Source of the DNA: Arenimonas donghaensis DSM 18148 = HO3-R19 | Lineage (GTDB): Bacteria > Pseudomonadota > Gammaproteobacteria > Xanthomonadales > Xanthomonadaceae | Assembly (NCBI RefSeq): GCF_000743535.1 | Contig: NZ_AVCJ01000002.1 | Location: 1-64,000 of the forward strand | Reading direction: 5' to 3' | Length of the DNA: 64,000 nucleotides | In this document: piece by piece, positions 1 to 64,000 of the stretch | Position numbering within the stretch: the stretch's first letter is position 1 | Layout: every line of letters begins with the position of its first letter | The notes under the pieces: generated by a model | Database searches by the model: none | What the model was told of the DNA's origin: nothing | Seen by the model: the letters and a program-made list of their open reading frames with translations, nothing else | Program-made: the position numbers and the translations under genes

Positions 1-3000
1 ATCCGCAGCTGACGCCGGGCAGCACGAGCTGCGCCAGCGTCGCCGTCGGGGGCACCTGCGTGCTCACGGGCACCCATGTGGTCACTGCGGCCGAAGCCCA
101 GGCGGGTCAGGTCGTCAACACCGCCAACGCAACCAGCACCGAGATTCCCGGCCCGACGGACTCGAATACCGTCACCACGCCCGTGGTCCAGGTGCCGGCG
201 CTCACCCTGGCCAAGTCCGCGGCGACGCTGACAACCGATGCCGATGCGTCGGGCGACATCACCGAAGGCGACACACTCAGCTACACGGTCACGCTGACCA
301 ATACGGGCGACGTTGCCCTGACCTCGGTCGTGGTCAGCGATCCGCAGCTGACCCCCGGCAGTGTTTCCTGCGCCAGCGTCGCTGTCGGCGGTACTTGCGT
401 ACTCACGGGCACCCACGTGGTGACCGCGGCCGAGGCCCAGGCGGGCCAGGTAGTCAACACCGCCAATGCCACCAGCACCGAGGTGCCGGGTCCAACGAAT
501 TCCAACACCGTCACCACGCCGGTGGTGCAGGTGCCGGCCCTGACGCTCGCCAAGTCGGCCGCCACCCTGACCACCGATGCCGACGGCTCGGGCAACATCA
601 CCGAAGGCGACACCCTCAGTTATACCGTCACGCTGACCAATACGGGCGACATTGCCCTGACGTCGGTCGTGGTCAGTGATCCGCAGCTGACGCCGGGCAG
701 CACGAGTTGCGCCAGCGTCGCCATCGGCGGCACCTGTGTGCTTTCCGGCACGCATGTGGTGACCGCCGCGGAAGCGCAGGCCGGCGAAGTGGTCAACACG
801 GCCAACGCGACCAGCACCGAGGTGCCAGGTCCGACCAACTCCAACACCGTCACCACGCCGGTGGTCCAGGTCCCGGCACTGACGCTCGCCAAGTCGGCGG
901 CGACACTGACCACCGATGCCGACGCGTCGGGCGACATTACGGAAGGCGACACGCTGAGCTACACGGTGACGCTGACCAACACCGGTGATGTCCCGTTAAG
1001 CAGCGTAGTCATCAGTGACGCCCAACTTGCCCCGGCCAGCACGAGCTGCGCCAGCGTCGCCGTCGGGGGTACCTGCGTGCTGACGGGTACCCATGTGGTC
1101 ACCGCGGCCGAGGCCCAGGCGGGCCAGGTGGTCAACACCGCCAATGCCACGAGCACGGAAGTGCCCGGTCCGACCGATTCGAATACGGTCACCACGCCGG
1201 TGGTCCAGGTCCCGGCCCTGACGCTCGCCAAGTCGGCCGCGACGCTGACTACCGACGCGGATGCCAGCGGCAACATCACCGAAGGCGACACGCTGAGCTA
1301 CACCGTCACGCTGACCAATACGGGCGACGTGGCGCTGACCAACGTGGTCGTCAGCGATCCGCAGCTGACCCCGGCCAGCGCCAGCTGCGCCAGTGTCGCC
1401 GTCGGCGGTACCTGTGTCCTGACCGGTACGCACGTGGTCACGGCGGCCGAGGCCCAGGCCGGGGAAGTGGTCAACACGGCCAATGCGACCAGCACCGAGA
1501 TCCCAGGTCCGACGAGCTCGAACACCGTCACCACGTCGGTGGTCCAAATCCCGGCGCTGACACTGGCGAAGTCGGCGGCGACGCTGAGCACCGATGCCGA
1601 CGCCTCCGGTGACATCACCGAAGGCGACACCCTCAGCTACACGGTCACGCTGACCAATACGGGCGACATTGCCCTGACGTCGGTCGTGGTCAGTGATGCA
1701 CAGCTGACCCCCGGCAGCACGTCGTGTGCCAGCGTCGCGGTCGGGGGCACCTGCGTGCTCACGGGAACCCATGTGGTTACCGCGGCCGAAGCCCAGGCGG
1801 GCCAGGTCGTCAACACGGCCAACGCGACCAGCACCGAAGTGCCGGGTCCGACGGACTCGAATACCGTCACGACGCCGGTGGTCCAGGTCCCCGACCTGAC
1901 CCTGGCCAAGTCCCCGGCCACGCTGACGACCGACGCGGACGCCTCGGGTGATATCACTGAAGGTGACACGCTGAGCTACACCGTCACGCTGACCAACACC
2001 GGTGACGTGGCGCTGACCAGTGTGGTTGTCAGCGATCCGCAGCTGACGCCGGGCAGCACGAGCTGCGTCAGCGTCGCCGTTGGCGGCACCTGCGTGCTTT
2101 CCGGCACCCATGTGGTGACCGCGGCCGAAGCCCAGGCGGGCCAGGTCGTCAACACCGCCAACGCGACCAGCACCGAGGTGCCGGGTCCGACCAACTCCAA
2201 CACCGTCACCACGCCTGTCGTGCAGGTGCCGGCCCTGACGCTTGCCAAGTCGGCCGCCACCCTGACCACCGATGCCGACGGCTCGGGCAACATCACGGAA
2301 GGCGACACCCTGAGCTACACCGTCACGCTGACCAACACCGGCGACGTGACGCTGACCTCGGTCGTGGTGAGCGATCCGCAACTGACCCCGGGCAACAGCT
2401 CCTGCGCCAGCGTCGCCGTGGGCGCCACCTGTGTGCTCTCCGGCACCCACGTGGTGACTGCGGCGGAAGCGCAGGCCGGCGAAGTGGTCAATACGGCGAA
2501 CGCGACGAGCGCTGAGATTCCCGGCCCGACGAGTTCCAATACCGTCACCACGCCTGTTGTGCAGGTGCCGGCGCTGACGCTGTCGAAGTCGGCCGCCACG
2601 CTGACGACCGACGCGGATGCCAGCGGTGACATCACCGAAGGTGACACGCTGAGCTACACGGTGACGCTGACCAATACCGGTGACGTACCGCTGAGCAGCG
2701 TCGTGATCAACGATGCGCAACTCACCCCGGCCAGCACGAGCTGCGCCAGCGTCGCCGTCGGCGGCACCTGCGTGCTTTCCGGCACGCATGTCGTCAGCAA
2801 CGCCGAGGCGCTTGCTGGCCAGGTGGTCAACACCGCCAGCGCGACCAGCACCGAAGTGCCGGGCCCGACGAGTTCGAACACGGTGACCACCCCGGTAGCG
2901 CAGGTGCCCGAGTTCAGCCTGGTGAAGTCGTCGGCGACGCTGACGACCGACGCGGACGCCTCGGGTGACATCACCGAAGGTGACACGCTGAGCTACGCCG

Positions 3001-6000
3001 TCACGCTGACCAACACCGGTGACGTCCCGCTGGGCAACGTCGTTATCAACGACGCCCAGCTGACCCCGGCGAGCGCCAGCTGCGCCAGCGTCGCCGTCGG
3101 CGGCACCTGCGTCCTGGCCGGTACGCACGTGGTGACCGCAGCAGAAGCCCAGGCGGGCCAGGTGGTCAACACCGCCAACGCGACCAGCACCGAGATCCCC
3201 GGCCCGACGGATTCCAATACCGTCACCACGCCGGTGGTCCAGGTGCCGGCGCTGACGCTGTCGAAGTCGGCGGCGAGCCTGACCACCGATGCCGACGCCT
3301 CCGGTGACATCACCGAAGGCGACACGCTGAGCTACACCATCACGCTGACCAATACGGGCGACGTGGCGCTGACGTCGGTCGTGGTGAGCGACCCGCAGCT
3401 GACCCCGGGCAGCACGTCCTGCGCCAACGTCGCCGTCGGCGGCACCTGCGTGCTCGCGGGCACCCATGTGGTCACCGCGACCGAGGCCCAGGCGGGCCAG
3501 GTGGTCAACACGGCCAACGCGACCAGCACCGAAGTACCGGGTCCGACGAGTTCGAACACGGTGACCACGCCGGTGTCGCAGGTGCCCGAGTTCAGCCTGG
3601 TTAAGTCGTCGGCGACGCTGACGACCGACGCGGATGCCAGCGGTGACATCACCGAAGGGGACACGCTGAGCTACACGGTGACGCTGACCAATACCGGCGA
3701 CGTGGCGCTGACCAGCGTGGTTGTCGCCGATCCGCAGCTGACCCCGGGCAGCACGAGCTGCGCAAGTGTCGCCATTGGTGGCACCTGCGTGCTCACGGGC
3801 ACCCATGTGGTCACCGCGGCCGAGGCCCAGGCGGGCCAGGTGGTCAACACCGCCAACGCGACCAGCACGGAACTGCCGGGACCGACCGATTCCAATACGG
3901 TCACCACGCCGGTGGTCCAGATCCCGGCCCTGACCCTGGCCAAGTCGTCGGCCACGCTGACGACCGATGCGGACGCCTCGGGTGACATCACTGAAGGTGA
4001 CACGCTGAGCTACACCGTCACGCTGACCAACACCGGTGACGTGGCGCTGACCAGTGTGGTTGTCAGCGATCCGCAACTCACCCCCGGCAGCACGTCCTGC
4101 GCCAGCGTCGCCGTCGGCGGCACCTGCGTCCTGGCCGGTACGCACGTGGTCACCGCGGCCGAGGCCCAGGCGGGCCAGGTGGTCAACATCGCCAACGCGA
4201 CCAGCACCGAGATCCCCGGCCCGACGGACTCCAATACCGTTACTACGCCGGTGGTGCAGGTCCCGGCCCTGGCGCTCGCCAAGTCGGCCGCCACCCTGAC
4301 CACCGATGCCGACGGCTCGGGCAACATTACCGAAGGCGACACCCTCAGCTACACGGTGACGCTGACCAATACCGGTGACCTGGCGCTGACCAGCGTGGTC
4401 GTCAGCGATCCGCAGCTGACCCCGGGCAGCACGAGCTGCGCCAGCGTTGCCGTCGGCGCCACTTGCGTGCTTTCCGGTACGCATGTGGTCACTGCAGCCG
4501 AGGCCCAGGCGGGTCAGGTCGTCAACACCGCCAACGCGACCAGCACCGAGGTGCCGGGTCCGACGAACTCCAACACTGTCACGACGCCCGTGGTCCAGGT
4601 ACCGGCGCTCACCCTGGCCAAGTCGGCGGCGACGCTGAGCACCGATGCCGACGCCTCCGGTGACATTACCGAAGGCGACACCCTCAGCTATACGGTGACG
4701 CTGACCAATACGGGCGACGTTGCCCTGACCTCGGTCGTGGTGAGCGATCCGCAGCTGACCCCGGCCAGCACAACCTGCGCCAGCGTCGCCGTGGGCGGCA
4801 CCTGCGTGCTTTCCGGCACGCACGTGGTCACCGCAGCCGAAGCCCAGGCGGGTCAGGTGGTCAACACCGCCAGTGCCACGAGCACGGAACTGCCGGGCCC
4901 GACGGACTCCAATACGGTGACCACGCCCGTGGTCCAGGTCCCTGACCTGACCCTGGCCAAGTCGGCCGCCACCCTGACGACCGATGCCGATGCGTCGGGC
5001 GACATCACGGAAGGCGACACGCTGAGCTATACGGTGACACTGACCAACACCGGTGATGTTCCGCTGAACAACGTCGTCATCAACGACGCCCAGCTGACCC
5101 CGGCCAGCACGAGCTGCGCCAGCGTTGCCGTTGGCAGTACCTGCGTGCTCACGGGCACCCATGTGGTCACCGCGGCCGAAGCCCAGGCGGGCCAGGTGGT
5201 CAACACCGCCAACGCGACCAGCACCGAGGTGCCGGGTCCGACCAACTCCAACACCGTCACCACGCCGGTGGTCCAGGTGCCGGCCCTGACGCTCGCCAAG
5301 TCGGCCGCCGCGCTGGTGACCGACGCCGACGCGTCGGGCGACATCACGGAAGGCGACACGCTGAGCTACACGGTGACGCTGACCAACACCGGTGATGTCC
5401 CGCTGGGCAACGTCGTTATCAACGACGCCCAGCTGACCCCGGCGAGCGCCAGCTGCGCCAGCGTCGCCATTGGCGGCACCTGCATGCTGACCGGCACGCA
5501 CGTGGTGACGGCGGCGGAAGCCCAGGCCGGCCAGGTGGTCAACACGGCCAGCGTCACCAGCACCGAGATCCCCGGTCCGACCAATTCCAACACCGTCACC
5601 ACGCCTGTCGTGCAGGTCCCGGCGCTCACCTTGGCCAAGTCCGCGGCGACGCTGACCACCGATGCCGACGGCTCGGGCAACATCACCGAGGGCGACACGC
5701 TGAGCTACACGGTGACGCTGACCAATACGGGCGACGTTGCCCTGACCTCGGTCGTCGTCAGTGATCCGCAGCTGACGCCGGGCAGCACGAGCTGCGCCAG
5801 CGTCGCCGTCGGCGGCACCTGCGTGCTGACCGGTACGCACGTGGTCACCGCGGCCGAAGCCCAGGCGGGTCAGGTCGTCAACACCGCCAACGCGACCAGC
5901 ACCGAAATTCCCGGCCCGACGGACTCCAACACCGTCACCACGCCGGTAGTCCAGGTCCCGGCGCTCACCCTGGCCAAGTCGGCGGCGACGCTGACGACCG

Positions 6001-7997
6001 ATGCCGATGCGTCGGGCGACATCACGGAAGGCGACACGCTCAGCTACACGGTGACGCTGACCAACACCGGCGATGTCCCGCTGGGCAACGTCGTCGTCAG
6101 CGATCCGCAGCTGACCCCGGGCAGCACGAGCTGCGCCAGTGTCGCCGTCGGCGGCACCTGCATCCTGACCGGTACGCACGTGGTCACGGCGGCCGAGGCC
6201 CAGGCGGGCCAGGTGGTCAACACGGCCAACGCGACCAGCACCGAGGTGCCGGGCCCGACAGACTCCAATACCGTCACCACGCCGGTGGTCCAGGTCCCGG
6301 CGCTGACGCTGGCCAAGTCGGCGGCGACGCTGAGCACCGATGCCGACGCCTCCGGTGACATCACGGAAGGCGACACGCTGAGCTACACGGTGACCTTGAC
6401 CAACGTGGGCGACATCGCCCTCACCAGTGTGGTCGTGAGCGATCCGCAGCTCACTCCGGGCAGCATCAACTGCGCCAGCGTCGCCGTCGGCGGCACCTGC
6501 GCGCTTTCCGGTACGCACGTGGTCACTGCGGCCGAGGCCCAGGCGGGCCAGGTGGTCAACACCGCCAATGCGACCAGCACCGAGGTGCCGGGTCCGACGG
6601 ACTCAAACACGGTGACCACGCCCGTGGTCCAGGTCCCTGACCTGACCCTGGCCAAGTCGGCCGCCACCCTGACCACCGATGCCGATGCATCGGGCGACAT
6701 CACGGAAGGCGACACGCTGAGCTACACGGTGACCCTGACCAACACCGGTGATGTTCCGCTGAACAACGTCGTCATCAACGACGCCCAGCTGACCCCGGCC
6801 AGCACGAGTTGCGCCAGCGTCGCCGTCGGCGGCACCTGCGTGCTTTCCGGCACGCACGTGGTGACGGCCGCGGAAGCGCAGGCCGGCCAGGTCGTCAACA
6901 CCGCCAACGCGACCAGCACCGAGGTGCCGGGTCCGACGGATTCGAATACCGTCACGACGCCCGTGGTCCAGGTCCCGGCGCTCACCCTGGCCAAGTCCGC
7001 GGCGACGCTGACCACCGATGCCGACGGCTCGGGCGACATCACAGAAGGTGACACGCTGAGCTACACCGTCACGCTGACCAACACCGGCGACGTGGCACTG
7101 ACCTCGGTTGTCGTGAGCGATCCGCAGCTGACCCCCGGCAGCACGACCTGCGCCAGTGTCGCCGTGGGCGGCACCTGTGTGCTTTCCGGCACCCACGTGG
7201 TGACGGCCGCGGAAGCGCAGGCCGGCCAGGTGGTCAACACCGCCAATGCCACCAGCACGGAGGTGCCGGGTCCGACCAACTCCAACACCGTCACCACGCC
7301 GGTCACCCAGGTGCCGGCGCTGACCCTGGCCAAGTCGCCGGCGACCCTGGTGACTGATGCCGACGGTTCGGGTGACATCACCGAAGGCGACACCCTCAGC
7401 TACACGGTGACGCTGACCAACGTGGGCGACCTCGCCCTCTCCAACGTGGTCGTCAGTGATCCGCAGCTGACCCCGGGCAGCACCCCCTGCGCCAGCGTGG
7501 CCGTCGGCGCTACGTGCGTGCTCACCGGCACGCATGTCGTGAGCAATGCCGAAGCGCTCGCCGGCCAGGTGGTCAACACGGCCAGCGCCACCAGCACGGA
7601 AGTCCCCGGACCGACGAACTCCAACACGGTCGTCACGCCGGTGCGCCCGGTGCCGGGCTTCACGCTGTTCAAGTCCGACGCCAGCCTGGTGATCGACGCC
7701 GATGGCAGCGGCAGTCTCACCGGTGGCGACACCCTGCGCTACACGGTGACGCTGACCAATACCGGCAACCTGCCGCTGACCAACGTGGTTGTCAGCGATC
7801 CGCAGCTGACGCCCGGCAGCACCACCTGCGCCAACGTACCGCTCGGCGGCACCTGCGTGCTCACCGGCACGCACGTCGTCACCGATGCCGAGGTGCGGGC
7901 CCGTCGCGTCGTCAACACCGCGACGGCCAGCAGCACCGAAATCCCGGCGCCGGTGTCGTCGAACACGGTCACCACGCCGGTGGCCAATCGCCGCCCG
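1..7997 (+). repeat. Tandem array of 339-bp (113-codon) coding repeats
   Basis: From 201 (codon for Leu of LTLAKS) to 7997 the sequence repeats exactly every 339 bp for 23 complete units, with a partial unit at 1-200. I checked the phase at several points: GTG codons of the CVLTGTHVV segment fall at 60, 399 and 738 and still at 7857, which is 60 + 23 x 339. Units differ by scattered substitutions and no indels. Two alternative central segments recur: one with SVVVSDPQLTPGS, another with VVINDAQLTPAS. Some units carry HVVSNAEALAGQ instead of HVVTAAEAQAGQ. Such an array is prone to recombination and to assembly collapse. Confidence 0.95.
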
Positions 7998-10900
7998 GTG
8001 GCGGTCACCGACACCTACACCACGCCCGCGGGCGTGCCGGTTGCCTTGTTCCCGCTCACTGCCGACAGCGACCCGGACGGAGACACCCTCTACGTCTTCT
8101 CCATCAATGGCGTGCCGCTGACGCCCGGCTCGTACCAGGAGATCCCGGTGACGGGTGGCACCGTCATCGTGGCGGCCGACGGCAGCTTCACGTTCGCGCC
8201 GGATCCGGACTTCACGGGAACCGTGACCTTCCCCTACGCCATCACCGACCGCAACGGCGGCGTCGCCAGCGCCAACCAGGTCATCACCGTCATCTCGCCG
8301 GAAATCGCCGAAGCCACGCTCGCCAAGTCCGCGGCGACCCTGCTGGTCGACGCCGACGGCAGTGGCGGCGTCAGCCTCGGTGACACCCTGGCCTACACCA
8401 TCACCCTGACCAACACCGGCACGGTGGAGCTGACCAATGTCGTGGTCACCGACGCCCTGCTTGATCCGGGAAGCGTCAGCTGCGCCGTCGTGCCCGTCGC
8501 CGGCACCTGCGTGCTCGAAGGCACGCACGTGGTCACGCTGGACGAGGCCCAGGCCGGCGAAGTGGTCAACACCGCCAATGCCGAGAGCGGGCAGACGCCT
8601 GCCACCGTGGTCTCGAACACCGTTGTCACGCCGGTCGCGCCCGTTCCCGCCGGCGTACCGGCGATGGCCACGACCAAGCCCGAGCCGGTCCTGGCCACGG
8701 ATGCGGACGGTGACGGCCTCGTAAGCGCCGGCGACACGCTGGCCTATACCGTGACCGTCATCAATACCGGTGAAACGCCGCTTACGGATGTCCGCATCGA
8801 CGACGCCATGTTGACGCCCGACAGCGTCACCTGCGCCCTGGTGCTGGTCGGCGATACCTGCGTGCTGGAAGGGACCTACGTGGTCACCCTGGCCGATGTC
8901 GAGGCCGGCGCACTGACCAATACGGCCACCGCCACTTCGGCCCAGGTCTGCCTGCCCGGCGAAGCGCCGGCAGCGGCGTGTACGGCGAGCGTCGGTATCG
9001 ACATCGAGCAGCGCCCGCAGATCGCCATCGAAAAGCTGGCCGAACTGACCACCGACGAAGGCGTGCAGGGTCGCGGCGAAGCCGGTGACGTGATCACCTA
9101 TTCGGTCATCGTCACCAATACCGGCAATCTCACGATCAGCAACCTGACCGTGGAGGACAGCTTCCAGGGCGGCGCGCCGGTCATGCTCGACTGCGCACCG
9201 ACCACCCTGGCTCCGGGTGAGGTGGCGACCTGCGCCAGCTACACGCACACCATCACGGCGGCGGAAGCCAATGCCGGCAACCCGCTTGAGAACGCGGTCA
9301 TTGCCAGCGGCACCACCAAGGCCGGCAGCCAGACCATCACGGTCACCGGCAACGCCGCAGCGGTCGTCGAGGTACAGGCCGACCCGACCGTGATCCGTCT
9401 GAGCAAGTCGGCCCAGCCCAGCGAAGTCCGGGTTGGCGACCTGGTGCGCTACCAGGTCCGGGTCGAGAACACCGGCGGCGGCCCGCTGGTGGACGGCCTG
9501 CTGGTGGACACGCCACCGGCCGGCTTTACCTATGTGCAGGACTCGCTCGTGGTCGCCGACGACGACGGCGCCGGTCGCCTGGTGGGAACCTTCCCGATCC
9601 GGGTCGACCGCATCGACGTCGCCCCCGGCCAGTCCGCGACGATCAGCTACCTGCTGCGCGTCGGTGCCGGCGTGCGTCCGGGCATGCACGTCAACTCCGC
9701 CGTGCTGACCAGCGGCGACAGCCAGTCCAACGTCGCCACCGCCCAGGTACGCCTGGCCGGTGATCCGATGATGGAAGAATCGCTGGTGATCGGTACCGTC
9801 TTCGACGACCGCGACGGCGACGGTCGCCAGGACCTGGCCTCGCTGACCGGTATCCACGTGCAGGGCGGCTTCGAGGCCGGGGCCTACGTGGCCGGCTCCA
9901 CCGTGCTCCATCGCGACGGCCAGGCCCGGCCGGTGGCGGACGCGAGCGCGCCGCTGCTGCGTGGCCTGGACGTGGGCGACATCGAAGGACGCCAGTCCGA
10001 GGCCGACCCGGCCTCGGCGCGGCAGCTCGTGGTGTCGCAGTTGCTGGTCGAGCCGCGGTTCACCAGCGACTTCGTGCTCAGCAGCGACCAGGGGCTGAGC
10101 CTGCGCATGGACGCCGCTGGCAATACCCGAATCGAGGGCGAACCGGCGCAAGACAGTGCGGCCCTGCCGCAGGTCGAACGGCGCGTCTCGCGCGAAGCCG
10201 GCGGCTACCGCGTCGACTATGTCGTCTCCAACCTGGGCGTCCAGGAGCGCGGTATCCCGGGCGTACGCATCGCCTCCGTGGAAGGCCTGTTGATCGAGAC
10301 CGACCCGCATGGCCGCTACCATCTGGTCGGCGTGGCGGGCGGTCCGTGGGAACGTGGCCGCAACTTCATCCTCAAGGTGGACACCGCGACCTTGCCGCCG
10401 GGCAGCGTGGCGACGACCCGCAACCCGCTGGTGCGCCGCGTCACCCAGGGCATCCCGACGCGCTTTGACTTCGGGTTCACCCTGCCCACGGGCCGGGTCG
10501 CGGGCACCGAACAGGTGCTGGAGATCGCGCTGGGCAACCTGATGTTCCCGCCTGAAAGCGCCGAGCTCCGTCCGGGCCACGAACCCGTCGTTGCCGGCAT
10601 CGTCGAACAGCTGCAGGCTCGCGGAGCCGGCCAGCTGGTCATCACCGCCGAAGGCGGGGACGAAGCCCTGGCGTTCAGGCGCGCCCGCGTCGTCCAGCAG
10701 GCCGTCGAGGCCGCGATGCCCGAAGGCCTGGACGACGTCGCCGTGAGCCTGCGCACCGACCCGGCCGATCCGGACAGCAGCCTGGCCAGCATCGGCGGAT
10801 CCCCGGTGCTGGGCACCGTGTTGTTCGAAACCGGCCAGGCGGTGCTTGCCCCTCGTTATGCGGCGCTGCTTGATGCCGTGGCCGCCGATATCGAACAACG

Positions 10901-11117
10901 GGCGGCCACGGGCGACGGCATGCTGGTGGTCGGCATCGTCGGCCATGCCGACCGGCGCGGTTCGGACCAGGCCAACACGGCACTGGGCCTGCGCCGGGCG
11001 CGTGCGGTCTTCGACGCCCTGGCTGCACGACTGCCACCCGAACTGCGCCAGCGACTGCGCGTTGACATCAGCCAAGACCCGGATGCCTCCGTCCGCAGCA
11101 GCGAGGGGGGCAAGTGA
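1..11117 (+). CDS. Giant DUF7507/DUF11-type repeat protein with C-terminal OmpA-like domains (5' partial)
   Basis: The reading frame (codons from base 3) is already open at the window edge, so the true start and any signal peptide lie upstream; the GTG at 60 is just a repeat codon. At least 3,700 residues are visible. Order: 23 complete 113-residue repeats (201-7997), each beginning near LTLAKS and containing GDTLSYTVTLTNTGD and a Cys pair; a cadherin-like Ig domain (about 7990-8300, RRPVAVTDTY); two or three diverged repeats; a short DGDGR element near 9800; and two OmpA-like segments (about 10520-10740 and 10810-11070, the second with GHADRRGS). OmpA-like domains normally bind peptidoglycan, so I infer an envelope-anchored adhesin or scaffold. 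The stop (TGA 11115-11117) overlaps the next ATG by one base, so the two genes are translationally coupled. Function is not established; the domain assignment is by motif recognition only. Confidence 0.9.
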   Translation, partial: PQLTPGSTSCASVAVGGTCVLTGTHVVTAAEAQAGQVVNTANATSTEIPGPTDSNTVTTPVVQVPALTLAKSAATLTTDADASGDITEGDTLSYTVTLTNTGDVALTSVVVSDPQLTPGSVSCASVAVGGTCVLTGTHVVTAAEAQAGQVVNTANATSTEVPGPTNSNTVTTPVVQVPALTLAKSAATLTTDADGSGNITEGDTLSYTVTLTNTGDIALTSVVVSDPQLTPGSTSCASVAIGGTCVLSGTHVVTAAEAQAGEVVNTANATSTEVPGPTNSNTVTTPVVQVPALTLAKSAATLTTDADASGDITEGDTLSYTVTLTNTGDVPLSSVVISDAQLAPASTSCASVAVGGTCVLTGTHVVTAAEAQAGQVVNTANATSTEVPGPTDSNTVTTPVVQVPALTLAKSAATLTTDADASGNITEGDTLSYTVTLTNTGDVALTNVVVSDPQLTPASASCASVAVGGTCVLTGTHVVTAAEAQAGEVVNTANATSTEIPGPTSSNTVTTSVVQIPALTLAKSAATLSTDADASGDITEGDTLSYTVTLTNTGDIALTSVVVSDAQLTPGSTSCASVAVGGTCVLTGTHVVTAAEAQAGQVVNTANATSTEVPGPTDSNTVTTPVVQVPDLTLAKSPATLTTDADASGDITEGDTLSYTVTLTNTGDVALTSVVVSDPQLTPGSTSCVSVAVGGTCVLSGTHVVTAAEAQAGQVVNTANATSTEVPGPTNSNTVTTPVVQVPALTLAKSAATLTTDADGSGNITEGDTLSYTVTLTNTGDVTLTSVVVSDPQLTPGNSSCASVAVGATCVLSGTHVVTAAEAQAGEVVNTANATSAEIPGPTSSNTVTTPVVQVPALTLSKSAATLTTDADASGDITEGDTLSYTVTLTNTGDVPLSSVVINDAQLTPASTSCASVAVGGTCVLSGTHVVSNAEALAGQVVNTASATSTEVPGPTSSNTVTTPVAQVPEFSLVKSSATLTTDADASGDITEGDTLSYAVTLTNTGDVPLGNVVINDAQLTPASASCASVAVGGTCVLAGTHVVTAAEAQAGQVVNTANATSTEIPGPTDSNTVTTPVVQVPALTLSKSAASLTTDADASGDITEGDTLSYTITLTNTGDVALTSVVVSDPQLTPGSTSCANVAVGGTCVLAGTHVVTATEAQAGQVVNTANATSTEVPGPTSSNTVTTPVSQVPEFSLVKSSATLTTDADASGDITEGDTLSYTVTLTNTGDVALTSVVVADPQLTPGSTSCASVAIGGTCVLTGTHVVTAAEAQAGQVVNTANATSTELPGPTDSNTVTTPVVQIPALTLAKSSATLTTDADASGDITEGDTLSYTVTLTNTGDVALTSVVVSDPQLTPGSTSCASVAVGGTCVLAGTHVVTAAEAQAGQVVNIANATSTEIPGPTDSNTVTTPVVQVPALALAKSAATLTTDADGSGNITEGDTLSYTVTLTNTGDLALTSVVVSDPQLTPGSTSCASVAVGATCVLSGTHVVTAAEAQAGQVVNTANATSTEVPGPTNSNTVTTPVVQVPALTLAKSAATLSTDADASGDITEGDTLSYTVTLTNTGDVALTSVVVSDPQLTPASTTCASVAVGGTCVLSGTHVVTAAEAQAGQVVNTASATSTELPGPTDSNTVTTPVVQVPDLTLAKSAATLTTDADASGDITEGDTLSYTVTLTNTGDVPLNNVVINDAQLTPASTSCASVAVGSTCVLTGTHVVTAAEAQAGQVVNTANATSTEVPGPTNSNTVTTPVVQVPALTLAKSAAALVTDADASGDITEGDTLSYTVTLTNTGDVPLGNVVINDAQLTPASASCASVAIGGTCMLTGTHVVTAAEAQAGQVVNTASVTSTEIPGPTNSNTVTTPVVQVPALTLAKSAATLTTDADGSGNITEGDTLSYTVTLTNTGDVALTSVVVSDPQLTPGSTSCASVAVGGTCVLTGTHVVTAAEAQAGQVVNTANATSTEIPGPTDSNTVTTPVVQVPALTLAKSAATLTTDADASGDITEGDTLSYTVTLTNTGDVPLGNVVVSDPQLTPGSTSCASVAVGGTCILTGTHVVTAAEAQAGQVVNTANATSTEVPGPTDSNTVTTPVVQVPALTLAKSAATLSTDADASGDITEGDTLSYTVTLTNVGDIALTSVVVSDPQLTPGSINCASVAVGGTCALSGTHVVTAAEAQAGQVVNTANATSTEVPGPTDSNTVTTPVVQVPDLTLAKSAATLTTDADASGDITEGDTLSYTVTLTNTGDVPLNNVVINDAQLTPASTSCASVAVGGTCVLSGTHVVTAAEAQAGQVVNTANATSTEVPGPTDSNTVTTPVVQVPALTLAKSAATLTTDADGSGDITEGDTLSYTVTLTNTGDVALTSVVVSDPQLTPGSTTCASVAVGGTCVLSGTHVVTAAEAQAGQVVNTANATSTEVPGPTNSNTVTTPVTQVPALTLAKSPATLVTDADGSGDITEGDTLSYTVTLTNVGDLALSNVVVSDPQLTPGSTPCASVAVGATCVLTGTHVVSNAEALAGQVVNTASATSTEVPGPTNSNTVVTPVRPVPGFTLFKSDASLVIDADGSGSLTGGDTLRYTVTLTNTGNLPLTNVVVSDPQLTPGSTTCANVPLGGTCVLTGTHVVTDAEVRARRVVNTATASSTEIPAPVSSNTVTTPVANRRPVAVTDTYTTPAGVPVALFPLTADSDPDGDTLYVFSINGVPLTPGSYQEIPVTGGTVIVAADGSFTFAPDPDFTGTVTFPYAITDRNGGVASANQVITVISPEIAEATLAKSAATLLVDADGSGGVSLGDTLAYTITLTNTGTVELTNVVVTDALLDPGSVSCAVVPVAGTCVLEGTHVVTLDEAQAGEVVNTANAESGQTPATVVSNTVVTPVAPVPAGVPAMATTKPEPVLATDADGDGLVSAGDTLAYTVTVINTGETPLTDVRIDDAMLTPDSVTCALVLVGDTCVLEGTYVVTLADVEAGALTNTATATSAQVCLPGEAPAAACTASVGIDIEQRPQIAIEKLAELTTDEGVQGRGEAGDVITYSVIVTNTGNLTISNLTVEDSFQGGAPVMLDCAPTTLAPGEVATCASYTHTITAAEANAGNPLENAVIASGTTKAGSQTITVTGNAAAVVEVQADPTVIRLSKSAQPSEVRVGDLVRYQVRVENTGGGPLVDGLLVDTPPAGFTYVQDSLVVADDDGAGRLVGTFPIRVDRIDVAPGQSATISYLLRVGAGVRPGMHVNSAVLTSGDSQSNVATAQVRLAGDPMMEESLVIGTVFDDRDGDGRQDLASLTGIHVQGGFEAGAYVAGSTVLHRDGQARPVADASAPLLRGLDVGDIEGRQSEADPASARQLVVSQLLVEPRFTSDFVLSSDQGLSLRMDAAGNTRIEGEPAQDSAALPQVERRVSREAGGYRVDYVVSNLGVQERGIPGVRIASVEGLLIETDPHGRYHLVGVAGGPWERGRNFILKVDTATLPPGSVATTRNPLVRRVTQGIPTRFDFGFTLPTGRVAGTEQVLEIALGNLMFPPESAELRPGHEPVVAGIVEQLQARGAGQLVITAEGGDEALAFRRARVVQQAVEAAMPEGLDDVAVSLRTDPADPDSSLASIGGSPVLGTVLFETGQAVLAPRYAALLDAVAADIEQRAATGDGMLVVGIVGHADRRGSDQANTALGLRRARAVFDALAARLPPELRQRLRVDISQDPDASVRSSEGGK

Positions 11118-14100
11118 TGCGCCTGAAGATGAAGATCCTCGATTGCACCCTGATCGCCGTGCTTGGCACGGCGGCCTTTCCACTGCTTGTCTCGGCAAGC
11201 GACGACCCGGCCGCCGCGAAGTCCATCGGTGACGTCGCCTGTGGGGCGTCCGGCTGTACGAGCGACGGCGAAGTGCTGGTGCGCGTGCGCACCCGCGGCG
11301 AGCGCGAGCCCGCCGCCGACGGCGCGGACGAGGGCCTGGCGGCCGATCGCCGCGTGACCATCGAAGCCGGGCAAGCCGGCCGCGTCTCGGCGGTCGGCAA
11401 GTGGACGGTCCAGCTGCCCGATGGCGGCGTGGTCTGGGCCACCGAAGACCCCAACCTGGGCCAGCCCGTGCTCAACGCCAGTGCGTCCAGCCTGGTGGCC
11501 TTCGAAGGCGGCCGAATCGCCAAGCCAGTGCGCTTCTACGTGCAGGGCAATTATTCGTCCTTCATCAGCGAAGCCGAGATCATCGTCTTCGCCGGCAAGG
11601 ACACCGACCTGGTCGAACCCCTGGCCCGCATCCCCTTGGAGGTGGCGGCGGTGGCCGATGCGACCTGGGACGGCGAACTCCCGGCCGACGCGGTGGCGCG
11701 CGAAGGCGACGAACTGCAGTACATCGTGCGCGTGCGCGATGCCGAAGGCAGCGTCGATGAAACCTTCCCGCAGCGCCTGCAGCTGGTGCGCCCCGAGGAA
11801 GCGGAGCGTGGCCTGTCCAGGAACCGGGACGGCACCGAGAAGACCCGGGGCATCCGCCTGGGGGCCGACGAGGCGCAGGACCTGGCGCTGGTGCAGTCCG
11901 CCTTCGCCGGCAATGCCCTGCGCCAGCAGAACATCGCCATCCATGGCTCGCGCATCCGCATCCACGGCCGCAACATCCCCGAGGGTTACACGGTCGAGAT
12001 CAACGGCCAGCCGCACCCGGTCGACCTGGAGCGCAAGCTGGCGGCCGAATACCTGATGCCCGTCGGCCAGCACCGGTTCGAACTGACCCTGGCAGGCCAG
12101 GATCGCGCGCCGGTTTCGCACACGCTTGATGTGGACGTGACGGGTCGCTACCTGTTCGCCGTCGCCATCGCCGACCTCACGGTGTCCAATGGCGACACCA
12201 GCGGCTCGATCGAACCCCTGGCCGGCGACGAACGTTTCGACGACGGGTTCCTGCTGGAAGGTCGCCTGGCGTTCTACCTCAAGGGGAAAATCAAGGGACG
12301 TTACCTGGTGACGGCGCAGGCCGACACGAGTGAACGCGAGGTCTCCGAGCTGTTCGACGGATTCTGGGATGCGGACCCCCAGGACATCTTCCGGCGCCTC
12401 GACCCCGACACCTACTATCCGGTGTACGGCGACGACTCCACCACCTACCGCGACGTCGACAGCCAGGGCCGCCTCTACGTGCGCGTGGACTGGGACCGCA
12501 ACCAGGCCCTGTGGGGCAACTTCGGCACCGGGTTCACCGGCACCGAATACGGCCAGTACCAGCGCTCGCTCTACGGTGCGGCGCTGGACTGGCGCAGTCG
12601 CCGCGCCACCGCCTACGGCGATGCCGGCAGCCAACTTCGCGCCTTCGCGTCCGAAGCCCAGACCGTGGCCGGGCACAGTGAATTCGTCGGTACCGGCGGC
12701 AGCCTCTACTACCTGCGCCACACCGACGTCTTGCCGGGATCGGAAGTGCTGACGCTGGAGGTGCGCGACACCACGACCGGTCGCGTCGAGGGCAGCGTCG
12801 TGCTCCAGCGCGGCGTCGACTACGAGATCGACGAGTTCCAGGGCCGCATCCTGCTGACCCGTCCGCTGGCGCAGATCACCCGCGAGCGCGTGCCGACCCT
12901 CACCCGCGACGCGCCGCTCGACGGCTGGCTGCAGGTCCTGCTGGCCGACTATGAGTACGTGCCCAGTGGCGGCTTCGATGCCGACGACGTGGCCGCGGGC
13001 TTCCGTGGGCGCCACTGGTTCGGCGACCACGTTGGCCTGGGCGCGACCTGGGTGGACGAAAACCGCGCCGGCGACGACTATTCGCTGCGCGGCGCCGACC
13101 TCACGCTCAAGGCGGGTCGCGGCACCTACGTGCGGCTCGAGCACACCCGGACCGAAGCGACCAGTGCCCCGGTCTTTTTCTCCGACAACGGTGGCCTCAG
13201 CTTCACCGAACTCAACTCGGGCCTCGGCGCCCGGTCGGGCGAAGCCCGTGCGGTCGAGGCCAGGGCGAACTTCCGCGAGCTGGGCTGGACCCAGCGCGAC
13301 TGGAGCGCCGGCGCCTGGTGGCGCGAGGTCGAGGGTGGCTTCTCGGTCGCGCGGTTCGATACCGGCCAGGCGATCCGCGAGTATGGCGCTGAAGTGCGCG
13401 GCGAATTCGGCCCCGACCTTGGCGTGTACGCGAAGGCGAGCCAGGCCGAGCGTGGCGCCGAGTCGCTGGGCCAGGCTCAGCTGACCGCGGAATGGCGGCT
13501 GTCGCAGGATCGAAGCCTGTCGGCCGAACTGCGCCGCGTCGACGAACAGCGGCTGGGCGGCGACGCCGTCGGTACGCTGGCGGCGGTGCAGTACAAACAT
13601 CGTCTCGGCACCTCGCTGGACCTGTACGGCATCGCGCAGGTCACGGTCGACGACGACTCCGGTGCCTACCAGGAGAACGACGCCCTGACGGTGGGTGCCC
13701 AGTACCAGTTCGGCGACCTGTCGACCGTTGGCGCGGAACTGACCACCGGCGACCGGGGCGACGCCCTGCGCGTGGACGGTGAATACCGCCTCAGCGCCGA
13801 GCACAGCTTCTACGGTGGCTACACCTACAGCACCGACCAGTCCGCCTACGACCCACTGTTCAATCCGTCGGCCAATGCCGGCTGGACGCTTGGCCAACGC
13901 TGGCGCCTGAACAGCAACGTCAACGTGTTCAACGAAAGCCAGTACCTCAAGGCGCCGGGCCAGACCGGCCTGGCGCATACCTTCGGCATGGACTTCTTCG
14001 TCGGCGAAGGCTGGAACCTGGGCTTCACGCTGCAGGACGCCGACCTCGAAGCGGCATCCGGACTCGTCGAGCGACGCGCCATCAGCGTCTCCGGCGGGCG

Positions 14101-14794
14101 CACCTCCAACCTGACGCAGTGGCAGAGCAAGCTGGAGTGGCGCGAGGACCGGGGCGCGGAACAGCGCGAGCAATGGGTCACCACCAACCGCCTGCTGCAC
14201 AAGGTCAACGACAGCCTGCGCGTCGCCGCCCGGCTCAATTGGTCCGAGACCGAGGACGCCGTGCAGACGCAGGCCGGTGCCCGCTTCATCGAAGGCAACG
14301 TCGGTTTTGCCTGGCGGCCCTGGGACAGCACCCGCTACGCCCTGCTGGGCAAGTACACCTGGCTGTACGACGTGTCGGCGCTGCCCCAGGTGGGTGACAC
14401 GGTGGCCTTCTACGACCAGCGCACGCAGGTGGCTGCGATCGAAGGCATCTTCAGCCCCGACCAGCGCTGGCAGCTTGCCGGCAAGCTCATGCGCCGCGAG
14501 GGCGAAGTCCGCATGGGCCGCCTGGCCGGCACCTGGACCGATGCCGCGGCGACCTTCGCCGCCGGGCAGTTGCGCTACAGCTTCGCCGACCACTGGCATG
14601 CCCTGGCGGAATATCGCTGGCTCGGCGTGACCCAGGGCGGTGATCGCCGGGGTTTCCTGGTCGGCATCGACCGTGACATCGGCGACCATTTCCGGATCGG
14701 CGTAGGCTGGAACTTCACCGATTTCAGCGACGACCTGACCGATTTCGACTACGACCACCGCGGGTTCTTCCTGAACCTGGTGGGCAGCTACTGA
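11117..14794 (+). CDS. Large outer-membrane beta-barrel protein, partner of the giant repeat protein
   Basis: About 1,225 residues. The N-terminus (MRLKMKILDC, hydrophobic stretch, then LLVSAS before DDPAAA) is a signal peptide. I chose ATG 11117 because a purine-rich AGGGGGG lies about 7 bases upstream and it overlaps the previous stop as TGATG; a GTG at 11114 is also in frame. The first 330 residues are soluble in character, with Ig-like beta segments such as HGRNIPEGYTVEINGQPH. The rest alternates aromatic, acidic and glycine residues as in long transmembrane beta strands (YGDDSTTYRDVD, WGNFGTGFTGTEYGQ) and ends in Tyr after a hydrophobic strand (FFLNLVGSY), as outer-membrane barrels do. 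I recognise no enzyme motif and no clear TonB box. Position between two DUF11-type genes suggests it exports or anchors one of them; that is inference. Confidence 0.8.
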   Translation: MRLKMKILDCTLIAVLGTAAFPLLVSASDDPAAAKSIGDVACGASGCTSDGEVLVRVRTRGEREPAADGADEGLAADRRVTIEAGQAGRVSAVGKWTVQLPDGGVVWATEDPNLGQPVLNASASSLVAFEGGRIAKPVRFYVQGNYSSFISEAEIIVFAGKDTDLVEPLARIPLEVAAVADATWDGELPADAVAREGDELQYIVRVRDAEGSVDETFPQRLQLVRPEEAERGLSRNRDGTEKTRGIRLGADEAQDLALVQSAFAGNALRQQNIAIHGSRIRIHGRNIPEGYTVEINGQPHPVDLERKLAAEYLMPVGQHRFELTLAGQDRAPVSHTLDVDVTGRYLFAVAIADLTVSNGDTSGSIEPLAGDERFDDGFLLEGRLAFYLKGKIKGRYLVTAQADTSEREVSELFDGFWDADPQDIFRRLDPDTYYPVYGDDSTTYRDVDSQGRLYVRVDWDRNQALWGNFGTGFTGTEYGQYQRSLYGAALDWRSRRATAYGDAGSQLRAFASEAQTVAGHSEFVGTGGSLYYLRHTDVLPGSEVLTLEVRDTTTGRVEGSVVLQRGVDYEIDEFQGRILLTRPLAQITRERVPTLTRDAPLDGWLQVLLADYEYVPSGGFDADDVAAGFRGRHWFGDHVGLGATWVDENRAGDDYSLRGADLTLKAGRGTYVRLEHTRTEATSAPVFFSDNGGLSFTELNSGLGARSGEARAVEARANFRELGWTQRDWSAGAWWREVEGGFSVARFDTGQAIREYGAEVRGEFGPDLGVYAKASQAERGAESLGQAQLTAEWRLSQDRSLSAELRRVDEQRLGGDAVGTLAAVQYKHRLGTSLDLYGIAQVTVDDDSGAYQENDALTVGAQYQFGDLSTVGAELTTGDRGDALRVDGEYRLSAEHSFYGGYTYSTDQSAYDPLFNPSANAGWTLGQRWRLNSNVNVFNESQYLKAPGQTGLAHTFGMDFFVGEGWNLGFTLQDADLEAASGLVERRAISVSGGRTSNLTQWQSKLEWREDRGAEQREQWVTTNRLLHKVNDSLRVAARLNWSETEDAVQTQAGARFIEGNVGFAWRPWDSTRYALLGKYTWLYDVSALPQVGDTVAFYDQRTQVAAIEGIFSPDQRWQLAGKLMRREGEVRMGRLAGTWTDAAATFAAGQLRYSFADHWHALAEYRWLGVTQGGDRRGFLVGIDRDIGDHFRIGVGWNFTDFSDDLTDFDYDHRGFFLNLVGSY

Positions 14795-14808
14795 TGCGAG
14801 GATCCACC

Positions 14809-17800
14809 ATGCCTGTCGTTAACTCCCGCAAGGCGCCGAGCGCCTGGCTCCTGCTCGCCTGCCTGCTCATGCCCGGCGTGGCCTCGGCGCAGGCGCTGGT
14901 CTGCGGCAACCCCGGCAGCAACCCGGCCAGCACGGCCTCGGGCATCGTGAACACCTATTATTCGGGCACGACCGGCACCCTGGCCGCGGGCTCGACGGTG
15001 CTTGCCCTGGGCAACCGCGATACCCGGGGTGCCAGCACCACGGTGGCCGTCGGCGACGTCCTGATGTTGATCCAGATGCAGGACGCCACGATCAACACCA
15101 GCAACAGCAGCGTTTACGGCTCCGGAACCGGCAACGGTTCGGGCACCACCGGCATCGGTGGCACCGGTCGCTACGAATTCGTGCGGGCCGACGCCGTGGC
15201 CGGCAGCAACGTGACGTTTTCGCCTGCGCTCACCTATTCCTACGTCAACGCCGACGCGACCGCCGCCGCCGGCCAGCGGCGCTACCAGATCGTGCGCGTG
15301 CCGCAGTTCGCCGACGTCACGCTCAACGGCGTCACTGCCCCGCCCTGGGGCAGAGACGGCACCTCGACCGAAACCGGTGGCGTGGTCGTCGTCGATGCCG
15401 CCGGAACCATCACGCTGGGCTCGGCGACCGTCGAGGGCCAGGCCGGGCGTGCGGTGTTTGTTGCCGGCCGGGGCTTCCGCGGCGCTGCCGGCATCGGCGG
15501 GTCCGGTCCGGGCACCGACGTCGACTGGCGCGCCCAGGACACCGGTGTTTTCTCCTCTACCACTCACGGCGGCAAGGGCGAGGGCATCGCGGGCACGCCG
15601 CGTTTCCTGGCGATCAAGACGAACAATTTCGGCGCGGCGGTGACCAGCGCCAACCTGCTGGTGCTCGATGCCGGCAGCACCGGTTACCCGTTGGGCGATC
15701 GCGCCCGCGGAGCGCCCGGTAATGCCGGCGGCGGCGGCACCGAAGGCTCGCCGGCGGCGTTCAGCAATTCGCGCAATGCCGGCGGCGGTGGTGGTGGCAA
15801 CTATGCCGCAGGTGGCCTGGGCGGACGACCCTGGAACGCACCGCTCAACGACACCGGTGGCCGCGGCGGCGCCGGTTATTCCGGCACGCTCGAGTTCAAC
15901 CGGGTGTTCCTGGGCGGTGGTGGCGGTTCGGGCGGCACCAACAACAACACGGCCGACGCCGGGACCTACCTAAATGCGGGCATCAGCTGCGCCAGCAGCG
16001 CCGCGGCGCGCTGCTCCGCCGGCGGTGCCGGTGGCGGCCTGGTGATCCTGCGGGCCCGGCAGGTCACGGGCAGCGGTGTCATCGATGCCCGGGGTGCCCA
16101 CGGCTACAACGTGCTCAACGACGCCGCGGGCGGCGGTGGCGGTGGTGGCGCAGTCGTGCTGCAGACCCTGGAAGGCGGCAGCGCCACCGTCAATGTTGCC
16201 GGTGGCGACGGTGGCAACGCCTGGGCCGGCAACCAGACGGGCGAGGCCGCCCGCCATGGTCCCGGTGGCGGCGGCGGCGGTGGTTTCATCGCGTTCGCAC
16301 CCGCGGCCATGTCGCTTTCGGCCAACCTGGCCGGCGGTCGCCCCGGCTACACGACCAACGGCACGACCGACAGCTACGGCGCCTTTGGCCTCAACGGCGG
16401 CCTGACCACTTTCCAGTCGCCGAACGTGCCGGGCGTGGCGCCGGGCGCCCAGTGTTACCCCGACCTGCGGCTGGCCAAGTCCAATGGCACCAGCACCCTG
16501 ACCAATGGCCCGACCACCTACGCCCTGACGGTGTCGAACGTCGGCCAGGCCACGAGCTCGGGCACGGTGACCGTGGTGGACGTGCTGCCTGCGGGCATTT
16601 CGGTGCCCGACGGTGCCCTGGCCCTGGGCGGGGCCCAGGCGGCGAACTGGGCTTGCAGCGCCGCCAGCAACGTCATCACCTGCACTTCCGCCACGGCGCT
16701 CGCGCCGGCGGCCACCAGCAACTTCAGCTTCGTGGCCACCGTGGCGAGTGCCGACGGCACCAGCCTGATCAACCGCGCCCGGGTGGGTGGCGGCGGCGAC
16801 CAGGACCAGCCGACCCCGACCCCGGCCAGCACCACGGCCTGCACGGGCAACAACACGCCAGCGGGCTGTGCGGCCGATGCCGACACGGTGCAGGCGCCGC
16901 TGCTCACGCTTACCAAATCCGACGGCAGCGACGACGTCGTGCTCGGCGGCTCGAGCACCTACCAGCTGGTGGTCGGCAACACCGGCAGTCTCGCCACGTC
17001 CGGCACGATCGGCGTTCGCGACGTGCTCCCGGCGGGCGTGACCTATACCGGTGCTTCGCCCTTCAGCAGCGGCGGTTTCTCCTGCACCTGGACGGCGGGC
17101 ACCAACAGCATCGACTGCACGCGCGCCACCGCGCTGGCCGCCGGCGCCACCGCCACCATCAGCCTGCCGGCGCAGGTGTCGGCCAGTGCCGCCAGTTCGC
17201 TGACCAACCGCTCCCGCGTTGGCGGCGGTGGCGATCCGGGCAAGCCCTCGCTGCCCAGCGTTGCCGACACCCAGGCGTGTCCGGCCCCGACGCCGCCGGC
17301 CACCACGTTCAGTGATGCTTCCAATGGCTGCGCATCGGACACCAATGCCGCGCTCAACATCGAACTGCGCCTGGAGAAGGATGACGGCGCGGTCTTCATG
17401 TCCATTGATGGCAGCACCACCTACCAGTTCATCGTCCGCAACGTCGGCGCGGCCGACTCGGTGGGCACCCTGCTGTTCCGCGATGTCCTGCCGGCGCCGA
17501 TGAACTGGCCGGCGGCGCTGGTCAAGGCGGGGCCGAACGCGGCGGCATGGACCTGCACCCGGGTATCGGCCACGGTCGTCTCCTGCCAGTCGAACACGGT
17601 CATCCCGGCCGGCGCCGTGAGCCAGTTCAGCCTGGTGGCCAACGTCGGGACGGCCACCGACGGCGCGCAGTACACCAACCGCGCACGCATCGGCGGCGGT
17701 GGCGACACCGACCTGCCGTCGAGCCTCAACGATGCCGCCGTCACCGCGTGCACCGCGAACAACTCACCGCTGGGCTGCGCCATCGACCTCAATACGGCCC

Positions 17801-18537
17801 AGGCGGGCCCCCAGGTCAGGCTGTCCAAGTCCCATCCGGATCCGCAGAATCGCGCCCCCGGTGACACCTTCACGGTCAGCCTGGTCGTGCGCAACGAAGG
17901 TGGCACCCCCACCAGTGGCACGATCACGGTGGTGGACGTCCTGCCCAATGGGCTGGGTTTCGTCGGCCCCTTCACCGCGCCCAACAGCAGCTGCAGCAAT
18001 GCCGGCCAGGTCGTCACCTGCACGTCGAACACGGCGCTCGCCGCGGGCGCCACCCGCACCATCGCGTTCCCGGTGCAGGTGCAGGCCGGCATCGTCGCGC
18101 CGGCGGTCAACCGGGCGCAGGTCGGCGGTGGCGGCGATCCCCAGAACTCGGCCGCACCGACGCCGGCTTCCGCCGCGACCTGCGTGATGAACGGCCAGCC
18201 GCAGTTTGGCTGCGCCGTCGACCCGATCCCCCTCACCAGCGACCTTCAGGTCACCAAGACCAACAACCAGGTCGGAGTCGTCTCCGGCCAGACCGTGACC
18301 TACGTGGTCACGGTCACCAACGCCGGCGCGGTGGCGGTCACCGGGGCCGTGGTGCACGACAGCCCCAGTGGCCAGCTGAACTGCCCCGCGGGCAATCCGG
18401 TCACCTGTTCCGGCGCGGCCTGCCCGGGCGGGGCCCTGACGGTCGGCGGCCTGGTGGGCGGCGTGACCCTCGGGACCCTGGGAACCAGTGCGCCCGGCAA
18501 TGCGGTGTCGTTCACGTTCGACTGCCAGGTGCCCTGA
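14809..18537 (+). CDS. Secreted glycine-rich protein with DUF11-type repeats
   Basis: 1,242 residues. Start ATG 14809 follows a GAGG ribosome site at about 14798-14801; an in-frame ATG at 14794 overlapping the previous stop is possible. The N-terminus has a clear signal peptide (SAWLLLACLLMPGVASAQA). Residues of about 290-520 are rich in runs of Gly (GGGGGGN, GGGGGSGG, GGAGGG). Four DUF11-type domains follow, each with a LxKSxG...TYxLxVxNxG opening and a conserved NRARVGGGGD element, and a last domain (LQVTKTNNQVGVVSGQTVTY) ends the protein without an anchor. I infer an exported structural or adhesive protein working with the two upstream gene products. No catalytic motif is visible. A stem-loop after the stop may end the operon. 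Confidence 0.8.
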   Translation: MPVVNSRKAPSAWLLLACLLMPGVASAQALVCGNPGSNPASTASGIVNTYYSGTTGTLAAGSTVLALGNRDTRGASTTVAVGDVLMLIQMQDATINTSNSSVYGSGTGNGSGTTGIGGTGRYEFVRADAVAGSNVTFSPALTYSYVNADATAAAGQRRYQIVRVPQFADVTLNGVTAPPWGRDGTSTETGGVVVVDAAGTITLGSATVEGQAGRAVFVAGRGFRGAAGIGGSGPGTDVDWRAQDTGVFSSTTHGGKGEGIAGTPRFLAIKTNNFGAAVTSANLLVLDAGSTGYPLGDRARGAPGNAGGGGTEGSPAAFSNSRNAGGGGGGNYAAGGLGGRPWNAPLNDTGGRGGAGYSGTLEFNRVFLGGGGGSGGTNNNTADAGTYLNAGISCASSAAARCSAGGAGGGLVILRARQVTGSGVIDARGAHGYNVLNDAAGGGGGGGAVVLQTLEGGSATVNVAGGDGGNAWAGNQTGEAARHGPGGGGGGGFIAFAPAAMSLSANLAGGRPGYTTNGTTDSYGAFGLNGGLTTFQSPNVPGVAPGAQCYPDLRLAKSNGTSTLTNGPTTYALTVSNVGQATSSGTVTVVDVLPAGISVPDGALALGGAQAANWACSAASNVITCTSATALAPAATSNFSFVATVASADGTSLINRARVGGGGDQDQPTPTPASTTACTGNNTPAGCAADADTVQAPLLTLTKSDGSDDVVLGGSSTYQLVVGNTGSLATSGTIGVRDVLPAGVTYTGASPFSSGGFSCTWTAGTNSIDCTRATALAAGATATISLPAQVSASAASSLTNRSRVGGGGDPGKPSLPSVADTQACPAPTPPATTFSDASNGCASDTNAALNIELRLEKDDGAVFMSIDGSTTYQFIVRNVGAADSVGTLLFRDVLPAPMNWPAALVKAGPNAAAWTCTRVSATVVSCQSNTVIPAGAVSQFSLVANVGTATDGAQYTNRARIGGGGDTDLPSSLNDAAVTACTANNSPLGCAIDLNTAQAGPQVRLSKSHPDPQNRAPGDTFTVSLVVRNEGGTPTSGTITVVDVLPNGLGFVGPFTAPNSSCSNAGQVVTCTSNTALAAGATRTIAFPVQVQAGIVAPAVNRAQVGGGGDPQNSAAPTPASAATCVMNGQPQFGCAVDPIPLTSDLQVTKTNNQVGVVSGQTVTYVVTVTNAGAVAVTGAVVHDSPSGQLNCPAGNPVTCSGAACPGGALTVGGLVGGVTLGTLGTSAPGNAVSFTFDCQVP

Positions 18538-18543
18538 GGCCAG

Positions 18544-18581
18544 GCCCCCGGAATCGATGCAGGTCATTGATTCCAGGGGGC
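18544..18581 (+). terminator. Stem-loop after the DUF11 operon
   Basis: GCCCCCGGAATC (18544-18555) pairs with GATTCC-A-GGGGGC (18569-18581), giving 12 pairs with one bulged A and a 13-nt loop. It starts 6 nt after the stop codon. No U-tract follows, so it may act as an RNA-stabilising or weak terminating structure rather than a classical intrinsic terminator. Confidence 0.5.
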
Positions 18582-18610
18582 TTGAAACCGGCCGGGCCAG
18601 CACCACATAA
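18581..18610 (+). promoter_or_regulatory. Possible sigma-32-type promoter for rpoH
   Basis: CTTGAAA (18581-18587) followed after 15 nt by CCACATAA (18603-18610) resembles the sigma-32 consensus CTTGAAA-N11-16-CCCCATNT. The -35 is exact; the -10 is partial. It would allow RpoH to activate its own gene. It overlaps the 3' base of the preceding stem-loop. This is pattern matching only. Confidence 0.35.
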
Positions 18611-18632
18611 GCTTCGGGCCAAGGGGAGCCGT

Positions 18633-18650
18633 CGTTCCATTCATGGAACG
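18633..18650. promoter_or_regulatory. Perfect 8-bp inverted repeat upstream of rpoH
   Basis: CGTTCCAT (18633-18640), two bases, then ATGGAACG (18643-18650). The symmetry is perfect and it lies 21 bp upstream of the CIRCE element in a non-coding leader, so it could be a second operator or an RNA hairpin. I do not recognise the cognate regulator. Confidence 0.5.
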
Positions 18651-18671
18651 GACAGGGAACTTTATGCCTAT

Positions 18672-18698
18672 TTAGCACTCCAAATGTCCGAGTGCTAA
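18672..18698 (+). promoter_or_regulatory. CIRCE element (HrcA operator) in front of rpoH
   Basis: TTAGCACTC (18672-18680), a 9-bp spacer, then GAGTGCTAA (18690-18698). This is an exact match to the CIRCE consensus TTAGCACTC-N9-GAGTGCTAA, the binding site of the heat-shock repressor HrcA. It ends 26 bp before the chosen rpoH start codon, where bound HrcA would block initiation or early elongation. CIRCE normally controls groESL and hrcA-dnaK operons; here it would place the heat-shock sigma factor under HrcA. Confidence 0.93.
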
Positions 18699-18724
18699 AC
18701 TCCGGACCCATGAACGAGGATCGC

Positions 18725-19585
<861 letters not shown>

Positions 19586-19603
19586 TCCGCGCTGCGACGA
19601 TGA

Positions 19604-20926
19604 TCACGAAACGGCCCCTCCGGGGCCGTTTTTTTTCGCGTTGCCGCCACCGGCAGGCGGCTTGCCGACGATGATCCGGGCGTGGCGCTGGTAGGTCCAG
19701 TACGACCACGCCCAGTTGGTCAGCACGATGATCCGGTTGCGGAAACCGATCAGGAAGAACAGGTGCGCGACCAACCAGAACCACCAGGCCAGCAGGCCCG
19801 ACAGTTTCAGGCGGCCAAAATGCACCACGGCCGCCATGCGACCGATGGTGGCGAGGTTGCCGTAGTCGCGATAGCGGAACGGCTTGCCCGGCGCCCCGCG
19901 CAATCGGTCGCGGATGACGCCGGCGGCGTGCGCGCCCATCTGCTTGGCCGCCGGCGCCACGCCGGGCACGGGTTTGCCGTCCTGGCTGACGCTCGCCAGG
20001 TCGCCGACGACGAATACTTCCGGGTGTCCCGGTAGCGACAGGTCGGCCGCGACCTGAACCCGGCCGGCGCGATCGGTGGCCAGGCCCAGCTGGCCACCCA
20101 GGGGCGACGCCGCGACGCCCGCGGCCCACAGCACGGTGCGGCTCGCCAGCCGGCTACCCGCGAGCACCACGCCTTCCTCGTCGATGGCCGTGACCGCGTC
20201 GCCGGTATGCACCTGCACACCCAGGCGCTGCAACTGCTGGCGCGTTTTTTCGGACAGGTCTTCAGGCATCGAGGCGAGCAAGCGGGGACCGGCCTCCACC
20301 AGGTGGATCCGCGCATCGCGCACGTCGGCGTGCCGGAACTCACGGGGCAGGGTGTGGCGAGCGATCTCGGCCAGGGTGCCGGCCAACTCGACGCCGGTGG
20401 GCCCGCCGCCGATGACCACGAAGTTCAGCCAGGCCTCGCGCTGCAAGGGGTCGTTTTCGCGCTCGGCGGCTTCGAAGGCGGACAGCACCCGCGAGCGTAT
20501 CCCCAGGGCGTCCTCCAGGGTCTTGAGCCCGGGTGCATGCGCGGCCCAGTCGTCGTGGCCGAAATACGCGTGGGTGGCTCCGGTGGCCACCAACAGGAAG
20601 TCGTAGTCCAGCCCGCCCCCGGCCAGCGCCACCCGGCGGGCCGCGACGTCGATCGAACGCACCTCGTCCATGTACACGGTGGCGTTGCGCTGCCTGCGGA
20701 GGATGTGGCGCAGCGGCGCGGCGATATCCGGGGCGGAGAGCCCGGCGGTGGCCACCTGGTAGAGCAGCGGCTGGAACAAATGGTGGTTGGTGCGATCGAC
20801 AAGGCTGATGCGGACCGGCGCGGTGGCCAGGGCGCGGGTCGCCCACAGGCCGCCAAAACCTCCCCCCAGCACCACGACATGCGGAAGCCGGTTCTTTTCG
20901 TGATCGTGGGTCGGGGCGCTGTCCAT
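19604..20926 (-). CDS. ndh: Type II NADH dehydrogenase (NDH-2)
   Basis: 440 residues. A membrane-associated FAD enzyme that oxidises NADH and passes electrons to quinone without pumping protons. The FAD-binding loop VVVLGGGFGGLWAT is at residues about 17-30 and the NAD(P)H-binding loop VVIGGGPTGVELAG about 170-183; the second FAD motif VFVVGDLAS is present. The C-terminal segment GLLAWWFWLVAHLFFLIGF is the amphipathic or hydrophobic part that attaches NDH-2 to the inner membrane. The last residues (NAKKNGPGGAVS) are encoded by the stem of the rpoH terminator, so the two convergent transcripts overlap there. It is separated by 46 bp from the regulator gene upstream on the same strand. Confidence 0.93.
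   Translation of the reverse strand: MDSAPTHDHEKNRLPHVVVLGGGFGGLWATRALATAPVRISLVDRTNHHLFQPLLYQVATAGLSAPDIAAPLRHILRRQRNATVYMDEVRSIDVAARRVALAGGGLDYDFLLVATGATHAYFGHDDWAAHAPGLKTLEDALGIRSRVLSAFEAAERENDPLQREAWLNFVVIGGGPTGVELAGTLAEIARHTLPREFRHADVRDARIHLVEAGPRLLASMPEDLSEKTRQQLQRLGVQVHTGDAVTAIDEEGVVLAGSRLASRTVLWAAGVAASPLGGQLGLATDRAGRVQVAADLSLPGHPEVFVVGDLASVSQDGKPVPGVAPAAKQMGAHAAGVIRDRLRGAPGKPFRYRDYGNLATIGRMAAVVHFGRLKLSGLLAWWFWLVAHLFFLIGFRNRIIVLTNWAWSYWTYQRHARIIVGKPPAGGGNAKKNGPGGAVS
19609..19636. terminator. Intrinsic terminator after rpoH
   Basis: AAACGGCCCC, loop TCC, GGGGCCGTTT, then a run of T to 19636. The stem lies 24 bp after the rpoH stop and also inside the last codons of the convergent ndh gene, so on the other strand it falls within coding sequence. 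Confidence 0.9.
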
Positions 20927-20972
20927 GGCCCATGTTGGCCGCGTTGGTGGTCGCCGTCGAGCCTGCCTGGCC

Positions 20973-21599
20973 TCAGTCCGGGTCGACCAGCAGGCCGCGT
21001 TCGCGGGCGATGCGGGCGAGTTCGCCGGGGTGGCGCGCGCCCAGTTTTTCCATCAGGTTGGCGCGATGCCGGTACAGCGTCTTGTCGCTGATGCCCAGGG
21101 CGGCCGCGACGACCTTGGGCGGCAGGCCGGAAAGCAGGCCGCGCAGGGTTTCGCGTTCGCGCAGGGTCAGCGCCGACGCCTCGTCGTGGCTGCCGGCGCG
21201 CGGCGGCGCCAGGTCCGTGCTCAGCGCGCGTTCGCCCTTCATTACCCGGCGCAGGCCTTCTATCAGTTCCTCGGCCGCCACGGCCTTGCTGAAGTATCCC
21301 TTGGCGCCACGCTCGAGTGCCCGCACCACCAGGCCTGGATCGTCGTGCATGGACAGCACGACGCAGCGGGTATCGGGGTAGGACTCGTGCAGCTGCAGCA
21401 GCAACACCAGGCCGCTGGCTTCGCAGCCCAGGCTCAGGTCCACCAGCGCCAGGTCCGGCGCGTGGTCGCGTACGGCGGCCAGGGCCTCGGTCGGCGTGCC
21501 GGCTTCCGCCACGACCTCGAAGCCATCGGCTTCCTCGAGCAGGCGACGGAATCCTTCGCGCACCATGGCGTGGTCGTCGATGAGCAGGATTCGCGGCAT
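20973..21599 (-). CDS. NarL/FixJ-type two-component response regulator
   Basis: 208 residues. Receiver domain with the acidic pair in LLIDDH (residues 8-9), phospho-acceptor Asp 54 in LALVDLSLG, and the conserved Lys in GAKGYFSKA; the C-terminal LuxR-type helix-turn-helix is LTLRERETLRGLLSGLPPKVVAAALGIS in two adjacent segments. It is transcribed divergently from the histidine kinase at 21684 across an 84-bp gap and is presumably its partner. Target genes are unknown; ndh follows on the same strand 46 bp downstream and may be co-transcribed, which would tie the system to respiration (inference). Confidence 0.9.
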   Translation of the reverse strand: MPRILLIDDHAMVREGFRRLLEEADGFEVVAEAGTPTEALAAVRDHAPDLALVDLSLGCEASGLVLLLQLHESYPDTRCVVLSMHDDPGLVVRALERGAKGYFSKAVAAEELIEGLRRVMKGERALSTDLAPPRAGSHDEASALTLRERETLRGLLSGLPPKVVAAALGISDKTLYRHRANLMEKLGARHPGELARIARERGLLVDPD

Positions 21600-21683
21600 T
21601 CCTACAGTCTGGCAAAGGCGCCGCGGACAACGGCGAGAAAAATTCCCAACTGTGCTGGCGTTGCGCCGCTAAGCTAGCGGCCG

Positions 21684-23336
21684 ATGCCGAACAGGGGTGC
21701 GAAGCGGGACGGGGTGGAAACGGTGCAGGCCTGGGCCTCGACGCGCCCGCGCTACCTGCTGGCCGGTTCCGTCGGGGCCGTGCTGCTGGCGATCGTGTTG
21801 CGGGCCGTCGCGGCGCTGGATTTTTACCACTGGGAACTCGGCACCGGGCTGTTGTTCGTCACACTTTGGTGTTTTCCGCTTCGCTGGTGGCCGTGGGCGC
21901 TGGTCGCGGCGATGCTGACGCATCCGCACGACGGTGTCGTGCTGGCGCTAGTCGAACCCTTGCTGGTGATGGGCGGCGTGCTGCTGCTGCAATCCTGGGG
22001 CGTCAGGCCGGGGGTCCAGGTCAGCCTGCGCCGTATCGGCCACGTGCACCTGGCCGCGCTGCTGGCCGTGGTCGGCATGGCGCTGGCCGAAGTGCTGCTC
22101 GCCCTGCGGACGCCAGCGTCGGGCCTTGAGGCCTTGCTCGAGATCGCCGGCCCGGCCCCCTTCGGCAACGGCAGCCTGGCTTCCCTGCTGGGTAACCTGT
22201 GGTTGCGGCACCTGTTGAGCGACTTCATCGGCATCCTGATGCTGATGCCCCTGGCCTATTGGGCGACGGCGCCATCACCCCGGCACTCGCCGCCGTCGGT
22301 GGCGGTCATGCTGCGCTCGGCCGGCGTGATGGGCCCGGTCGTCGGCGCCTACGTCTGGCTGGGCGCGGTTTTCCCAGGCTCCGAGTTCGCCGAACTGTTC
22401 CGGTTGCTGCTGGTCGCGGCCGTCGTCGTGTTCACCCTTTGGCAGGGCTGGCGTGGCGCGGTGGCGGCGATGTGCCTGATCTCGGTCGCGGTCGCCCTGG
22501 AAGAAGCCCTGGGCGATCCGCGCATGGGCCCCATCGTCACCCAGACCTATGTCGGGGTCGTCGGCGCCCTGACCCTGCTATTCGGCGCCTCGGTGGACGA
22601 TTTCCGGCGGCAGGCGGCCGACCTTTCACGTGCCAGGCAGCAGGAACACCGCCTGCTCGACGAGATCCAGGATGCCGCCCTGCGCAACCTGCAGCTCGAA
22701 GAAAGCGAGCGCCAGCGCCTGGCCCGCGAACTGCACGACGAATTCGGCCAGAACCTGGCCGCGCTGCAAACGCACCTGAAACTGGCGGCACCCCACCTCA
22801 ACAGCGCCGGACGGCCCGGCATGGCCGACCTGCTGCTCGAGCTCACCCGCGCCATGCAGCGCAACATCAGCCGGGTGCTGTCCGACCTGCGCCCCGCGGG
22901 CCTGGAACAGCTTGGCCTGTTCGGTGCGGTCGACCGCGGCAGCATTCGCCGCCTGGCCCAGGACGCCGGCCTGCAGATGGACGTGCGCCTGGAAGGGGAC
23001 GCACGGCTGCTGTCGCAGCTCGATGTCACCCATGCCACGGCGATCTATCGCATGGCCCAGGAAGCAGTCACCAACATCGTGCGCCACGCGCAGGCACGGC
23101 GCTGCCAGCTCACGTTGCGCATCAGTCGCCGGCGTCGCGCCCTGTGGGTCTTCCTGGACATCCGCGACGACGGCCTGGGGCGCTTGAACCGGCTGCTGCC
23201 GGGCAATGGCATCACGGGCATGCGCGACCGCGTGCTGGCGCTCAACGGGGCGCTGTACCTGCACCAGCTTTCGCCTGGCCTGCGCCTGCACCTGATGGTG
23301 CGCCAGGAAGACGGCGCCCGCGGCACCGGCCGCTGA
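21684..23336 (+). CDS. MASE1-type membrane sensor histidine kinase (HisKA_3)
   Basis: 550 residues. The first 305 or so residues form about eight membrane segments with the character of a MASE1 sensor domain. A short coiled coil (about 305-340) leads to the dimerisation/phosphorylation helix with His 351 in LARELHDEFGQNL, followed by an HATPase_c domain with N-box EAVTNIVRHAQA and G-box GNGITGMRDRV. This is the NarX/UhpB-type kinase class that pairs with LuxR-type regulators such as the divergent neighbour. The ligand is unknown. No good ribosome site precedes ATG 21684. It ends exactly against the convergent priA stop, with no room for a separate terminator. Confidence 0.9.
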   Translation: MPNRGAKRDGVETVQAWASTRPRYLLAGSVGAVLLAIVLRAVAALDFYHWELGTGLLFVTLWCFPLRWWPWALVAAMLTHPHDGVVLALVEPLLVMGGVLLLQSWGVRPGVQVSLRRIGHVHLAALLAVVGMALAEVLLALRTPASGLEALLEIAGPAPFGNGSLASLLGNLWLRHLLSDFIGILMLMPLAYWATAPSPRHSPPSVAVMLRSAGVMGPVVGAYVWLGAVFPGSEFAELFRLLLVAAVVVFTLWQGWRGAVAAMCLISVAVALEEALGDPRMGPIVTQTYVGVVGALTLLFGASVDDFRRQAADLSRARQQEHRLLDEIQDAALRNLQLEESERQRLARELHDEFGQNLAALQTHLKLAAPHLNSAGRPGMADLLLELTRAMQRNISRVLSDLRPAGLEQLGLFGAVDRGSIRRLAQDAGLQMDVRLEGDARLLSQLDVTHATAIYRMAQEAVTNIVRHAQARRCQLTLRISRRRRALWVFLDIRDDGLGRLNRLLPGNGITGMRDRVLALNGALYLHQLSPGLRLHLMVRQEDGARGTGR

Positions 23337-25526
23337 TCAGTAGAGGTCGGTCGGGTCGACGTCGAGCGACCAGCGCACGCGTCGCGCCGAGCGCAGCGCC
23401 CTCAGCGCCGGCAGCCACTCGCGCAGCGCGGCGTGCAGGGCCACGCGCAGGCTCGCGTCCACCAGCAGCTGGCCGCGGGCCTTGCCGGCGCGTCGCGCCA
23501 TCGGTGCCGGCATCGGGCCATTGGCGCGCACGCCTTCCCGGGCTTCGAACGCGGCATGGGCCTCCTTGAGGAAGCCCTGGACCTCCGCTTCGGTGCCGGC
23601 CTCCGCGCGCAGCAGCGCCAGGTGCGCATAGGGCGGGAACGCCGCCGCTTCGCGCTCGGCCAGCTGCAGGGCCGCGACCGCGGGATAGCCGCCGTTGAGC
23701 AAGGTTCCCAGCAGCGGGTGGTCGGGGTGGTGGGTCTGCAGCACGACTTCGCCGGGCAGGCGGGCGCGACCGGCGCGGCCGGCGACCTGGATCAGCAGCT
23801 GGGCCAGCTTTTCGCCGGCGCGGAAATCGGCGCTGAAAAGACCCTCGTCGACGCCGACCACCGCCACCAGGGTGAGGCGCGGCAGGTCATGGCCCTTGGC
23901 CAGGATCTGGGTGCCGACCAGGATGCCGGGGCCGTCGCCGAGCCGGGCCAGGAGTTTCTCCAGGGCGTCGCGCCGCCGCGTCGTTTCGCGGTCCACCCGC
24001 ACCAGGCAGGCTTCGGGGAAACGCGCGGCCAGGGCCTGTTCCAGGCGTTCGGTGCCGGCGCCCTGCGGCTGCAAGGCCAGGCTGGCGCAGTCCGGGCAGG
24101 CATTGGGTGGCGTCGCGCGCGCGCCGCAGTGGTGGCAGATGAGCCGGCGGCCGCCGGCGTGCACGGTCATCGCGGCATCGCAGCGGCTGCAGTGCGCGCT
24201 CCAGCCGCAGTCGTGGCAGATCAGCACCGGCGCGTAGCCACGACGGTTCTTGAACACCAGCGCCTGTTCGCCGCGCGCCAGGCAGGCATCCACGGCCTCG
24301 AGCAAGGCTTCGGAGAGACCGTCGTGCAGCGGCCGCTTGCGCACGTCGAGCACGCGCACCGCCGGTGGCCGTGCGCCGCCGGCCCGCTCGGTAAGGCGCA
24401 GGTGCCGGTAGCGGCCGGAGAGTGCGTTGTGAAGCGATTCGAGCGAGGGGGTGGCGCTGCCCAGCAGCACCGGCACGCCCAGCTTGCTGCCCCGCACCAG
24501 GGCCAGGTCGCGGGCGTGGTAGCGCACGCCGTCCTGCTGCTTGTAGGAACCGTCGTGTTCTTCGTCCACCACCAGCAGGCCGGCCTCGGGCAGCGGGCAG
24601 AACACCGCCGAACGCGTGCCCACCAGCACCCGTGCCCGGCCACTGGCCATGTCGGCCCAGGCGCGGGCGCGCTCGCCGTCGGCCAGGCCGGAGTGGAACG
24701 CCGCCACCGGCACGCCCAGGCGCGCCCGGAAACGCGCCAGCGTCTGCGGGGTGAGGCCGATCTCGGGCACCAGCACCAGGGCCTGCCGTCCGGCCGCCAG
24801 GCAGTCGGCGATGGCTTGCAGGTAGACCTCGGTCTTGCCGCTGCCGGTGACGCCTTCGAGCAGGGTGGGCCGGAAGCCGTCACCCGTGCGCAGGGCTTCG
24901 ATGGCGGCGGCCTGCCCGGGTGTCGGTACAGGCGCTGAGGCCGGGCGCGGACTGGCTTCGGCGTCCATTGCTTGTCGCTGCGCCAGCCCGCGGGCGGCCA
25001 GCGCCCGGGCCGCCGCGCGCCAACCCGGTTCGCTGGCGTCGAGCTCGTCCTCGTCGCGGGCGCCTTCGCACAGCGAGAGCAGCAACCGGCGCGGGCGACC
25101 CTCGCGGCCCGGCTGCGTCGCGGACGCCTGCCCGGCCGGCGTGGCCGCCCAGCCGTGGCGACGGGTGTCGGGCAGGGGCTGGCCGGCGCGCAGCAGGGCG
25201 GGGAGCGCGGTGGCGATGACCTCGCCCAGGGGGGCGTGGTAGTAGCCGGCGACCCAGCGCAGGCTGTCGAACAGCTCGCCGTGCAGCAGCGGCACCTCGT
25301 CGAGGCGCTCGTGGGCCGCCTTCAGCGCGGCGGGATCGCCTTCGGCTTCGCCAACGCCAACGACAAGGCCCACCAGGTCTGCACCACCTCGTCCGAAGGG
25401 CACCCGCACGCGGCATCCCAGCCACTCAGGGGCCACGGTCGCGCCGGGTGGGGGCAGGTAGTCGAACTCGCGCGGCAGCGGCACCGGCAGGGCGACGCGA
25501 AGGATGGCAGGGGGTGGCGCAGGCAT
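23337..25526 (-). CDS. priA: Primosomal replication-restart helicase PriA
   Basis: 729 residues, the normal length. PriA binds stalled or D-loop forks and reloads the replicative helicase. The N-terminal 3'-DNA-binding part opens with VALPVPLPREFDYLPP; Walker A is EGVTGSGKTE (Lys 231); the DEEH box is at residues 321-324; eight zinc-binding cysteines lie within about 430-485 (CHDCGWSAHCSRC, CHHCG, CPDC); and the aromatic-rich helicase motif around VDEEHDGSYKQQDG is intact. The leader upstream contains two perfect DnaA boxes in inverted orientation, so DnaA may affect its expression (inference). Confidence 0.97.
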   Translation of the reverse strand: MPAPPPAILRVALPVPLPREFDYLPPPGATVAPEWLGCRVRVPFGRGGADLVGLVVGVGEAEGDPAALKAAHERLDEVPLLHGELFDSLRWVAGYYHAPLGEVIATALPALLRAGQPLPDTRRHGWAATPAGQASATQPGREGRPRRLLLSLCEGARDEDELDASEPGWRAAARALAARGLAQRQAMDAEASPRPASAPVPTPGQAAAIEALRTGDGFRPTLLEGVTGSGKTEVYLQAIADCLAAGRQALVLVPEIGLTPQTLARFRARLGVPVAAFHSGLADGERARAWADMASGRARVLVGTRSAVFCPLPEAGLLVVDEEHDGSYKQQDGVRYHARDLALVRGSKLGVPVLLGSATPSLESLHNALSGRYRHLRLTERAGGARPPAVRVLDVRKRPLHDGLSEALLEAVDACLARGEQALVFKNRRGYAPVLICHDCGWSAHCSRCDAAMTVHAGGRRLICHHCGARATPPNACPDCASLALQPQGAGTERLEQALAARFPEACLVRVDRETTRRRDALEKLLARLGDGPGILVGTQILAKGHDLPRLTLVAVVGVDEGLFSADFRAGEKLAQLLIQVAGRAGRARLPGEVVLQTHHPDHPLLGTLLNGGYPAVAALQLAEREAAAFPPYAHLALLRAEAGTEAEVQGFLKEAHAAFEAREGVRANGPMPAPMARRAGKARGQLLVDASLRVALHAALREWLPALRALRSARRVRWSLDVDPTDLY

Positions 25527-25977
25527 CGGCGAAGTCTAGCCTGTGGCTCCTTCCAGGGACCGCCTGTGGCCGCCGCGGGACACTTGCGGCGCAAAGCTGC
25601 CGAATGCATCACAAAGGACGGGTAAGCCACTGTTCAGAAAAACGAAACGGCCTTATCCACACAGATTGTGGATAAGTCTGTGGAGGGCGACCCGGGCACG
25701 ACTGCGCATCCCCGTGCCCACGGCCCCCATGCCGGGTTGGTGATTTTTTAACCACGCTGACATATTCGTTTGTATTCAATGGCTTAAGGCGGACATGAAT
25801 CCGTAACCCAGCGTCTGCAGGGCGTGAAGGCGTGGATTCACGCTCACCACCTGCCGCTGTGCACAACGTTCCACGCCGGAAGCCGCGCCGGGCTTGGCTG
25901 AGCGCGAATTTCCCACAAGTCAACCGCTGTATTGCGGCGACGGCTGGCTAGAATAGGGGGTGATTTCCGACCCCCCG
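25527..25977. other. Gene-free divergent region between priA and the DUF3106 gene
   Basis: About 450 bp with no convincing gene. It holds a pair of DnaA boxes (25653-25675), weaker boxes at 25858-25866 (TGTGCACAA) and 25909-25917 (TTTCCCACA), an AT-rich stretch at about 25739-25800 that stands out against the GC-rich surroundings, and a possible -10 box TAGAAT at 25949-25954 for the plus-strand gene. The promoter of priA must also lie here but I cannot assign it. Confidence 0.7.
25653..25675. promoter_or_regulatory. Inverted pair of perfect DnaA boxes
   Basis: TTATCCACA (25653-25661), spacer CAGAT, TGTGGATAA (25667-25675). Both match the 9-mer DnaA-box consensus exactly and face each other. 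They lie about 130 bp upstream of the priA start. Confidence 0.8.
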
Positions 25978-27462
25978 ATGCCTGCATCCCCGACCCCTTC
26001 CCCGGCCCTCTCGGCCTTCCTGCGCGGCATCGAGCGGCGTGCGTTCGTGTTCGCGCAGGTGCAATCGGGCAACGACGACGAGTCGCTGGCCCTGGTCGGG
26101 CGCGCGATGCGGGCGTTCCGGTCGGTTTCCACCGTGACCCCCCTGTCGGGCTGGCCCGCGGGCTTCTGGGCGCTGCTGCTGGCCCAGGGTGGCCTGGCCG
26201 CGGGCGAGGCACCCGAACCCGAGCTCTCGCACCTGGGCGCGGGGCCGCGGGCGGCGCTGCTGCTGCGCCTGGTGGGTGGCCTGGACCTGGCCCATGCGGC
26301 GCAGGTGCTGGGCGTTTCTGAGCCCACCTACCGGTTCGCCCTGCAGCGCGCCCTGCAGCAGCTCGGCGAGGCGGGCGTCAGTTATGCCGCGCTGGGCCAG
26401 CTGCGCGAACGCCTGCATCGTCAGGTCAAGACGCTGCCCGCCCATCACGTCGAGGCCCTCGCCGAACTGCGTGGCCGCATCCTCCGCGACGAAGCCGAAC
26501 CCCCTGCCGTCGTCGCGGCGCCGTCCTCGCCCTGGCCGCGGCGCCTGGCCTGGGCCGGCCTTGTCCTGCTGGCCTTGGCGTTTGCCGCGACCTGGTGGGA
26601 GCCGCCGCCGCCGCTGCTGCCGGGCGGCGTGCAGGACCTGCCCCCGGAAACGCCGGTCGATTCCACCGTGCCGATGCCGGGGGATGCCAGCCAGGTCATC
26701 CATCCGGACTATCCCGCGCTGGCCGATCCGGACAGCGAGGCCCTGGCCGTCGACCTGGCCTTCCTGAGCTGGCTGGCGGCCCGTGATGGGTCACCGCCGG
26801 AGCCGCAGGCGCAGGCGGCTCAGGCCGCGGACGCGGCGCCCCTCGCCGCGGCGCAGGACCAGCCGGCCTTTCCGTCCCTGGCCGCTGGCGAACGCAGCCT
26901 GCTGGCGCCGCTGGCGGGTACGTGGCCGCAGCTCGACCCCAACACCCGTCGCCAGCTGATCGGCCAGGCCCGGCATTGGCTCGCGCTGGACGGCGAGGCG
27001 CGCGCCGCCCTGCGCGAACGCCTGGCGCAATGGGATGCCCTGCCTGTCGCCGACCGTGCCGCGCGCCGGGGCCATCTGGCGGCCTGGGGCAATCTCTCGG
27101 CGGCGGAGCAAGCCTGGGTGCGCGCAAGCGCGGCCGTTTTCTCCGCCCGGCCCGCGGAAGCACAAGCCGCCGCGCGCGAGGAATTCGAGGCCTTGCCGGC
27201 CGAAGCGCGCCAGGCCTGGTGGCTGGGGCCGGCGCTGGGCGAGTGGTTTTCGCCGGTGCAGCCGCTGTTCGCCTACATGCCCGAGGACCAGCGGCCGCCC
27301 TTGCTGGCGATGCTGCGGGATCTGTCGCCGCAGGCGCGCGCCGACCTGGCCCTGTTGGCGCGCCGGCTGCCCGCGACCGAGCGCGAACGCCTGCGACGTG
27401 AACTGCTGGACGCGCCGGCGGACCAGCGCGAGGCCCTGGTGCACGCGCGCCTGGGCCGCTGA
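25978..27462 (+). CDS. Membrane protein with sigma-like HTH domain and DUF3106-type periplasmic part
   Basis: 494 residues from ATG 25978; an in-frame GTG at 25960 has its purine tract too close, and the TAGAAT at 25949-25954 would put transcription start close to either codon. Residues 1-160 look like a small sigma-70-family or ECF-like fold: LVGGLDLAHAAQVLGVSEPTYRFALQR resembles a region-4 helix-turn-helix. One membrane segment follows (WPRRLAWAGLVLLALAFAA, about 180-200), then a Pro/Ala-rich linker and a helical C-terminal region with repeated LAxWxxLPxxxRAxRRxxL patterns typical of DUF3106. The layout of a cytoplasmic DNA-binding-like domain tethered to a periplasmic sensor-like domain is unusual. 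No partner sigma gene is adjacent. Function unknown. Confidence 0.7.
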   Translation: MPASPTPSPALSAFLRGIERRAFVFAQVQSGNDDESLALVGRAMRAFRSVSTVTPLSGWPAGFWALLLAQGGLAAGEAPEPELSHLGAGPRAALLLRLVGGLDLAHAAQVLGVSEPTYRFALQRALQQLGEAGVSYAALGQLRERLHRQVKTLPAHHVEALAELRGRILRDEAEPPAVVAAPSSPWPRRLAWAGLVLLALAFAATWWEPPPPLLPGGVQDLPPETPVDSTVPMPGDASQVIHPDYPALADPDSEALAVDLAFLSWLAARDGSPPEPQAQAAQAADAAPLAAAQDQPAFPSLAAGERSLLAPLAGTWPQLDPNTRRQLIGQARHWLALDGEARAALRERLAQWDALPVADRAARRGHLAAWGNLSAAEQAWVRASAAVFSARPAEAQAAAREEFEALPAEARQAWWLGPALGEWFSPVQPLFAYMPEDQRPPLLAMLRDLSPQARADLALLARRLPATERERLRRELLDAPADQREALVHARLGR

Positions 27463-27489
27463 CCGCGACCGGCGCGGCGTCCGTCCCGC

Positions 27490-28779
27490 CTACAGGTAGA
27501 CCAGGCTGGCCATCAGCGCGAAGGTGGCCCCGATGCCGATCAGCACCAGGTAGCAGCTGCCCAGTATCCAGTACTTGAACAGGGTCATGATCCAGCCCTG
27601 GCGGTAGACCCGCTTCTGCATGATCAGCAGGTAGACCGGCATCCAGCACAGCATCGCGACCTCGAGCCAGCCCAGCGGCCGCGACAGCCAGGCCCAGCCC
27701 GAGGTCCAGGCCGACAGCGCGTCCAGAATCACCACCAGCAGCAGGCTGCCGCACAGGAAGCTGTGGCTGTGCAGGGCGACGATCAGGTGCTCCATGTACA
27801 GGCGCTTCTTGAACAGGTACATGATCTTGAGCAGCACCGCGAACAGCGGCAGCAGGATGAACAGCGTCGTCGGCACCATGGACAGGAAGGCGCTTTGCAG
27901 CAGGTTCGGGTCCTTCTTGATGCGCTCGATGTTCCCCTCGGCGCGGCCGACCTGGGCATTGAGCCAGGCGTTGCCGGTAGCGCCCAGCCAGTCGATCTGC
28001 AGGGGATTGTCGACCGGGTGCCAGGGCTCGCCGTTGAAGCTGAGCGAGTCCTTTACCTCAACGGGTGCCGCCACCTGGACCGGCTCGCCCGCCGCCGTCG
28101 CCTTGTCGATCTCGGCGATGCGGCGTTGGGCCTCCTTGCGCACCGCCTCCGCGGCGACGTCCATGCCGATGTTGACGCCGAAGTCCACGCCCGGGATGCC
28201 CGTGCCTTCGGCGCGGGCGGCCGCGAGTTCGGCCAGGGCGTCGTCGCGCAGGCGCTCGACCTCGGCGACGGTCGTGGCCGCCCGCATGCCGGCCACTTGT
28301 CGCCCGTCCACGGTGCCGTCGGCGTCGAGCGCCACTTCGTCGGGTGATTCATCCGCCGGCTGCGCTTCGTCGTCCGTTGAGTTGTCGGCGGTTCCGCCCG
28401 GCTGCGCCGTCACCCCCACCGGTGGTTCGTTGAACGCGAAGTCGAACCGCAGCTGCGCCGCGAAGAACGCGAACAGGCTCAGGAACACGAACAGCCGGAC
28501 CGGGCTGACGTAGCGCACCCGGCGGCCTTCGAAATACTCCAGGCTCAGGCTGCCGGGTTTGAAGAGCAGCGGCCCGAGCGTGCGCAGGATGCGCGAATCG
28601 AGTTCGAACACCGAGTCCATGAAGTCGCCGATGATCGAGCTGAAGTGCCGCACCAGGCCCTTGGTCGGCTGCCCGCAGGCGTAGCAGTGCTCGCCCAGCA
28701 GCACGACGCCGCAGTTGGCGCAGCGGCGTTCGGGCACGGCGGGGGATTCGGGCGGGGGGCTCTGGTTTTCTGCGCTCAT
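27490..28779 (-). CDS. DUF3667 family zinc-ribbon membrane protein
   Basis: 429 residues. ATG 28779 is preferred because GGAG lies about 7 bases upstream and the residues after it (MSAENQSPPP) lead straight to the family domain; a longer open frame upstream is an overlap artefact of the MATE gene. The N-terminal zinc ribbon is CANCG...CYACG (residues about 20-40), followed by the DUF3667 core (FSSIIGDFMDSVFELDSRILRTL). There are about five membrane helices: one after the core (LFVFLSLFAFFAAQL) and four at the C-terminus, with a long charged loop between. The family has no established function. Confidence 0.82.
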   Translation of the reverse strand: MSAENQSPPPESPAVPERRCANCGVVLLGEHCYACGQPTKGLVRHFSSIIGDFMDSVFELDSRILRTLGPLLFKPGSLSLEYFEGRRVRYVSPVRLFVFLSLFAFFAAQLRFDFAFNEPPVGVTAQPGGTADNSTDDEAQPADESPDEVALDADGTVDGRQVAGMRAATTVAEVERLRDDALAELAAARAEGTGIPGVDFGVNIGMDVAAEAVRKEAQRRIAEIDKATAAGEPVQVAAPVEVKDSLSFNGEPWHPVDNPLQIDWLGATGNAWLNAQVGRAEGNIERIKKDPNLLQSAFLSMVPTTLFILLPLFAVLLKIMYLFKKRLYMEHLIVALHSHSFLCGSLLLVVILDALSAWTSGWAWLSRPLGWLEVAMLCWMPVYLLIMQKRVYRQGWIMTLFKYWILGSCYLVLIGIGATFALMASLVYL

Positions 28780-28848
28780 CGCGGACTCCGGCGGTGCTGC
28801 GGCTAATATAACGGCCCGCCGCCCCACACGGACCCCACGCGGAACCCC

Positions 28849-30207
28849 ATGAGCCGTTCCGAAAGCCGCCTTGCCCGCCTGTTGCGGGAAATGCGGGTGA
28901 GCTTCGTGCTCGCCCTGCCCCTGGTGCTGAGCCAGGTGTCCTCGATGGCGATGAACATCGTCGACACGGTGCTGGCCGGCCGCCATGGCCCGGTGACGCT
29001 GGCGGCCGTGGGCGTGGGCAGCGCGGTGTGGTCGGTGGTGATCCTGGTCAGCATCGGCGTGCTGATGGCGGTGCCGCCGACGGTGTCGCAGCTCAACGGC
29101 GCCGGTCGCCGGGCCGACATCGGGCCGGTGTTCCGGCAGGCGCTTTGGCTGGCCCTGGGCCTGGGCCTGGCACTGATTTTCGTCGTGCGCGGCGGCGCGG
29201 TGGCGCTCGAGCCCCTGGGCATCACCGCCGAGGCGCGGCCGGAAGCCGTGGCCTTCCTGCGCGCGATCAGCTGGGGCGCGCCGGGGCTGGCGCTGTTCTT
29301 CTGCCTGCGCAACCTGAGCGAAGGCGTGGCCTGGACCCTGCCGTCGATGGTCTTCGGGCTGTTGGGCCTGACGCTGCTGGCGCCGCTGGGCTGGGGTCTG
29401 ATGTTCGGCGCCGACCTCGGCGCCGCGGGCCTGGGTTACGCGGTGGCGATCGTGCTGTGGTGCCAGGCGGCGGCGATGGCGGTGTACCTGTGGGGGGCGC
29501 CACGTTTCGCCGACCTCGGCCTGTTCTCGCGCTTCGACGCACCGAGCTGGCCGCCGATCCGGGCCCTGCTGAAACTGGGCCTGCCGATGGGCGTGTCCGT
29601 TTTCATGGAAGGCAGCCTGTTCGTCGCCACCGCGCTGCTGGTGGGCACCCTGGGCACCACCCAGATGGCCGCGCACCAGATCGCGATCCTCATGGCCAGC
29701 CTGTGCTTCATGGTGCCGCTGGGCGTGGCGATGGCCACCACGGTGCGCGTCGGCCACGCCGTCGGCGCCGGCGACCTGTCGGGGGTGCGCTGGTCGGCCG
29801 CGGCGGGTTTCAGCCTGGCGATGATCGCCCAGACGCTCTCCGCCATCGTGCTGGTGGCCGGTGCGGCCTGGCTGGCGTCGCTGTTCACCACCGATCCGGC
29901 AGTGATCGCCCTGGCCAGCCTGCTGATGGCCTATGCCGCGGTGTTCCAGTACCCCGATGGCCTGCAGGCGCTGTCGGCCGGCTCGCTGCGCGGGCTCAAG
30001 GACGTGCGGGTTCCGATGGTGATCACGGTGCTGGCGTACTGGGGTTTCGGGCTGCCGCTCGGCGCCTGGCTGGGCCTTTCCCAGGGCCAGGGCGCGCCCG
30101 GCCTGTGGACCGGCCTGATCCTGGGGCTCAGCGTCGCGGCCAGCCTGCTGGGCTGGCGATTCTGGCGCCTGGCGCGACGTCCCCTGCCGGCGGTATCCGT
30201 GACCTGA
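28849..30207 (+). CDS. MATE family multidrug/sodium antiporter
   Basis: 452 residues with twelve predicted membrane helices arranged as two homologous halves. The N-terminus (LALPLVLSQVSSMAMNIVDTVLAG) is the classic MATE first helix. Members export cationic drugs or metabolites in exchange for Na+ or H+ across the inner membrane. It is divergent from the DUF3667 gene (69-bp gap) and 61 bp upstream of sppA. Substrate cannot be told from sequence; NorM-type is the closest recognisable group. Confidence 0.92.
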   Translation: MSRSESRLARLLREMRVSFVLALPLVLSQVSSMAMNIVDTVLAGRHGPVTLAAVGVGSAVWSVVILVSIGVLMAVPPTVSQLNGAGRRADIGPVFRQALWLALGLGLALIFVVRGGAVALEPLGITAEARPEAVAFLRAISWGAPGLALFFCLRNLSEGVAWTLPSMVFGLLGLTLLAPLGWGLMFGADLGAAGLGYAVAIVLWCQAAAMAVYLWGAPRFADLGLFSRFDAPSWPPIRALLKLGLPMGVSVFMEGSLFVATALLVGTLGTTQMAAHQIAILMASLCFMVPLGVAMATTVRVGHAVGAGDLSGVRWSAAAGFSLAMIAQTLSAIVLVAGAAWLASLFTTDPAVIALASLLMAYAAVFQYPDGLQALSAGSLRGLKDVRVPMVITVLAYWGFGLPLGAWLGLSQGQGAPGLWTGLILGLSVAASLLGWRFWRLARRPLPAVSVT

Positions 30208-30268
30208 GGCTTATGCGCCTTCACGTCGGGCTGGGTATGCTGCCCGCTGGATTTTCTGGAGCCATCCC

Positions 30269-32134
30269 ATGTCTGACTCGAAGCCGGGCCCGATCCGGCG
30301 CTTCCTCGGCGGTATCTGGAACACCCTGAACTTCACCCGTCGGCTGGTGTTCAACCTGCTGTTCGTGGCGGTGCTGGTGTTCTTCATCGTCGTGCTGTTC
30401 TCGGGGCCGGGCATCAAGCCTGTCGCACAGAAGAGCGCCCTGGTGCTCAATCTTTCCGGCACCCTGGTCGAACAATACGGTGCCCATCCGGTGGACCGCG
30501 TGCTCAACCAGGCCATGGGCCAGGGGCGTGCCGAAGTGCAGCTGCGCGACATCCTGCGCGCCATCGAACTGGCCAAGGACGACAAGCGCATCGACCGCAT
30601 CGTGCTGCTGACCGACGGCTTCAGCGCCAGCGGTTTCGCCGCCATGCGCGACGTCACCGCGGCGCTGCGCGAATTCCGCGAATCCGGCAAGCAGGTCGTG
30701 GCCTACGGGACCGGCATGGACCAGATGGGCTATTACCTGGCCGCGCACGCCGACGAGGTCTACATGGACCCGCAGGGCGGCGTGCTGCTCGAGGGCCTGG
30801 GCCGCTACCGCATGTATTACCGCGAAGGCCTGCAGGACAAGCTGGGCGTGGACGTGCACCTGTTCAAGGTGGGCGAATACAAGTCGGCCGCCGAACCCTA
30901 CGTGCTCGACGCCGCGTCGCCCGAGGCCAAGGAAGCCGACCTGTACTGGATGAACGACCTCTGGGACCGCTACGTCGCCGACGTTGCCGCCGCACGCGGC
31001 CTGGAGCCGGCCGACATCGACACCATGATCGCCGAGCTGCCGCAGCGCGTGCAGGCGGTGGGTGGCGACCTGGGCCAGCTGGCCGTGGACGAGAAGCTGG
31101 TCGACGGCCTGCGCACCCGCGAGGAAATGCGCGAAATGCTGGTCGCGCGCGGCGCCCTGGACGAGGAGGAAAAAACCTTCCGCCAGGTCGACATGCGCAG
31201 CTACCTGCGCCAGCAGTCCCTGGCGCACCTGTCCCTGGACGGTCGCCCGCAGGTGGCGGTGGTGGTGGCCCAGGGCCCGATCACCGACGGCCAGCAGGCG
31301 CCGGGCACGGTCGGTGGCGAATCCACGTCGGAACTGCTGCGCCAGGCCCGCGAGGACGAAGACGTCAAGGCGGTGCTGCTGCGCGTGGACTCCCCGGGCG
31401 GCGGCGTGTTCCCGTCCGAACAGATCCGCCGCGAGGTCGAACTGATCCAGGCCGAAGGCAAGCCGGTGGTCGTTTCGATGGGCAACGTGGCCGCGTCGGG
31501 TGGCTACTGGATCTCGATGAACGCCGACAAGATCTACGCCGATGAATCGACCATCACCGGCTCGATCGGCATCTTCGGCCTGTGGATGACCGCGCCGCGC
31601 GTGCTCGACAAGCTGGGCGTGAACACCGACGGCGTCGGCACTACGCCGCTCGCCGGTGCCTTCGACCCGACCCGTCCGATGGACCCGAACGTCGGCGTCA
31701 TCATCCAGTCGGTCATCAACAAGGGCTATGCCGACTTCATCGGCAAGGTCGCCGAGGCCCGCGACAGCACGCCGGCGCAGATTGACGTGCATGCCCGCGG
31801 TCGCGTGTGGTCGGGCGCCCAGGCCAAGGAACGTGGCCTGGTGGACGAACTCGGTGGCCTGGAAGCGGCGCTGGCGGAAGCCGCGGCGCTGGCCAAGCTC
31901 GAAGAGGGCAAGTACGGCGTGCGCTATGTCGAGAAGCCGCTGACGCCGTTCGAGAAGTTCCTGGTCGACGTCGGTGGCCAGGCGCGTTTCCAGGGCGCCA
32001 TGCGCCTGCTGGCGCCGGCCGCGCTGGGCCTGGACCGCGAAACCGCGCTGCGCATCGGCAACGAGCTGGGCTGGCTGGAAAGCCAGTCGAACACGCCGTA
32101 CCGGGCGGTCGCGCACTGTCTGTGCGCGCTCTGA
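30269..32134 (+). CDS. sppA: Signal peptide peptidase SppA (67K type)
   Basis: 621 residues, the long two-domain form. Degrades cleaved signal peptides at the periplasmic face of the inner membrane. One N-terminal membrane anchor (LVFNLLFVAVLVFFIVVLF, about 26-44); the catalytic Lys is 205 in VGEYKSAAEPY of the first domain and the catalytic Ser is 410 in GNVAASGGYW of the second, the expected Ser/Lys pair. GGAG lies about 5-9 bases upstream of the ATG. A TATGCT box at 30236-30241 may be the -10 of its own promoter. A terminator follows at 32163. Confidence 0.95.
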   Translation: MSDSKPGPIRRFLGGIWNTLNFTRRLVFNLLFVAVLVFFIVVLFSGPGIKPVAQKSALVLNLSGTLVEQYGAHPVDRVLNQAMGQGRAEVQLRDILRAIELAKDDKRIDRIVLLTDGFSASGFAAMRDVTAALREFRESGKQVVAYGTGMDQMGYYLAAHADEVYMDPQGGVLLEGLGRYRMYYREGLQDKLGVDVHLFKVGEYKSAAEPYVLDAASPEAKEADLYWMNDLWDRYVADVAAARGLEPADIDTMIAELPQRVQAVGGDLGQLAVDEKLVDGLRTREEMREMLVARGALDEEEKTFRQVDMRSYLRQQSLAHLSLDGRPQVAVVVAQGPITDGQQAPGTVGGESTSELLRQAREDEDVKAVLLRVDSPGGGVFPSEQIRREVELIQAEGKPVVVSMGNVAASGGYWISMNADKIYADESTITGSIGIFGLWMTAPRVLDKLGVNTDGVGTTPLAGAFDPTRPMDPNVGVIIQSVINKGYADFIGKVAEARDSTPAQIDVHARGRVWSGAQAKERGLVDELGGLEAALAEAAALAKLEEGKYGVRYVEKPLTPFEKFLVDVGGQARFQGAMRLLAPAALGLDRETALRIGNELGWLESQSNTPYRAVAHCLCAL

Positions 32135-32162
32135 CGCCGGCAAGGCAACAGGCTTGACTGCA

Positions 32163-32194
32163 GACGCCCGGGCTAGCCCCGGGCGTCCTGCTTT
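32163..32194. terminator. Terminator between sppA and the convergent lipoprotein gene
   Basis: GACGCCCGGG (32163-32172), loop CTAGC, CCCGGGCGTC (32178-32187), followed by CTGCTTT. The 10-bp perfect stem sits in the 59-bp gap between convergent genes. The T-tract is short. Confidence 0.75.
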
Positions 32195-32433
32195 CAGTCG
32201 TCGGCGGCTTCCAGCGCGTCGTCGCGCGCAGCGGCGCTTTCCTGCAGCGTCACTTCCACCGACTGCGCCTTCTCCAGCGGCGCCTGCATGGCGTCGCGCA
32301 GTTCGGTGTGCTCTTCGGCTGCGGCGGTCTGCGGCTCCGGCGGATCCGGCGTCGGCGTCGGCGCCGGGTCGGAACACGCGGCCAGGGCCAGCCCGGCGGC
32401 CAGGGTGACGCTCAGTTTGGTCAGGATGTGCAT
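32194..32433 (-). CDS. Small lipoprotein
   Basis: 79 residues. A type II signal peptide ([20 protein letters not shown]) ends in lipobox LAAC, so the mature protein starts with a lipidated Cys of about 60 residues: a Pro/Thr-rich linker ([12 protein letters not shown]) and an acidic helical tail. Start ATG 32433 is fixed by a very strong ribosome site AGGAGG 6-7 bases upstream. The residue after Cys is Ser, which favours outer-membrane sorting. I do not recognise the family. Confidence 0.8.
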
Positions 32434-32491
32434 GGTTTCCTCCTCGGGGTCCCTGGCCGCTATCCTAAGCCCCGGCGACGAGGAGATGGCC

Positions 32492-33268
32492 ATGGGCACG
32501 AACCGCTGGCGTTTGGACGGGCAGGTGGCGCTGGTCACCGGGGCGAGTGCGGGCATCGGCCGGGCCATCGCCGCCGAGCTGCTGGAACTGGGCGCCGACG
32601 TCATGCTGGTGGCCCGCGACCAGGACGGCCTGGACCTGGCCGTGGACGAGCTCGAGGACCAGTTCCCGGATTCGGAAGTTCGCGCCTTCGCCGCCGACGT
32701 CTCCGACACCGAGCAGCGTCGCGAAATCTTCGACTGGGTCGAGGACCTGGGCAACGGCCTGCAGATCCTGGTCAACAACGCCGGCACCAATGCCAGCAAG
32801 CCGACCATGGACTACGCCGACGACGAATGGCGGCAGATCTTCGAGACCAACCTGTTCTCGGCCTTCGAGCTCAGCCGCTTTGCTTTCCCGCTGCTCAGCC
32901 AGCACGCCACGTCCGCGATCGTGAACGTCGGCTCGGTGTCGGGCCTGGCGCACGTGCGCACCGGTTCGCCCTACGGCATGTCCAAGGCGGCGCTGCACCA
33001 GCTGACCACCAACCTGGCCTGCGAATGGGCCGAGGACGGCGTGCGCGTCAATGCGGTCGCGCCCTGGTACATCCGCACCCGCCGCACTTCGGTGAAGCTG
33101 GCCGACCCGGACTACCTGGACGAAGTGCTCGACCGCACCCCGATGGGCCGCGTCGGCGAGCCCGAGGAAGTCGCGGCGGCCGTGGCTTTCCTCTGCCTGC
33201 CGGCCGCCAGCTACATCACCGGCGAATGCATCGCCGTCGACGGCGGCTTCCTGCGCTACGCCTTCTAG
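32492..33268 (+). CDS. Short-chain dehydrogenase/reductase (tropinone reductase-like)
   Basis: 258 residues. NAD(P)-dependent oxidoreductase with the full SDR signature: TGASAGIG cofactor loop (residues about 15-22), NNAG, catalytic Ser in NVGSVSG and the YxxxK pair in SPYGMSK, and a C-terminal GGFLRYAF. Start ATG 32492 has GGAG 7-10 bases upstream; ATG 32486 sits directly on the ribosome site. It resembles the tropinone-reductase-like branch in bacteria, whose substrates are mostly unknown. It diverges from the lipoprotein gene across 58 bp. A REP-like palindrome follows and may help end the transcript. Confidence 0.9.
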
Positions 33269-33287
33269 GCGTTTCTTTTCTCTTGCC

Positions 33288-33351
33288 GTGGGAGGGACTT
33301 CAGTCCCGAAGCTTCCGCCTTCAAAGCCTTCGGGACTGAAGTCCCTCCCAC
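33288..33351. repeat. REP/BIME-like palindromic element, copy 1
   Basis: GTGGGAGGGACTTCAGTCCC-GAAG (33288-33311) and its exact inverse complement (33328-33351) flank a 16-nt spacer. Each arm contains its own small palindrome GGGACT-TC-AGTCCC. The same arms recur at 47139-47189. It lies between two convergent genes. Confidence 0.9.
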
Positions 33352-33356
33352 AGGGG

Positions 33357-33923
33357 TCAGCGGCAGCTCTCGCGGACGATTTGCGTCAGGCGCTTCACTT
33401 CCGACTTGCGATACGCCGCCGTGTCGCTGAAGGCGTGCAGCGCATCCGACTTGGCCTGGTCGAGCTTGCGCTCGAACACCGCGCAGGCCGAGGCATCGTC
33501 CAGGCGCACGCAGGAGTCCTCGACCCAGCGGCAGGTGGCCCCGAAGGCGCCGGCGTCGTAACCCAGCACCGCCAGCGGCACGCAGCGCGGGTTCGGGTCG
33601 TAGTTCTCGCTGAAGCGGGTTTCGCCGTCGTAGGCGGTGCATTGGTACAGCGGCGGCGGCGAGAAAACCACGGGCGCTGCCTCGACCACTGCCTCAACGG
33701 GGGCAGGGCTGGGTGCGGGCGCCGGTTCGGCGGGCCGCGGCGGCGGGTCCCTGGGCTGCACCATGCTGCGCTGCTGCTGCGCCTGGCCTGCGGGGCAGGG
33801 TTCGTCCTGCAGCATCACCCGACCCTTGGCGTCGGTGCAGCGGTAGACGGTGATGTCCTGCGCGCCGGCCGGGCCGACGAGGGCCCACAAAATAGCTAAG
33901 CTTGGCCAGCAGCGAAGGCGCAT
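33357..33923 (-). CDS. Secreted DUF4124-type protein
   Basis: 188 residues. Signal peptide (CWPSLAILWALVGPAGAQ) followed by a DUF4124-like N-terminal motif (ITVYRCTDAKGRVMLQDEPCPAGQAQ), a proline-rich linker, and a C-terminal part with a second YQCTAYDGETRFSE motif and several cysteines (PRCVPL, TCRWVEDSCVRL, SACAVFE, ESCR) that are likely disulfide-bonded. ATG 33923 is chosen because it gives the signal peptide, with GGAG about 10 bases upstream; an ATG at 33932 is also possible. It is divergent from the amidohydrolase gene across 49 bp. Function unknown; the family is common in gammaproteobacterial periplasms. Confidence 0.8.
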   Translation of the reverse strand: MRLRCWPSLAILWALVGPAGAQDITVYRCTDAKGRVMLQDEPCPAGQAQQQRSMVQPRDPPPRPAEPAPAPSPAPVEAVVEAAPVVFSPPPLYQCTAYDGETRFSENYDPNPRCVPLAVLGYDAGAFGATCRWVEDSCVRLDDASACAVFERKLDQAKSDALHAFSDTAAYRKSEVKRLTQIVRESCR

Positions 33924-33972
33924 GCCGCGCATTCTCCGCCGCTTCCGTCCTTCCTTCCAGTCCGGGTCCGTC

Positions 33973-35556
33973 ATGTCCAATCTGCTGCGCCACGCCGTCC
34001 TGCTCGCCATCGTGCTGTTCGCACCGCTCGCCCAGGCCGCCATCCCGGCCGCGCCCGAGCGCGATGAAGGCGAAGGCCCCTGGCCGCAGCTGATCCTGCG
34101 CGGCGTGACGGTCATCACCGGCACCGGCGCACCGGCCTATGGCCCCGTGGACATCGTCATCGAAGGCGACCGCATCACCCGCGTGCAGATCGTCGGCAGC
34201 GCCAACACGCCGATCAAGGCCGACAACCGGCCGGCACTGAAGCCGGGCGGCCGCGAGATCGACCTCAGCGGCCACTACGTCATGCCCGGCATCGTCGACA
34301 TGCATGGCCACATCGGCGGCGACGAGCAGGGCGTCACCGCCGAATACGTCTACAAGCTGTGGCTGGCGCACGGCATCACCAGCGTGCGCGACCCCGGCTG
34401 CGGCAACGGCATCGAATGGTGCGCGTCCGAGGCCAGGCGCAGCGCCGCCAACACCATCACCGCGCCGCGAATCTTCCCCTACGCCTTTTTCGGCATGGGC
34501 CACGACGGCCCGATCACCACGCCCGAGCAGGCGCGCCAGTGGGTGCGCACGATGAAGTCCAAGGGCGCGCTGGGCATGAAGTGTTTCGGCTACCGCCCGG
34601 ACATCCTGGAGGCGGCCTTCGACGAACTGCGCAAGCAGGGCATGGGCAGCGCCTGCCACCACGCCCAGCTCGACGTCGCCCGCGTCAACGTGCTGACCAC
34701 CGCGCGCTGGGGCCTGGGCACCATGGAACACTGGTACGGCCTGCCCGAAGCCCTGTTCGACGGCCAGACCGTGCAGCAGTACCCGGCCGACTACAACTAC
34801 ATGGACGAACAGCACCGCTTCGGCGAAGCCGGGCGCCTGTGGGCCCAGGCCTCGGAAAAAGGCAGCGAGCGCTACGAGGCGGTCATCACCGAATTGCTTG
34901 AACTGGGCTTCACGCTCGACCCCACCTTCACCATCTACCAGGCCACCCGCGACCTGATGCGCGCGCGCACCGCCGAGTGGCACGCCGACTACACGCACCC
35001 GGCGCTCTGGGACTTCTTCACGCCCAGCCGGCACAACCACGGCAGCTTCTTCTTCGACTGGGGCAGCGAGCAGGAAACCGACTGGAAGCACAACTACCAG
35101 CGCTGGATGGCCTTCGTGAACGACTACAAGAACCGCGGCGGCCGGGTTACGGTCGGCAGCGATTCGGGCTACATCTACAAAACCTACGGCTTTGGCACCA
35201 TCGAAGAGCTCGAGCTGCTGCGCGAAGCCGGCTTCCACCCACTGGAAGTGATGCGCGCCGCCACGCTGTCGGGCGCCGAGGCCCTGGGCGCCGAAGACCG
35301 CATCGGTTCGATCGAGCCGGGCAAGCTGGCCGACCTTGTGGTGCTGTCGGAAAACCCGCTGGCCAACCTCAAGGTGCTCTACGGCACCGGCCACATCCGC
35401 CTGGGCGCCGACGGTGAACCGGCCCGCGTCGGCGGCGTGCGCTACACCATCAAGGACGGCATCCTCTACGACGCCCCGGCGCTGCTGCGCGACGTGCGCG
35501 CCATAGTGGCGGAGGAAAAGGCAAGGCGCGGCATTCAAACCCTGCCGCAGCCCTGA
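33973..35556 (+). CDS. Secreted metal-dependent amidohydrolase
   Basis: 527 residues. Signal peptide MSNLLRHAVLLAIVLFAPLAQA, so it acts in the periplasm or outside. The amidohydrolase fold is shown by the beta-sandwich start (LILRGVTVITGTG), the HxH metal motif in DMHGHIGG, later metal-ligand candidates in ACHHAQLD and the Asp-containing VTVGSDSGY, and the closing AATLSGAEALGAEDRIGSIEPGKLADLVVL. It resembles imidazolonepropionase/prolidase-like amidohydrolases of unassigned substrate. ATG 33973 gives the signal peptide. A bidirectional terminator follows. Confidence 0.87.
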   Translation: MSNLLRHAVLLAIVLFAPLAQAAIPAAPERDEGEGPWPQLILRGVTVITGTGAPAYGPVDIVIEGDRITRVQIVGSANTPIKADNRPALKPGGREIDLSGHYVMPGIVDMHGHIGGDEQGVTAEYVYKLWLAHGITSVRDPGCGNGIEWCASEARRSAANTITAPRIFPYAFFGMGHDGPITTPEQARQWVRTMKSKGALGMKCFGYRPDILEAAFDELRKQGMGSACHHAQLDVARVNVLTTARWGLGTMEHWYGLPEALFDGQTVQQYPADYNYMDEQHRFGEAGRLWAQASEKGSERYEAVITELLELGFTLDPTFTIYQATRDLMRARTAEWHADYTHPALWDFFTPSRHNHGSFFFDWGSEQETDWKHNYQRWMAFVNDYKNRGGRVTVGSDSGYIYKTYGFGTIEELELLREAGFHPLEVMRAATLSGAEALGAEDRIGSIEPGKLADLVVLSENPLANLKVLYGTGHIRLGADGEPARVGGVRYTIKDGILYDAPALLRDVRAIVAEEKARRGIQTLPQP

Positions 35557-35577
35557 GCCCGGCCCGACGCCAAAACT

Positions 35578-35608
35578 AAAGGCCCCGGCACTAGTGCCGG
35601 GGCCTTTT
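35578..35608. terminator. Bidirectional intrinsic terminator
   Basis: AAAGGCCCCGGCAC, loop TA, GTGCCGGGGCCTTTT. A 14-bp perfect stem with A-rich sequence on one side (CAAAACTAAA) and T-rich on the other, lying between the convergent amidohydrolase and protease genes, so it can serve both. Confidence 0.93.
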
Positions 35609-35623
35609 GCTTGTTATTGCCGA

Positions 35624-37390
35624 TCAGAGCTTCTGGATCGCCGCGCTGCGGGTGACGCCGTTGATCGTGAACTGCACGTTGGCCGTGGTGGCCGAGGTGT
35701 AGGTGATCGTGGCGGTACCGGCCGCGGTGAACGAGCGGTTGTTCGGGTTGAACGTGGTGCTCCACGGCGCGGCATTGGACGCATACACCGTGCCCGAACG
35801 CACGTCGGTGGCGGTCCAGGTGGCATCGAGCTCGAACCACTGGGCCTTGCCGGTGTTGTCGTAGATGAAGAACATCACGAACTGGTTGTAGGTCGGCGCG
35901 GCGTACTGGTAGACCGTCAGGCCCCAGCCGGCTTCGCTGGGCACGTACCAGGCGCCGGTGTAGTCGCGACCTTGGCTGGGGCCGAAGCTCTGCTGGACCG
36001 GTGCGAGGTACTGCTGGAGCTGGGGGTACGCAACGTCCAGGCGCGAGTAGATGTCGAAGTTGCCAGGATTGTTGAGGTCGCCAGAGTTTTCGCAGCCTGC
36101 GCCGCCGCCGAAGAGGCCGCCCCGCAGGAAATAGCCGCCGTTTCCCTGCGTGAACAAGCCCGAGCCGCTGCTGCCGCCTTCGGTCGTGCCGCTCAGCCAG
36201 CCGGTGTAGTTCACCATGTCGTCCCGGTCGATCTGCTTACCCAGCGACGACTTCTTGGCGTCCCAGCTCGGATGGTGGATAGCCAGCACGTCGGCGTTGT
36301 CCACCAGCACGTTGGCGTCCCACCCCGCGAAGAAAGCAAAGCCGGGAGGGGCCTGGTTGAGCCGGAACAGCGCGGCATCCGTGCCCTCATAGGGCGGCGC
36401 ATTGATGGGGCCTGCATTGTCTGCAAACAGCAGGGTCGCGCCGCCGGCGCGCTGCGTGGTGGCCGCAGAGACGCCGCTATTGCATGAGGTTGCCTCGTAG
36501 TTCCAGACGGTGGTCAGCGTATTCGCCACTGACTGAGTGCTGATGCAGTGGTGTGCAGTGAAGAAGTATGGAATCTGGGTGTTGGGATCGGTGTCGTTGA
36601 GCAGGGTGCCGGTGCAGGTCGCCGTGCCGCCGTTTTTCGAGAAGATCATCTGCGCCACGGCATTCTTGGCGTCGACAAAGTTCTGGCCAAGCGTGCCGAC
36701 ACGGCAGGCCGTATCGACATTGCAGGAGCCGGACTCACCGATCTTCTCGGAGATGCTCAGGCCGCTGGCAAGGCTAGTGATCAGGTGCGAGACCACAGGA
36801 ACTTCCACCTGGATTTTTGTTTGGTCCAGGCCCTCCGGGGCGTAGATTTCGATGAACTGGGTCTGCCCGTCGGTGACCGGGCCCCAGAAGGTGCCATCGG
36901 CATCGACGATGGCGGCTGCCTGGGCTCCGGTTAGCACGCCCTCGACCTTTGAAGGTGCATCGCTACCCGAATATCGGAATTCGAGTCCAGCCATTGGGCC
37001 GTGCACGCGCAGCGCGGCGCGCATCGCCAGCGCATCAGAGGACGTCACCCTCAGGCGGGCCACCCGGCCGCCATCGACCTGCACCCAATTGGGGTTATGG
37101 ACATGCGAAGTCGCTTCATCCAGTTCACGGTTGATGCCGATCTGCAGGGGCGTGCCGGCGCCCTTCCTGTTTCGTGCCAGCATCTGGGCGATACGTTCCG
37201 GCGCCATCGGCTGGTAAGCCTGCTCGGCGGCTTCCGCGACGGCAGGTGAGCCAGCGCGCCACTGCGTGGCCGTCTCCGCCTTGCTCGACCAGGCGGGTTC
37301 GCCGGCAACGCTGGCCACGGTCTGGCCATGGACGCCGCTGGCCGTGAGCCCCATGGCCAGCAGGAGCGCAGTCAGAAGTCTAGTTGTCAT
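35624..37390 (-). CDS. Secreted lysyl endopeptidase-like (Lys-C) serine protease with C-terminal extra domain
   Basis: 588 residues. Signal peptide ([18 protein letters not shown]), a propeptide of about 200 residues, then a trypsin-fold protease related to Achromobacter protease I and Lysobacter Lys-C. The triad is visible: His 281 in FFTAHHC, Asp 338 in GTDAALFRL, Ser 408 in GGSSGSGLF. Cysteines ([31 protein letters not shown]) match the disulfide-rich fold of that family. A C-terminal domain of about 110 residues ([19 protein letters not shown] ... [19 protein letters not shown]) recurs in Xanthomonadales exoproteins, perhaps for secretion or binding. It lies 83 bp after topA. The base composition is slightly less GC-rich than its neighbours. 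Lysine specificity is by family similarity only. Confidence 0.85.
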
Positions 37391-37473
37391 CGTTGGATTC
37401 CGTCGTTGGCGGGCTGGACCGCAGTCTACGACTTTGGCCGCGGAGGTGCTCGGCCAAGCGCCGGGCGCTCAGC

Positions 37474-39996
<2,523 letters not shown>

Positions 39997-40147
39997 GCCG
40001 GTTGATGCTCCAGGGCGGATCCGGCTTCGGGCCGCCCAGATGGCTCGGCCCGCGGGGGACGCGGGCCGGGGGGTTCTCTTTTTTCATTAAGGCACCACTC
40101 CGGCCGGGCCTGTCAAGCAAGGGCCCGGGTCGGGGGTGGCGGCCGGT

Positions 40148-41323
40148 TCACTTGCAGGCGCTGGGCAGCAGGGCCTGCGGGATACCCTCGGCGCTGCATG
40201 GCGAGGCCCTTTCCGGGTCCCTGTTCAGGTACAAAACGCCCCCGGCCGCCCCCTTGAGCGCATCGGTATCGCGCAGGGTCACGGCCACTTCGCAGGCGCC
40301 GTCGGGGCTTTCGATGATCAGGATTTCGTGGATGTCCGGGCTGGAGGGTGCGGCCAGGCCCAGTTCTTCGGCATCGCGCGGGCAGCGGTCGGTATTGGCG
40401 CGGAACTCGGATGCCTGCAGCGCCGCCGAGGCGCCCTCGCCATAGGCGGTGGCCACCTTCGCCCGCACCACGTAGTCCTGGTAGGCCGGGACCGAAACGG
40501 CGGCCAGGATGCCCACCACCGCCAGTACGCCCAGCAGCACCACGCCGGCGACCACGGCCACCAGGCAGCCGTTGAGCTCGCGCACCTGCCGGCCGGGCTG
40601 GTCCGAATAGGCCCACTTGTCGACCACGAAGGTGCCGGCCATCAGGTCGTGCAGGGCCTGCTTGCGGCGGGTCCAGCCGGCCATGAAGAAGCCGATGTAC
40701 AGGATCAGGTAGGACACGATGCTGCCGGCCCAGCGGCCGGCGGCGCGACCAAAGCCCAGTCGGCGGCCCTGGCGGTCGACGACCTTGATGCCCAGGGCCA
40801 GCTTGCCGACGGTGGCCTGCAGCTTCGAGCTTTCCATGCCGGCGTAGTAGGCCAGGCTCATGACCGGGTAGATCAGGTAGACCACGACCATGCCGACCAG
40901 GAAAGTTTCCTCGTTCTCGAGGTTGTTGGTGGCGACGATGGCCAGGGCCACCATGCCAATCAGGAACACCACGTAGAAGATGCTGCCCAGCAGCATCGAG
41001 TCGATCAGGTAGGCGCCCAGCCGCCGGATGAAACCGGCGTCCACGACGGCGTCCAGGTCGGTGCCGGGCTGCGCGGTCGCTGCCGGGCCGGCACCGGGCG
41101 TGGCCAGGCCGGGCGCTGCTGCGGCGGCCAGGGCGGGTTCGGCCGGCGGCGGCACCGGCAGTTCGGCCAGGTGCTGTTCCAGCGGTGCCCACTGGGGCAG
41201 GCCCTCGCGCCAGACCAGGGAGTCGCGATTGACCCGGCCCTGGCGGAAAGCCAGCGCCAACGCGTCGGCGGACACGGGGCCTTGCCGCTCATGGCCGGCG
41301 TCCACGAAATACCAAGCGCTCAT
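40148..41323 (-). CDS. GYF_2 / RDD / type IV pilin-like fusion membrane protein
   Basis: 391 residues in three parts. Residues 1-55 (AWYFVDAGHERQGPVSADAL ... LVWREGLPQW) match the GYF_2 domain; a Pro/Ala linker follows; about 95-255 is an RDD domain with four membrane helices (FIRRLGAYLIDSMLLGS, QATVGKLALGIKVVD). A last helix, VVGILAAVSVPAYQDYVVRAKV (about 280-300), has the pattern of a type IV pilin N-terminal helix, followed by a small globular domain with a Cys pair (TDRCPRDA, CEVAVTL) and a C-terminal Cys. There is no prepilin peptidase site of the usual form, so it is probably a permanent membrane protein and not a pilus subunit. Function unknown. Confidence 0.8.
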   Translation of the reverse strand: MSAWYFVDAGHERQGPVSADALALAFRQGRVNRDSLVWREGLPQWAPLEQHLAELPVPPPAEPALAAAAAPGLATPGAGPAATAQPGTDLDAVVDAGFIRRLGAYLIDSMLLGSIFYVVFLIGMVALAIVATNNLENEETFLVGMVVVYLIYPVMSLAYYAGMESSKLQATVGKLALGIKVVDRQGRRLGFGRAAGRWAGSIVSYLILYIGFFMAGWTRRKQALHDLMAGTFVVDKWAYSDQPGRQVRELNGCLVAVVAGVVLLGVLAVVGILAAVSVPAYQDYVVRAKVATAYGEGASAALQASEFRANTDRCPRDAEELGLAAPSSPDIHEILIIESPDGACEVAVTLRDTDALKGAAGGVLYLNRDPERASPCSAEGIPQALLPSACK

Positions 41324-41359
41324 CGTCCCCTGACTCCCCGGCGCGCTGCGCCCTGTGCG

Positions 41360-41388
41360 AAAGAAAACGCCCGGCCGTGCCGGGCGTC
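41360..41388 (-). terminator. Intrinsic terminator after smg
   Basis: Read on the minus strand: ACGCCCGGC, loop ACG, GCCGGGCGT followed by TTTCTTTC. The 9-bp stem ends 27 bp after the smg stop and separates smg from the RDD gene. Confidence 0.85.
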
Positions 41389-41414
41389 TTCACAGGGTAA
41401 TCGCGAACGCGGTG

Positions 41415-41888
41415 TCAGTGAACGGGTTCGGGCTCGTCCTCGAACATCTGGCTTTCCATCCAGGCGTAGGCGGCCTCGGAACCGGGCTGGTTGAACAGCA
41501 CCATCAGCACCACCCACTTGATGTCGTCGACGTCCACTTCGTCCTGGTCCAGGGCCATGACCCGGTCCAGCACCAGTTCGCGCTGGTCGGAGTCGAGCAC
41601 GCCGCTTTGTTCGAGGAACATCAGGAAGCCACGGCAGTCGGCGTCGAGGCGGTCGAGCTCGGGCTCCGAGTACACCCGCACCGGCACCTGCAGGCGCGGC
41701 GTGGCCACGGCCGGGCGCTGGCGCGCCAGTTCGTCGAGCCAGTCGAAGGCCTTGTTGATCTCGGAGGGGCTGAAACCGGCCTGGATCAGGCCGTTCTGGA
41801 GCGAGTCGCGATCCCGGACGGCGTCGGGGTCGTCATAGAAGTAGTGCTCGAACAGGTACAGCAGGACGTCCAGTATGGTCTCTTTCAT
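41415..41888 (-). CDS. smg: Smg protein (DUF494)
   Basis: 157 residues, the family length. Opens with the characteristic [16 protein letters not shown] and contains the conserved [14 protein letters not shown] near the C-terminus. Smg is a conserved helical protein next to dprA in many gammaproteobacteria; its biochemical role is not settled. It lies 36 bp after dprA and is followed by a terminator, so the LysM-dprA-smg group could be one transcript. Confidence 0.94.
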
Positions 41889-41924
41889 TACCCTCAGCCT
41901 GCGCCAATCGGCGCGATGGGAAGG

Positions 41925-43067
41925 TCAGGGGCGCCGGGCAAAGCGGCCATTGTCGGCAACCACCTGCCCGTCCAACTCCATGACCAGCAGCATGGAGGAC
42001 AGTTCGGCCACCGTCAATCCTGTCCGCCGGGCCAGTTCATCCAAAGGGGTGGGGTCGTGACCGAGGGCGGACCACAAGCGCTTGTGGTTGACGGACACGG
42101 CTGGCTGTCCGCCGGCTGAGTGCCCGCAGGGCCCTGGCGGGCACGCGCCGGCCGCGTCCGCGAGCCCGGTTTCGAGCGCGCCGCGCAGGTCGGCGGCCAG
42201 GCTTCGGGCCAGGGGTTCGAGGGATTCGACCACCTGGGCGGGCGTCTCGACCAGAGTCGCGCCGTCGCGGATCAGGCGGTGGCAGCCACGTGCCACCGGG
42301 TTGTCCACCGAGCCCGGCATCGCGAACACCTCGCGGCCGGCCTCGCCGGCCAGGCGGGCGCTGATGAGCGCCCCCGAACGCAACGCGGCCTCCAGCACCA
42401 CCGTGCCCAGGGACAGGCCGGCGACGATGCGGTTGCGGGTGGGGAAGTGGGCGGCGATGGCCGGCGTGCCGGGCGGGTGTTCGCCCAGCACCAGGCCCTG
42501 GTCGGCGATGCGGGCCATCAGGGCGGCGTTTTTGGGCGGGTAGGCCTGGTCCAGCCCGGTACCGACGACGGCCAGGGTGCGGCCGTGCACGGCCAGCGCG
42601 CCGGCATGGGCAGCGGCGTCGATGCCCTCGGCCAGGCCGCTGGTGACGGCCCAGCCGGCGCCAGCCAGGGCGGCGGCGAAGTCGTGGGCGCGCTGGCGGC
42701 CCCCGGGACTGGGGCGACGACTGCCCACCAGGGCCACCTGCGGGTGCCAGAGCAGGCTGGGGTCACCGTGCAGGAACAGCACGGGGGGCGGCCAGGGCGT
42801 TCGCCTGAGCAGGGCCGGGTAATCGGGGGAGCCCCAGGCGAGCAGCTGCCGCCCGGGCTTCTCCAGCCAGGCCAGGTCACCCGCGAGCAGGCGAGGGCAG
42901 GGTGAAGCGAGGGCCTGGCGGCAGGCCGGCGGCAAGCCCAGGCCGGCGCCGTGGCGGGCCGCGGCCAGGGCCGCCGCGGGCCCGTCGTGGCTGGCCAGCA
43001 GGTGTCTCAGAAGGGCGTCGGGCAGCCTGGCGCGGGCCAGGACCAGCAGGGCTTCGGGATTTTCCAT
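41925..43067 (-). CDS. dprA: DNA-processing protein DprA
   Basis: 380 residues. Loads RecA on incoming single-stranded DNA during natural transformation. N-terminal SAM-like part, then the extended Rossmann fold with [46 protein letters not shown] and [21 protein letters not shown]-terminal winged helix ([23 protein letters not shown]). All are intact, so competence is possible if the uptake machinery is present elsewhere. It is in the order LysM protein, dprA, smg. Confidence 0.95.
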
Positions 43068-43134
43068 GGCCCGGACAGCATCGCGGCGCCCGGAGGCGCC
43101 GCGATGTAGGCAAAACCACTGCGGACGGGTCCGC

Positions 43135-44241
43135 TTATTCGGTGGCGTCCGGGTGCTTGAGCACGTCGCCGTGGTGCACCGGGCGGATGCCGTTCATCAC
43201 CAGGGCGTAGGCCACCTTGTCGAAGGTGCGGAACACCATCAGGTTGCCGACGAACTCGTCGGGCAGCTGCACGCTGTCGGCCTTGGCCGCGGCGCCGCTG
43301 CGATGCGCAACCTTGTCGGGCACCACGCTGCCTTCGTTCCAGATCGACATCACGTGGCCGTTGCGGATGCCGTCACGGGCACCCACCGAGATCGCGACCA
43401 CCAGGTTCGGACCGGCCTGCAGGCCGTCGGCCACCGCCATGATGCGGGCATTGGCCGGCACCACGTCGGGCGCGCGCGGCATGAACTGCAGGTCGTAGGG
43501 CTGGGCCTCGGAGGGCAGCACGCGATCGCCGACGCGGATCTCGCGGCCTTCGTCGCGCAGCACCACCGTGGTCACTTCGCCCTGGACCCGCGTCACTTCG
43601 CCGGTGGCGTGGATGGCCAGTTCGTAGCCCAGCTTCTCGCCCGTGGCCTCGCCGTAACCCGCCGGCACGGTCCAGTGCGAATGGTTGCGGTCGCCGCGGA
43701 AGTCGAGCGGGGTGGCGCCCGGGTGGTTGCGGCGATTGCCGCCGCCGAACACGTTCACCGGACGGGCGAAGTCGACCACCATGCCCGGCGCCGCGCCCTG
43801 CAGGCCGCGCACGTAGACCAGCTGGCCGGCGACGCTGTAGAGGCGGTCGTCTTCGGTGCCGACGACGTAAGGCAGGGCCTTGGGGTCCTCGACCACGGTG
43901 AAGTGCTTGAGCAGCGCCTCGATTTCCGACAGTGGGATGGTGTCCACCGCCTCACCGACCTGCGGGCCTTCGGCGCGGACGCGCGGCTCACCGTCGATAT
44001 AGACCAGGCTCAGCACCTGGCCCGGGAAAATGAGATGCGGGTTCTGCACCTGCGGGTTGGCCTGCCAGATCTCCGGCCAGAGCCAGGGCTTCTCGAGGAA
44101 GCGCCCCGCGATGTCCCAGAGGGTGTCACCCCTCTTCACCACGTAGGTGGTTGGGTGGTCCTCGCGAAGGTCGGCCGCGAGAGCGGCAGCCGCGAAGGTG
44201 AGCAACATGGCAGCACTAACTGCAAGAAGCCGTTTAAACAT
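43135..44241 (-). CDS. Secreted LysM peptidoglycan-binding protein
   Basis: 368 residues. Signal peptide [22 protein letters not shown]; LysM domain at residues about 30-80 ([29 protein letters not shown] in two parts, [10 protein letters not shown]). The remainder is the beta-rich part seen in the LysM protein beside dprA in many Proteobacteria. ATG 44241 gives the signal peptide; a longer frame starting upstream has no such feature. It is divergent from def; TATAGT read on the minus strand at 44281-44286 could be its -10 box. It probably sits in the periplasm on peptidoglycan; precise function unknown. Confidence 0.88.
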
Positions 44242-44280
44242 GGCGGCTATCCACCTGATTTTCCCCGGACAGGTTGGGCG

Positions 44281-44329
44281 ACTATAGCCCAAACCCGGCC
44301 CCGGATTGCAAGCCCGCCGGGGTTATACT
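44281..44329. promoter_or_regulatory. Divergent promoter region for the LysM gene and def
   Basis: On the minus strand TTGCAA (44306-44311) with a 19-bp spacer to TATAGT (44281-44286) would drive the LysM gene. On the plus strand TATACT (44324-44329) would be a -10 box about 50 bp before def; I find no good -35 for it. Confidence 0.4.
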
Positions 44330-44379
44330 GTGTTGCCGGCCCCTTGAGGTCCGGGCCCTTGTTCCCCATCTTTCCGTCC

Positions 44380-44889
44380 ATGGCCAAGCTCCCCATCCTG
44401 GAATTCCCCGATCCCCGCCTGCGAACGGTCGCAAAACCGGTCGAAAGCGTCGACGACACCCTGCGCGCTCTGGTGGACGACATGTTCGAGACCATGTACG
44501 CCGCCCCGGGCATCGGTCTGGCGGCGACCCAGGTCGACGTGCACCAGCGCCTCCTCGTTCTTGACGTAAGCGAGGACCAGAGCCGGCCAATGGTGTTCAT
44601 AAATCCCGAGATCCTCAGCGCCGAAGGCCACCAGGTCTACCAGGAAGGCTGCCTGTCGGTGCCGGGCATCTATGCCGACGTCAAACGCGCCAATTCGGTG
44701 CGGGTCAAGGCCCTGGACCGGGACGGCAAGGCCTTCGAGATCGAGGCCGACGGCCTGCTGGCCGTGTGCATCCAGCACGAAATGGACCACCTGGCCGGCA
44801 AGGTCTTCGTGGACTACCTGTCCCCGCTCAAGCGCGAGCAGGTGCGCAAGAAGCTGGCCAAGCAGCAGCGCGGCACCGACGCCGCCTGA
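44380..44889 (+). CDS. def: Peptide deformylase
   Basis: 169 residues. Removes the formyl group from nascent N-terminal methionine. The three signature motifs are intact: [10 protein letters not shown] (motif 1), EGCLSVPG with the metal-binding Cys (motif 2), and [12 protein letters not shown] with the two His ligands and catalytic Glu (motif 3). ATG 44380 ([15 protein letters not shown]) is the family start; the long open frame upstream is the antisense of the LysM gene. Its stop is one base before the fmt ATG, so def-fmt-rsmB form a coupled operon. Confidence 0.97.
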
Positions 44890-44890
44890 G

Positions 44891-45817
44891 ATGTCCCTAC
44901 GAATCATCTTCGCGGGCACGCCGGCATTCGCCGTGCCCTGTTTGCGCGCCGCCGCGGCCCGCGGTGAAGTCGTCGGGGTCTGGACCCAGCCCGATCGCCC
45001 GGCCGGCCGCGGTCGCCAGCTCGCGCCGTCGCCGGTGAAGGTGGAGGCGCTGGCGAGCCAGCTGCCGGTCTTCCAGCCGGAAAACTTCAAGTCCGAAGAC
45101 GCGCGCGAGCAGCTGCGTGCGCTCAAGCCCGACCTGATGGTGGTGGTGGCCTATGGCCTGATCCTGCCGCAGGCGGTGCTCGACATCCCGGCCCAGGGCT
45201 GCTGGAACGTGCATGCCTCGCTGCTGCCGCGCTGGCGCGGCGCCGCACCGATCCAGCGCGCCATCGAAGCCGGCGACCGCGAAACCGGCGTCTGCCTGAT
45301 GCAGATGGAGAAGGGCCTGGATACGGGGCCGGTGCTGCTGTCGCTGGCCACGCCGATTTCCGACACCGATACGGGCGGAGAGCTTCACGACCGCCTGTCC
45401 GCGCTCGGCGCCGAAGTGCTGTCGGACGGCCTGAAACTGCTGCGGGCCGGCATGCGCCCGGTCCCGCAGCCGCAGCCGGCCGAGGGCGTCACCTACGCCC
45501 GCAAGCTCGACAAGGCCGAGGCCCGCCTGGACTGGTCCCGGCCGGCCAACGAGCTCGCCAACAAGGTCCGCGCCTTCAATCCCTGGCCGGTCGCCGAAGC
45601 GCAACTGGCCGGCGAACGGCTGCGCATCCACGCCGCCCAGGCCCTTGCGGGGGGCTCGGGCATGGCCCCGGGCACGGTGGTTTCGGCCAGCCGCGACGGC
45701 CTGGACGTGGCCTGTGGCGACGGCCTGCTGCGCCTGCGCGTGGTGCAGCGCGACGGCGGCCGTGCCCTTCCGGTGGCCGACTACCTCAACGCCCGTCCGG
45801 CCCTGGCGACCCCGTGA
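44891..45817 (+). CDS. fmt: Methionyl-tRNA formyltransferase
   Basis: 308 residues. Formylates initiator Met-tRNA with 10-formyl-tetrahydrofolate. N-terminal Rossmann part ([15 protein letters not shown]) and the folate-binding signature [18 protein letters not shown] (His and downstream Asp in GLDTGP), then the OB-fold C-terminal domain ([21 protein letters not shown]). It begins one base after the def stop and its stop overlaps the rsmB GTG start by four bases. Confidence 0.97.
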
Positions 45818-47127
45818 GCGCCCCCGGCTCGGCTCTTCGCGCCACCGCCGCCCGCGTGCTGGGCACGGTGCTGGGCGAGGGCCGGTCCCTGAAGGCCGTG
45901 ATGGGCCGGGCCCTGCCCGAACTGCCCGATCCGCGCGACCGCGCCCTGCTCGAGGCCATCTGTTTTGATGCCCTGCGCCATCGCCGGCGTTACGAATTCG
46001 CCCTGTCGCAGTGGCTGGCGCACCCGCTGTCGCAGCGCGACCAGGCCGTTCACTGGCTGCTGCTGGTGGGCCTGGCCCAGGTGAAGGGGCTGGGCCTGGC
46101 GCCGCATGCCGCGGTCAGCGCCAGCGCCGAAGCCGCGCGCGACCTGGGCCGGACCGGCCTGGTCGGCCTGGTGAATGCCCTGCTGCGCCGGGCCAGCCGC
46201 GAGCCCCTGCCCGAAAGCGACGACCCCGCCGTGCGCTGCAGCCATCCGGACTGGCTGGTGCAGCGCTTGCGCACGGACTGGCCCGACCAGGCCGACGCGA
46301 TCCTGGCCGCGAACAACCAGGCGGCGCCGCTGTGGCTGCGCGCCAACCCGCGCCAGGGCAGTGCCAGCGCCCTGGCCGCCGAACTGCACGAAGCCGGCAT
46401 GCCCGCCGACTGCCCGGAGGCCGTGCCTGGCGCAGTGCGCCTGGAGACCCCCGTCCCGGTGGACCGCCTGCCCGGCTGGGACCATGGCGCCATGAGCGTG
46501 CAGGACGGCGCCGCCCAACTGGCCGTGCTGGCGCTGGCGCCGCGCCCGGGCGAGCGCCTGCTCGACGCCTGCGCCGCGCCGGGTGGCAAGGCCGCGCAGC
46601 TGGCCGAACACCTGGGCGAAGGCGAGCTGGTGGCCCTGGACGTCGATGGCCGCCGGCTGGAAAAGGTCCGTGCCCTGCTGCAGCGGCTGCGACTGGAGGC
46701 GCCCAACGTGCAGGTGCGCGTGGCCGACGCCGCCCGGCCCGGCGACTGGTGGGACGGCCGGCCCTTCGACGCCATCCTGCTCGACGCCCCCTGCTCGGCG
46801 ACGGGCATCATCCGCCGCCAGCCCGACATCAAGTGGCACCGCCGGGAAACCGACATCGCCGCCCTGGCGACCACCCAGCGCGAGCTGCTCGACGCCCTGT
46901 GGCCGCTGCTGCGACCGGGCGGCCGCCTCGTGTACGCCACCTGCTCGGTGCTGCGCGAAGAAAACGAGCGGCAGGTCGAGGCTTTCCTCGACCGCCACGC
47001 CGATGCCCGTGCCGCGACCCTCACCGACCGCTTCGGCCACGCCAGCGGCGCCGGTCGCCAGCGCCTGCCCGGTGAGGACGGCATGGACGGTTTCTTCTAC
47101 GCCCGCCTCGAGAAGACCGCCGTCTAG
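45814..47127 (+). CDS. rsmB: 16S rRNA (cytosine-967) C5-methyltransferase RsmB
   Basis: 437 residues from a GTG start overlapping the fmt stop (GTGA). N-terminal NusB-like RNA-binding helices (residues about 1-130), then the SAM-dependent methyltransferase: [15 protein letters not shown] binds SAM, and the two catalytic cysteines are in [14 protein letters not shown] and [11 protein letters not shown]. Methylates m5C967 of 16S rRNA with the sequence in place. A REP-like palindrome follows. Confidence 0.96.
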
Positions 47128-47138
47128 GCGTACGCCTT

Positions 47139-47189
47139 GTGGGAGGGACTTCAGTCCCGAAAGCCTTTCGGGACTGAAGTCCCTCCCAC
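47139..47189. repeat. REP/BIME-like palindromic element, copy 2
   Basis: Arms 47139-47162 and 47166-47189 are exact inverse complements (GTGGGAGGGACTTCAGTCCC then GAAA; spacer GCC). They share the 20-base core with the copy at 33288. It sits 11 bp after the rsmB stop and 31 bp before the glycosyltransferase start. Confidence 0.9.
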
Positions 47190-47220
47190 AGGCGCGTCGC
47201 GGATTTATATAGTGCTCGCG

Positions 47221-48912
47221 ATGACAGCCGCCGATCGTCGCAACACCCTCGTCTTCTTCGCGCTGGCCCTGTTCGTGCTCGCCGCCGGTTATGGCCTGCG
47301 CGATCCCTGGCCGGCCGACGAACCGCGCTTCGTCCTGGTGGCCAAGCAGATGGTGGAGTCCGGCGACTACCTGTTCCCGCATCGCGGCCAGGAGCTGTAT
47401 CCGGACAAACCACCGGTCTATTTCTGGCTGCTGTCGGCGGCCTTCGGTCTGGTGGGCAGCTGGCGCTGGAGTTTCCTGCTGCCGTCGCTGCTGTCGGCGA
47501 TGGGCACGCTGGCGTTGACCTGGGACCTGGGAAGGCGGCTGTGGTCCCCGCGTGCCGGGCTGTGGGCGGCGATCGCGGTCGCTGTCACCTTCCAGTTCCT
47601 CTACCAGGGCAAGCGCGCGCAAATCGATCCGACCCTGGTCTTGATGACCACGCTGTCGTTTTATGGTTTGTGCCGGCACCTGCTGCTGGGGCCGCACTGG
47701 CGCTGGTGGCTGATGGGCTGCTTCGCCGCCGGCTTGGGCGTGGTGACCAAGGGCGTGGGCTTCCTGCCGCTGCTCGCGCTGCTGCCGTTCGCGCTGTTCG
47801 CGCGGCGGCACTGGCAGGGCCTGGCGCCGCTGGGCCAGGGCAATGCCTGGCGCTGGGCCGGCGGTGGCCTGGCCTTTTTCGCCGCCATCGCGCTCTGGCT
47901 GGGCCCGGTGCTGGCCATCGGACTGAGCAGCGACAACCCCGAGCACGCCGAGTACCTGCGCAACCTCCTGTTCAAACAGACCGCGCAGCGCTACGCCGAG
48001 CCCTGGCACCACACCGAACCATTCTGGTACTTCAGCCAGGTCGTGCTGCTTTTCTGGCTGCCGTTTTCACTGGCGCTGCCGTGGCTGCTTAAACCCTGGG
48101 CCGCCGCCTGGCGCGAGCGTGACGCACGCGTGTGGCTGCCGCTGGCCTGGTTCGGGCTGGTGCTGCTGTTCTTCAGCGCCAGCGCCGGCAAGCGCGACAT
48201 GTACCTGCTGCCGGCGCTGCCGGCGCTGGCGCTGGCCGCGGCGCCCTACCTGGACGATATCGCCGGGCGCCCCGGGTTCCGGCGGCTCGTGCTGGGTTTC
48301 GTGCTCGCCCTGGCGACGGTGCTGGCGGCCGGCGGCCTGGTGGCGCTGCTGGGCGAGCCCGGGTTCGAAACCCGCCTGGTCGCCGAGCGCGGCCTGGGCC
48401 CGGAGGCGCGCTGGCTCTGGCTCATGCTGGCCGGGGTGGGCATTGCCGGCCTGGTCGCGGCCCTGGCCTGGCGCGTGCGCGGCGCCAACAAGGCCTGCGC
48501 GCTGCTGCTGGTGCTGCTGTGGTCGGGCTACGGCCTGGTGGTGCACCCGGTGCTCGACGACGAAAGTTCCGCGCGCGGCCTCATGCAGCAGGCGCGGGTG
48601 CTGGCCGGGCCCGGCACCTCCATCGGCCTGGTGCACTGGCGGGAACAAAACCTGCTGCAGGCCGTCGGCCCTGTGGCCGAGTTCGGTTTCCGCCGGCCGC
48701 CTGCGGAACAGTTGCGCCGGGGCCAGGCCTGGCTGGCCCGGGACCCGGCCTCGCGCCTGCTGCTGGTGCAGCGAACCGACGCACTGGCCTGCGCGCGCTT
48801 CGTGCCCGGTCCCGGTGCCCGCCGGGTCGGCGCGGCCAATCGACGCGAATGGTGGCTGCTGGGCCCGGACGCGCTCTCGGGCTGTTCCGTCCAGGCCACG
48901 CGAGTAGACTAG
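47221..48912 (+). CDS. ArnT/PMT-family membrane glycosyltransferase
   Basis: 563 residues with about ten to twelve membrane helices. The N-terminal loop carries the acidic motif WPADEPRF (residues about 30-37) and DKPPVYFWLLSAAFGL, typical of GT-C enzymes of the PMT/ArnT family that use polyprenyl-phosphate sugars. A soluble C-terminal domain of about 130 residues follows. ArnT adds aminoarabinose to lipid A; the family also glycosylates proteins, so the acceptor is not certain. ATG 47221 is the plausible start; an upstream in-frame extension runs into the REP element. Six bases separate it from trkA. Confidence 0.85.
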   Translation: MTAADRRNTLVFFALALFVLAAGYGLRDPWPADEPRFVLVAKQMVESGDYLFPHRGQELYPDKPPVYFWLLSAAFGLVGSWRWSFLLPSLLSAMGTLALTWDLGRRLWSPRAGLWAAIAVAVTFQFLYQGKRAQIDPTLVLMTTLSFYGLCRHLLLGPHWRWWLMGCFAAGLGVVTKGVGFLPLLALLPFALFARRHWQGLAPLGQGNAWRWAGGGLAFFAAIALWLGPVLAIGLSSDNPEHAEYLRNLLFKQTAQRYAEPWHHTEPFWYFSQVVLLFWLPFSLALPWLLKPWAAAWRERDARVWLPLAWFGLVLLFFSASAGKRDMYLLPALPALALAAAPYLDDIAGRPGFRRLVLGFVLALATVLAAGGLVALLGEPGFETRLVAERGLGPEARWLWLMLAGVGIAGLVAALAWRVRGANKACALLLVLLWSGYGLVVHPVLDDESSARGLMQQARVLAGPGTSIGLVHWREQNLLQAVGPVAEFGFRRPPAEQLRRGQAWLARDPASRLLLVQRTDALACARFVPGPGARRVGAANRREWWLLGPDALSGCSVQATRVD

Positions 48913-48918
48913 CGCCGC

Positions 48919-50298
48919 ATGAAGATCCTCATCCTGGGCGCAGGGCAGGTCGGAACGTCGGTGGCATCGGCGCTGGCCTCCGAAAACAACGACATCACCG
49001 TCGTCGACACCGACCACCAGCGCCTGCGTGACCTGGCGGAAAAGCTCGACATCCGCACCGTCGTGGGCCACGCCTCCTTGCCCGACGTGCTCGCCCAGGC
49101 CGGCGCCGAGGAAACCGAGCTGCTGGTCGCGGTCACCTCCAGCGACGAAGTGAACCTGATCGCCTGCCAGGTGGCCCAGCACCAGTTCCGCACGCCGACG
49201 CGGGTGGCCCGCCTGCGCGAGGCCCAGTACCTGGACGTGGCCGCGCTGGCCGACCCCGAACATTCGGCCGTCAACGCCGCGATCAGCCCGGAGCAGCTGG
49301 TCTGTCGCCACGTCGAACGCCTGATCGAATACCCGGGCGCGCTGCAGGTGCTCGATTTCGCCGAGGGCCGGGTGCAACTGGTGGCCGTGCGCGCGGTGCC
49401 CGGCGGCGCCCTGGTCGGCCACGAGATCCGCGAACTGCGCGAACACCTGCCCACCGGCGTCGATGCCCGCGTCGCGGCGATCTTCCGCAAGGGCCGGCCG
49501 GTGCAGCCCGAGGGCAATACCGTCATCGAAGTCGACGACGAAGTCTTCTTCCTGGCCGAACGCAAGCACATCCTCACCGTCATGGCCGAATTGCGCCGCG
49601 TCGACGCCCGCCCGGCACGACGGCTGCTGATCGCCGGCGGCGGCAACATCGGCCGCAACCTCGCGCGCAGCCTCGAGGGCCGTTACTCGGTGAAGGTGCT
49701 GGAACGGTCCCGCGAACGCGCCCGCGGCATCGCCGAGGACCTGCTCAACTCCATCGTGCTGGTCGGCGACTGCGCCGACGAGGACCTGCTGCGCGAGGAG
49801 AACATCGACCAGACCGACGTCTATTGCGCGATGACCAACGACGACGAGGCCAACATCCTCTCGGCGATGCTGGCCAAGCGCATGGGCTGCCCGCGGGTGA
49901 TCTCCCTGATCAACCGGCCCAGCTACGCCGAGCTGGTGGAGGGCGGCAGCATCGACATCGCCGTCAGCCCGCAGCTGGTGACCCTGGGCGCGCTGCTCGC
50001 GCACATCCGCGAAGGCGCACCGGCGCGCGTGTACTCGCTGCGCCGCGGCGCCGCCGAGGCGATCGAAGCCGTGGTGCGTGGCGACGCCCGCACGTCGCGG
50101 GTCATCGGTCGCGCGCTGGATGAACTCGAACTGCCGCCGGGCACCACCATCGGCGGCATCGTGCGCGGCGACAAACTCCTCATCGCCCACCACGACGTCG
50201 TCATCGAGCCGGGCGACCACGTCATCCTGTTCGTGATGGACAAGCGGGAAATGGCACGCGTCAGCGCCCTGTTCCAGACCGGGGCGACCTGGCTGTGA
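48919..50298 (+). CDS. trkA: Trk potassium-uptake regulatory protein TrkA
   Basis: 459 residues. Cytoplasmic NAD-binding regulator of the Trk K+ channel. Two tandem RCK units are visible: the first opens with MKILILGAGQVGTSVA, the second with RLLIAGGGNIGRNLARSLEG near residue 234, each followed by a TrkA_C domain (VQLVAVRAVPGGALVG; GTTIGGIVRGDKLLI). Glycine-rich nucleotide loops are intact in both. Its stop overlaps the trkH GTG start by four bases. Confidence 0.97.
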   Translation: MKILILGAGQVGTSVASALASENNDITVVDTDHQRLRDLAEKLDIRTVVGHASLPDVLAQAGAEETELLVAVTSSDEVNLIACQVAQHQFRTPTRVARLREAQYLDVAALADPEHSAVNAAISPEQLVCRHVERLIEYPGALQVLDFAEGRVQLVAVRAVPGGALVGHEIRELREHLPTGVDARVAAIFRKGRPVQPEGNTVIEVDDEVFFLAERKHILTVMAELRRVDARPARRLLIAGGGNIGRNLARSLEGRYSVKVLERSRERARGIAEDLLNSIVLVGDCADEDLLREENIDQTDVYCAMTNDDEANILSAMLAKRMGCPRVISLINRPSYAELVEGGSIDIAVSPQLVTLGALLAHIREGAPARVYSLRRGAAEAIEAVVRGDARTSRVIGRALDELELPPGTTIGGIVRGDKLLIAHHDVVIEPGDHVILFVMDKREMARVSALFQTGATWL

Positions 50299-51752
50299 GC
50301 CAACGCTTCCGCGCGATCCAGCGGATCATGGGCGTCATCATCGTCCTTTCCTCGCTGACCAAGCTGCTGCCGGGTTTCCTGGCCCTGGCCTGGGACGAGG
50401 AGGGCACCGCGCAGGTGTTCTTCGGCAGTTTCCTGGCCAGCGGCCTGCTCGGTGTCTTCCTGTGGCTGCCGGTGCGCGACGTCAAGTACGACCTGCGCTT
50501 GCGCGACGGCTTCCTGATCGTCACCTTCACCTGGATCTTCGCCAGCATGGTGTCGGCCCTGCCGTTCGTGCACGGGCCGCCGCACCTCGATTACGCCGAG
50601 GCCTTCTTCGAAGCCACGTCGGGCCTGACCACGACCGGTGCCACCGTCATCGCCAACCTCGACGCGCTGCCGCGCAGCGTGCTGTTCTACCGGCAGTTGC
50701 TGCAGTTCCTGGGCGGCATGGGCATCGTGATCCTGGCGGTGGCGATCCTGCCGATGCTCAAGATCGGCGGCACCCAGCTCTTTCGTGCCGAAAGCACCGG
50801 CCCGACCAAGGACACCAAGCTGACCCCGCGCATCGCCGAAACCGCGAAGGCGCTGTGGGGCGTGTACTTCGGCCTCACCCTGCTGTGCGCGGGTGCCTAC
50901 TGGGCGGCGGGCATGAGCCTGTTCGACGCCATCTGCCATTCGCTGTCGACGGTTTCCACAGCGGGTTTCTCCACCCATGACGCCGCGCTCGATTACTGGA
51001 ACAGCCCGCTGATCGACTGGATCGCGATCATCTTCATGACCCTGGGCGGCATCAACTTCGGCCTGCATTTCGTCGCCTGGCGCCGGGCCTCGATGTCCGT
51101 GTACGGCAGCGATTCGGAGCTGCGCGCCTACCTGCGCATCCTGTCGGTGGCGGCGGTGGTGATCACCCTGGTCGCCTGGATGGGCGGTTCCTTCGACAGC
51201 TTCGGCGAGTCCTTCCGTCGCGCCACGTTCCAGGTCGTGTCCTCGATGACGACCACCGGCTTCGTGACCAGTTCGTTCCAGGACTGGGCGCACCCGGCGC
51301 CGTTGCTGCTGGTCGGCCTGGCCTTCATCGGCGGCTGCGCGGGTTCCACCGTCGGTGGCCTGAAGGTCGCGCGCGTGATGATGGTCGTGCGCCAGGGCTT
51401 CCGTGAGATCAAGCAGCTCGTGCACCCGAAGGCGCAGTTCCTGGTGAAGATGGGTGGCCGGCGCGTGTCCGAGTCGGTGGTGCTTTCGGTCAGCGGCTTC
51501 ATCGCCATCTGGATGCTGTGTTTCGTTGCGCTGATGGTCGGATTCAACCTGTCCGGCCTGGACATCGAATCATCCTTCGGCGCCGCCGTGGCGACCCTGA
51601 CCAACCTGGGCCCGGGCCTGGGCAGTGTGGCGGCGACCTGGGCCCATGCGGGCGACCCGGCGATCTGGCTGGGCAGCCTGGGCATGATCCTGGGCCGCCT
51701 TGAGGTCTTTTCGCTGCTGGTCCTGCTTACGCCGCAGTTCTGGCGGGAATAG
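50295..51752 (+). CDS. trkH: Trk potassium transporter subunit TrkH
   Basis: 485 residues, K+-translocating membrane subunit. Four pore loops with selectivity glycines are recognisable (ATSGLTTTGATV, SLSTVSTAGFSTHD, SSMTTTGFVTSSF, TLTNLGPGLGSV), with about ten helices. The GTG start overlaps trkA (GTGA). The last 26 bp overlap the convergent PH-domain gene, so no terminator separates them. Confidence 0.96.
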   Translation: MSQRFRAIQRIMGVIIVLSSLTKLLPGFLALAWDEEGTAQVFFGSFLASGLLGVFLWLPVRDVKYDLRLRDGFLIVTFTWIFASMVSALPFVHGPPHLDYAEAFFEATSGLTTTGATVIANLDALPRSVLFYRQLLQFLGGMGIVILAVAILPMLKIGGTQLFRAESTGPTKDTKLTPRIAETAKALWGVYFGLTLLCAGAYWAAGMSLFDAICHSLSTVSTAGFSTHDAALDYWNSPLIDWIAIIFMTLGGINFGLHFVAWRRASMSVYGSDSELRAYLRILSVAAVVITLVAWMGGSFDSFGESFRRATFQVVSSMTTTGFVTSSFQDWAHPAPLLLVGLAFIGGCAGSTVGGLKVARVMMVVRQGFREIKQLVHPKAQFLVKMGGRRVSESVVLSVSGFIAIWMLCFVALMVGFNLSGLDIESSFGAAVATLTNLGPGLGSVAATWAHAGDPAIWLGSLGMILGRLEVFSLLVLLTPQFWRE

Positions 51753-53235
51753 CCGGCGTGTCCATGGTCGCGGCCAGCTGGTCGCGCAGGGCCATGGCTT
51801 CTTCGGCCGGCAGGTAGCGGATGCGCAGCGGCGGGTCGAAGGGACTGGCGCCGACGGTGTCCATCAGCAGCGTAGCCATGCCGTGGTAGCGGTCGATCGG
51901 CGACTGCATCAGCGACAGTGACTGGATCTTGCGCACTTCGGCGAAGCGCCAGCGCTTGTCCAGCCAGCCCTCGCGCACGGCGATGACGCCAGCTTCCTCG
52001 CTCCAGCCGGCATAACGCGCCCAGACGATGGCGCGCACCAGGAACACCGGCACAAGTGCCAGTGCGGCCAGTCCGGGCAGGCCGTGGAACCAGGTCAGCG
52101 CGCCCGCCAGGACCACGCTGAGCACCGCCGGGAAGGTGAACTGCCGGCGCCAGGCGCGATAGTGCAGCCGGCGCCAGGCCTGCATCGGCCAGCGCCCCAC
52201 GGGCAACAGGTGCTGGATCAGCGCGTCCATGGCGGTGGGCGTGGCCAGCGGGGCCAGGTCGCGCAGCGACCGCTGGTCGTTGGCGGTGTCGATCGATGCG
52301 CTGTCCACGCGCAGCCCTTGCCGGCCGAACCAGCGGTAGAGCAAGCCTTCGCGCAGGCTCCAAGCCTGGATGCGCGAACGTGGCATGTTGGCGCGCAGGC
52401 GGGTCAGCAGGCCGCGCTGGGCGCTGAGCCGGCGGCCCTGCTCGGTCAGGGTGAAACCGTGGAATTGCAGCAGCGCCAGCGCCACCGACAGCAGGCGCAT
52501 CGCCACCACGAAGAACAGCAGCAACAGGGCGGCGCCGATCAGCCAGCCGATCCAGTCCAGGTGCTGGTTGCGGCCCCAGTCCACGGCGTCCCTGGCCCAG
52601 GGTTCGACCAGCACGTCCAGCATGTCCGCCTGCGCCAGCAGGCCGAACGCCGCCGCGACCGCGACGACGCCGCGGTTGGAGATCAGCCCCAGCTTGATCA
52701 CTTCGGTCGTGGGCATCGACAGCAGCACCCGGCTTTCCGGGGCCGCCGTCGCCCCGTCTTCGCCGGTGGACGGCGCATCGGCGCCCTGTGCCCGCACCAG
52801 TTCTTCCAGGGCGTGGGCATCGGCGAGCGACAACACGCGCATCTCGGCCTCGGGCTTCATGCCGCCGGCGGACTCGAGCCGGACCTCGGCGACGCCGAAT
52901 ACGCGGTGCAGCAGCGACTGGTGCAGCGCCACGTTGTGCACGCGCTGGTAGGGGATGTGCCGGTGGCTCTTCTGGAACACGCCGCTGCGGATGACGATGC
53001 CGTCGCCTTCGACCCGGAACCGGTAGAAGAAGTACTGCAGCAGTGAAACCAGCACCAGCACGCCACCGCCGGCCAGGCCCCAGAGTTCCCAGGAGTTGCC
53101 GCGGCCGGTGAACAGCAGCACCAGCAGCGGCAGCGCGAAGCTTTTGAGCTGCTGGATCAGCACGAACAGCCAGGACCACGGATGCAGGCGGCGTTCGCCG
53201 CCGCCGGGGTTGATCGACTCAGAGGCTGTCGTCAT
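51727..53235 (-). CDS. YdbT-like PH-domain membrane protein
   Basis: 502 residues with repeated bPH_2 (DUF304) modules: each has a hydrophobic hairpin followed by a beta module such as [30 protein letters not shown]. About six membrane segments lie between the modules. The family is paired with a smaller YdbS-like protein, which is exactly the gene upstream with a 17-bp overlap. The 3' end overlaps trkH by 26 bp on the opposite strand. Function unknown; suggested roles in the membrane are not proven. Confidence 0.85.
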
Positions 53236-53737
53236 GGCGATCCGTTTCCGGCAGCAGGGCGTCGCGCAGGGCCACGGCGTCGTCGTCGAGGAACCCGGAC
53301 TGGCGAAGCGCGTGCATGCGCGTGCCGGCCGTGTGCACGACCAGCGTGGCCAGGCCGAAGTGGCGTTCGATCGGGCCGCGTTCCAGGTCCAGGTGCTGCA
53401 CCCGGCTGCGCGGGACCAGGATTTCCTTGTGCCAGATCACGCCGCGGCGCACGCGCAGGCCGCCGTCGTCCAGGCGCCAGTGGGTGCGGCGCCAGCGCGT
53501 CCGGGCCCAGGTGGCGAACACCACCGCGGGCAGCACCAGGGCCACCAGGCCCAGGCCGAGCTTCGCCGCCAGGCCGACGTCCAGCGCCACCGCCACCGGC
53601 ACCGTCGCGGCGATGCCGACGAGCAATCCCCAGAACGCCGCAACCCCGGCGCCGACCCGCCGCGCCGCCGGTGCCAGCGGCTGCCAGTCGGCGGCGAAGG
53701 GTTGGAAGATCGGGGCGGCAGGGTCGAGTGCGGTCAT
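53219..53737 (-). CDS. YdbS-like PH-domain membrane protein
   Basis: 172 residues from ATG 53737. Two membrane helices ([36 protein letters not shown]) then one bPH_2 module ([32 protein letters not shown]). Its stop overlaps the next gene start by 17 bp, and its start overlaps the acyltransferase stop by 4 bp, so the three genes are translationally coupled. Confidence 0.85.
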
Positions 53738-54654
53738 CCGGGTTCCTTGCGCGGTCGCGTGTAGGGGTTGGGCTCGCCCGAACCGGGCGGCCTGAGTGTG
53801 TAGCGTTTGTAGGTCCACTGGTACTGTCGCAGGTCACGTCGCGCCACCGCTTCGACGGCGGCATTCATCGCGGCCGTGGCCACGTGCAGGTCGTCGCTGG
53901 CGATGGCCGCCGGGGCGCTTTCAAAGCGCAGCATGAAGCGACCATCGGCCAGGCGTTCGGCGTAGCCGACCAGCACCGGTGCGCCGGTGCGCGCGGCCAG
54001 CTTGGGGATCAGGCTCAGGGTCAGTGCCGGCACGCCGAAGAATGGCGCGAACTCGCCGCCGCCCAGCTTCGGCTGGTGGTCGGGCGTGATGCCGACGGTT
54101 TCGCCCGCTTGCAGGGCCCGCCAGAGCGGCCGCATCGCATTGGCCTCGGCCGGCACCAGGCGGACGTTGTCGCCACCGCGGGCCAGCCTCAGGAAGCCGT
54201 CGCCAGCGGCGCTTTCCGGCACCCGGTACACCAGGCTGAAAGGCCCGCGGGCGGCCATGAACTCGACCAGCAGCTCCCAGCTGCCGTAATGCGGCGCCGC
54301 GACAAGCACGCCGCGACCGCCGCGCTCGGCGGCTTCCAGCACCTCCAGGCCTTCGCAGCCGGCCACCAGGCGCAGGGTGTCGGCGCGGCGGGCGGTCCAC
54401 AGGCGCAGGGTTTCCAGGGCGGTGCGTCCGGTTTCGCGCATCACCGCGCGCACCAGGGCTTCGCGCTCGGTCTCGGGCATGCCGGGCAGGGCCAGCTCCA
54501 GGTTGCGCCGGGCCACCCGCGGTTCGCGGCCGTTGGCGCGCCAGGCCAGTTCGCCCATCGCCGTACCCAGCGCGCGCTGCAGGGCGCGGGGCAGGCGGCC
54601 CACGGCCCAGGCAGTGGCGTACAGGGCTCGGCTGGCGAAAGGCACGGAAGGCAT
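53734..54654 (-). CDS. Lipid A-type lysophospholipid acyltransferase (LpxL/HtrB family)
   Basis: 306 residues. Membrane-associated acyltransferase with an N-terminal hydrophobic segment, the catalytic HX4E motif in [10 protein letters not shown], and a [15 protein letters not shown] motif typical of the family. Such enzymes add a secondary acyl chain to lipid A or related glycolipids. ATG 54654 gives the family N-terminus; the longer upstream frame overlaps dtd in antisense. It is first in the three-gene operon with the PH-domain proteins, which supports a role at the membrane. Exact acceptor not determined. Confidence 0.88.
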
Positions 54655-54741
54655 CGCCGGAGTGTAAGGGAATCGCCAATTCGCCCGGTCGCAAGGCCGG
54701 CGGGATTGACCCTCCGGGCGCCCCACGGCGACGATGCCGGC

Positions 54742-55179
54742 ATGATCGCCCTCATCCAGCGCGTGCTTGAAGCCAGTGTCCGCGTCGACGACGAAACCGT
54801 GGGCGCCATCGGCCCCGGCCTGCTGGCCCTGGTGGCGGTCGAGCCGGGCGACGACGAGGCCCGCATCACCCGCATGGTCGACCGGCTGTTGGGCTACCGG
54901 GTCTTCGCCGACGCCGAGGGCCGGATGAACCGGTCCCTGGCCGACACCGGCGGCGGCCTGCTGCTGGTCAGCCAATTCACCCTGGCGGCCGACACCCGCA
55001 GCGGCATGCGACCCGGCTTCAGCACGGCGGCCGAGCCGGCGGCGGCCCGGGCCGGCTTCGAGCGGCTGCTGGCCGCCTGCCGGACCCGGCACCCGGTGGT
55101 TGAAACCGGGCGCTTTGGCGCCCACATGGTTGTCAGCCTGGCCAACGACGGCCCGGTGACCTTCCGGCTGCAGACCTGA
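54742..55179 (+). CDS. dtd: D-aminoacyl-tRNA deacylase
   Basis: 145 residues, the family length. Hydrolyses D-aminoacyl-tRNA so that D-amino acids do not enter protein. The two signature segments are present: [19 protein letters not shown] and the C-terminal [10 protein letters not shown], including the cross-subunit Gly-Pro. It is divergent from the acyltransferase gene across 87 bp and 98 bp upstream of rpoD. Confidence 0.96.
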
Positions 55180-55210
55180 GGCGCCCAAAAACCCCGGTTT
55201 ATCAAATAGA

Positions 55211-55239
55211 TAGCTAGGTGGTTTGGCGTCCTGTATACT
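55211..55239 (+). promoter_or_regulatory. Possible promoter for rpoD
   Basis: TATACT at 55234-55239 is a good -10 box, 38 bp before the rpoD start codon. The best-placed -35 with a 17-bp spacer is TAGCTA (55211-55216), a weak match. The DNA around it is AT-richer than the flanks. Confidence 0.5.
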
Positions 55240-55277
55240 GCGCGGTTCCATTTTCCCTCGTCTCGGGACACGTTTTC

Positions 55278-57131
<1,854 letters not shown>

Positions 57132-57157
57132 GCCCGCCGGTCCACTGGCGCAAGCAT

Positions 57158-57188
57158 GAAGCCCCGCATCCGCGGGGCTTCATTGTTT
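57158..57188. terminator. Intrinsic terminator after rpoD
   Basis: GAAGCCCCGC, loop ATCC, GCGGGGCTTC, then ATTGTTT. The 10-bp stem starts 27 bp after the rpoD stop and ends just before the stop of the convergent diguanylate cyclase gene. Confidence 0.93.
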
Positions 57189-57194
57189 CAGGGC

Positions 57195-58442
57195 TCAGTC
57201 GCGTGCCTCGACACGATCGCGCCCGTTGGCCTTTGCGCGATAGAGGCGGCGATCCGCGGCTTCGATGAGCTGCCCAAGTGTCTGGCCGTCTTGTGGCATG
57301 GACGCCACTCCGAAGCTGGCCGTCGTAGCCACCGGGCTGATGCCCCTCTCGTGCAGGGACGCGACTTGGAACCGCAGCTGTTCCGCGATGCCGATGGCGC
57401 CGGACAGCGCGGTGTTGGGCAGGACCATGACGAATTCCTCGCCGCCGTAACGACAGAGATAGTCGGAAGGTCGCCGGCCGCCCGCGAGACAGGTTGCGGC
57501 GGCCCGCAGCACCGCGTCACCGACCCGGTGGCCGTGGGTGTCGTTGATCTGCTTGAAATGGTCTAGGTCGATGAACATGAGGGAAAGCGGATGCTTCGCC
57601 CGCGCGCAGGTGGAGACATCGTGCTGTGCAGTGACGTCGAAGTAGGCGCGATTGAACACTCCCGTCAGGCCGTCGTGCATGGCCTCGCGGCGCGCCAGCT
57701 CGTACTTCTGGCGGTAGGTGAAGATCGCGAAGATCTCGCGCGGCTTCCCGCCCTGGAAAAACGCGAACGGTTCCCGCTCGAAATGGTTGAGGTAGGTCGT
57801 GCAGACCAGCGCGTAACCGGTGGCGACCATCGTCTTGCTGAGCACCGAGTTCAACAGCGTCACCCAGTACTCTGCCGCCGGCGCGTCCCAGAACACTGCG
57901 GTGATGAAGACCAGGCTGTCGAAGGCGAGGACGGTGGTAAGGGTGGCTACTATCGGCAGGAACAAGCCGCGGGCCCACCGGGCGAAGAACTCGTAGAGCA
58001 CCACCACCAGGACGGCGTCGACCGCGAGCAGGACGGTGCCGAGTACGAGCGTGCCACCTCCGTAGAACAGGCTCCTGGCATTGAGCCCCGGTCCGTTGAG
58101 AACGGAGGGATCCTGTACCTGGAGCGACAGCAGGAACATCAAGGCACCGGCGGCTGCGTTGGCGGCCAGCAGGGCGAGGATCAGCCGCCGTGCCTCCGGG
58201 GCGTCTTCGCGCAGGTAGACCAGCAGCACCCCCACCAGGCCGGCACTGAACATCACCGAAGAGCCGGGGCTGAACACCAGGCCGAGGCTGGTCGGCACGA
58301 AAATCGTCGCGGTGAGCGTCTGCAGTACCTGCAGCGCGCCAATGAACACGTACATGGGCGCGAGGCCGAATCTCTGGCGAAGGCCGAACAGCAGGAGCAG
58401 GGTCAACACGGCGATCCCTGCCTGCAGTGAGATGCCCAGCAT
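57195..58442 (-). CDS. Diguanylate cyclase (GGDEF) with a VUT/YhhQ-like membrane domain
   Basis: 415 residues. ATG 58442 is fixed by AAGGAG six bases upstream. Residues 1-235 form about six or seven membrane helices; the segments LPIVATLTTVLAFDSLVF, FITAVFWDAPAAEYWVTLL and MVATGYALVCTTYL read like the queuosine-precursor transporter family (YhhQ, VUT). The C-terminal 170 residues are a GGDEF domain with DGLTGVFNRAYFD, metal-binding FIDLDHFKQIND, active-site YGGEEF, and an inhibitory-site RxxD five residues before it (RPSD). It therefore should make c-di-GMP with product inhibition. The membrane assignment is from memory of the family pattern, and the ligand is unknown. Confidence 0.85.
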   Translation of the reverse strand: MLGISLQAGIAVLTLLLLFGLRQRFGLAPMYVFIGALQVLQTLTATIFVPTSLGLVFSPGSSVMFSAGLVGVLLVYLREDAPEARRLILALLAANAAAGALMFLLSLQVQDPSVLNGPGLNARSLFYGGGTLVLGTVLLAVDAVLVVVLYEFFARWARGLFLPIVATLTTVLAFDSLVFITAVFWDAPAAEYWVTLLNSVLSKTMVATGYALVCTTYLNHFEREPFAFFQGGKPREIFAIFTYRQKYELARREAMHDGLTGVFNRAYFDVTAQHDVSTCARAKHPLSLMFIDLDHFKQINDTHGHRVGDAVLRAAATCLAGGRRPSDYLCRYGGEEFVMVLPNTALSGAIGIAEQLRFQVASLHERGISPVATTASFGVASMPQDGQTLGQLIEAADRRLYRAKANGRDRVEARD

Positions 58443-58587
58443 GGTGACTCCTTGGCCGGCAGCGAGTGGCGACGAGGTCAGCACCCCGATTATGCAGCCT
58501 GCCGGCCAATCCCGCCGGGCTCGGATTGGGGGCAATCGAAGGCTACGCCCATCCGGTACCGCCGTTTTCGTTATACGATTCCCCCAC

Positions 58588-58902
58588 GGGCCTATAGCTC
58601 AATGGTTAGAGCAGGGGACTCATCGAAAGGTGTCGCCGCCCAGGAATGGGCGGACGAGAACGGGATGAATTCAGGGAAACCGCAGCGGCGTGGCGACACG
58701 GCCGGCGGCAATCCTGAGCCAAGCCGGCGGTACACCGCCGGAAGGTGCAGAGACTACCTGGGGGCTCGAGTGCCCTTGATGACAGGCTAGAGCGTCCCGC
58801 ACCCCACTCGCCGAGGCGAAGGGTGAAGAGATAGTCCGCGCCGGGGGAAACTCCGGGACCACGCGAATCCCTTGGTTCCAGGTTCGAGTCCTGGTGGGCC
58901 CA
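58588..58902 (+). tRNA. tRNA-Ile(CAU) interrupted by a group I intron
   Basis: The 5' exon is 58588-58623 and the 3' exon 58866-58902; joined they make a 73-nt tRNA without encoded CCA (the genome reads ACAT). All arms pair: acceptor GGGCCTA / TGGGCCC; D stem GCTC / GAGC; anticodon stem GGGGA / TCCCT with loop CTCATAA; T stem CCAGG / CCTGG with TTCGAGT loop. The anticodon is CAU. The GACTCATAATC context resembles E. coli ileX, so this is the isoleucine tRNA whose C34 is changed to lysidine by TilS to read AUA, rather than a methionine tRNA. The intron lies between positions 36 and 37. Confidence 0.95.
58624..58865 (+). ncRNA. Group I self-splicing intron (IC3-like, 242 nt, no ORF)
   Basis: P1: exon CAU pairs with GUG at 58630-58632, with the hallmark U-G pair at the 5' splice site, closed by a C-G pair over a GAAA loop (58625-58628). 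P2: CCGCCC 58636-58641 / GGGCGG 58648-58653. P4: TTCAGG 58670-58675 / CCTGAG 58713-58718. P6a: CCGGCGG 58724-58730 / CCGCCGG 58735-58741. P7: GACTA 58752-58756 / TAGTC 58832-58836. P8: CACCC 58800-58804 / GGGTG 58821-58825. P9: 58841-58856 with a GAAA loop. The last intron base is G (58865). The core strings GAGCCAAG and AGAGACTA match what I recall of the Azoarcus tRNA-Ile intron. No homing endonuclease is encoded. Confidence 0.93.
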
Positions 58903-58904
58903 CA

Positions 58905-58939
58905 TGAATCCCGCGCAAGCGACGCCACGAAGGGATTCA
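58905..58939. repeat. Inverted repeat just after the tRNA
   Basis: TGAATCCC (58905-58912) and GGGATTCA (58932-58939) are perfect inverse complements separated by 19 nt. It starts 3 nt after the tRNA 3' end. It could help tRNA 3' processing or end transcription, but no T-run follows. Confidence 0.5.
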
Positions 58940-59159
58940 CGCCCAGGCTGCGGAAGTTCGCGCGTTCCGCCCGCATGCAGCAAGGCCGCCGCGATCGCGA
59001 TCAGCAAGCTCAGGCGGGTCAGCATGGTCCGTCCCCCGGGGCGAGTGAACGAACGATACGGGATCCCCGGACATGGCCTGAACGCCATAACGGGCCACTC
59101 ACCCCAGGTTTATGAGAGTTGCGGGACAGTCGAGGTCCATGACCGCAAGGAAGACACCC

Positions 59160-59567
59160 ATGACCAAGATCGCCGAGAACGCCCTGATCGTCGTCGCCGA
59201 TGGCGAAGGCGCCCGCCTGTTCCGCAACCAGGGCACCCCCACGGCCATCTCGCTGCACCAGTTCGACCTGATCGAACTGATGGACACCGGTGACCAGGGG
59301 CCGGGTGGCAGCATGCCCGGCGAAGCCTCCGACAAGCAGATCGAAGAAGCGACCTTCGCCAAGCTGCTGGCCCAGGGGCTCAACGAAGGCGCGCTCAACC
59401 ATCGCTACGAGCAGCTGGTGCTGGTGGCCGACCCGATCACCCTGGGCCGGATCCGGCCGCAGCTGCACAAGGAAGTCCAGCAGCGCCTGGTCGCCGAGGT
59501 CGCCAAGACCCTGACCAATTCGCCGATCGGGGACATCGAGAAGTCGCTCAAGGCGCTGGCGGCCTGA
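59160..59567 (+). CDS. Host-attachment family protein
   Basis: 135 residues. ATG 59160 has AAGGAAG 6-12 bases upstream. The sequence (ENALIVVADGEGARLFRNQG ... LVLVADPITLGRIRPQLHKEV) matches the small cytoplasmic family first described in plant-associated bacteria as required for attachment to host cells, which structurally resembles the archaeal release-factor-1 domain. No signal peptide or membrane segment is present, so a direct adhesive role is doubtful. It lies between the split tRNA and hemP. Confidence 0.85.
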   Translation: MTKIAENALIVVADGEGARLFRNQGTPTAISLHQFDLIELMDTGDQGPGGSMPGEASDKQIEEATFAKLLAQGLNEGALNHRYEQLVLVADPITLGRIRPQLHKEVQQRLVAEVAKTLTNSPIGDIEKSLKALAA

Positions 59568-59582
59568 CCGGCAGGGGGGTGC

Positions 59583-59610
59583 TTGACACGCAAATGCGAA
59601 TCATTATCAT
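59583..59610 (+). promoter_or_regulatory. hemP promoter overlapped by a Fur box
   Basis: TTGACA (59583-59588), 16-bp spacer, TATCAT (59605-59610): a strong sigma-70 promoter. The 19-mer at 59590-59608 (GCAAATGCGAATCATTATC) matches the Fur consensus GATAATGATAATCATTATC at 15 of 19 positions and covers the spacer and -10, where Fur would repress in iron-rich cells. Confidence 0.8.
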
Positions 59611-59637
59611 CAAGGCCGAACCCACCCGGAGCCGGCC

Positions 59638-59814
59638 ATGCACGTCTCGCATCCCCCTGTTTCCCCCTCCACGCCGGCACAGCGCGCCCCGAGCCAGGCC
59701 GACCACGACAGCCGTGAGCTGATGCGTGGCAGCCGCGAGGTGCTCATCCGCCACGGCGACCAGGTCTATCGCCTGCGCCACACCCGCAACGACAAGCTCA
59801 TCCTGGTGAAGTAG
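59638..59814 (+). CDS. hemP: Hemin uptake protein HemP
   Basis: 58 residues. The C-terminal two-thirds (SRELMRGSREVLIRHGDQVYRLRHTRNDKLIL in part) is the HemP domain. Small HemP proteins accompany haem and siderophore receptors and in some bacteria act as activators of receptor transcription. The Fur-box promoter upstream fits iron control. No receptor gene follows: the next gene is on the opposite strand with its stop 7 bp away, so any receptor is elsewhere. Confidence 0.88.
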   Translation: MHVSHPPVSPSTPAQRAPSQADHDSRELMRGSREVLIRHGDQVYRLRHTRNDKLILVK

Positions 59815-59820
59815 CCGGGG

Positions 59821-61578
59821 TCAGCCGGCAGCGGACGCGCACAGGGGCCTTATCTTCGCCACCTCGCGCGCGGGGCCGGCGAAATCGATCGAAGCCAGGC
59901 GCCCGTCGTCGGCAAAGCTGTACCAGGCCACCCCGTTCGGGAACAGCGCCACGGTGATCCCGCCGAACCCCGAAAGGAAGGGCACCCACAGGGGCTCCTT
60001 GCAGCCCAACTGCGCACCCAGCTCGCGCGCCCAGACACCATGCTGGTAACGATAGTTTTCCAGGTGCGCCGCCTGCAGGCCGCCCGCCCCGGGCACCCGC
60101 TGCATGGCTTCGTCCAGCAGCCTTGCATCGAGCACCGGTCCTGCGCCGGCATCACCGCGCGCCTGGCCCAGGAAACGCGCCAGCTTTGCCACGTCGTCCG
60201 CGCGCAGGAACTGCCCCCAGCCGAAAAACGGCTGGGCGGCCGGGTCCTCGGTGCGCCGCGTGTAACGCGCCGTCTGGCTCAGGCCCAGGGGTTCGAAGAC
60301 GTCCGGTAGCAGCACGTCGTCGAAGACGTCGCGCGCCGAGCCGGCCGTTCGCTTCGCCAGCGCCTGGTCCAGGGCGGCGCCGAGCAGGTACGTGTCGCTG
60401 GTGTGGTAGACCCAGCGCCGGCCGGGTGCCTCGCGCCGGGCGTAGGCCTCGCAGGCGAACGCCAGCTTCAGCGCGTGCGTGCGCGCGCCGAAGAAGGCCG
60501 CCACCTTGCCGGCGTCCTCGTCGGCCATGTAGGCCGGGTCGTCGTAGTGGCCAGTGGCCATGTCCAGCAGGTCGACCAGGCGCACGCCGGCCCAGGCGTC
60601 CGACCGGCATCCCGACCCCTCGGACAGCGCACGCAGCGGCGTCGAAGCCAGGCCGGGATAGCGTTTCTCAAGCCGCATCAGCGCCACCGCCGCCACCGCT
60701 GTCTTGGCGACCGAAAACGAGGGCAACGTCAGCCGGTCGCAGGCCGGGTAGGGCCCCAGGCGGGTGTCGCAGCCGCTGGTGAAGTGCACGCCATCGACCA
60801 CCAGCCCGTGGCGCGTGCGCGCCCGGTCGTCGCCGATCGCGAGCGCGGCGACGTCTACCGCCGGCCAGCGCTGCGAGACCGCCTGCAGTGGCTGGGTCGG
60901 CAAGCGGCGGTCGCGCTCGGCGGCCGCTGCGTCGGCGATAGCGGCGTGGTTTGCGGCTCGGCCGGGCGTGAAGCGGGCCGGCAACAGTCCCCACAGATCC
61001 ATCTGCAGGTACTGGCAGGTTTCGCCGCCCACCTGCACGGCCACGGGCGACACCACGCCGCCATCGCCGACCAGGAACATCAGCATGCCGTTGTGCGTGC
61101 AGTTGGCGTTGCGTTGCACCAGCGCGAAAGGCAGCGCCACGCGCGTGCGCCCGCCGTCGCCGGGTTCGGACCAGGCTTGGCCGGGTTCGAACAGCCACTG
61201 CCACCAGCCATGCTTGCCGGCCATCGGGCCGCGCTGCGCGGGCAGCACGTGCACGCCGTCGTGCACCAGGTCCAGCACCAGGTCGTCCGGCAGGCTGCGC
61301 GCCAGGGCACGTTCCGGGCGGCTCACGAAATCCGGATCGGCGACATGCGTCCGGCTTCTTACCGGCCCGCCGAAACGCAGCTGCCCCGAAACGTCGTGTC
61401 GTGCAGGCCCTGCGTCGGCGGAGGGTGCGAACGCGTCCATGGGGACGGGGGTGCGCAGCGATCGTTTCCCGAACTGGTCGGCGGACAGGCTGTCGCGCGC
61501 CGAGGCGACGGCGGCGAGTGCCATCAGGAAACCCGCAAGCAAGGTCCGCGACGTGCCGCCGAAGGCACGCCGGCTCAC
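59821..61578 (-). CDS. Secreted beta-lactamase-family serine hydrolase
   Basis: 585 residues from a GTG at 61578 that overlaps the MFS stop (GTGA); signal peptide VSRRAFGGTSRTLLAGFLMA continuing LAAVASA. An N-terminal domain of about 220 residues contains a Cys pair (NANCTHNG, GETCQYL) and is not recognised. The C-terminal domain is class C beta-lactamase/esterase-like: SxxK in LPSFSVAKTAVAAV, the second motif as YHTSDTYLLG (Tyr-His-Thr in place of Tyr-x-Asn), and GGITVALFPNG near the end. It probably cleaves an ester or amide in the periplasm; the substrate is unknown. Confidence 0.85.
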   Translation of the reverse strand: MSRRAFGGTSRTLLAGFLMALAAVASARDSLSADQFGKRSLRTPVPMDAFAPSADAGPARHDVSGQLRFGGPVRSRTHVADPDFVSRPERALARSLPDDLVLDLVHDGVHVLPAQRGPMAGKHGWWQWLFEPGQAWSEPGDGGRTRVALPFALVQRNANCTHNGMLMFLVGDGGVVSPVAVQVGGETCQYLQMDLWGLLPARFTPGRAANHAAIADAAAAERDRRLPTQPLQAVSQRWPAVDVAALAIGDDRARTRHGLVVDGVHFTSGCDTRLGPYPACDRLTLPSFSVAKTAVAAVALMRLEKRYPGLASTPLRALSEGSGCRSDAWAGVRLVDLLDMATGHYDDPAYMADEDAGKVAAFFGARTHALKLAFACEAYARREAPGRRWVYHTSDTYLLGAALDQALAKRTAGSARDVFDDVLLPDVFEPLGLSQTARYTRRTEDPAAQPFFGWGQFLRADDVAKLARFLGQARGDAGAGPVLDARLLDEAMQRVPGAGGLQAAHLENYRYQHGVWARELGAQLGCKEPLWVPFLSGFGGITVALFPNGVAWYSFADDGRLASIDFAGPAREVAKIRPLCASAAG

Positions 61579-62762
61579 GCCAGCGCCCTCTCCGCGGCGT
61601 CCACCCGCCGCGCCGCGACCAGCGCCACCGCGCCGGCCGCCAGCAGCACCAGCACGGCCAGCGATACCAGGGCGCCGAAATCGCCGCCACGCAGCACCCA
61701 GCCCGCCAGCAAGGGGCCGCTGGCCAGCCCTGCCTTGGAAACGAAGCCACCGAGCGTGGCCAGGCGCCCGCTCACGTCCAGGCGCGACAGCATGCCGAAC
61801 AGGTAGGGCACCACGAACGACCAGGTGATGGCCGTGCCGACGTTGGCCGCGAAATACACCCAGGGCATCTGGCTCCAGCGGAAGGCGGCAGTGCCGACCA
61901 GGGTCAGGGCCAGCGCCAGCAGCAAGGGCCGGAACCGGCCCCAGCGCGTGCCCATCATGATCACCGCGACGGCGCCACCCGCACCGATCCAGGTGGCCCA
62001 GCCCAGCGCCTGGCCGATGAAGTCGCGCGCCAGCGAAGCATCTTCGCCAAGCCGGATGATGAAGGCGCCCAGGGCCATGTTGCCCCCCTGGAACAGGAAC
62101 AGCGCAAGCAGGGTCAGTGCTGCCGTCGCCCGGCTGTACACCACCGCGGCCACCACCTCGCCCAGGGCCGGCCGACCGCCGGCTTCGATGCGCCGGGGGA
62201 TCGCAAGCATGGCCAGCAGGGCCAGCGCACCCAGCCCGGCCAGCACCACGAACAGGATCCGGGCGCCATACAAGGGCACCAACGAAGGCAGGAACATCAC
62301 GCCCAGGCCGCCGAGCCCGAACTGCACCGCCAGCAGCATGCCGAAGGCGCGGTCCGGCGACTGGGTGCGCGCCATCACCGAATACGCCACGCCCACCGAC
62401 AAGCCGCCGACCACGCCGTGCATCGCACGCACCACCAGCAGCGTGGTCGGGTCGGTGACGGCGATCGACGCCAGGTCGATGCCCACCAGCAAGGTCAACA
62501 GGCTGGCCAGCGTCGGCCGCCAGCGCCAGCGCCGCACCACGAACACCGCGAGCAGGCTGCCGGCGCTGGCGCCGTAGATGTTCGCAGCACCCACGCTGCC
62601 CGCCTGCGGGTTGCTGAAACCCAGGCCGGTGACCAGGCCATCGACGATCGCGGACATGATGTTGACGTAGAAAAATCCCGCCGTGGCCAGCAACGCCAGC
62701 AGGGCATACAGCCACAGACTGTCACGGGCGGGATGGGAAACCGGTTGTGCGGCGGCGGTCAT
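61575..62762 (-). CDS. Major facilitator superfamily transporter
   Basis: 395 residues, about twelve membrane helices (LYALLALLATAGFFYVNIMSAIVDGL opens the first). A conserved RAMHGVVGGLSVGVAYSV segment fits helix 4. ATG 62762 overlaps the sulfotransferase stop (ATGA) and its stop overlaps the hydrolase start. Direction and substrate of transport cannot be told. Confidence 0.88.
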   Translation of the reverse strand: MTAAAQPVSHPARDSLWLYALLALLATAGFFYVNIMSAIVDGLVTGLGFSNPQAGSVGAANIYGASAGSLLAVFVVRRWRWRPTLASLLTLLVGIDLASIAVTDPTTLLVVRAMHGVVGGLSVGVAYSVMARTQSPDRAFGMLLAVQFGLGGLGVMFLPSLVPLYGARILFVVLAGLGALALLAMLAIPRRIEAGGRPALGEVVAAVVYSRATAALTLLALFLFQGGNMALGAFIIRLGEDASLARDFIGQALGWATWIGAGGAVAVIMMGTRWGRFRPLLLALALTLVGTAAFRWSQMPWVYFAANVGTAITWSFVVPYLFGMLSRLDVSGRLATLGGFVSKAGLASGPLLAGWVLRGGDFGALVSLAVLVLLAAGAVALVAARRVDAAERALA

Positions 62763-64000
62763 GCGCGCTCCCAGGGGCGTGCGTCCACGTCCACGCCTGC
62801 CGCGGAGAATCGCGACTGCAGCGGCGCCAGGGCCTGCGCGTGCCGCCGCCAGGCCCCTACCGACGAGGAATAAACGGGCTGCCGGATTTGCGCGGCGCTG
62901 GCCGTCAGCGACGGCTCGGGATTGCGCTCCGGCGCCAGGCAGGCCGGATCCCATTGCAGGCCAAGGAATTCGATCAGTGCCCGGCTGGTGCTTTCCTGCC
63001 GTGCCACCAGGCCCTCGTAGTGCAGTTCGTGCAGGCAGTGGGCGGGAAGCCAGCGTCGCCAGTGCGCCATCAGCCGGTCGTAGGCGAGCCAATAGCGACC
63101 GAGGTCATCGAGGTCGTAGGAGAACGGGTAGGCCATGCGGAACAGCGTCTTGTACATCGCGTAGCAGGCATCCATCGGGTGGCGGCGCACATGCACGATG
63201 CGCGCGCCGGGAAGGGCCCTGGCAACTAGGCCCAGGTAAAGGAAGTTGATCGGCGTCTTGTCGACCTCGCGGGCGGCGCTGGCCTGCGGCAACTGCGACA
63301 GGTAGTCGCGGCCGAAGGCATCCAGGTCCATCGCGGCCGCCTGTCGCACCCGCGACTGCTTGTCGGTCGCCGGCCCGGTGCCGCGCATCAGCGCCATCGC
63401 CAGGTCGCTGGTTTCGCCGCGGCTGTGCACCGCCGGATGCGAGCTGATGATCCGGTCCACCAGCGTCGTGCCGCTGCGCGGGAGCCCGACCACGAACACC
63501 GGCCGGGCGTCGGCGTTGCCCGCCGCCGGTCGCGCGAAGAAGTCCGCGTCGAAATGCCGGGCGATCGCCGCCAGCGTTTCCTCGTCGTCCTGGACCCGGT
63601 AGGCAAGCCCGGCCCGCCGCGCATCCGCGCCCCGGCGCAGCGCCTGGAAACACTGCTCGTGCCGGCCAAGGTCCTCGAGTTCCTTGGCCAGCGCGTAGTT
63701 GAGCGCCACGGTTTCCTGCGGCCGGCGGTCCGGGCGGGAAAGCCGCGCCTGCAGTGCTGCCACGTGGTTGCGTTCCGGGGTCTGGCGCCGGAGCGTGGCG
63801 CGGTTGTACCAGGCGTCGGCGTCGGTGGGCGCCCGTTCGATCACCCGGTCGAGCACGGCTTCGGCTTCGTCCATGCGGCCCAGCGCGATCAGGCTGGTGG
63901 ACAGGTTGTAGAGAATCGCCGGATGCTCCGGTTCGCGCGCCACGCAGGTCTCGTGGCAGGCCAGGGCCTGCGCGTGCCGGCCCAGCTGCGTGTATCGCTG
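62759..64000 (-). CDS. TPR-sulfotransferase (5' partial)
   Basis: The reading frame is still open at 64000 (read from the edge: QRYTQLGRHAQALACHET), so the start is outside the window; 413 residues are visible. N-terminal TPR-like helices (ILYNLSTSLIALGRMDEAEAVLDR) are followed by a sulfotransferase domain with the PAPS 5'-phosphate loop GLPRSGTTLVDRIISSHP and the 3'-phosphate segment VHVRRHPMDACYAMYK. The family transfers sulfate from PAPS to protein or carbohydrate acceptors. It is first in the visible coupled operon with the MFS and hydrolase genes. Confidence 0.9.
   Translation of the reverse strand, partial: QRYTQLGRHAQALACHETCVAREPEHPAILYNLSTSLIALGRMDEAEAVLDRVIERAPTDADAWYNRATLRRQTPERNHVAALQARLSRPDRRPQETVALNYALAKELEDLGRHEQCFQALRRGADARRAGLAYRVQDDEETLAAIARHFDADFFARPAAGNADARPVFVVGLPRSGTTLVDRIISSHPAVHSRGETSDLAMALMRGTGPATDKQSRVRQAAAMDLDAFGRDYLSQLPQASAAREVDKTPINFLYLGLVARALPGARIVHVRRHPMDACYAMYKTLFRMAYPFSYDLDDLGRYWLAYDRLMAHWRRWLPAHCLHELHYEGLVARQESTSRALIEFLGLQWDPACLAPERNPEPSLTASAAQIRQPVYSSSVGAWRRHAQALAPLQSRFSAAGVDVDARPWERA

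Follow-up and report, generated by a model that had tools for sequence, protein, structure and literature searches.

Comparative evidence makes it very likely that the repressor HrcA restrains rpoH, the gene for the heat-shock sigma factor sigma-32, in Arenimonas donghaensis DSM 18148, given that a CIRCE operator directly upstream of rpoH is kept together with hrcA across the family and has decayed where hrcA was lost. The operator is located in the 64,000-nucleotide stretch of contig NZ_AVCJ01000002.1 that was analysed here (hereinafter, the window), and we consider it likely that HrcA represses rpoH through this site, where it would overlap sigma-E and sigma-70 promoter elements, within a feed-forward loop that is closed by GroEL. 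The binding of HrcA, the repression, the use of sigma-E and the link to GroEL are all predictions. In most of the sampled CIRCE-containing gammaproteobacteria, a link of this kind probably joins the two classical heat-shock circuits.

The operator and the overlapping putative promoter elements

The earlier note on this DNA described a perfect CIRCE immediately in front of rpoH, and this description is borne out. The inverted repeat matches the classical form, TTAGCACTC-N9-GAGTGCTAA, with 0 mismatches (Table 1) and is the sole site in the window at up to three mismatches, with about 0.01 sites expected by chance (mean of 100 dinucleotide shuffles of the window). The scan of the whole genome (2.98 Mb) that the earlier note called for returned, at the same threshold, only one more site, TTGGCACTC-N9-GAGTGCTAA, which contains one mismatch and is located upstream of groESL. 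The genome also encodes one HrcA (PF01628, E = 6.9e-64) within an hrcA-grpE-dnaK-dnaJ cluster, so that the absence of hrcA, which would have spoken against the proposal, does not apply. A search for CIRCE before hrcA itself found none, and matches to a sigma-32 promoter at this position hardly exceed those in shuffled sequences; hence, we make no claim of sigma-32 feedback on hrcA.

The identity of the downstream gene is clear from the match of its product to the RpoH equivalog model TIGR02392 (405.9 bits, compared with the cut-off of 323.1); among named RpoH proteins, that of Arenimonas caeni is the closest (94% identity). In Xanthomonas campestris, RpoH is an essential protein (PMC6085468). 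The likely start codon is the ATG at 18725, which is preceded by a GAGG ribosome-binding site and aligned with the starts of relatives; the right CIRCE arm ends about 26-27 nt upstream of this codon and 11 nt upstream of the first in-frame ATG. An RNA element or thermometer around the rpoH start was also considered and rejected, there being no Rfam match and a fold z of only -1.9.

Table 1. Features at and upstream of rpoH in the window
Feature	Position	Strand	Remarks
Sigma-32-like promoter, CTTGAAA...CACCACAT	18581..18608	+	same position in 5/5 genomes of the genus
Second palindrome, GTTCCATTCATGGAAC	18634..18649	+	just upstream of the sigma-E box
Sigma-E type -35, GGAACTT	18656..18662	+	16 nt (start to start) upstream of the left CIRCE arm
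CIRCE operator, TTAGCACTC CAAATGTCC GAGTGCTAA	18672..18698	+	arms 18672-18680 and 18690-18698, spacer CAAATGTCC; exact match
Possible sigma-70 -35, TTAGCA	18672..18677	+	left arm; inferred, 18-nt spacing to TAAACT
Sigma-E type -10, TCCAA	18679..18683	+	spans the arm-spacer junction: final two left-arm bases, initial three spacer bases
Possible sigma-70 -10, TAAACT	18696..18701	+	overlaps the right arm
rpoH (sigma-32) CDS	18725..19585	+	TIGR02392 and NF005143; alternative in-frame ATG at 18710

Several promoter-like elements are interlaced with the operator. In 35 of 42 genera and at 27 of 35 sites from the class, the GGAACTT box (up to two mismatches) starts 16 or 17 nt ahead of the left arm, and it is rare at other distances; in the family, the sigma-E -35 box occupies the same position at 54 of 65 sites. 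With the 16-nt spacing, the matching -10 element (TCNAA) consists of the end of the left arm together with the first bases of the spacer. At the third spacer position, 83-86% of the rpoH sites have A; in the groESL sites, which thereby provide an internal control, C predominates. Furthermore, a T three bases past the right arm is invariant across the 42 genera and present in 91% of the class sites, matching the requirement of a sigma-70 -10 element (TAANNT). A candidate sigma-E promoter (GGAACTT - about N16 - TCNAA) is present in conserved geometry, as judged by the E. coli consensus. This motif has six matches in the genome, one of them about 75 nt before a gene for a DegP/MucD-like protease that adjoins rseB and rseC; a DegP/MucD-like gene beside rseB-rseC is a classical sigma-E setting. 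Taken together, we infer that the rpoH operator forms a conserved composite on/off switch with sigma-E and sigma-70-like elements.

Conservation of the operator and the loss of hrcA

The comparison of rpoH upstream regions suggested in the earlier note was carried out with 80 named relatives and with genomes from 46 genera of the family, and the inverted repeat is present at the same place in most of them. Classical CIRCE arms are found at rpoH in Arenimonas and some other genera; the operators of Lysobacter, Stenotrophomonas, Pseudoxanthomonas and Xanthomonas are of the form TTAGCAGTC-N9-GACTGCTAA, in which the same base (arm position 7, C to G) is altered on both arms, or further derivatives thereof. 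In many of these variant lineages, the groESL operators carry the same changed base on one or both arms. The arm change is largely a single clade-level event and, accordingly, does not constitute independent proof of coevolution with HrcA. Two related ideas were set aside for similar reasons: the co-drift of the rpoH and groESL operators (genus-level Fisher p = 0.007) is not independent of phylogeny, and the HrcA residues 23, 34, 40 and 53, which differ between the operator classes, show too few independent changes on the tree, which lends the idea no support, with one genome (G029) breaking the pattern. Two records (L012 and L041), labelled Rhizobium sp. and Bacillus subtilis, contain rpoH loci of the Lysobacteraceae type and are probably mislabelled or contaminated assemblies.

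A natural experiment is provided by genomes that lack hrcA. The rpoH operator, defined as a site with up to three mismatches to a CIRCE-type form, is kept in 64 of 71 hrcA-positive genomes of the family and in none of the 4 genomes without hrcA (Fisher p = 0.0003, relatedness ignored; the absence of hrcA was checked and its presence taken as given). The four genomes identified by HMM search as hrcA-less (G003 and G048 from one genus, G025 and G117) probably represent three independent losses; in three of them, namely G003, G025 and G048, recN directly adjoins grpE, and the intervening hrcA is missing. In all four, the operator has decayed, whereas hrcA-positive relatives of the same genus keep it. 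In one further genome (G080), no hrcA was detected and the operators are intact; grpE is missing as well, and we therefore treat this case as a probable assembly gap. Conversely, the rpoH operator is missing from seven hrcA-positive genomes of the family, several of which retain the groESL operator; this implies that the link between HrcA and rpoH is dispensable. Degradation or loss of the rpoH operator with hrcA kept was seen in the Lysobacter-like L036, L072, L085, G034, G068 and G114, and in G034 and G068 the groESL operator can still be read.

The palindrome could, in principle, be kept mainly as a set of core promoter elements (the sigma-E -10 and the sigma-70 -35 and -10), with HrcA binding being incidental. 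Promoter-like hexamers indeed overlap both arms, the flanking T and the spacer A are conserved, and the hrcA-less genomes retain a TANNNT-like -10 in the right arm, with G025 also retaining the sigma-E box. Promoter elements, however, do not need dyad symmetry, nor would they call for the change at arm position 7 on both arms or for the strong conservation of right-arm positions 1-6, which lie outside the promoter hexamers; moreover, in G025 the palindrome is broken and the sigma-E promoter is not. We regard this alternative as unlikely. It is still less probable that the site is recognised by another repressor, at least where the arms are of the variant type and each is one base off the classical CIRCE: the groESL operators of many such lineages carry the same change, the window site is canonical, and decay of the operator accompanies the loss of hrcA.

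Additional elements are found farther upstream. Matches to the sigma-32-like promoter with one or two mismatches are far commoner than in shuffles, which is compatible with possible autoregulation of rpoH. An operator whose main role is to block read-through from this promoter, that is, to act as a brake on autoregulation, would fit the conservation of the promoter in the genus but is very improbable, given that the promoter is seen in some genera only and the operator and sigma-E box are class-wide. The second palindrome is the sole site of its kind in the genome at up to one mismatch and recurs with up to two mismatches in 45 of 74 rpoH upstream regions of the family, in part with compensating changes. 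A GC-rich segment at 18545-18580, which can form a hairpin and has no T run, follows the large repeat-protein ORF at 14794-18537 and is perhaps its terminator.

A predicted circuit linking HrcA, sigma-E and sigma-32

The groESL upstream regions contain a sigma-32 promoter (0-2 mismatches) in 75 of 75 family genomes, and most of them also contain CIRCE-type sites; in the window genome, groESL combines its own CIRCE with a near-perfect sigma-32 promoter. This arrangement would amount to a coherent feed-forward loop, and not simply to a series. Thus, the proposal of the earlier note that the HrcA and sigma-32 circuits are wired in series is supported with respect to the HrcA site at rpoH but is incomplete, inasmuch as groESL has its own CIRCE and sigma-32 promoter and the rpoH operator is overlapped by a promoter of the sigma-E type.

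Under the preferred reading, HrcA bound to the operator would cover the sigma-E -10 element and the span from the sigma-70-like -35 to the -10, so that strong transcription of rpoH would be expected only when HrcA is inactive and a sigma factor, in particular sigma-E freed by envelope stress, is available. In other bacteria, HrcA needs GroEL for its activity, which is lost upon titration of GroEL or heat denaturation. Inactivation here could likewise result from titration of GroEL by unfolded proteins or from denaturation of HrcA by heat. RpoH would then drive groESL from its sigma-32 promoter; HrcA would also repress groESL itself and hence act on it twice, directly and through rpoH, with GroEL closing the loop. 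When Xylella fastidiosa is starved of nitrogen, the mRNAs of hrcA and rpoH both increase (reviewed in PMC11764788), which runs contrary to simple repression.

Distribution in Gammaproteobacteria and comparison with known systems

The implication that CIRCE at rpoH is unusual wiring is not supported: the arrangement is family-wide and occurs in the majority of the CIRCE-containing Gammaproteobacteria sampled, and a 2004 study had already predicted it for Geobacter. CIRCE is located directly before rpoH in 55 of 59 sampled CIRCE-containing genomes of the class, from 48 families as counted by the tool's codes, a proportion that applies to these genomes and not to the whole class; 55 of the 184 class genomes in the sample have no CIRCE at up to one mismatch. 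Joining the coordinates of CIRCE and RpoH placed the operator less than 230 nt before rpoH in 27 of 29 joinable genomes from the 184-genome sample, a subset biased by output order. Reading of the sequences revealed an rpoH site (up to three mismatches) in 28 of 30 further CIRCE-containing genomes, a subset that excludes four chosen positives and is biased by similarity to the window RpoH.

In Geobacter sulfurreducens, a CIRCE was predicted at position -51 of rpoH (Rodionov et al., 2004, PMC545781); as here, it is an exact CIRCE directly before the gene. The passages of that account consulted here concern a single genome, of a deltaproteobacterium, and contain no mention of sigma-E overlap, co-conservation or hrcA loss. 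Our search of the open literature found no report of CIRCE at rpoH in gammaproteobacteria, although the survey of beta-, gamma- and epsilon-proteobacteria by Permina and Gelfand (2003, J Mol Microbiol Biotechnol 6:174) may report more. As far as could be checked, the composite geometry of sigma-E promoter and CIRCE and the evidence from hrcA loss are new.

Compared with the HrcA/CIRCE regulon of groESL and hrcA-grpE-dnaK-dnaJ, the window genome is alike in the exact operator, its overlap with a promoter, the presence of hrcA and groESL as a target, but differs in that the sigma-32 gene is a target and the hrcA-dnaK operon is without CIRCE. Textbooks treat the control of sigma-32, which in E. 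coli is exerted through translation and proteolysis, and repression by HrcA at CIRCE as separate heat-shock strategies. If the present reading is true, most sampled CIRCE-containing Gammaproteobacteria join both strategies, together with the envelope-stress sigma factor, at the transcription of rpoH. Natural deletions of hrcA and the fixed promoter geometry yield direct, testable predictions.

With respect to E. coli, the P3 promoter of rpoH is sigma-E-dependent, and the upstream region in strain MG1655 contains GAACTT-N16-TCTGA. A sigma-E box before rpoH is accordingly common to E. coli and the window, but E. coli shows no trace of CIRCE: the best candidate for a relic has 8 mismatches, no better than in shuffles. 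We offer, tentatively and at somewhat less than even odds, the hypothesis that the rpoH promoter ancestral to Gammaproteobacteria was of the sigma-E type and gated by HrcA, and that P3 is what remained of it in E. coli after loss of hrcA and the operator. Were this the case, envelope stress and the status of the chaperonin would be combined at the transcription of rpoH, and the arrangement in E. coli may be derived.

Follow-up and report, generated by a model that had tools for sequence, protein, structure and literature searches.

Reviews list group I introns in tRNA genes from cyanobacteria, alpha- and betaproteobacteria (PMC4033280). Among the closest described counterparts of the locus reported here is the intron in tRNA-Ile(CAU) of Azoarcus, whose 3-nt guide GUG pairs with the exon CAU, as it does in our intron (PMC6274277). 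Group I introns also occur in the tRNA-Ile2 genes of Acidovorax and Burkholderia, according to the tRNAscan-SE 2.0 paper (PMC8450103). For gammaproteobacteria, putative group I introns have been described in tRNA-Arg and tRNA-Leu genes of Beggiatoa and Thiomargarita (PMC4853749). We found no report in the open-access literature of a gammaproteobacterial tRNA-Ile2 intron clade or of its P7.1 extension.

Here we analyze a very probably single-copy tRNA-Ile(CAU) gene at 58588-58902 (+ strand) of a 64-kb window, meaning the whole stretch of DNA that was analyzed. An insertion separates its last anticodon base, position 36, from position 37. With a probability of roughly 94%, we read it as a single tRNA-Ile2 (CAU) gene interrupted at 36/37 by a group I ribozyme of a gammaproteobacterial clade, the splicing of which would yield a 73-nt tRNA.

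A tRNA-Ile(CAU) gene interrupted after its anticodon

The gene and its upstream neighbors are arranged as follows:

55218-57131, + strand: rpoD (sigma-70), upstream neighbor, identified by Pfam; near the tRNA in split and intronless congeners
57195-58535, - strand: VUPS-GGDEF sensor/diguanylate cyclase gene, between rpoD and the tRNA
58588-58623, + strand: 5' exon, tRNA-Ile(CAU) bases 1-36, ending in the anticodon CAT; equal to the 5' half of the contiguous tRNAs of congeners G077 and G181
58624-58865, + strand: group I intron, 242 nt, ORF-less, with the terminal (omega) G at 58865; RF00028 match, 29 same-site homologues in the family
58866-58902, + strand: 3' exon, tRNA-Ile(CAU) bases 37-73, from the spliced fold and the contiguous tRNAs of congeners

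At default settings ARAGORN called no tRNA in the 64-kb window, nor in the unspliced gene. Once 58624-58865 was taken out, the same program returned a clean cloverleaf with the anticodon CAT, which confirms to the exact coordinates the claim of the initial annotation that 242 nt after CAU must be removed for the tRNA to fold. The Rfam search suggested there also gave a covariance-model match: the region matches Intron_gpI (RF00028) with E=3.9e-11 and a score of 50.0 bits, which equals the gathering threshold. In a whole-genome scan the same intron scored 47.2 bits, just under the gathering score, and nothing else in the draft genome (2.98 Mb) matched RF00028. Because the Rfam score alone is marginal, the case rests on comparative evidence.

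Two intronless congeners (G077 and G181) carry a contiguous 73-nt tRNA that equals the predicted spliced product at 73 of 73 positions, and this identity fixes both splice sites. Across 123 introns, CAT precedes and G terminates the intron without exception. The halves of anticodon-stem pair 28-42 are separated by the intron, and the pair is G-C in 76 cases, A-U in 36, U-A in 9 and C-G in 1, with a single mismatch. The complementarity of pair 28-42, kept across the intron, directly indicates that the two halves function as a single molecule. The exons also contain C4:G69 and C5:G68, the identity elements of E. coli TilS (PMC12514573), which mark the gene as a tRNA-Ile2 (CAU) distinct from both tRNA-Met genes. 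A 3' CCA is absent from the gene at 58900-58905 (GGGCCCA-CAT) and is encoded in many intron-bearing relatives. No ORF is contained within the 242-nt intron, and the ORFs that overlap it extend beyond it and have no Pfam match. An intron-encoded homing endonuclease, the hallmark of mobile group I introns, was likewise not found in the 242 nt.

We then asked which other tRNAs might read AUA. Counting with the Rfam tRNA model together with sequence stretches in the 51-contig draft assembly, we obtained 42 contiguous tRNA genes and one weak match; two of the genes have the anticodon CAU, and both are Met-type. Among the tRNAs of the draft genome we found no tRNA-Ile(UAU), and a search with the spliced tRNA as query recovered no second tRNA-Ile(CAU), which answers the gene count proposed in the initial annotation as far as the draft goes. 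The tRNA-Ile(GAU) and tRNA-Ala(UGC) genes were missing from the 51 contigs too, probably reflecting an unassembled rRNA operon, and the draft therefore cannot prove the absence of a second tRNA-Ile(CAU). In 12 single-contig genomes that carry the intron, of which 10 reach a completeness of 99% or more, we likewise found no tRNA-Ile(CAU) free of an interruption, the other hits being tRNA-Lys, Arg, Met and Asn genes. The split gene is thus very probably the sole AUA-decoding tRNA gene. The genome has tilS, and AUA is rare in rpoD (ATA, 1 of 620 codons). Neither E. coli nor B. subtilis allowed tilS to be deleted (PMC12514573), and because TilS acts on this same tRNA, tRNA-Ile2 is taken to be indispensable.

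Secondary structure and covariation of the intron

We drew helices P1 to P9, together with P7.1/P7.1a, by hand on the window sequence:

58621-58632, + strand: P1, formed by exon CAT plus intron C (58621-58624) and by GGTG (58629-58632), closed by a GAAA loop and having its U.G pair at the splice site; 4 pairs invariant in 93 introns
58633-58657, + strand: P2, GNRA-type loop; compensatory changes in all 10 pairs in 93 introns
58661-58799, + strand: P3 (58661-58667/58793-58799); hand-drawn structure scored on the 93-intron alignment
58670-58718, + strand: P4 (58670-58675/58713-58718) enclosing P5 (58680-58683/58705-58708); Rfam match and 93-intron alignment
58719-58745, + strand: P6 and P6a; in 93 introns P6a is paired throughout (100%) and six of its pairs covary
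58752-58836, + strand: P7, GACTA (58752-58756) with TAGTC (58832-58836), putative guanosine-binding helix by homology; invariant
58757-58786, + strand: P7.1 (58757-58760/58783-58786) and P7.1a (58761-58765/58772-58776), between P7 and P3; across the 93 type-A introns P7.1 does not vary and P7.1a shows covariation
58800-58825, + strand: P8 (58800-58804/58821-58825); hand-drawn structure, 93-intron alignment
58838-58864, + strand: P9.0 (58838-58840/58862-58864) and P9 (58841-58846/58851-58856), GAAA loop; P9.0 97.5% paired

The window intron shows the features by which group I introns are recognized, namely the U.G pair of P1 at the 5' splice site, P3 to P8, the P7 pseudoknot and the terminal G. 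All elements named in the initial annotation (the P1 U-G pair, the GACTA/TAGTC pairing of P7, P4, P6a, P8, a P9 with GAAA loop and the terminal G) are present, and a hairpin at 58757-58786 had been overlooked: P7.1 (CCTG/CAGG) with P7.1a (GGGGC/GCCCT). An IC3 intron of the kind represented by the Azoarcus and Synechococcus ribozymes lacks P5abc and has no P7.1/P7.2 between P7 and P3; here P5abc is absent but P7.1/P7.1a is present. We looked for a P10 pairing in the window intron and found none that was convincing.

The drawn structure holds up in the alignments. In the 30 introns of the family, 95.6% of cells are paired, versus 88.7% in shuffled and 34-43% in slid versions, and 136 cells are changed on both sides, versus 43.5 in shuffles. 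The 93 type-A introns (defined below) give 94.2% paired cells and 619 double changes, compared with 190 after shuffling and 81-176 after sliding. As shuffling takes no account of relatedness, sliding provides the fairer control. Covariation in the 93 introns is found in P2, P6a, P7.1a and P9.0; P1 and P7 are invariant and therefore uninformative in this respect. The position of the 3' splice site is fixed by the exchange of P9.0 pairs (GC/AU/GU and GC/UA/AU/CG). Most relatives have a non-standard pair at one place in P5, and the drawn P9 pairs only in part across the alignment. An unconstrained minimum-energy fold of the whole gene, computed for one strand, gave z=-4.2 and recovered most of the helices.

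Distribution and types of introns at the tRNA-Ile(CAU) site

An RF00028 match is present in 30 of 299 genomes (10%) of the Lysobacteraceae (Xanthomonadaceae), the family to which the window belongs, spread over 14 of 54 genera, and in 54 of 370 genomes sampled over the Gammaproteobacteria of GTDB, a class that takes in the betaproteobacteria. The description of such introns as rare in the initial annotation was thus an overstatement. All 30 carriers of the family have the intron in tRNA-Ile(CAU), directly after CAT and ending with G before AATCC, and same-site introns include those of Lysobacter daejeonensis and Luteimonas aestuarii, named members of the Lysobacteraceae. The best 30 of the 54 class matches, counted by eye, lie in tRNA-Ile(CAU) (18), tRNA-Thr(UGU) (4), tRNA-Leu(UAA) (3), tRNA-Lys(CUU) (1) and outside tRNAs (4). 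A pattern scan of named genomes returned at least 100 matching stretches; the same exact pattern, which misses some true introns, was found in 2 of 299 genomes of the phylum, both of this class.

Among 27 genomes of the window's genus, the tRNA gene is split in 10 and contiguous in 15, and no genome has both forms. In several congeners, with and without the intron, rpoD is a near neighbor of the tRNA, which makes the split and contiguous genes alleles of one locus. About 100 bases separate rpoD from the tRNA in several congeners, versus the window, in which the VUPS-GGDEF gene lies between them. On an RpoD tree of the genus, the presence of the intron needs about seven state changes, three of them forced by well-supported branches, and carriers cluster no more than in shuffles. 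The tree place of one genome (G280) is not reliable, its RpoD row being aberrant. Over 27 carriers, the distances between introns are correlated with those between rpoD genes (Mantel r 0.39, 0 of 5000 permutations). Yet the intron closest to that of the window is one from another genus (in G120), at a distance of 0.087, with an rpoD distance of 0.212. We rejected strict vertical descent, despite the Mantel correlation, on the basis of the seven or so state changes and of the nearest RpoD neighbor of the window's genome (G129), which is without the intron. The distribution is compatible with descent accompanied by frequent loss, and also with a degree of exchange. A search of plasmids gave no match to the intron and one of phages only short partial matches, so there is no sign of a vector.

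Three types of intron can be distinguished at the tRNA-Ile(CAU) site. Type A, in gammaproteobacteria, has the P7.1 CCTG..CAGG; type B, in betaproteobacteria, is Azoarcus-like and without P7.1; type C, mostly in Burkholderiales, has a different insert. On the intron tree, which has long branches, 250 columns and an uncertain deep order, the 93 type-A introns including the window copy form one clade (support 100/97), within which the Lysobacterales introns and one from an Algiphilus MAG form a subclade (100/99). Type B stands apart from type A, and six of the type-C introns cluster with those of tRNA-Thr. Traced further back, all types are related group I introns.

Other insertions were seen in the same searches. 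Four tRNA-Thr(UGU) genes (L099, L100, L103 and L107) have group I introns after the anticodon, which the tree groups with type C of the Burkholderiales, and a tRNA-Lys(CUU) gene (L111) is also interrupted after its anticodon. Three genomes of one gammaproteobacterial family (L116, L122 and L124) contain tRNA-Leu(UAA) group I introns. Four group I matches lie outside tRNAs (L113, L119, L123 and L125), and L113 and L123 have the 23S rRNA-like sequence 'ACGGTCCTAAGG' at the insert. Five Azoarcus-type introns (L153, L175, L192, L198 and L213) measure 394-416 nt and so exceed the short members by about 190 nt, with the additional sequence near the 5' end. Matches resembling the tRNA-Ile(CAU) intron were also found in MAGs of other phyla, assigned to Opitutia (L167), Cytophagales (L202) and FCPU426 (L194), for which transfer or a binning error is possible.

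Splicing, competing readings and known systems

Two-step guanosine splicing is the best-supported mechanism, by homology with the Azoarcus intron. The exon CAU would pair with the GUG guide of the intron to form P1, placing its U.G at the splice site, and a guanosine bound in P7 would attack the 5' splice site. G58865, the last base of the intron, would then take the place of this guanosine in P7. The U of CAU, now free, would attack the 3' splice site and so ligate the exons into the 73-nt tRNA. This product would then need CCA addition and lysidine formation, and its CAU anticodon would be read as lysidine-AU after modification by TilS.

We weighed this reading against three others. The split gene could be a dead pseudogene, with AUA read by another tRNA-Ile(CAU) or a tRNA-Ile(UAU) in an assembly gap, and the draft state of the assembly, which also yielded neither tRNA-Ile(GAU) nor tRNA-Ala(UGC), would leave room for such a gene. 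However, the exons equal those of intact congeners at every base, pair 28-42 shows covariation between the two exons, and the 12 single-contig carriers have no uninterrupted copy; given these genomes and the exon covariation we rejected this reading, which is scarcely credible. The element might instead be a group I intron by descent that now needs a host protein for splicing. Protein-assisted group I introns exist (reviewed in PMC3984707), and catalysis by the window intron is a prediction from homology. Against this stand the core helices, which are all intact, with most core pairs invariant. Moreover, the Azoarcus tRNA-Ile intron and cyanobacterial tRNA introns reportedly self-splice. Dependence on a host protein is unlikely on balance, and a self-splicing ribozyme remains our preferred reading.

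The remaining alternative concerns ancestry. The initial annotation had proposed that this ORF-less group I intron in a gammaproteobacterial tRNA-Ile(CAU) occupies the same site as the Azoarcus intron and that it is of the same lineage. A shared lineage, by descent or by recent transfer, would account for the common tRNA, site and guide (PMC6274277) and for the core words AGCCAAG and GAAGGTGYAGAGACTA that both introns have. The phylogeny speaks against this second proposal. Betaproteobacteria close to Azoarcus, among them Rhodocyclaceae, Sterolibacterium and Gulbenkiania, represent it in the tree, where type A and the Azoarcus type form separate clades instead of one, and P7.1 is found in every type-A and in no Azoarcus-type intron. 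An AU test rejected placing the Lysobacteraceae introns with type B (p=7e-5) and, weakly, placing the window intron alone there (p=0.037, for a hypothesis framed after seeing the tree). We therefore regard a lineage shared with the Azoarcus intron as distinctly improbable. Tentatively, and at slightly less than even chances, we suggest that site 36/37 was invaded more than once: by type A in gammaproteobacteria, by type B (the Azoarcus type) in betaproteobacteria and by type C, with its closest tree relatives in tRNA-Thr(UGU), in Burkholderiales. Type A would then be a separate subgroup, with an IC3-like core plus P7.1, that moves and is lost without an endonuclease and leaves close species differing in the ribozyme dependence of an essential tRNA.

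The bacterium of the window and many other gammaproteobacteria appear to depend on one ribozyme for an indispensable tRNA. Split genes tend to escape genome annotation, and the tRNA is then reported as absent. The patchy presence of the intron at one orthologous locus among species of a genus, with no endonuclease, offers natural with/without pairs for studying intron cost, loss and spread.

Like the window intron, the IC3 intron of Azoarcus sp. BH72 sits after the anticodon of tRNA-Ile(CAU) and has GNRA loops on P2 and P9 and an ORF-less group I core. Its type (L178, L180 and other betaproteobacteria) differs from the window intron in lacking P7.1, in forming a separate clade and in having short members of 204 and 205 nt. 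The Acidovorax and Burkholderia introns (PMC8450103) interrupt the same tRNA and are overlooked by standard tRNA finders; they are betaproteobacterial, and we liken them to the window intron by the tRNA that they interrupt. Burkholderiales introns in the present tree are of types B and C, never A. The cyanobacterial and plastid introns of tRNA-Leu(UAA) and tRNA-fMet are also group I introns in the anticodon loop (PMC4033280), but of other tRNAs, and the three gammaproteobacterial tRNA-Leu(UAA) introns in our tree are distant from the window intron. The Beggiatoa and Thiomargarita introns share with it a place in gammaproteobacterial tRNA genes, again of other tRNAs, and the paper assigns them no type (PMC4853749). 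The P7.1 region has a counterpart in the phage T4 td intron (IA2), which has a P7.1/P7.2-type extension between P7 and P3 (PMC4498298), an extension that sets td apart from two IC3 ribozymes (PMC4498298). The host of td is a protein gene, and the window extension is a single P7.1/P7.1a hairpin that we liken to it by position. With tRNA introns known mainly from cyanobacteria, alpha- and betaproteobacteria, type A adds a distinct gammaproteobacterial branch, and the window intron, judged by its predicted helices, is filed not among the standard IC3 introns but as a group I variant in which an IC3-like core is combined with a P7.1 extension.
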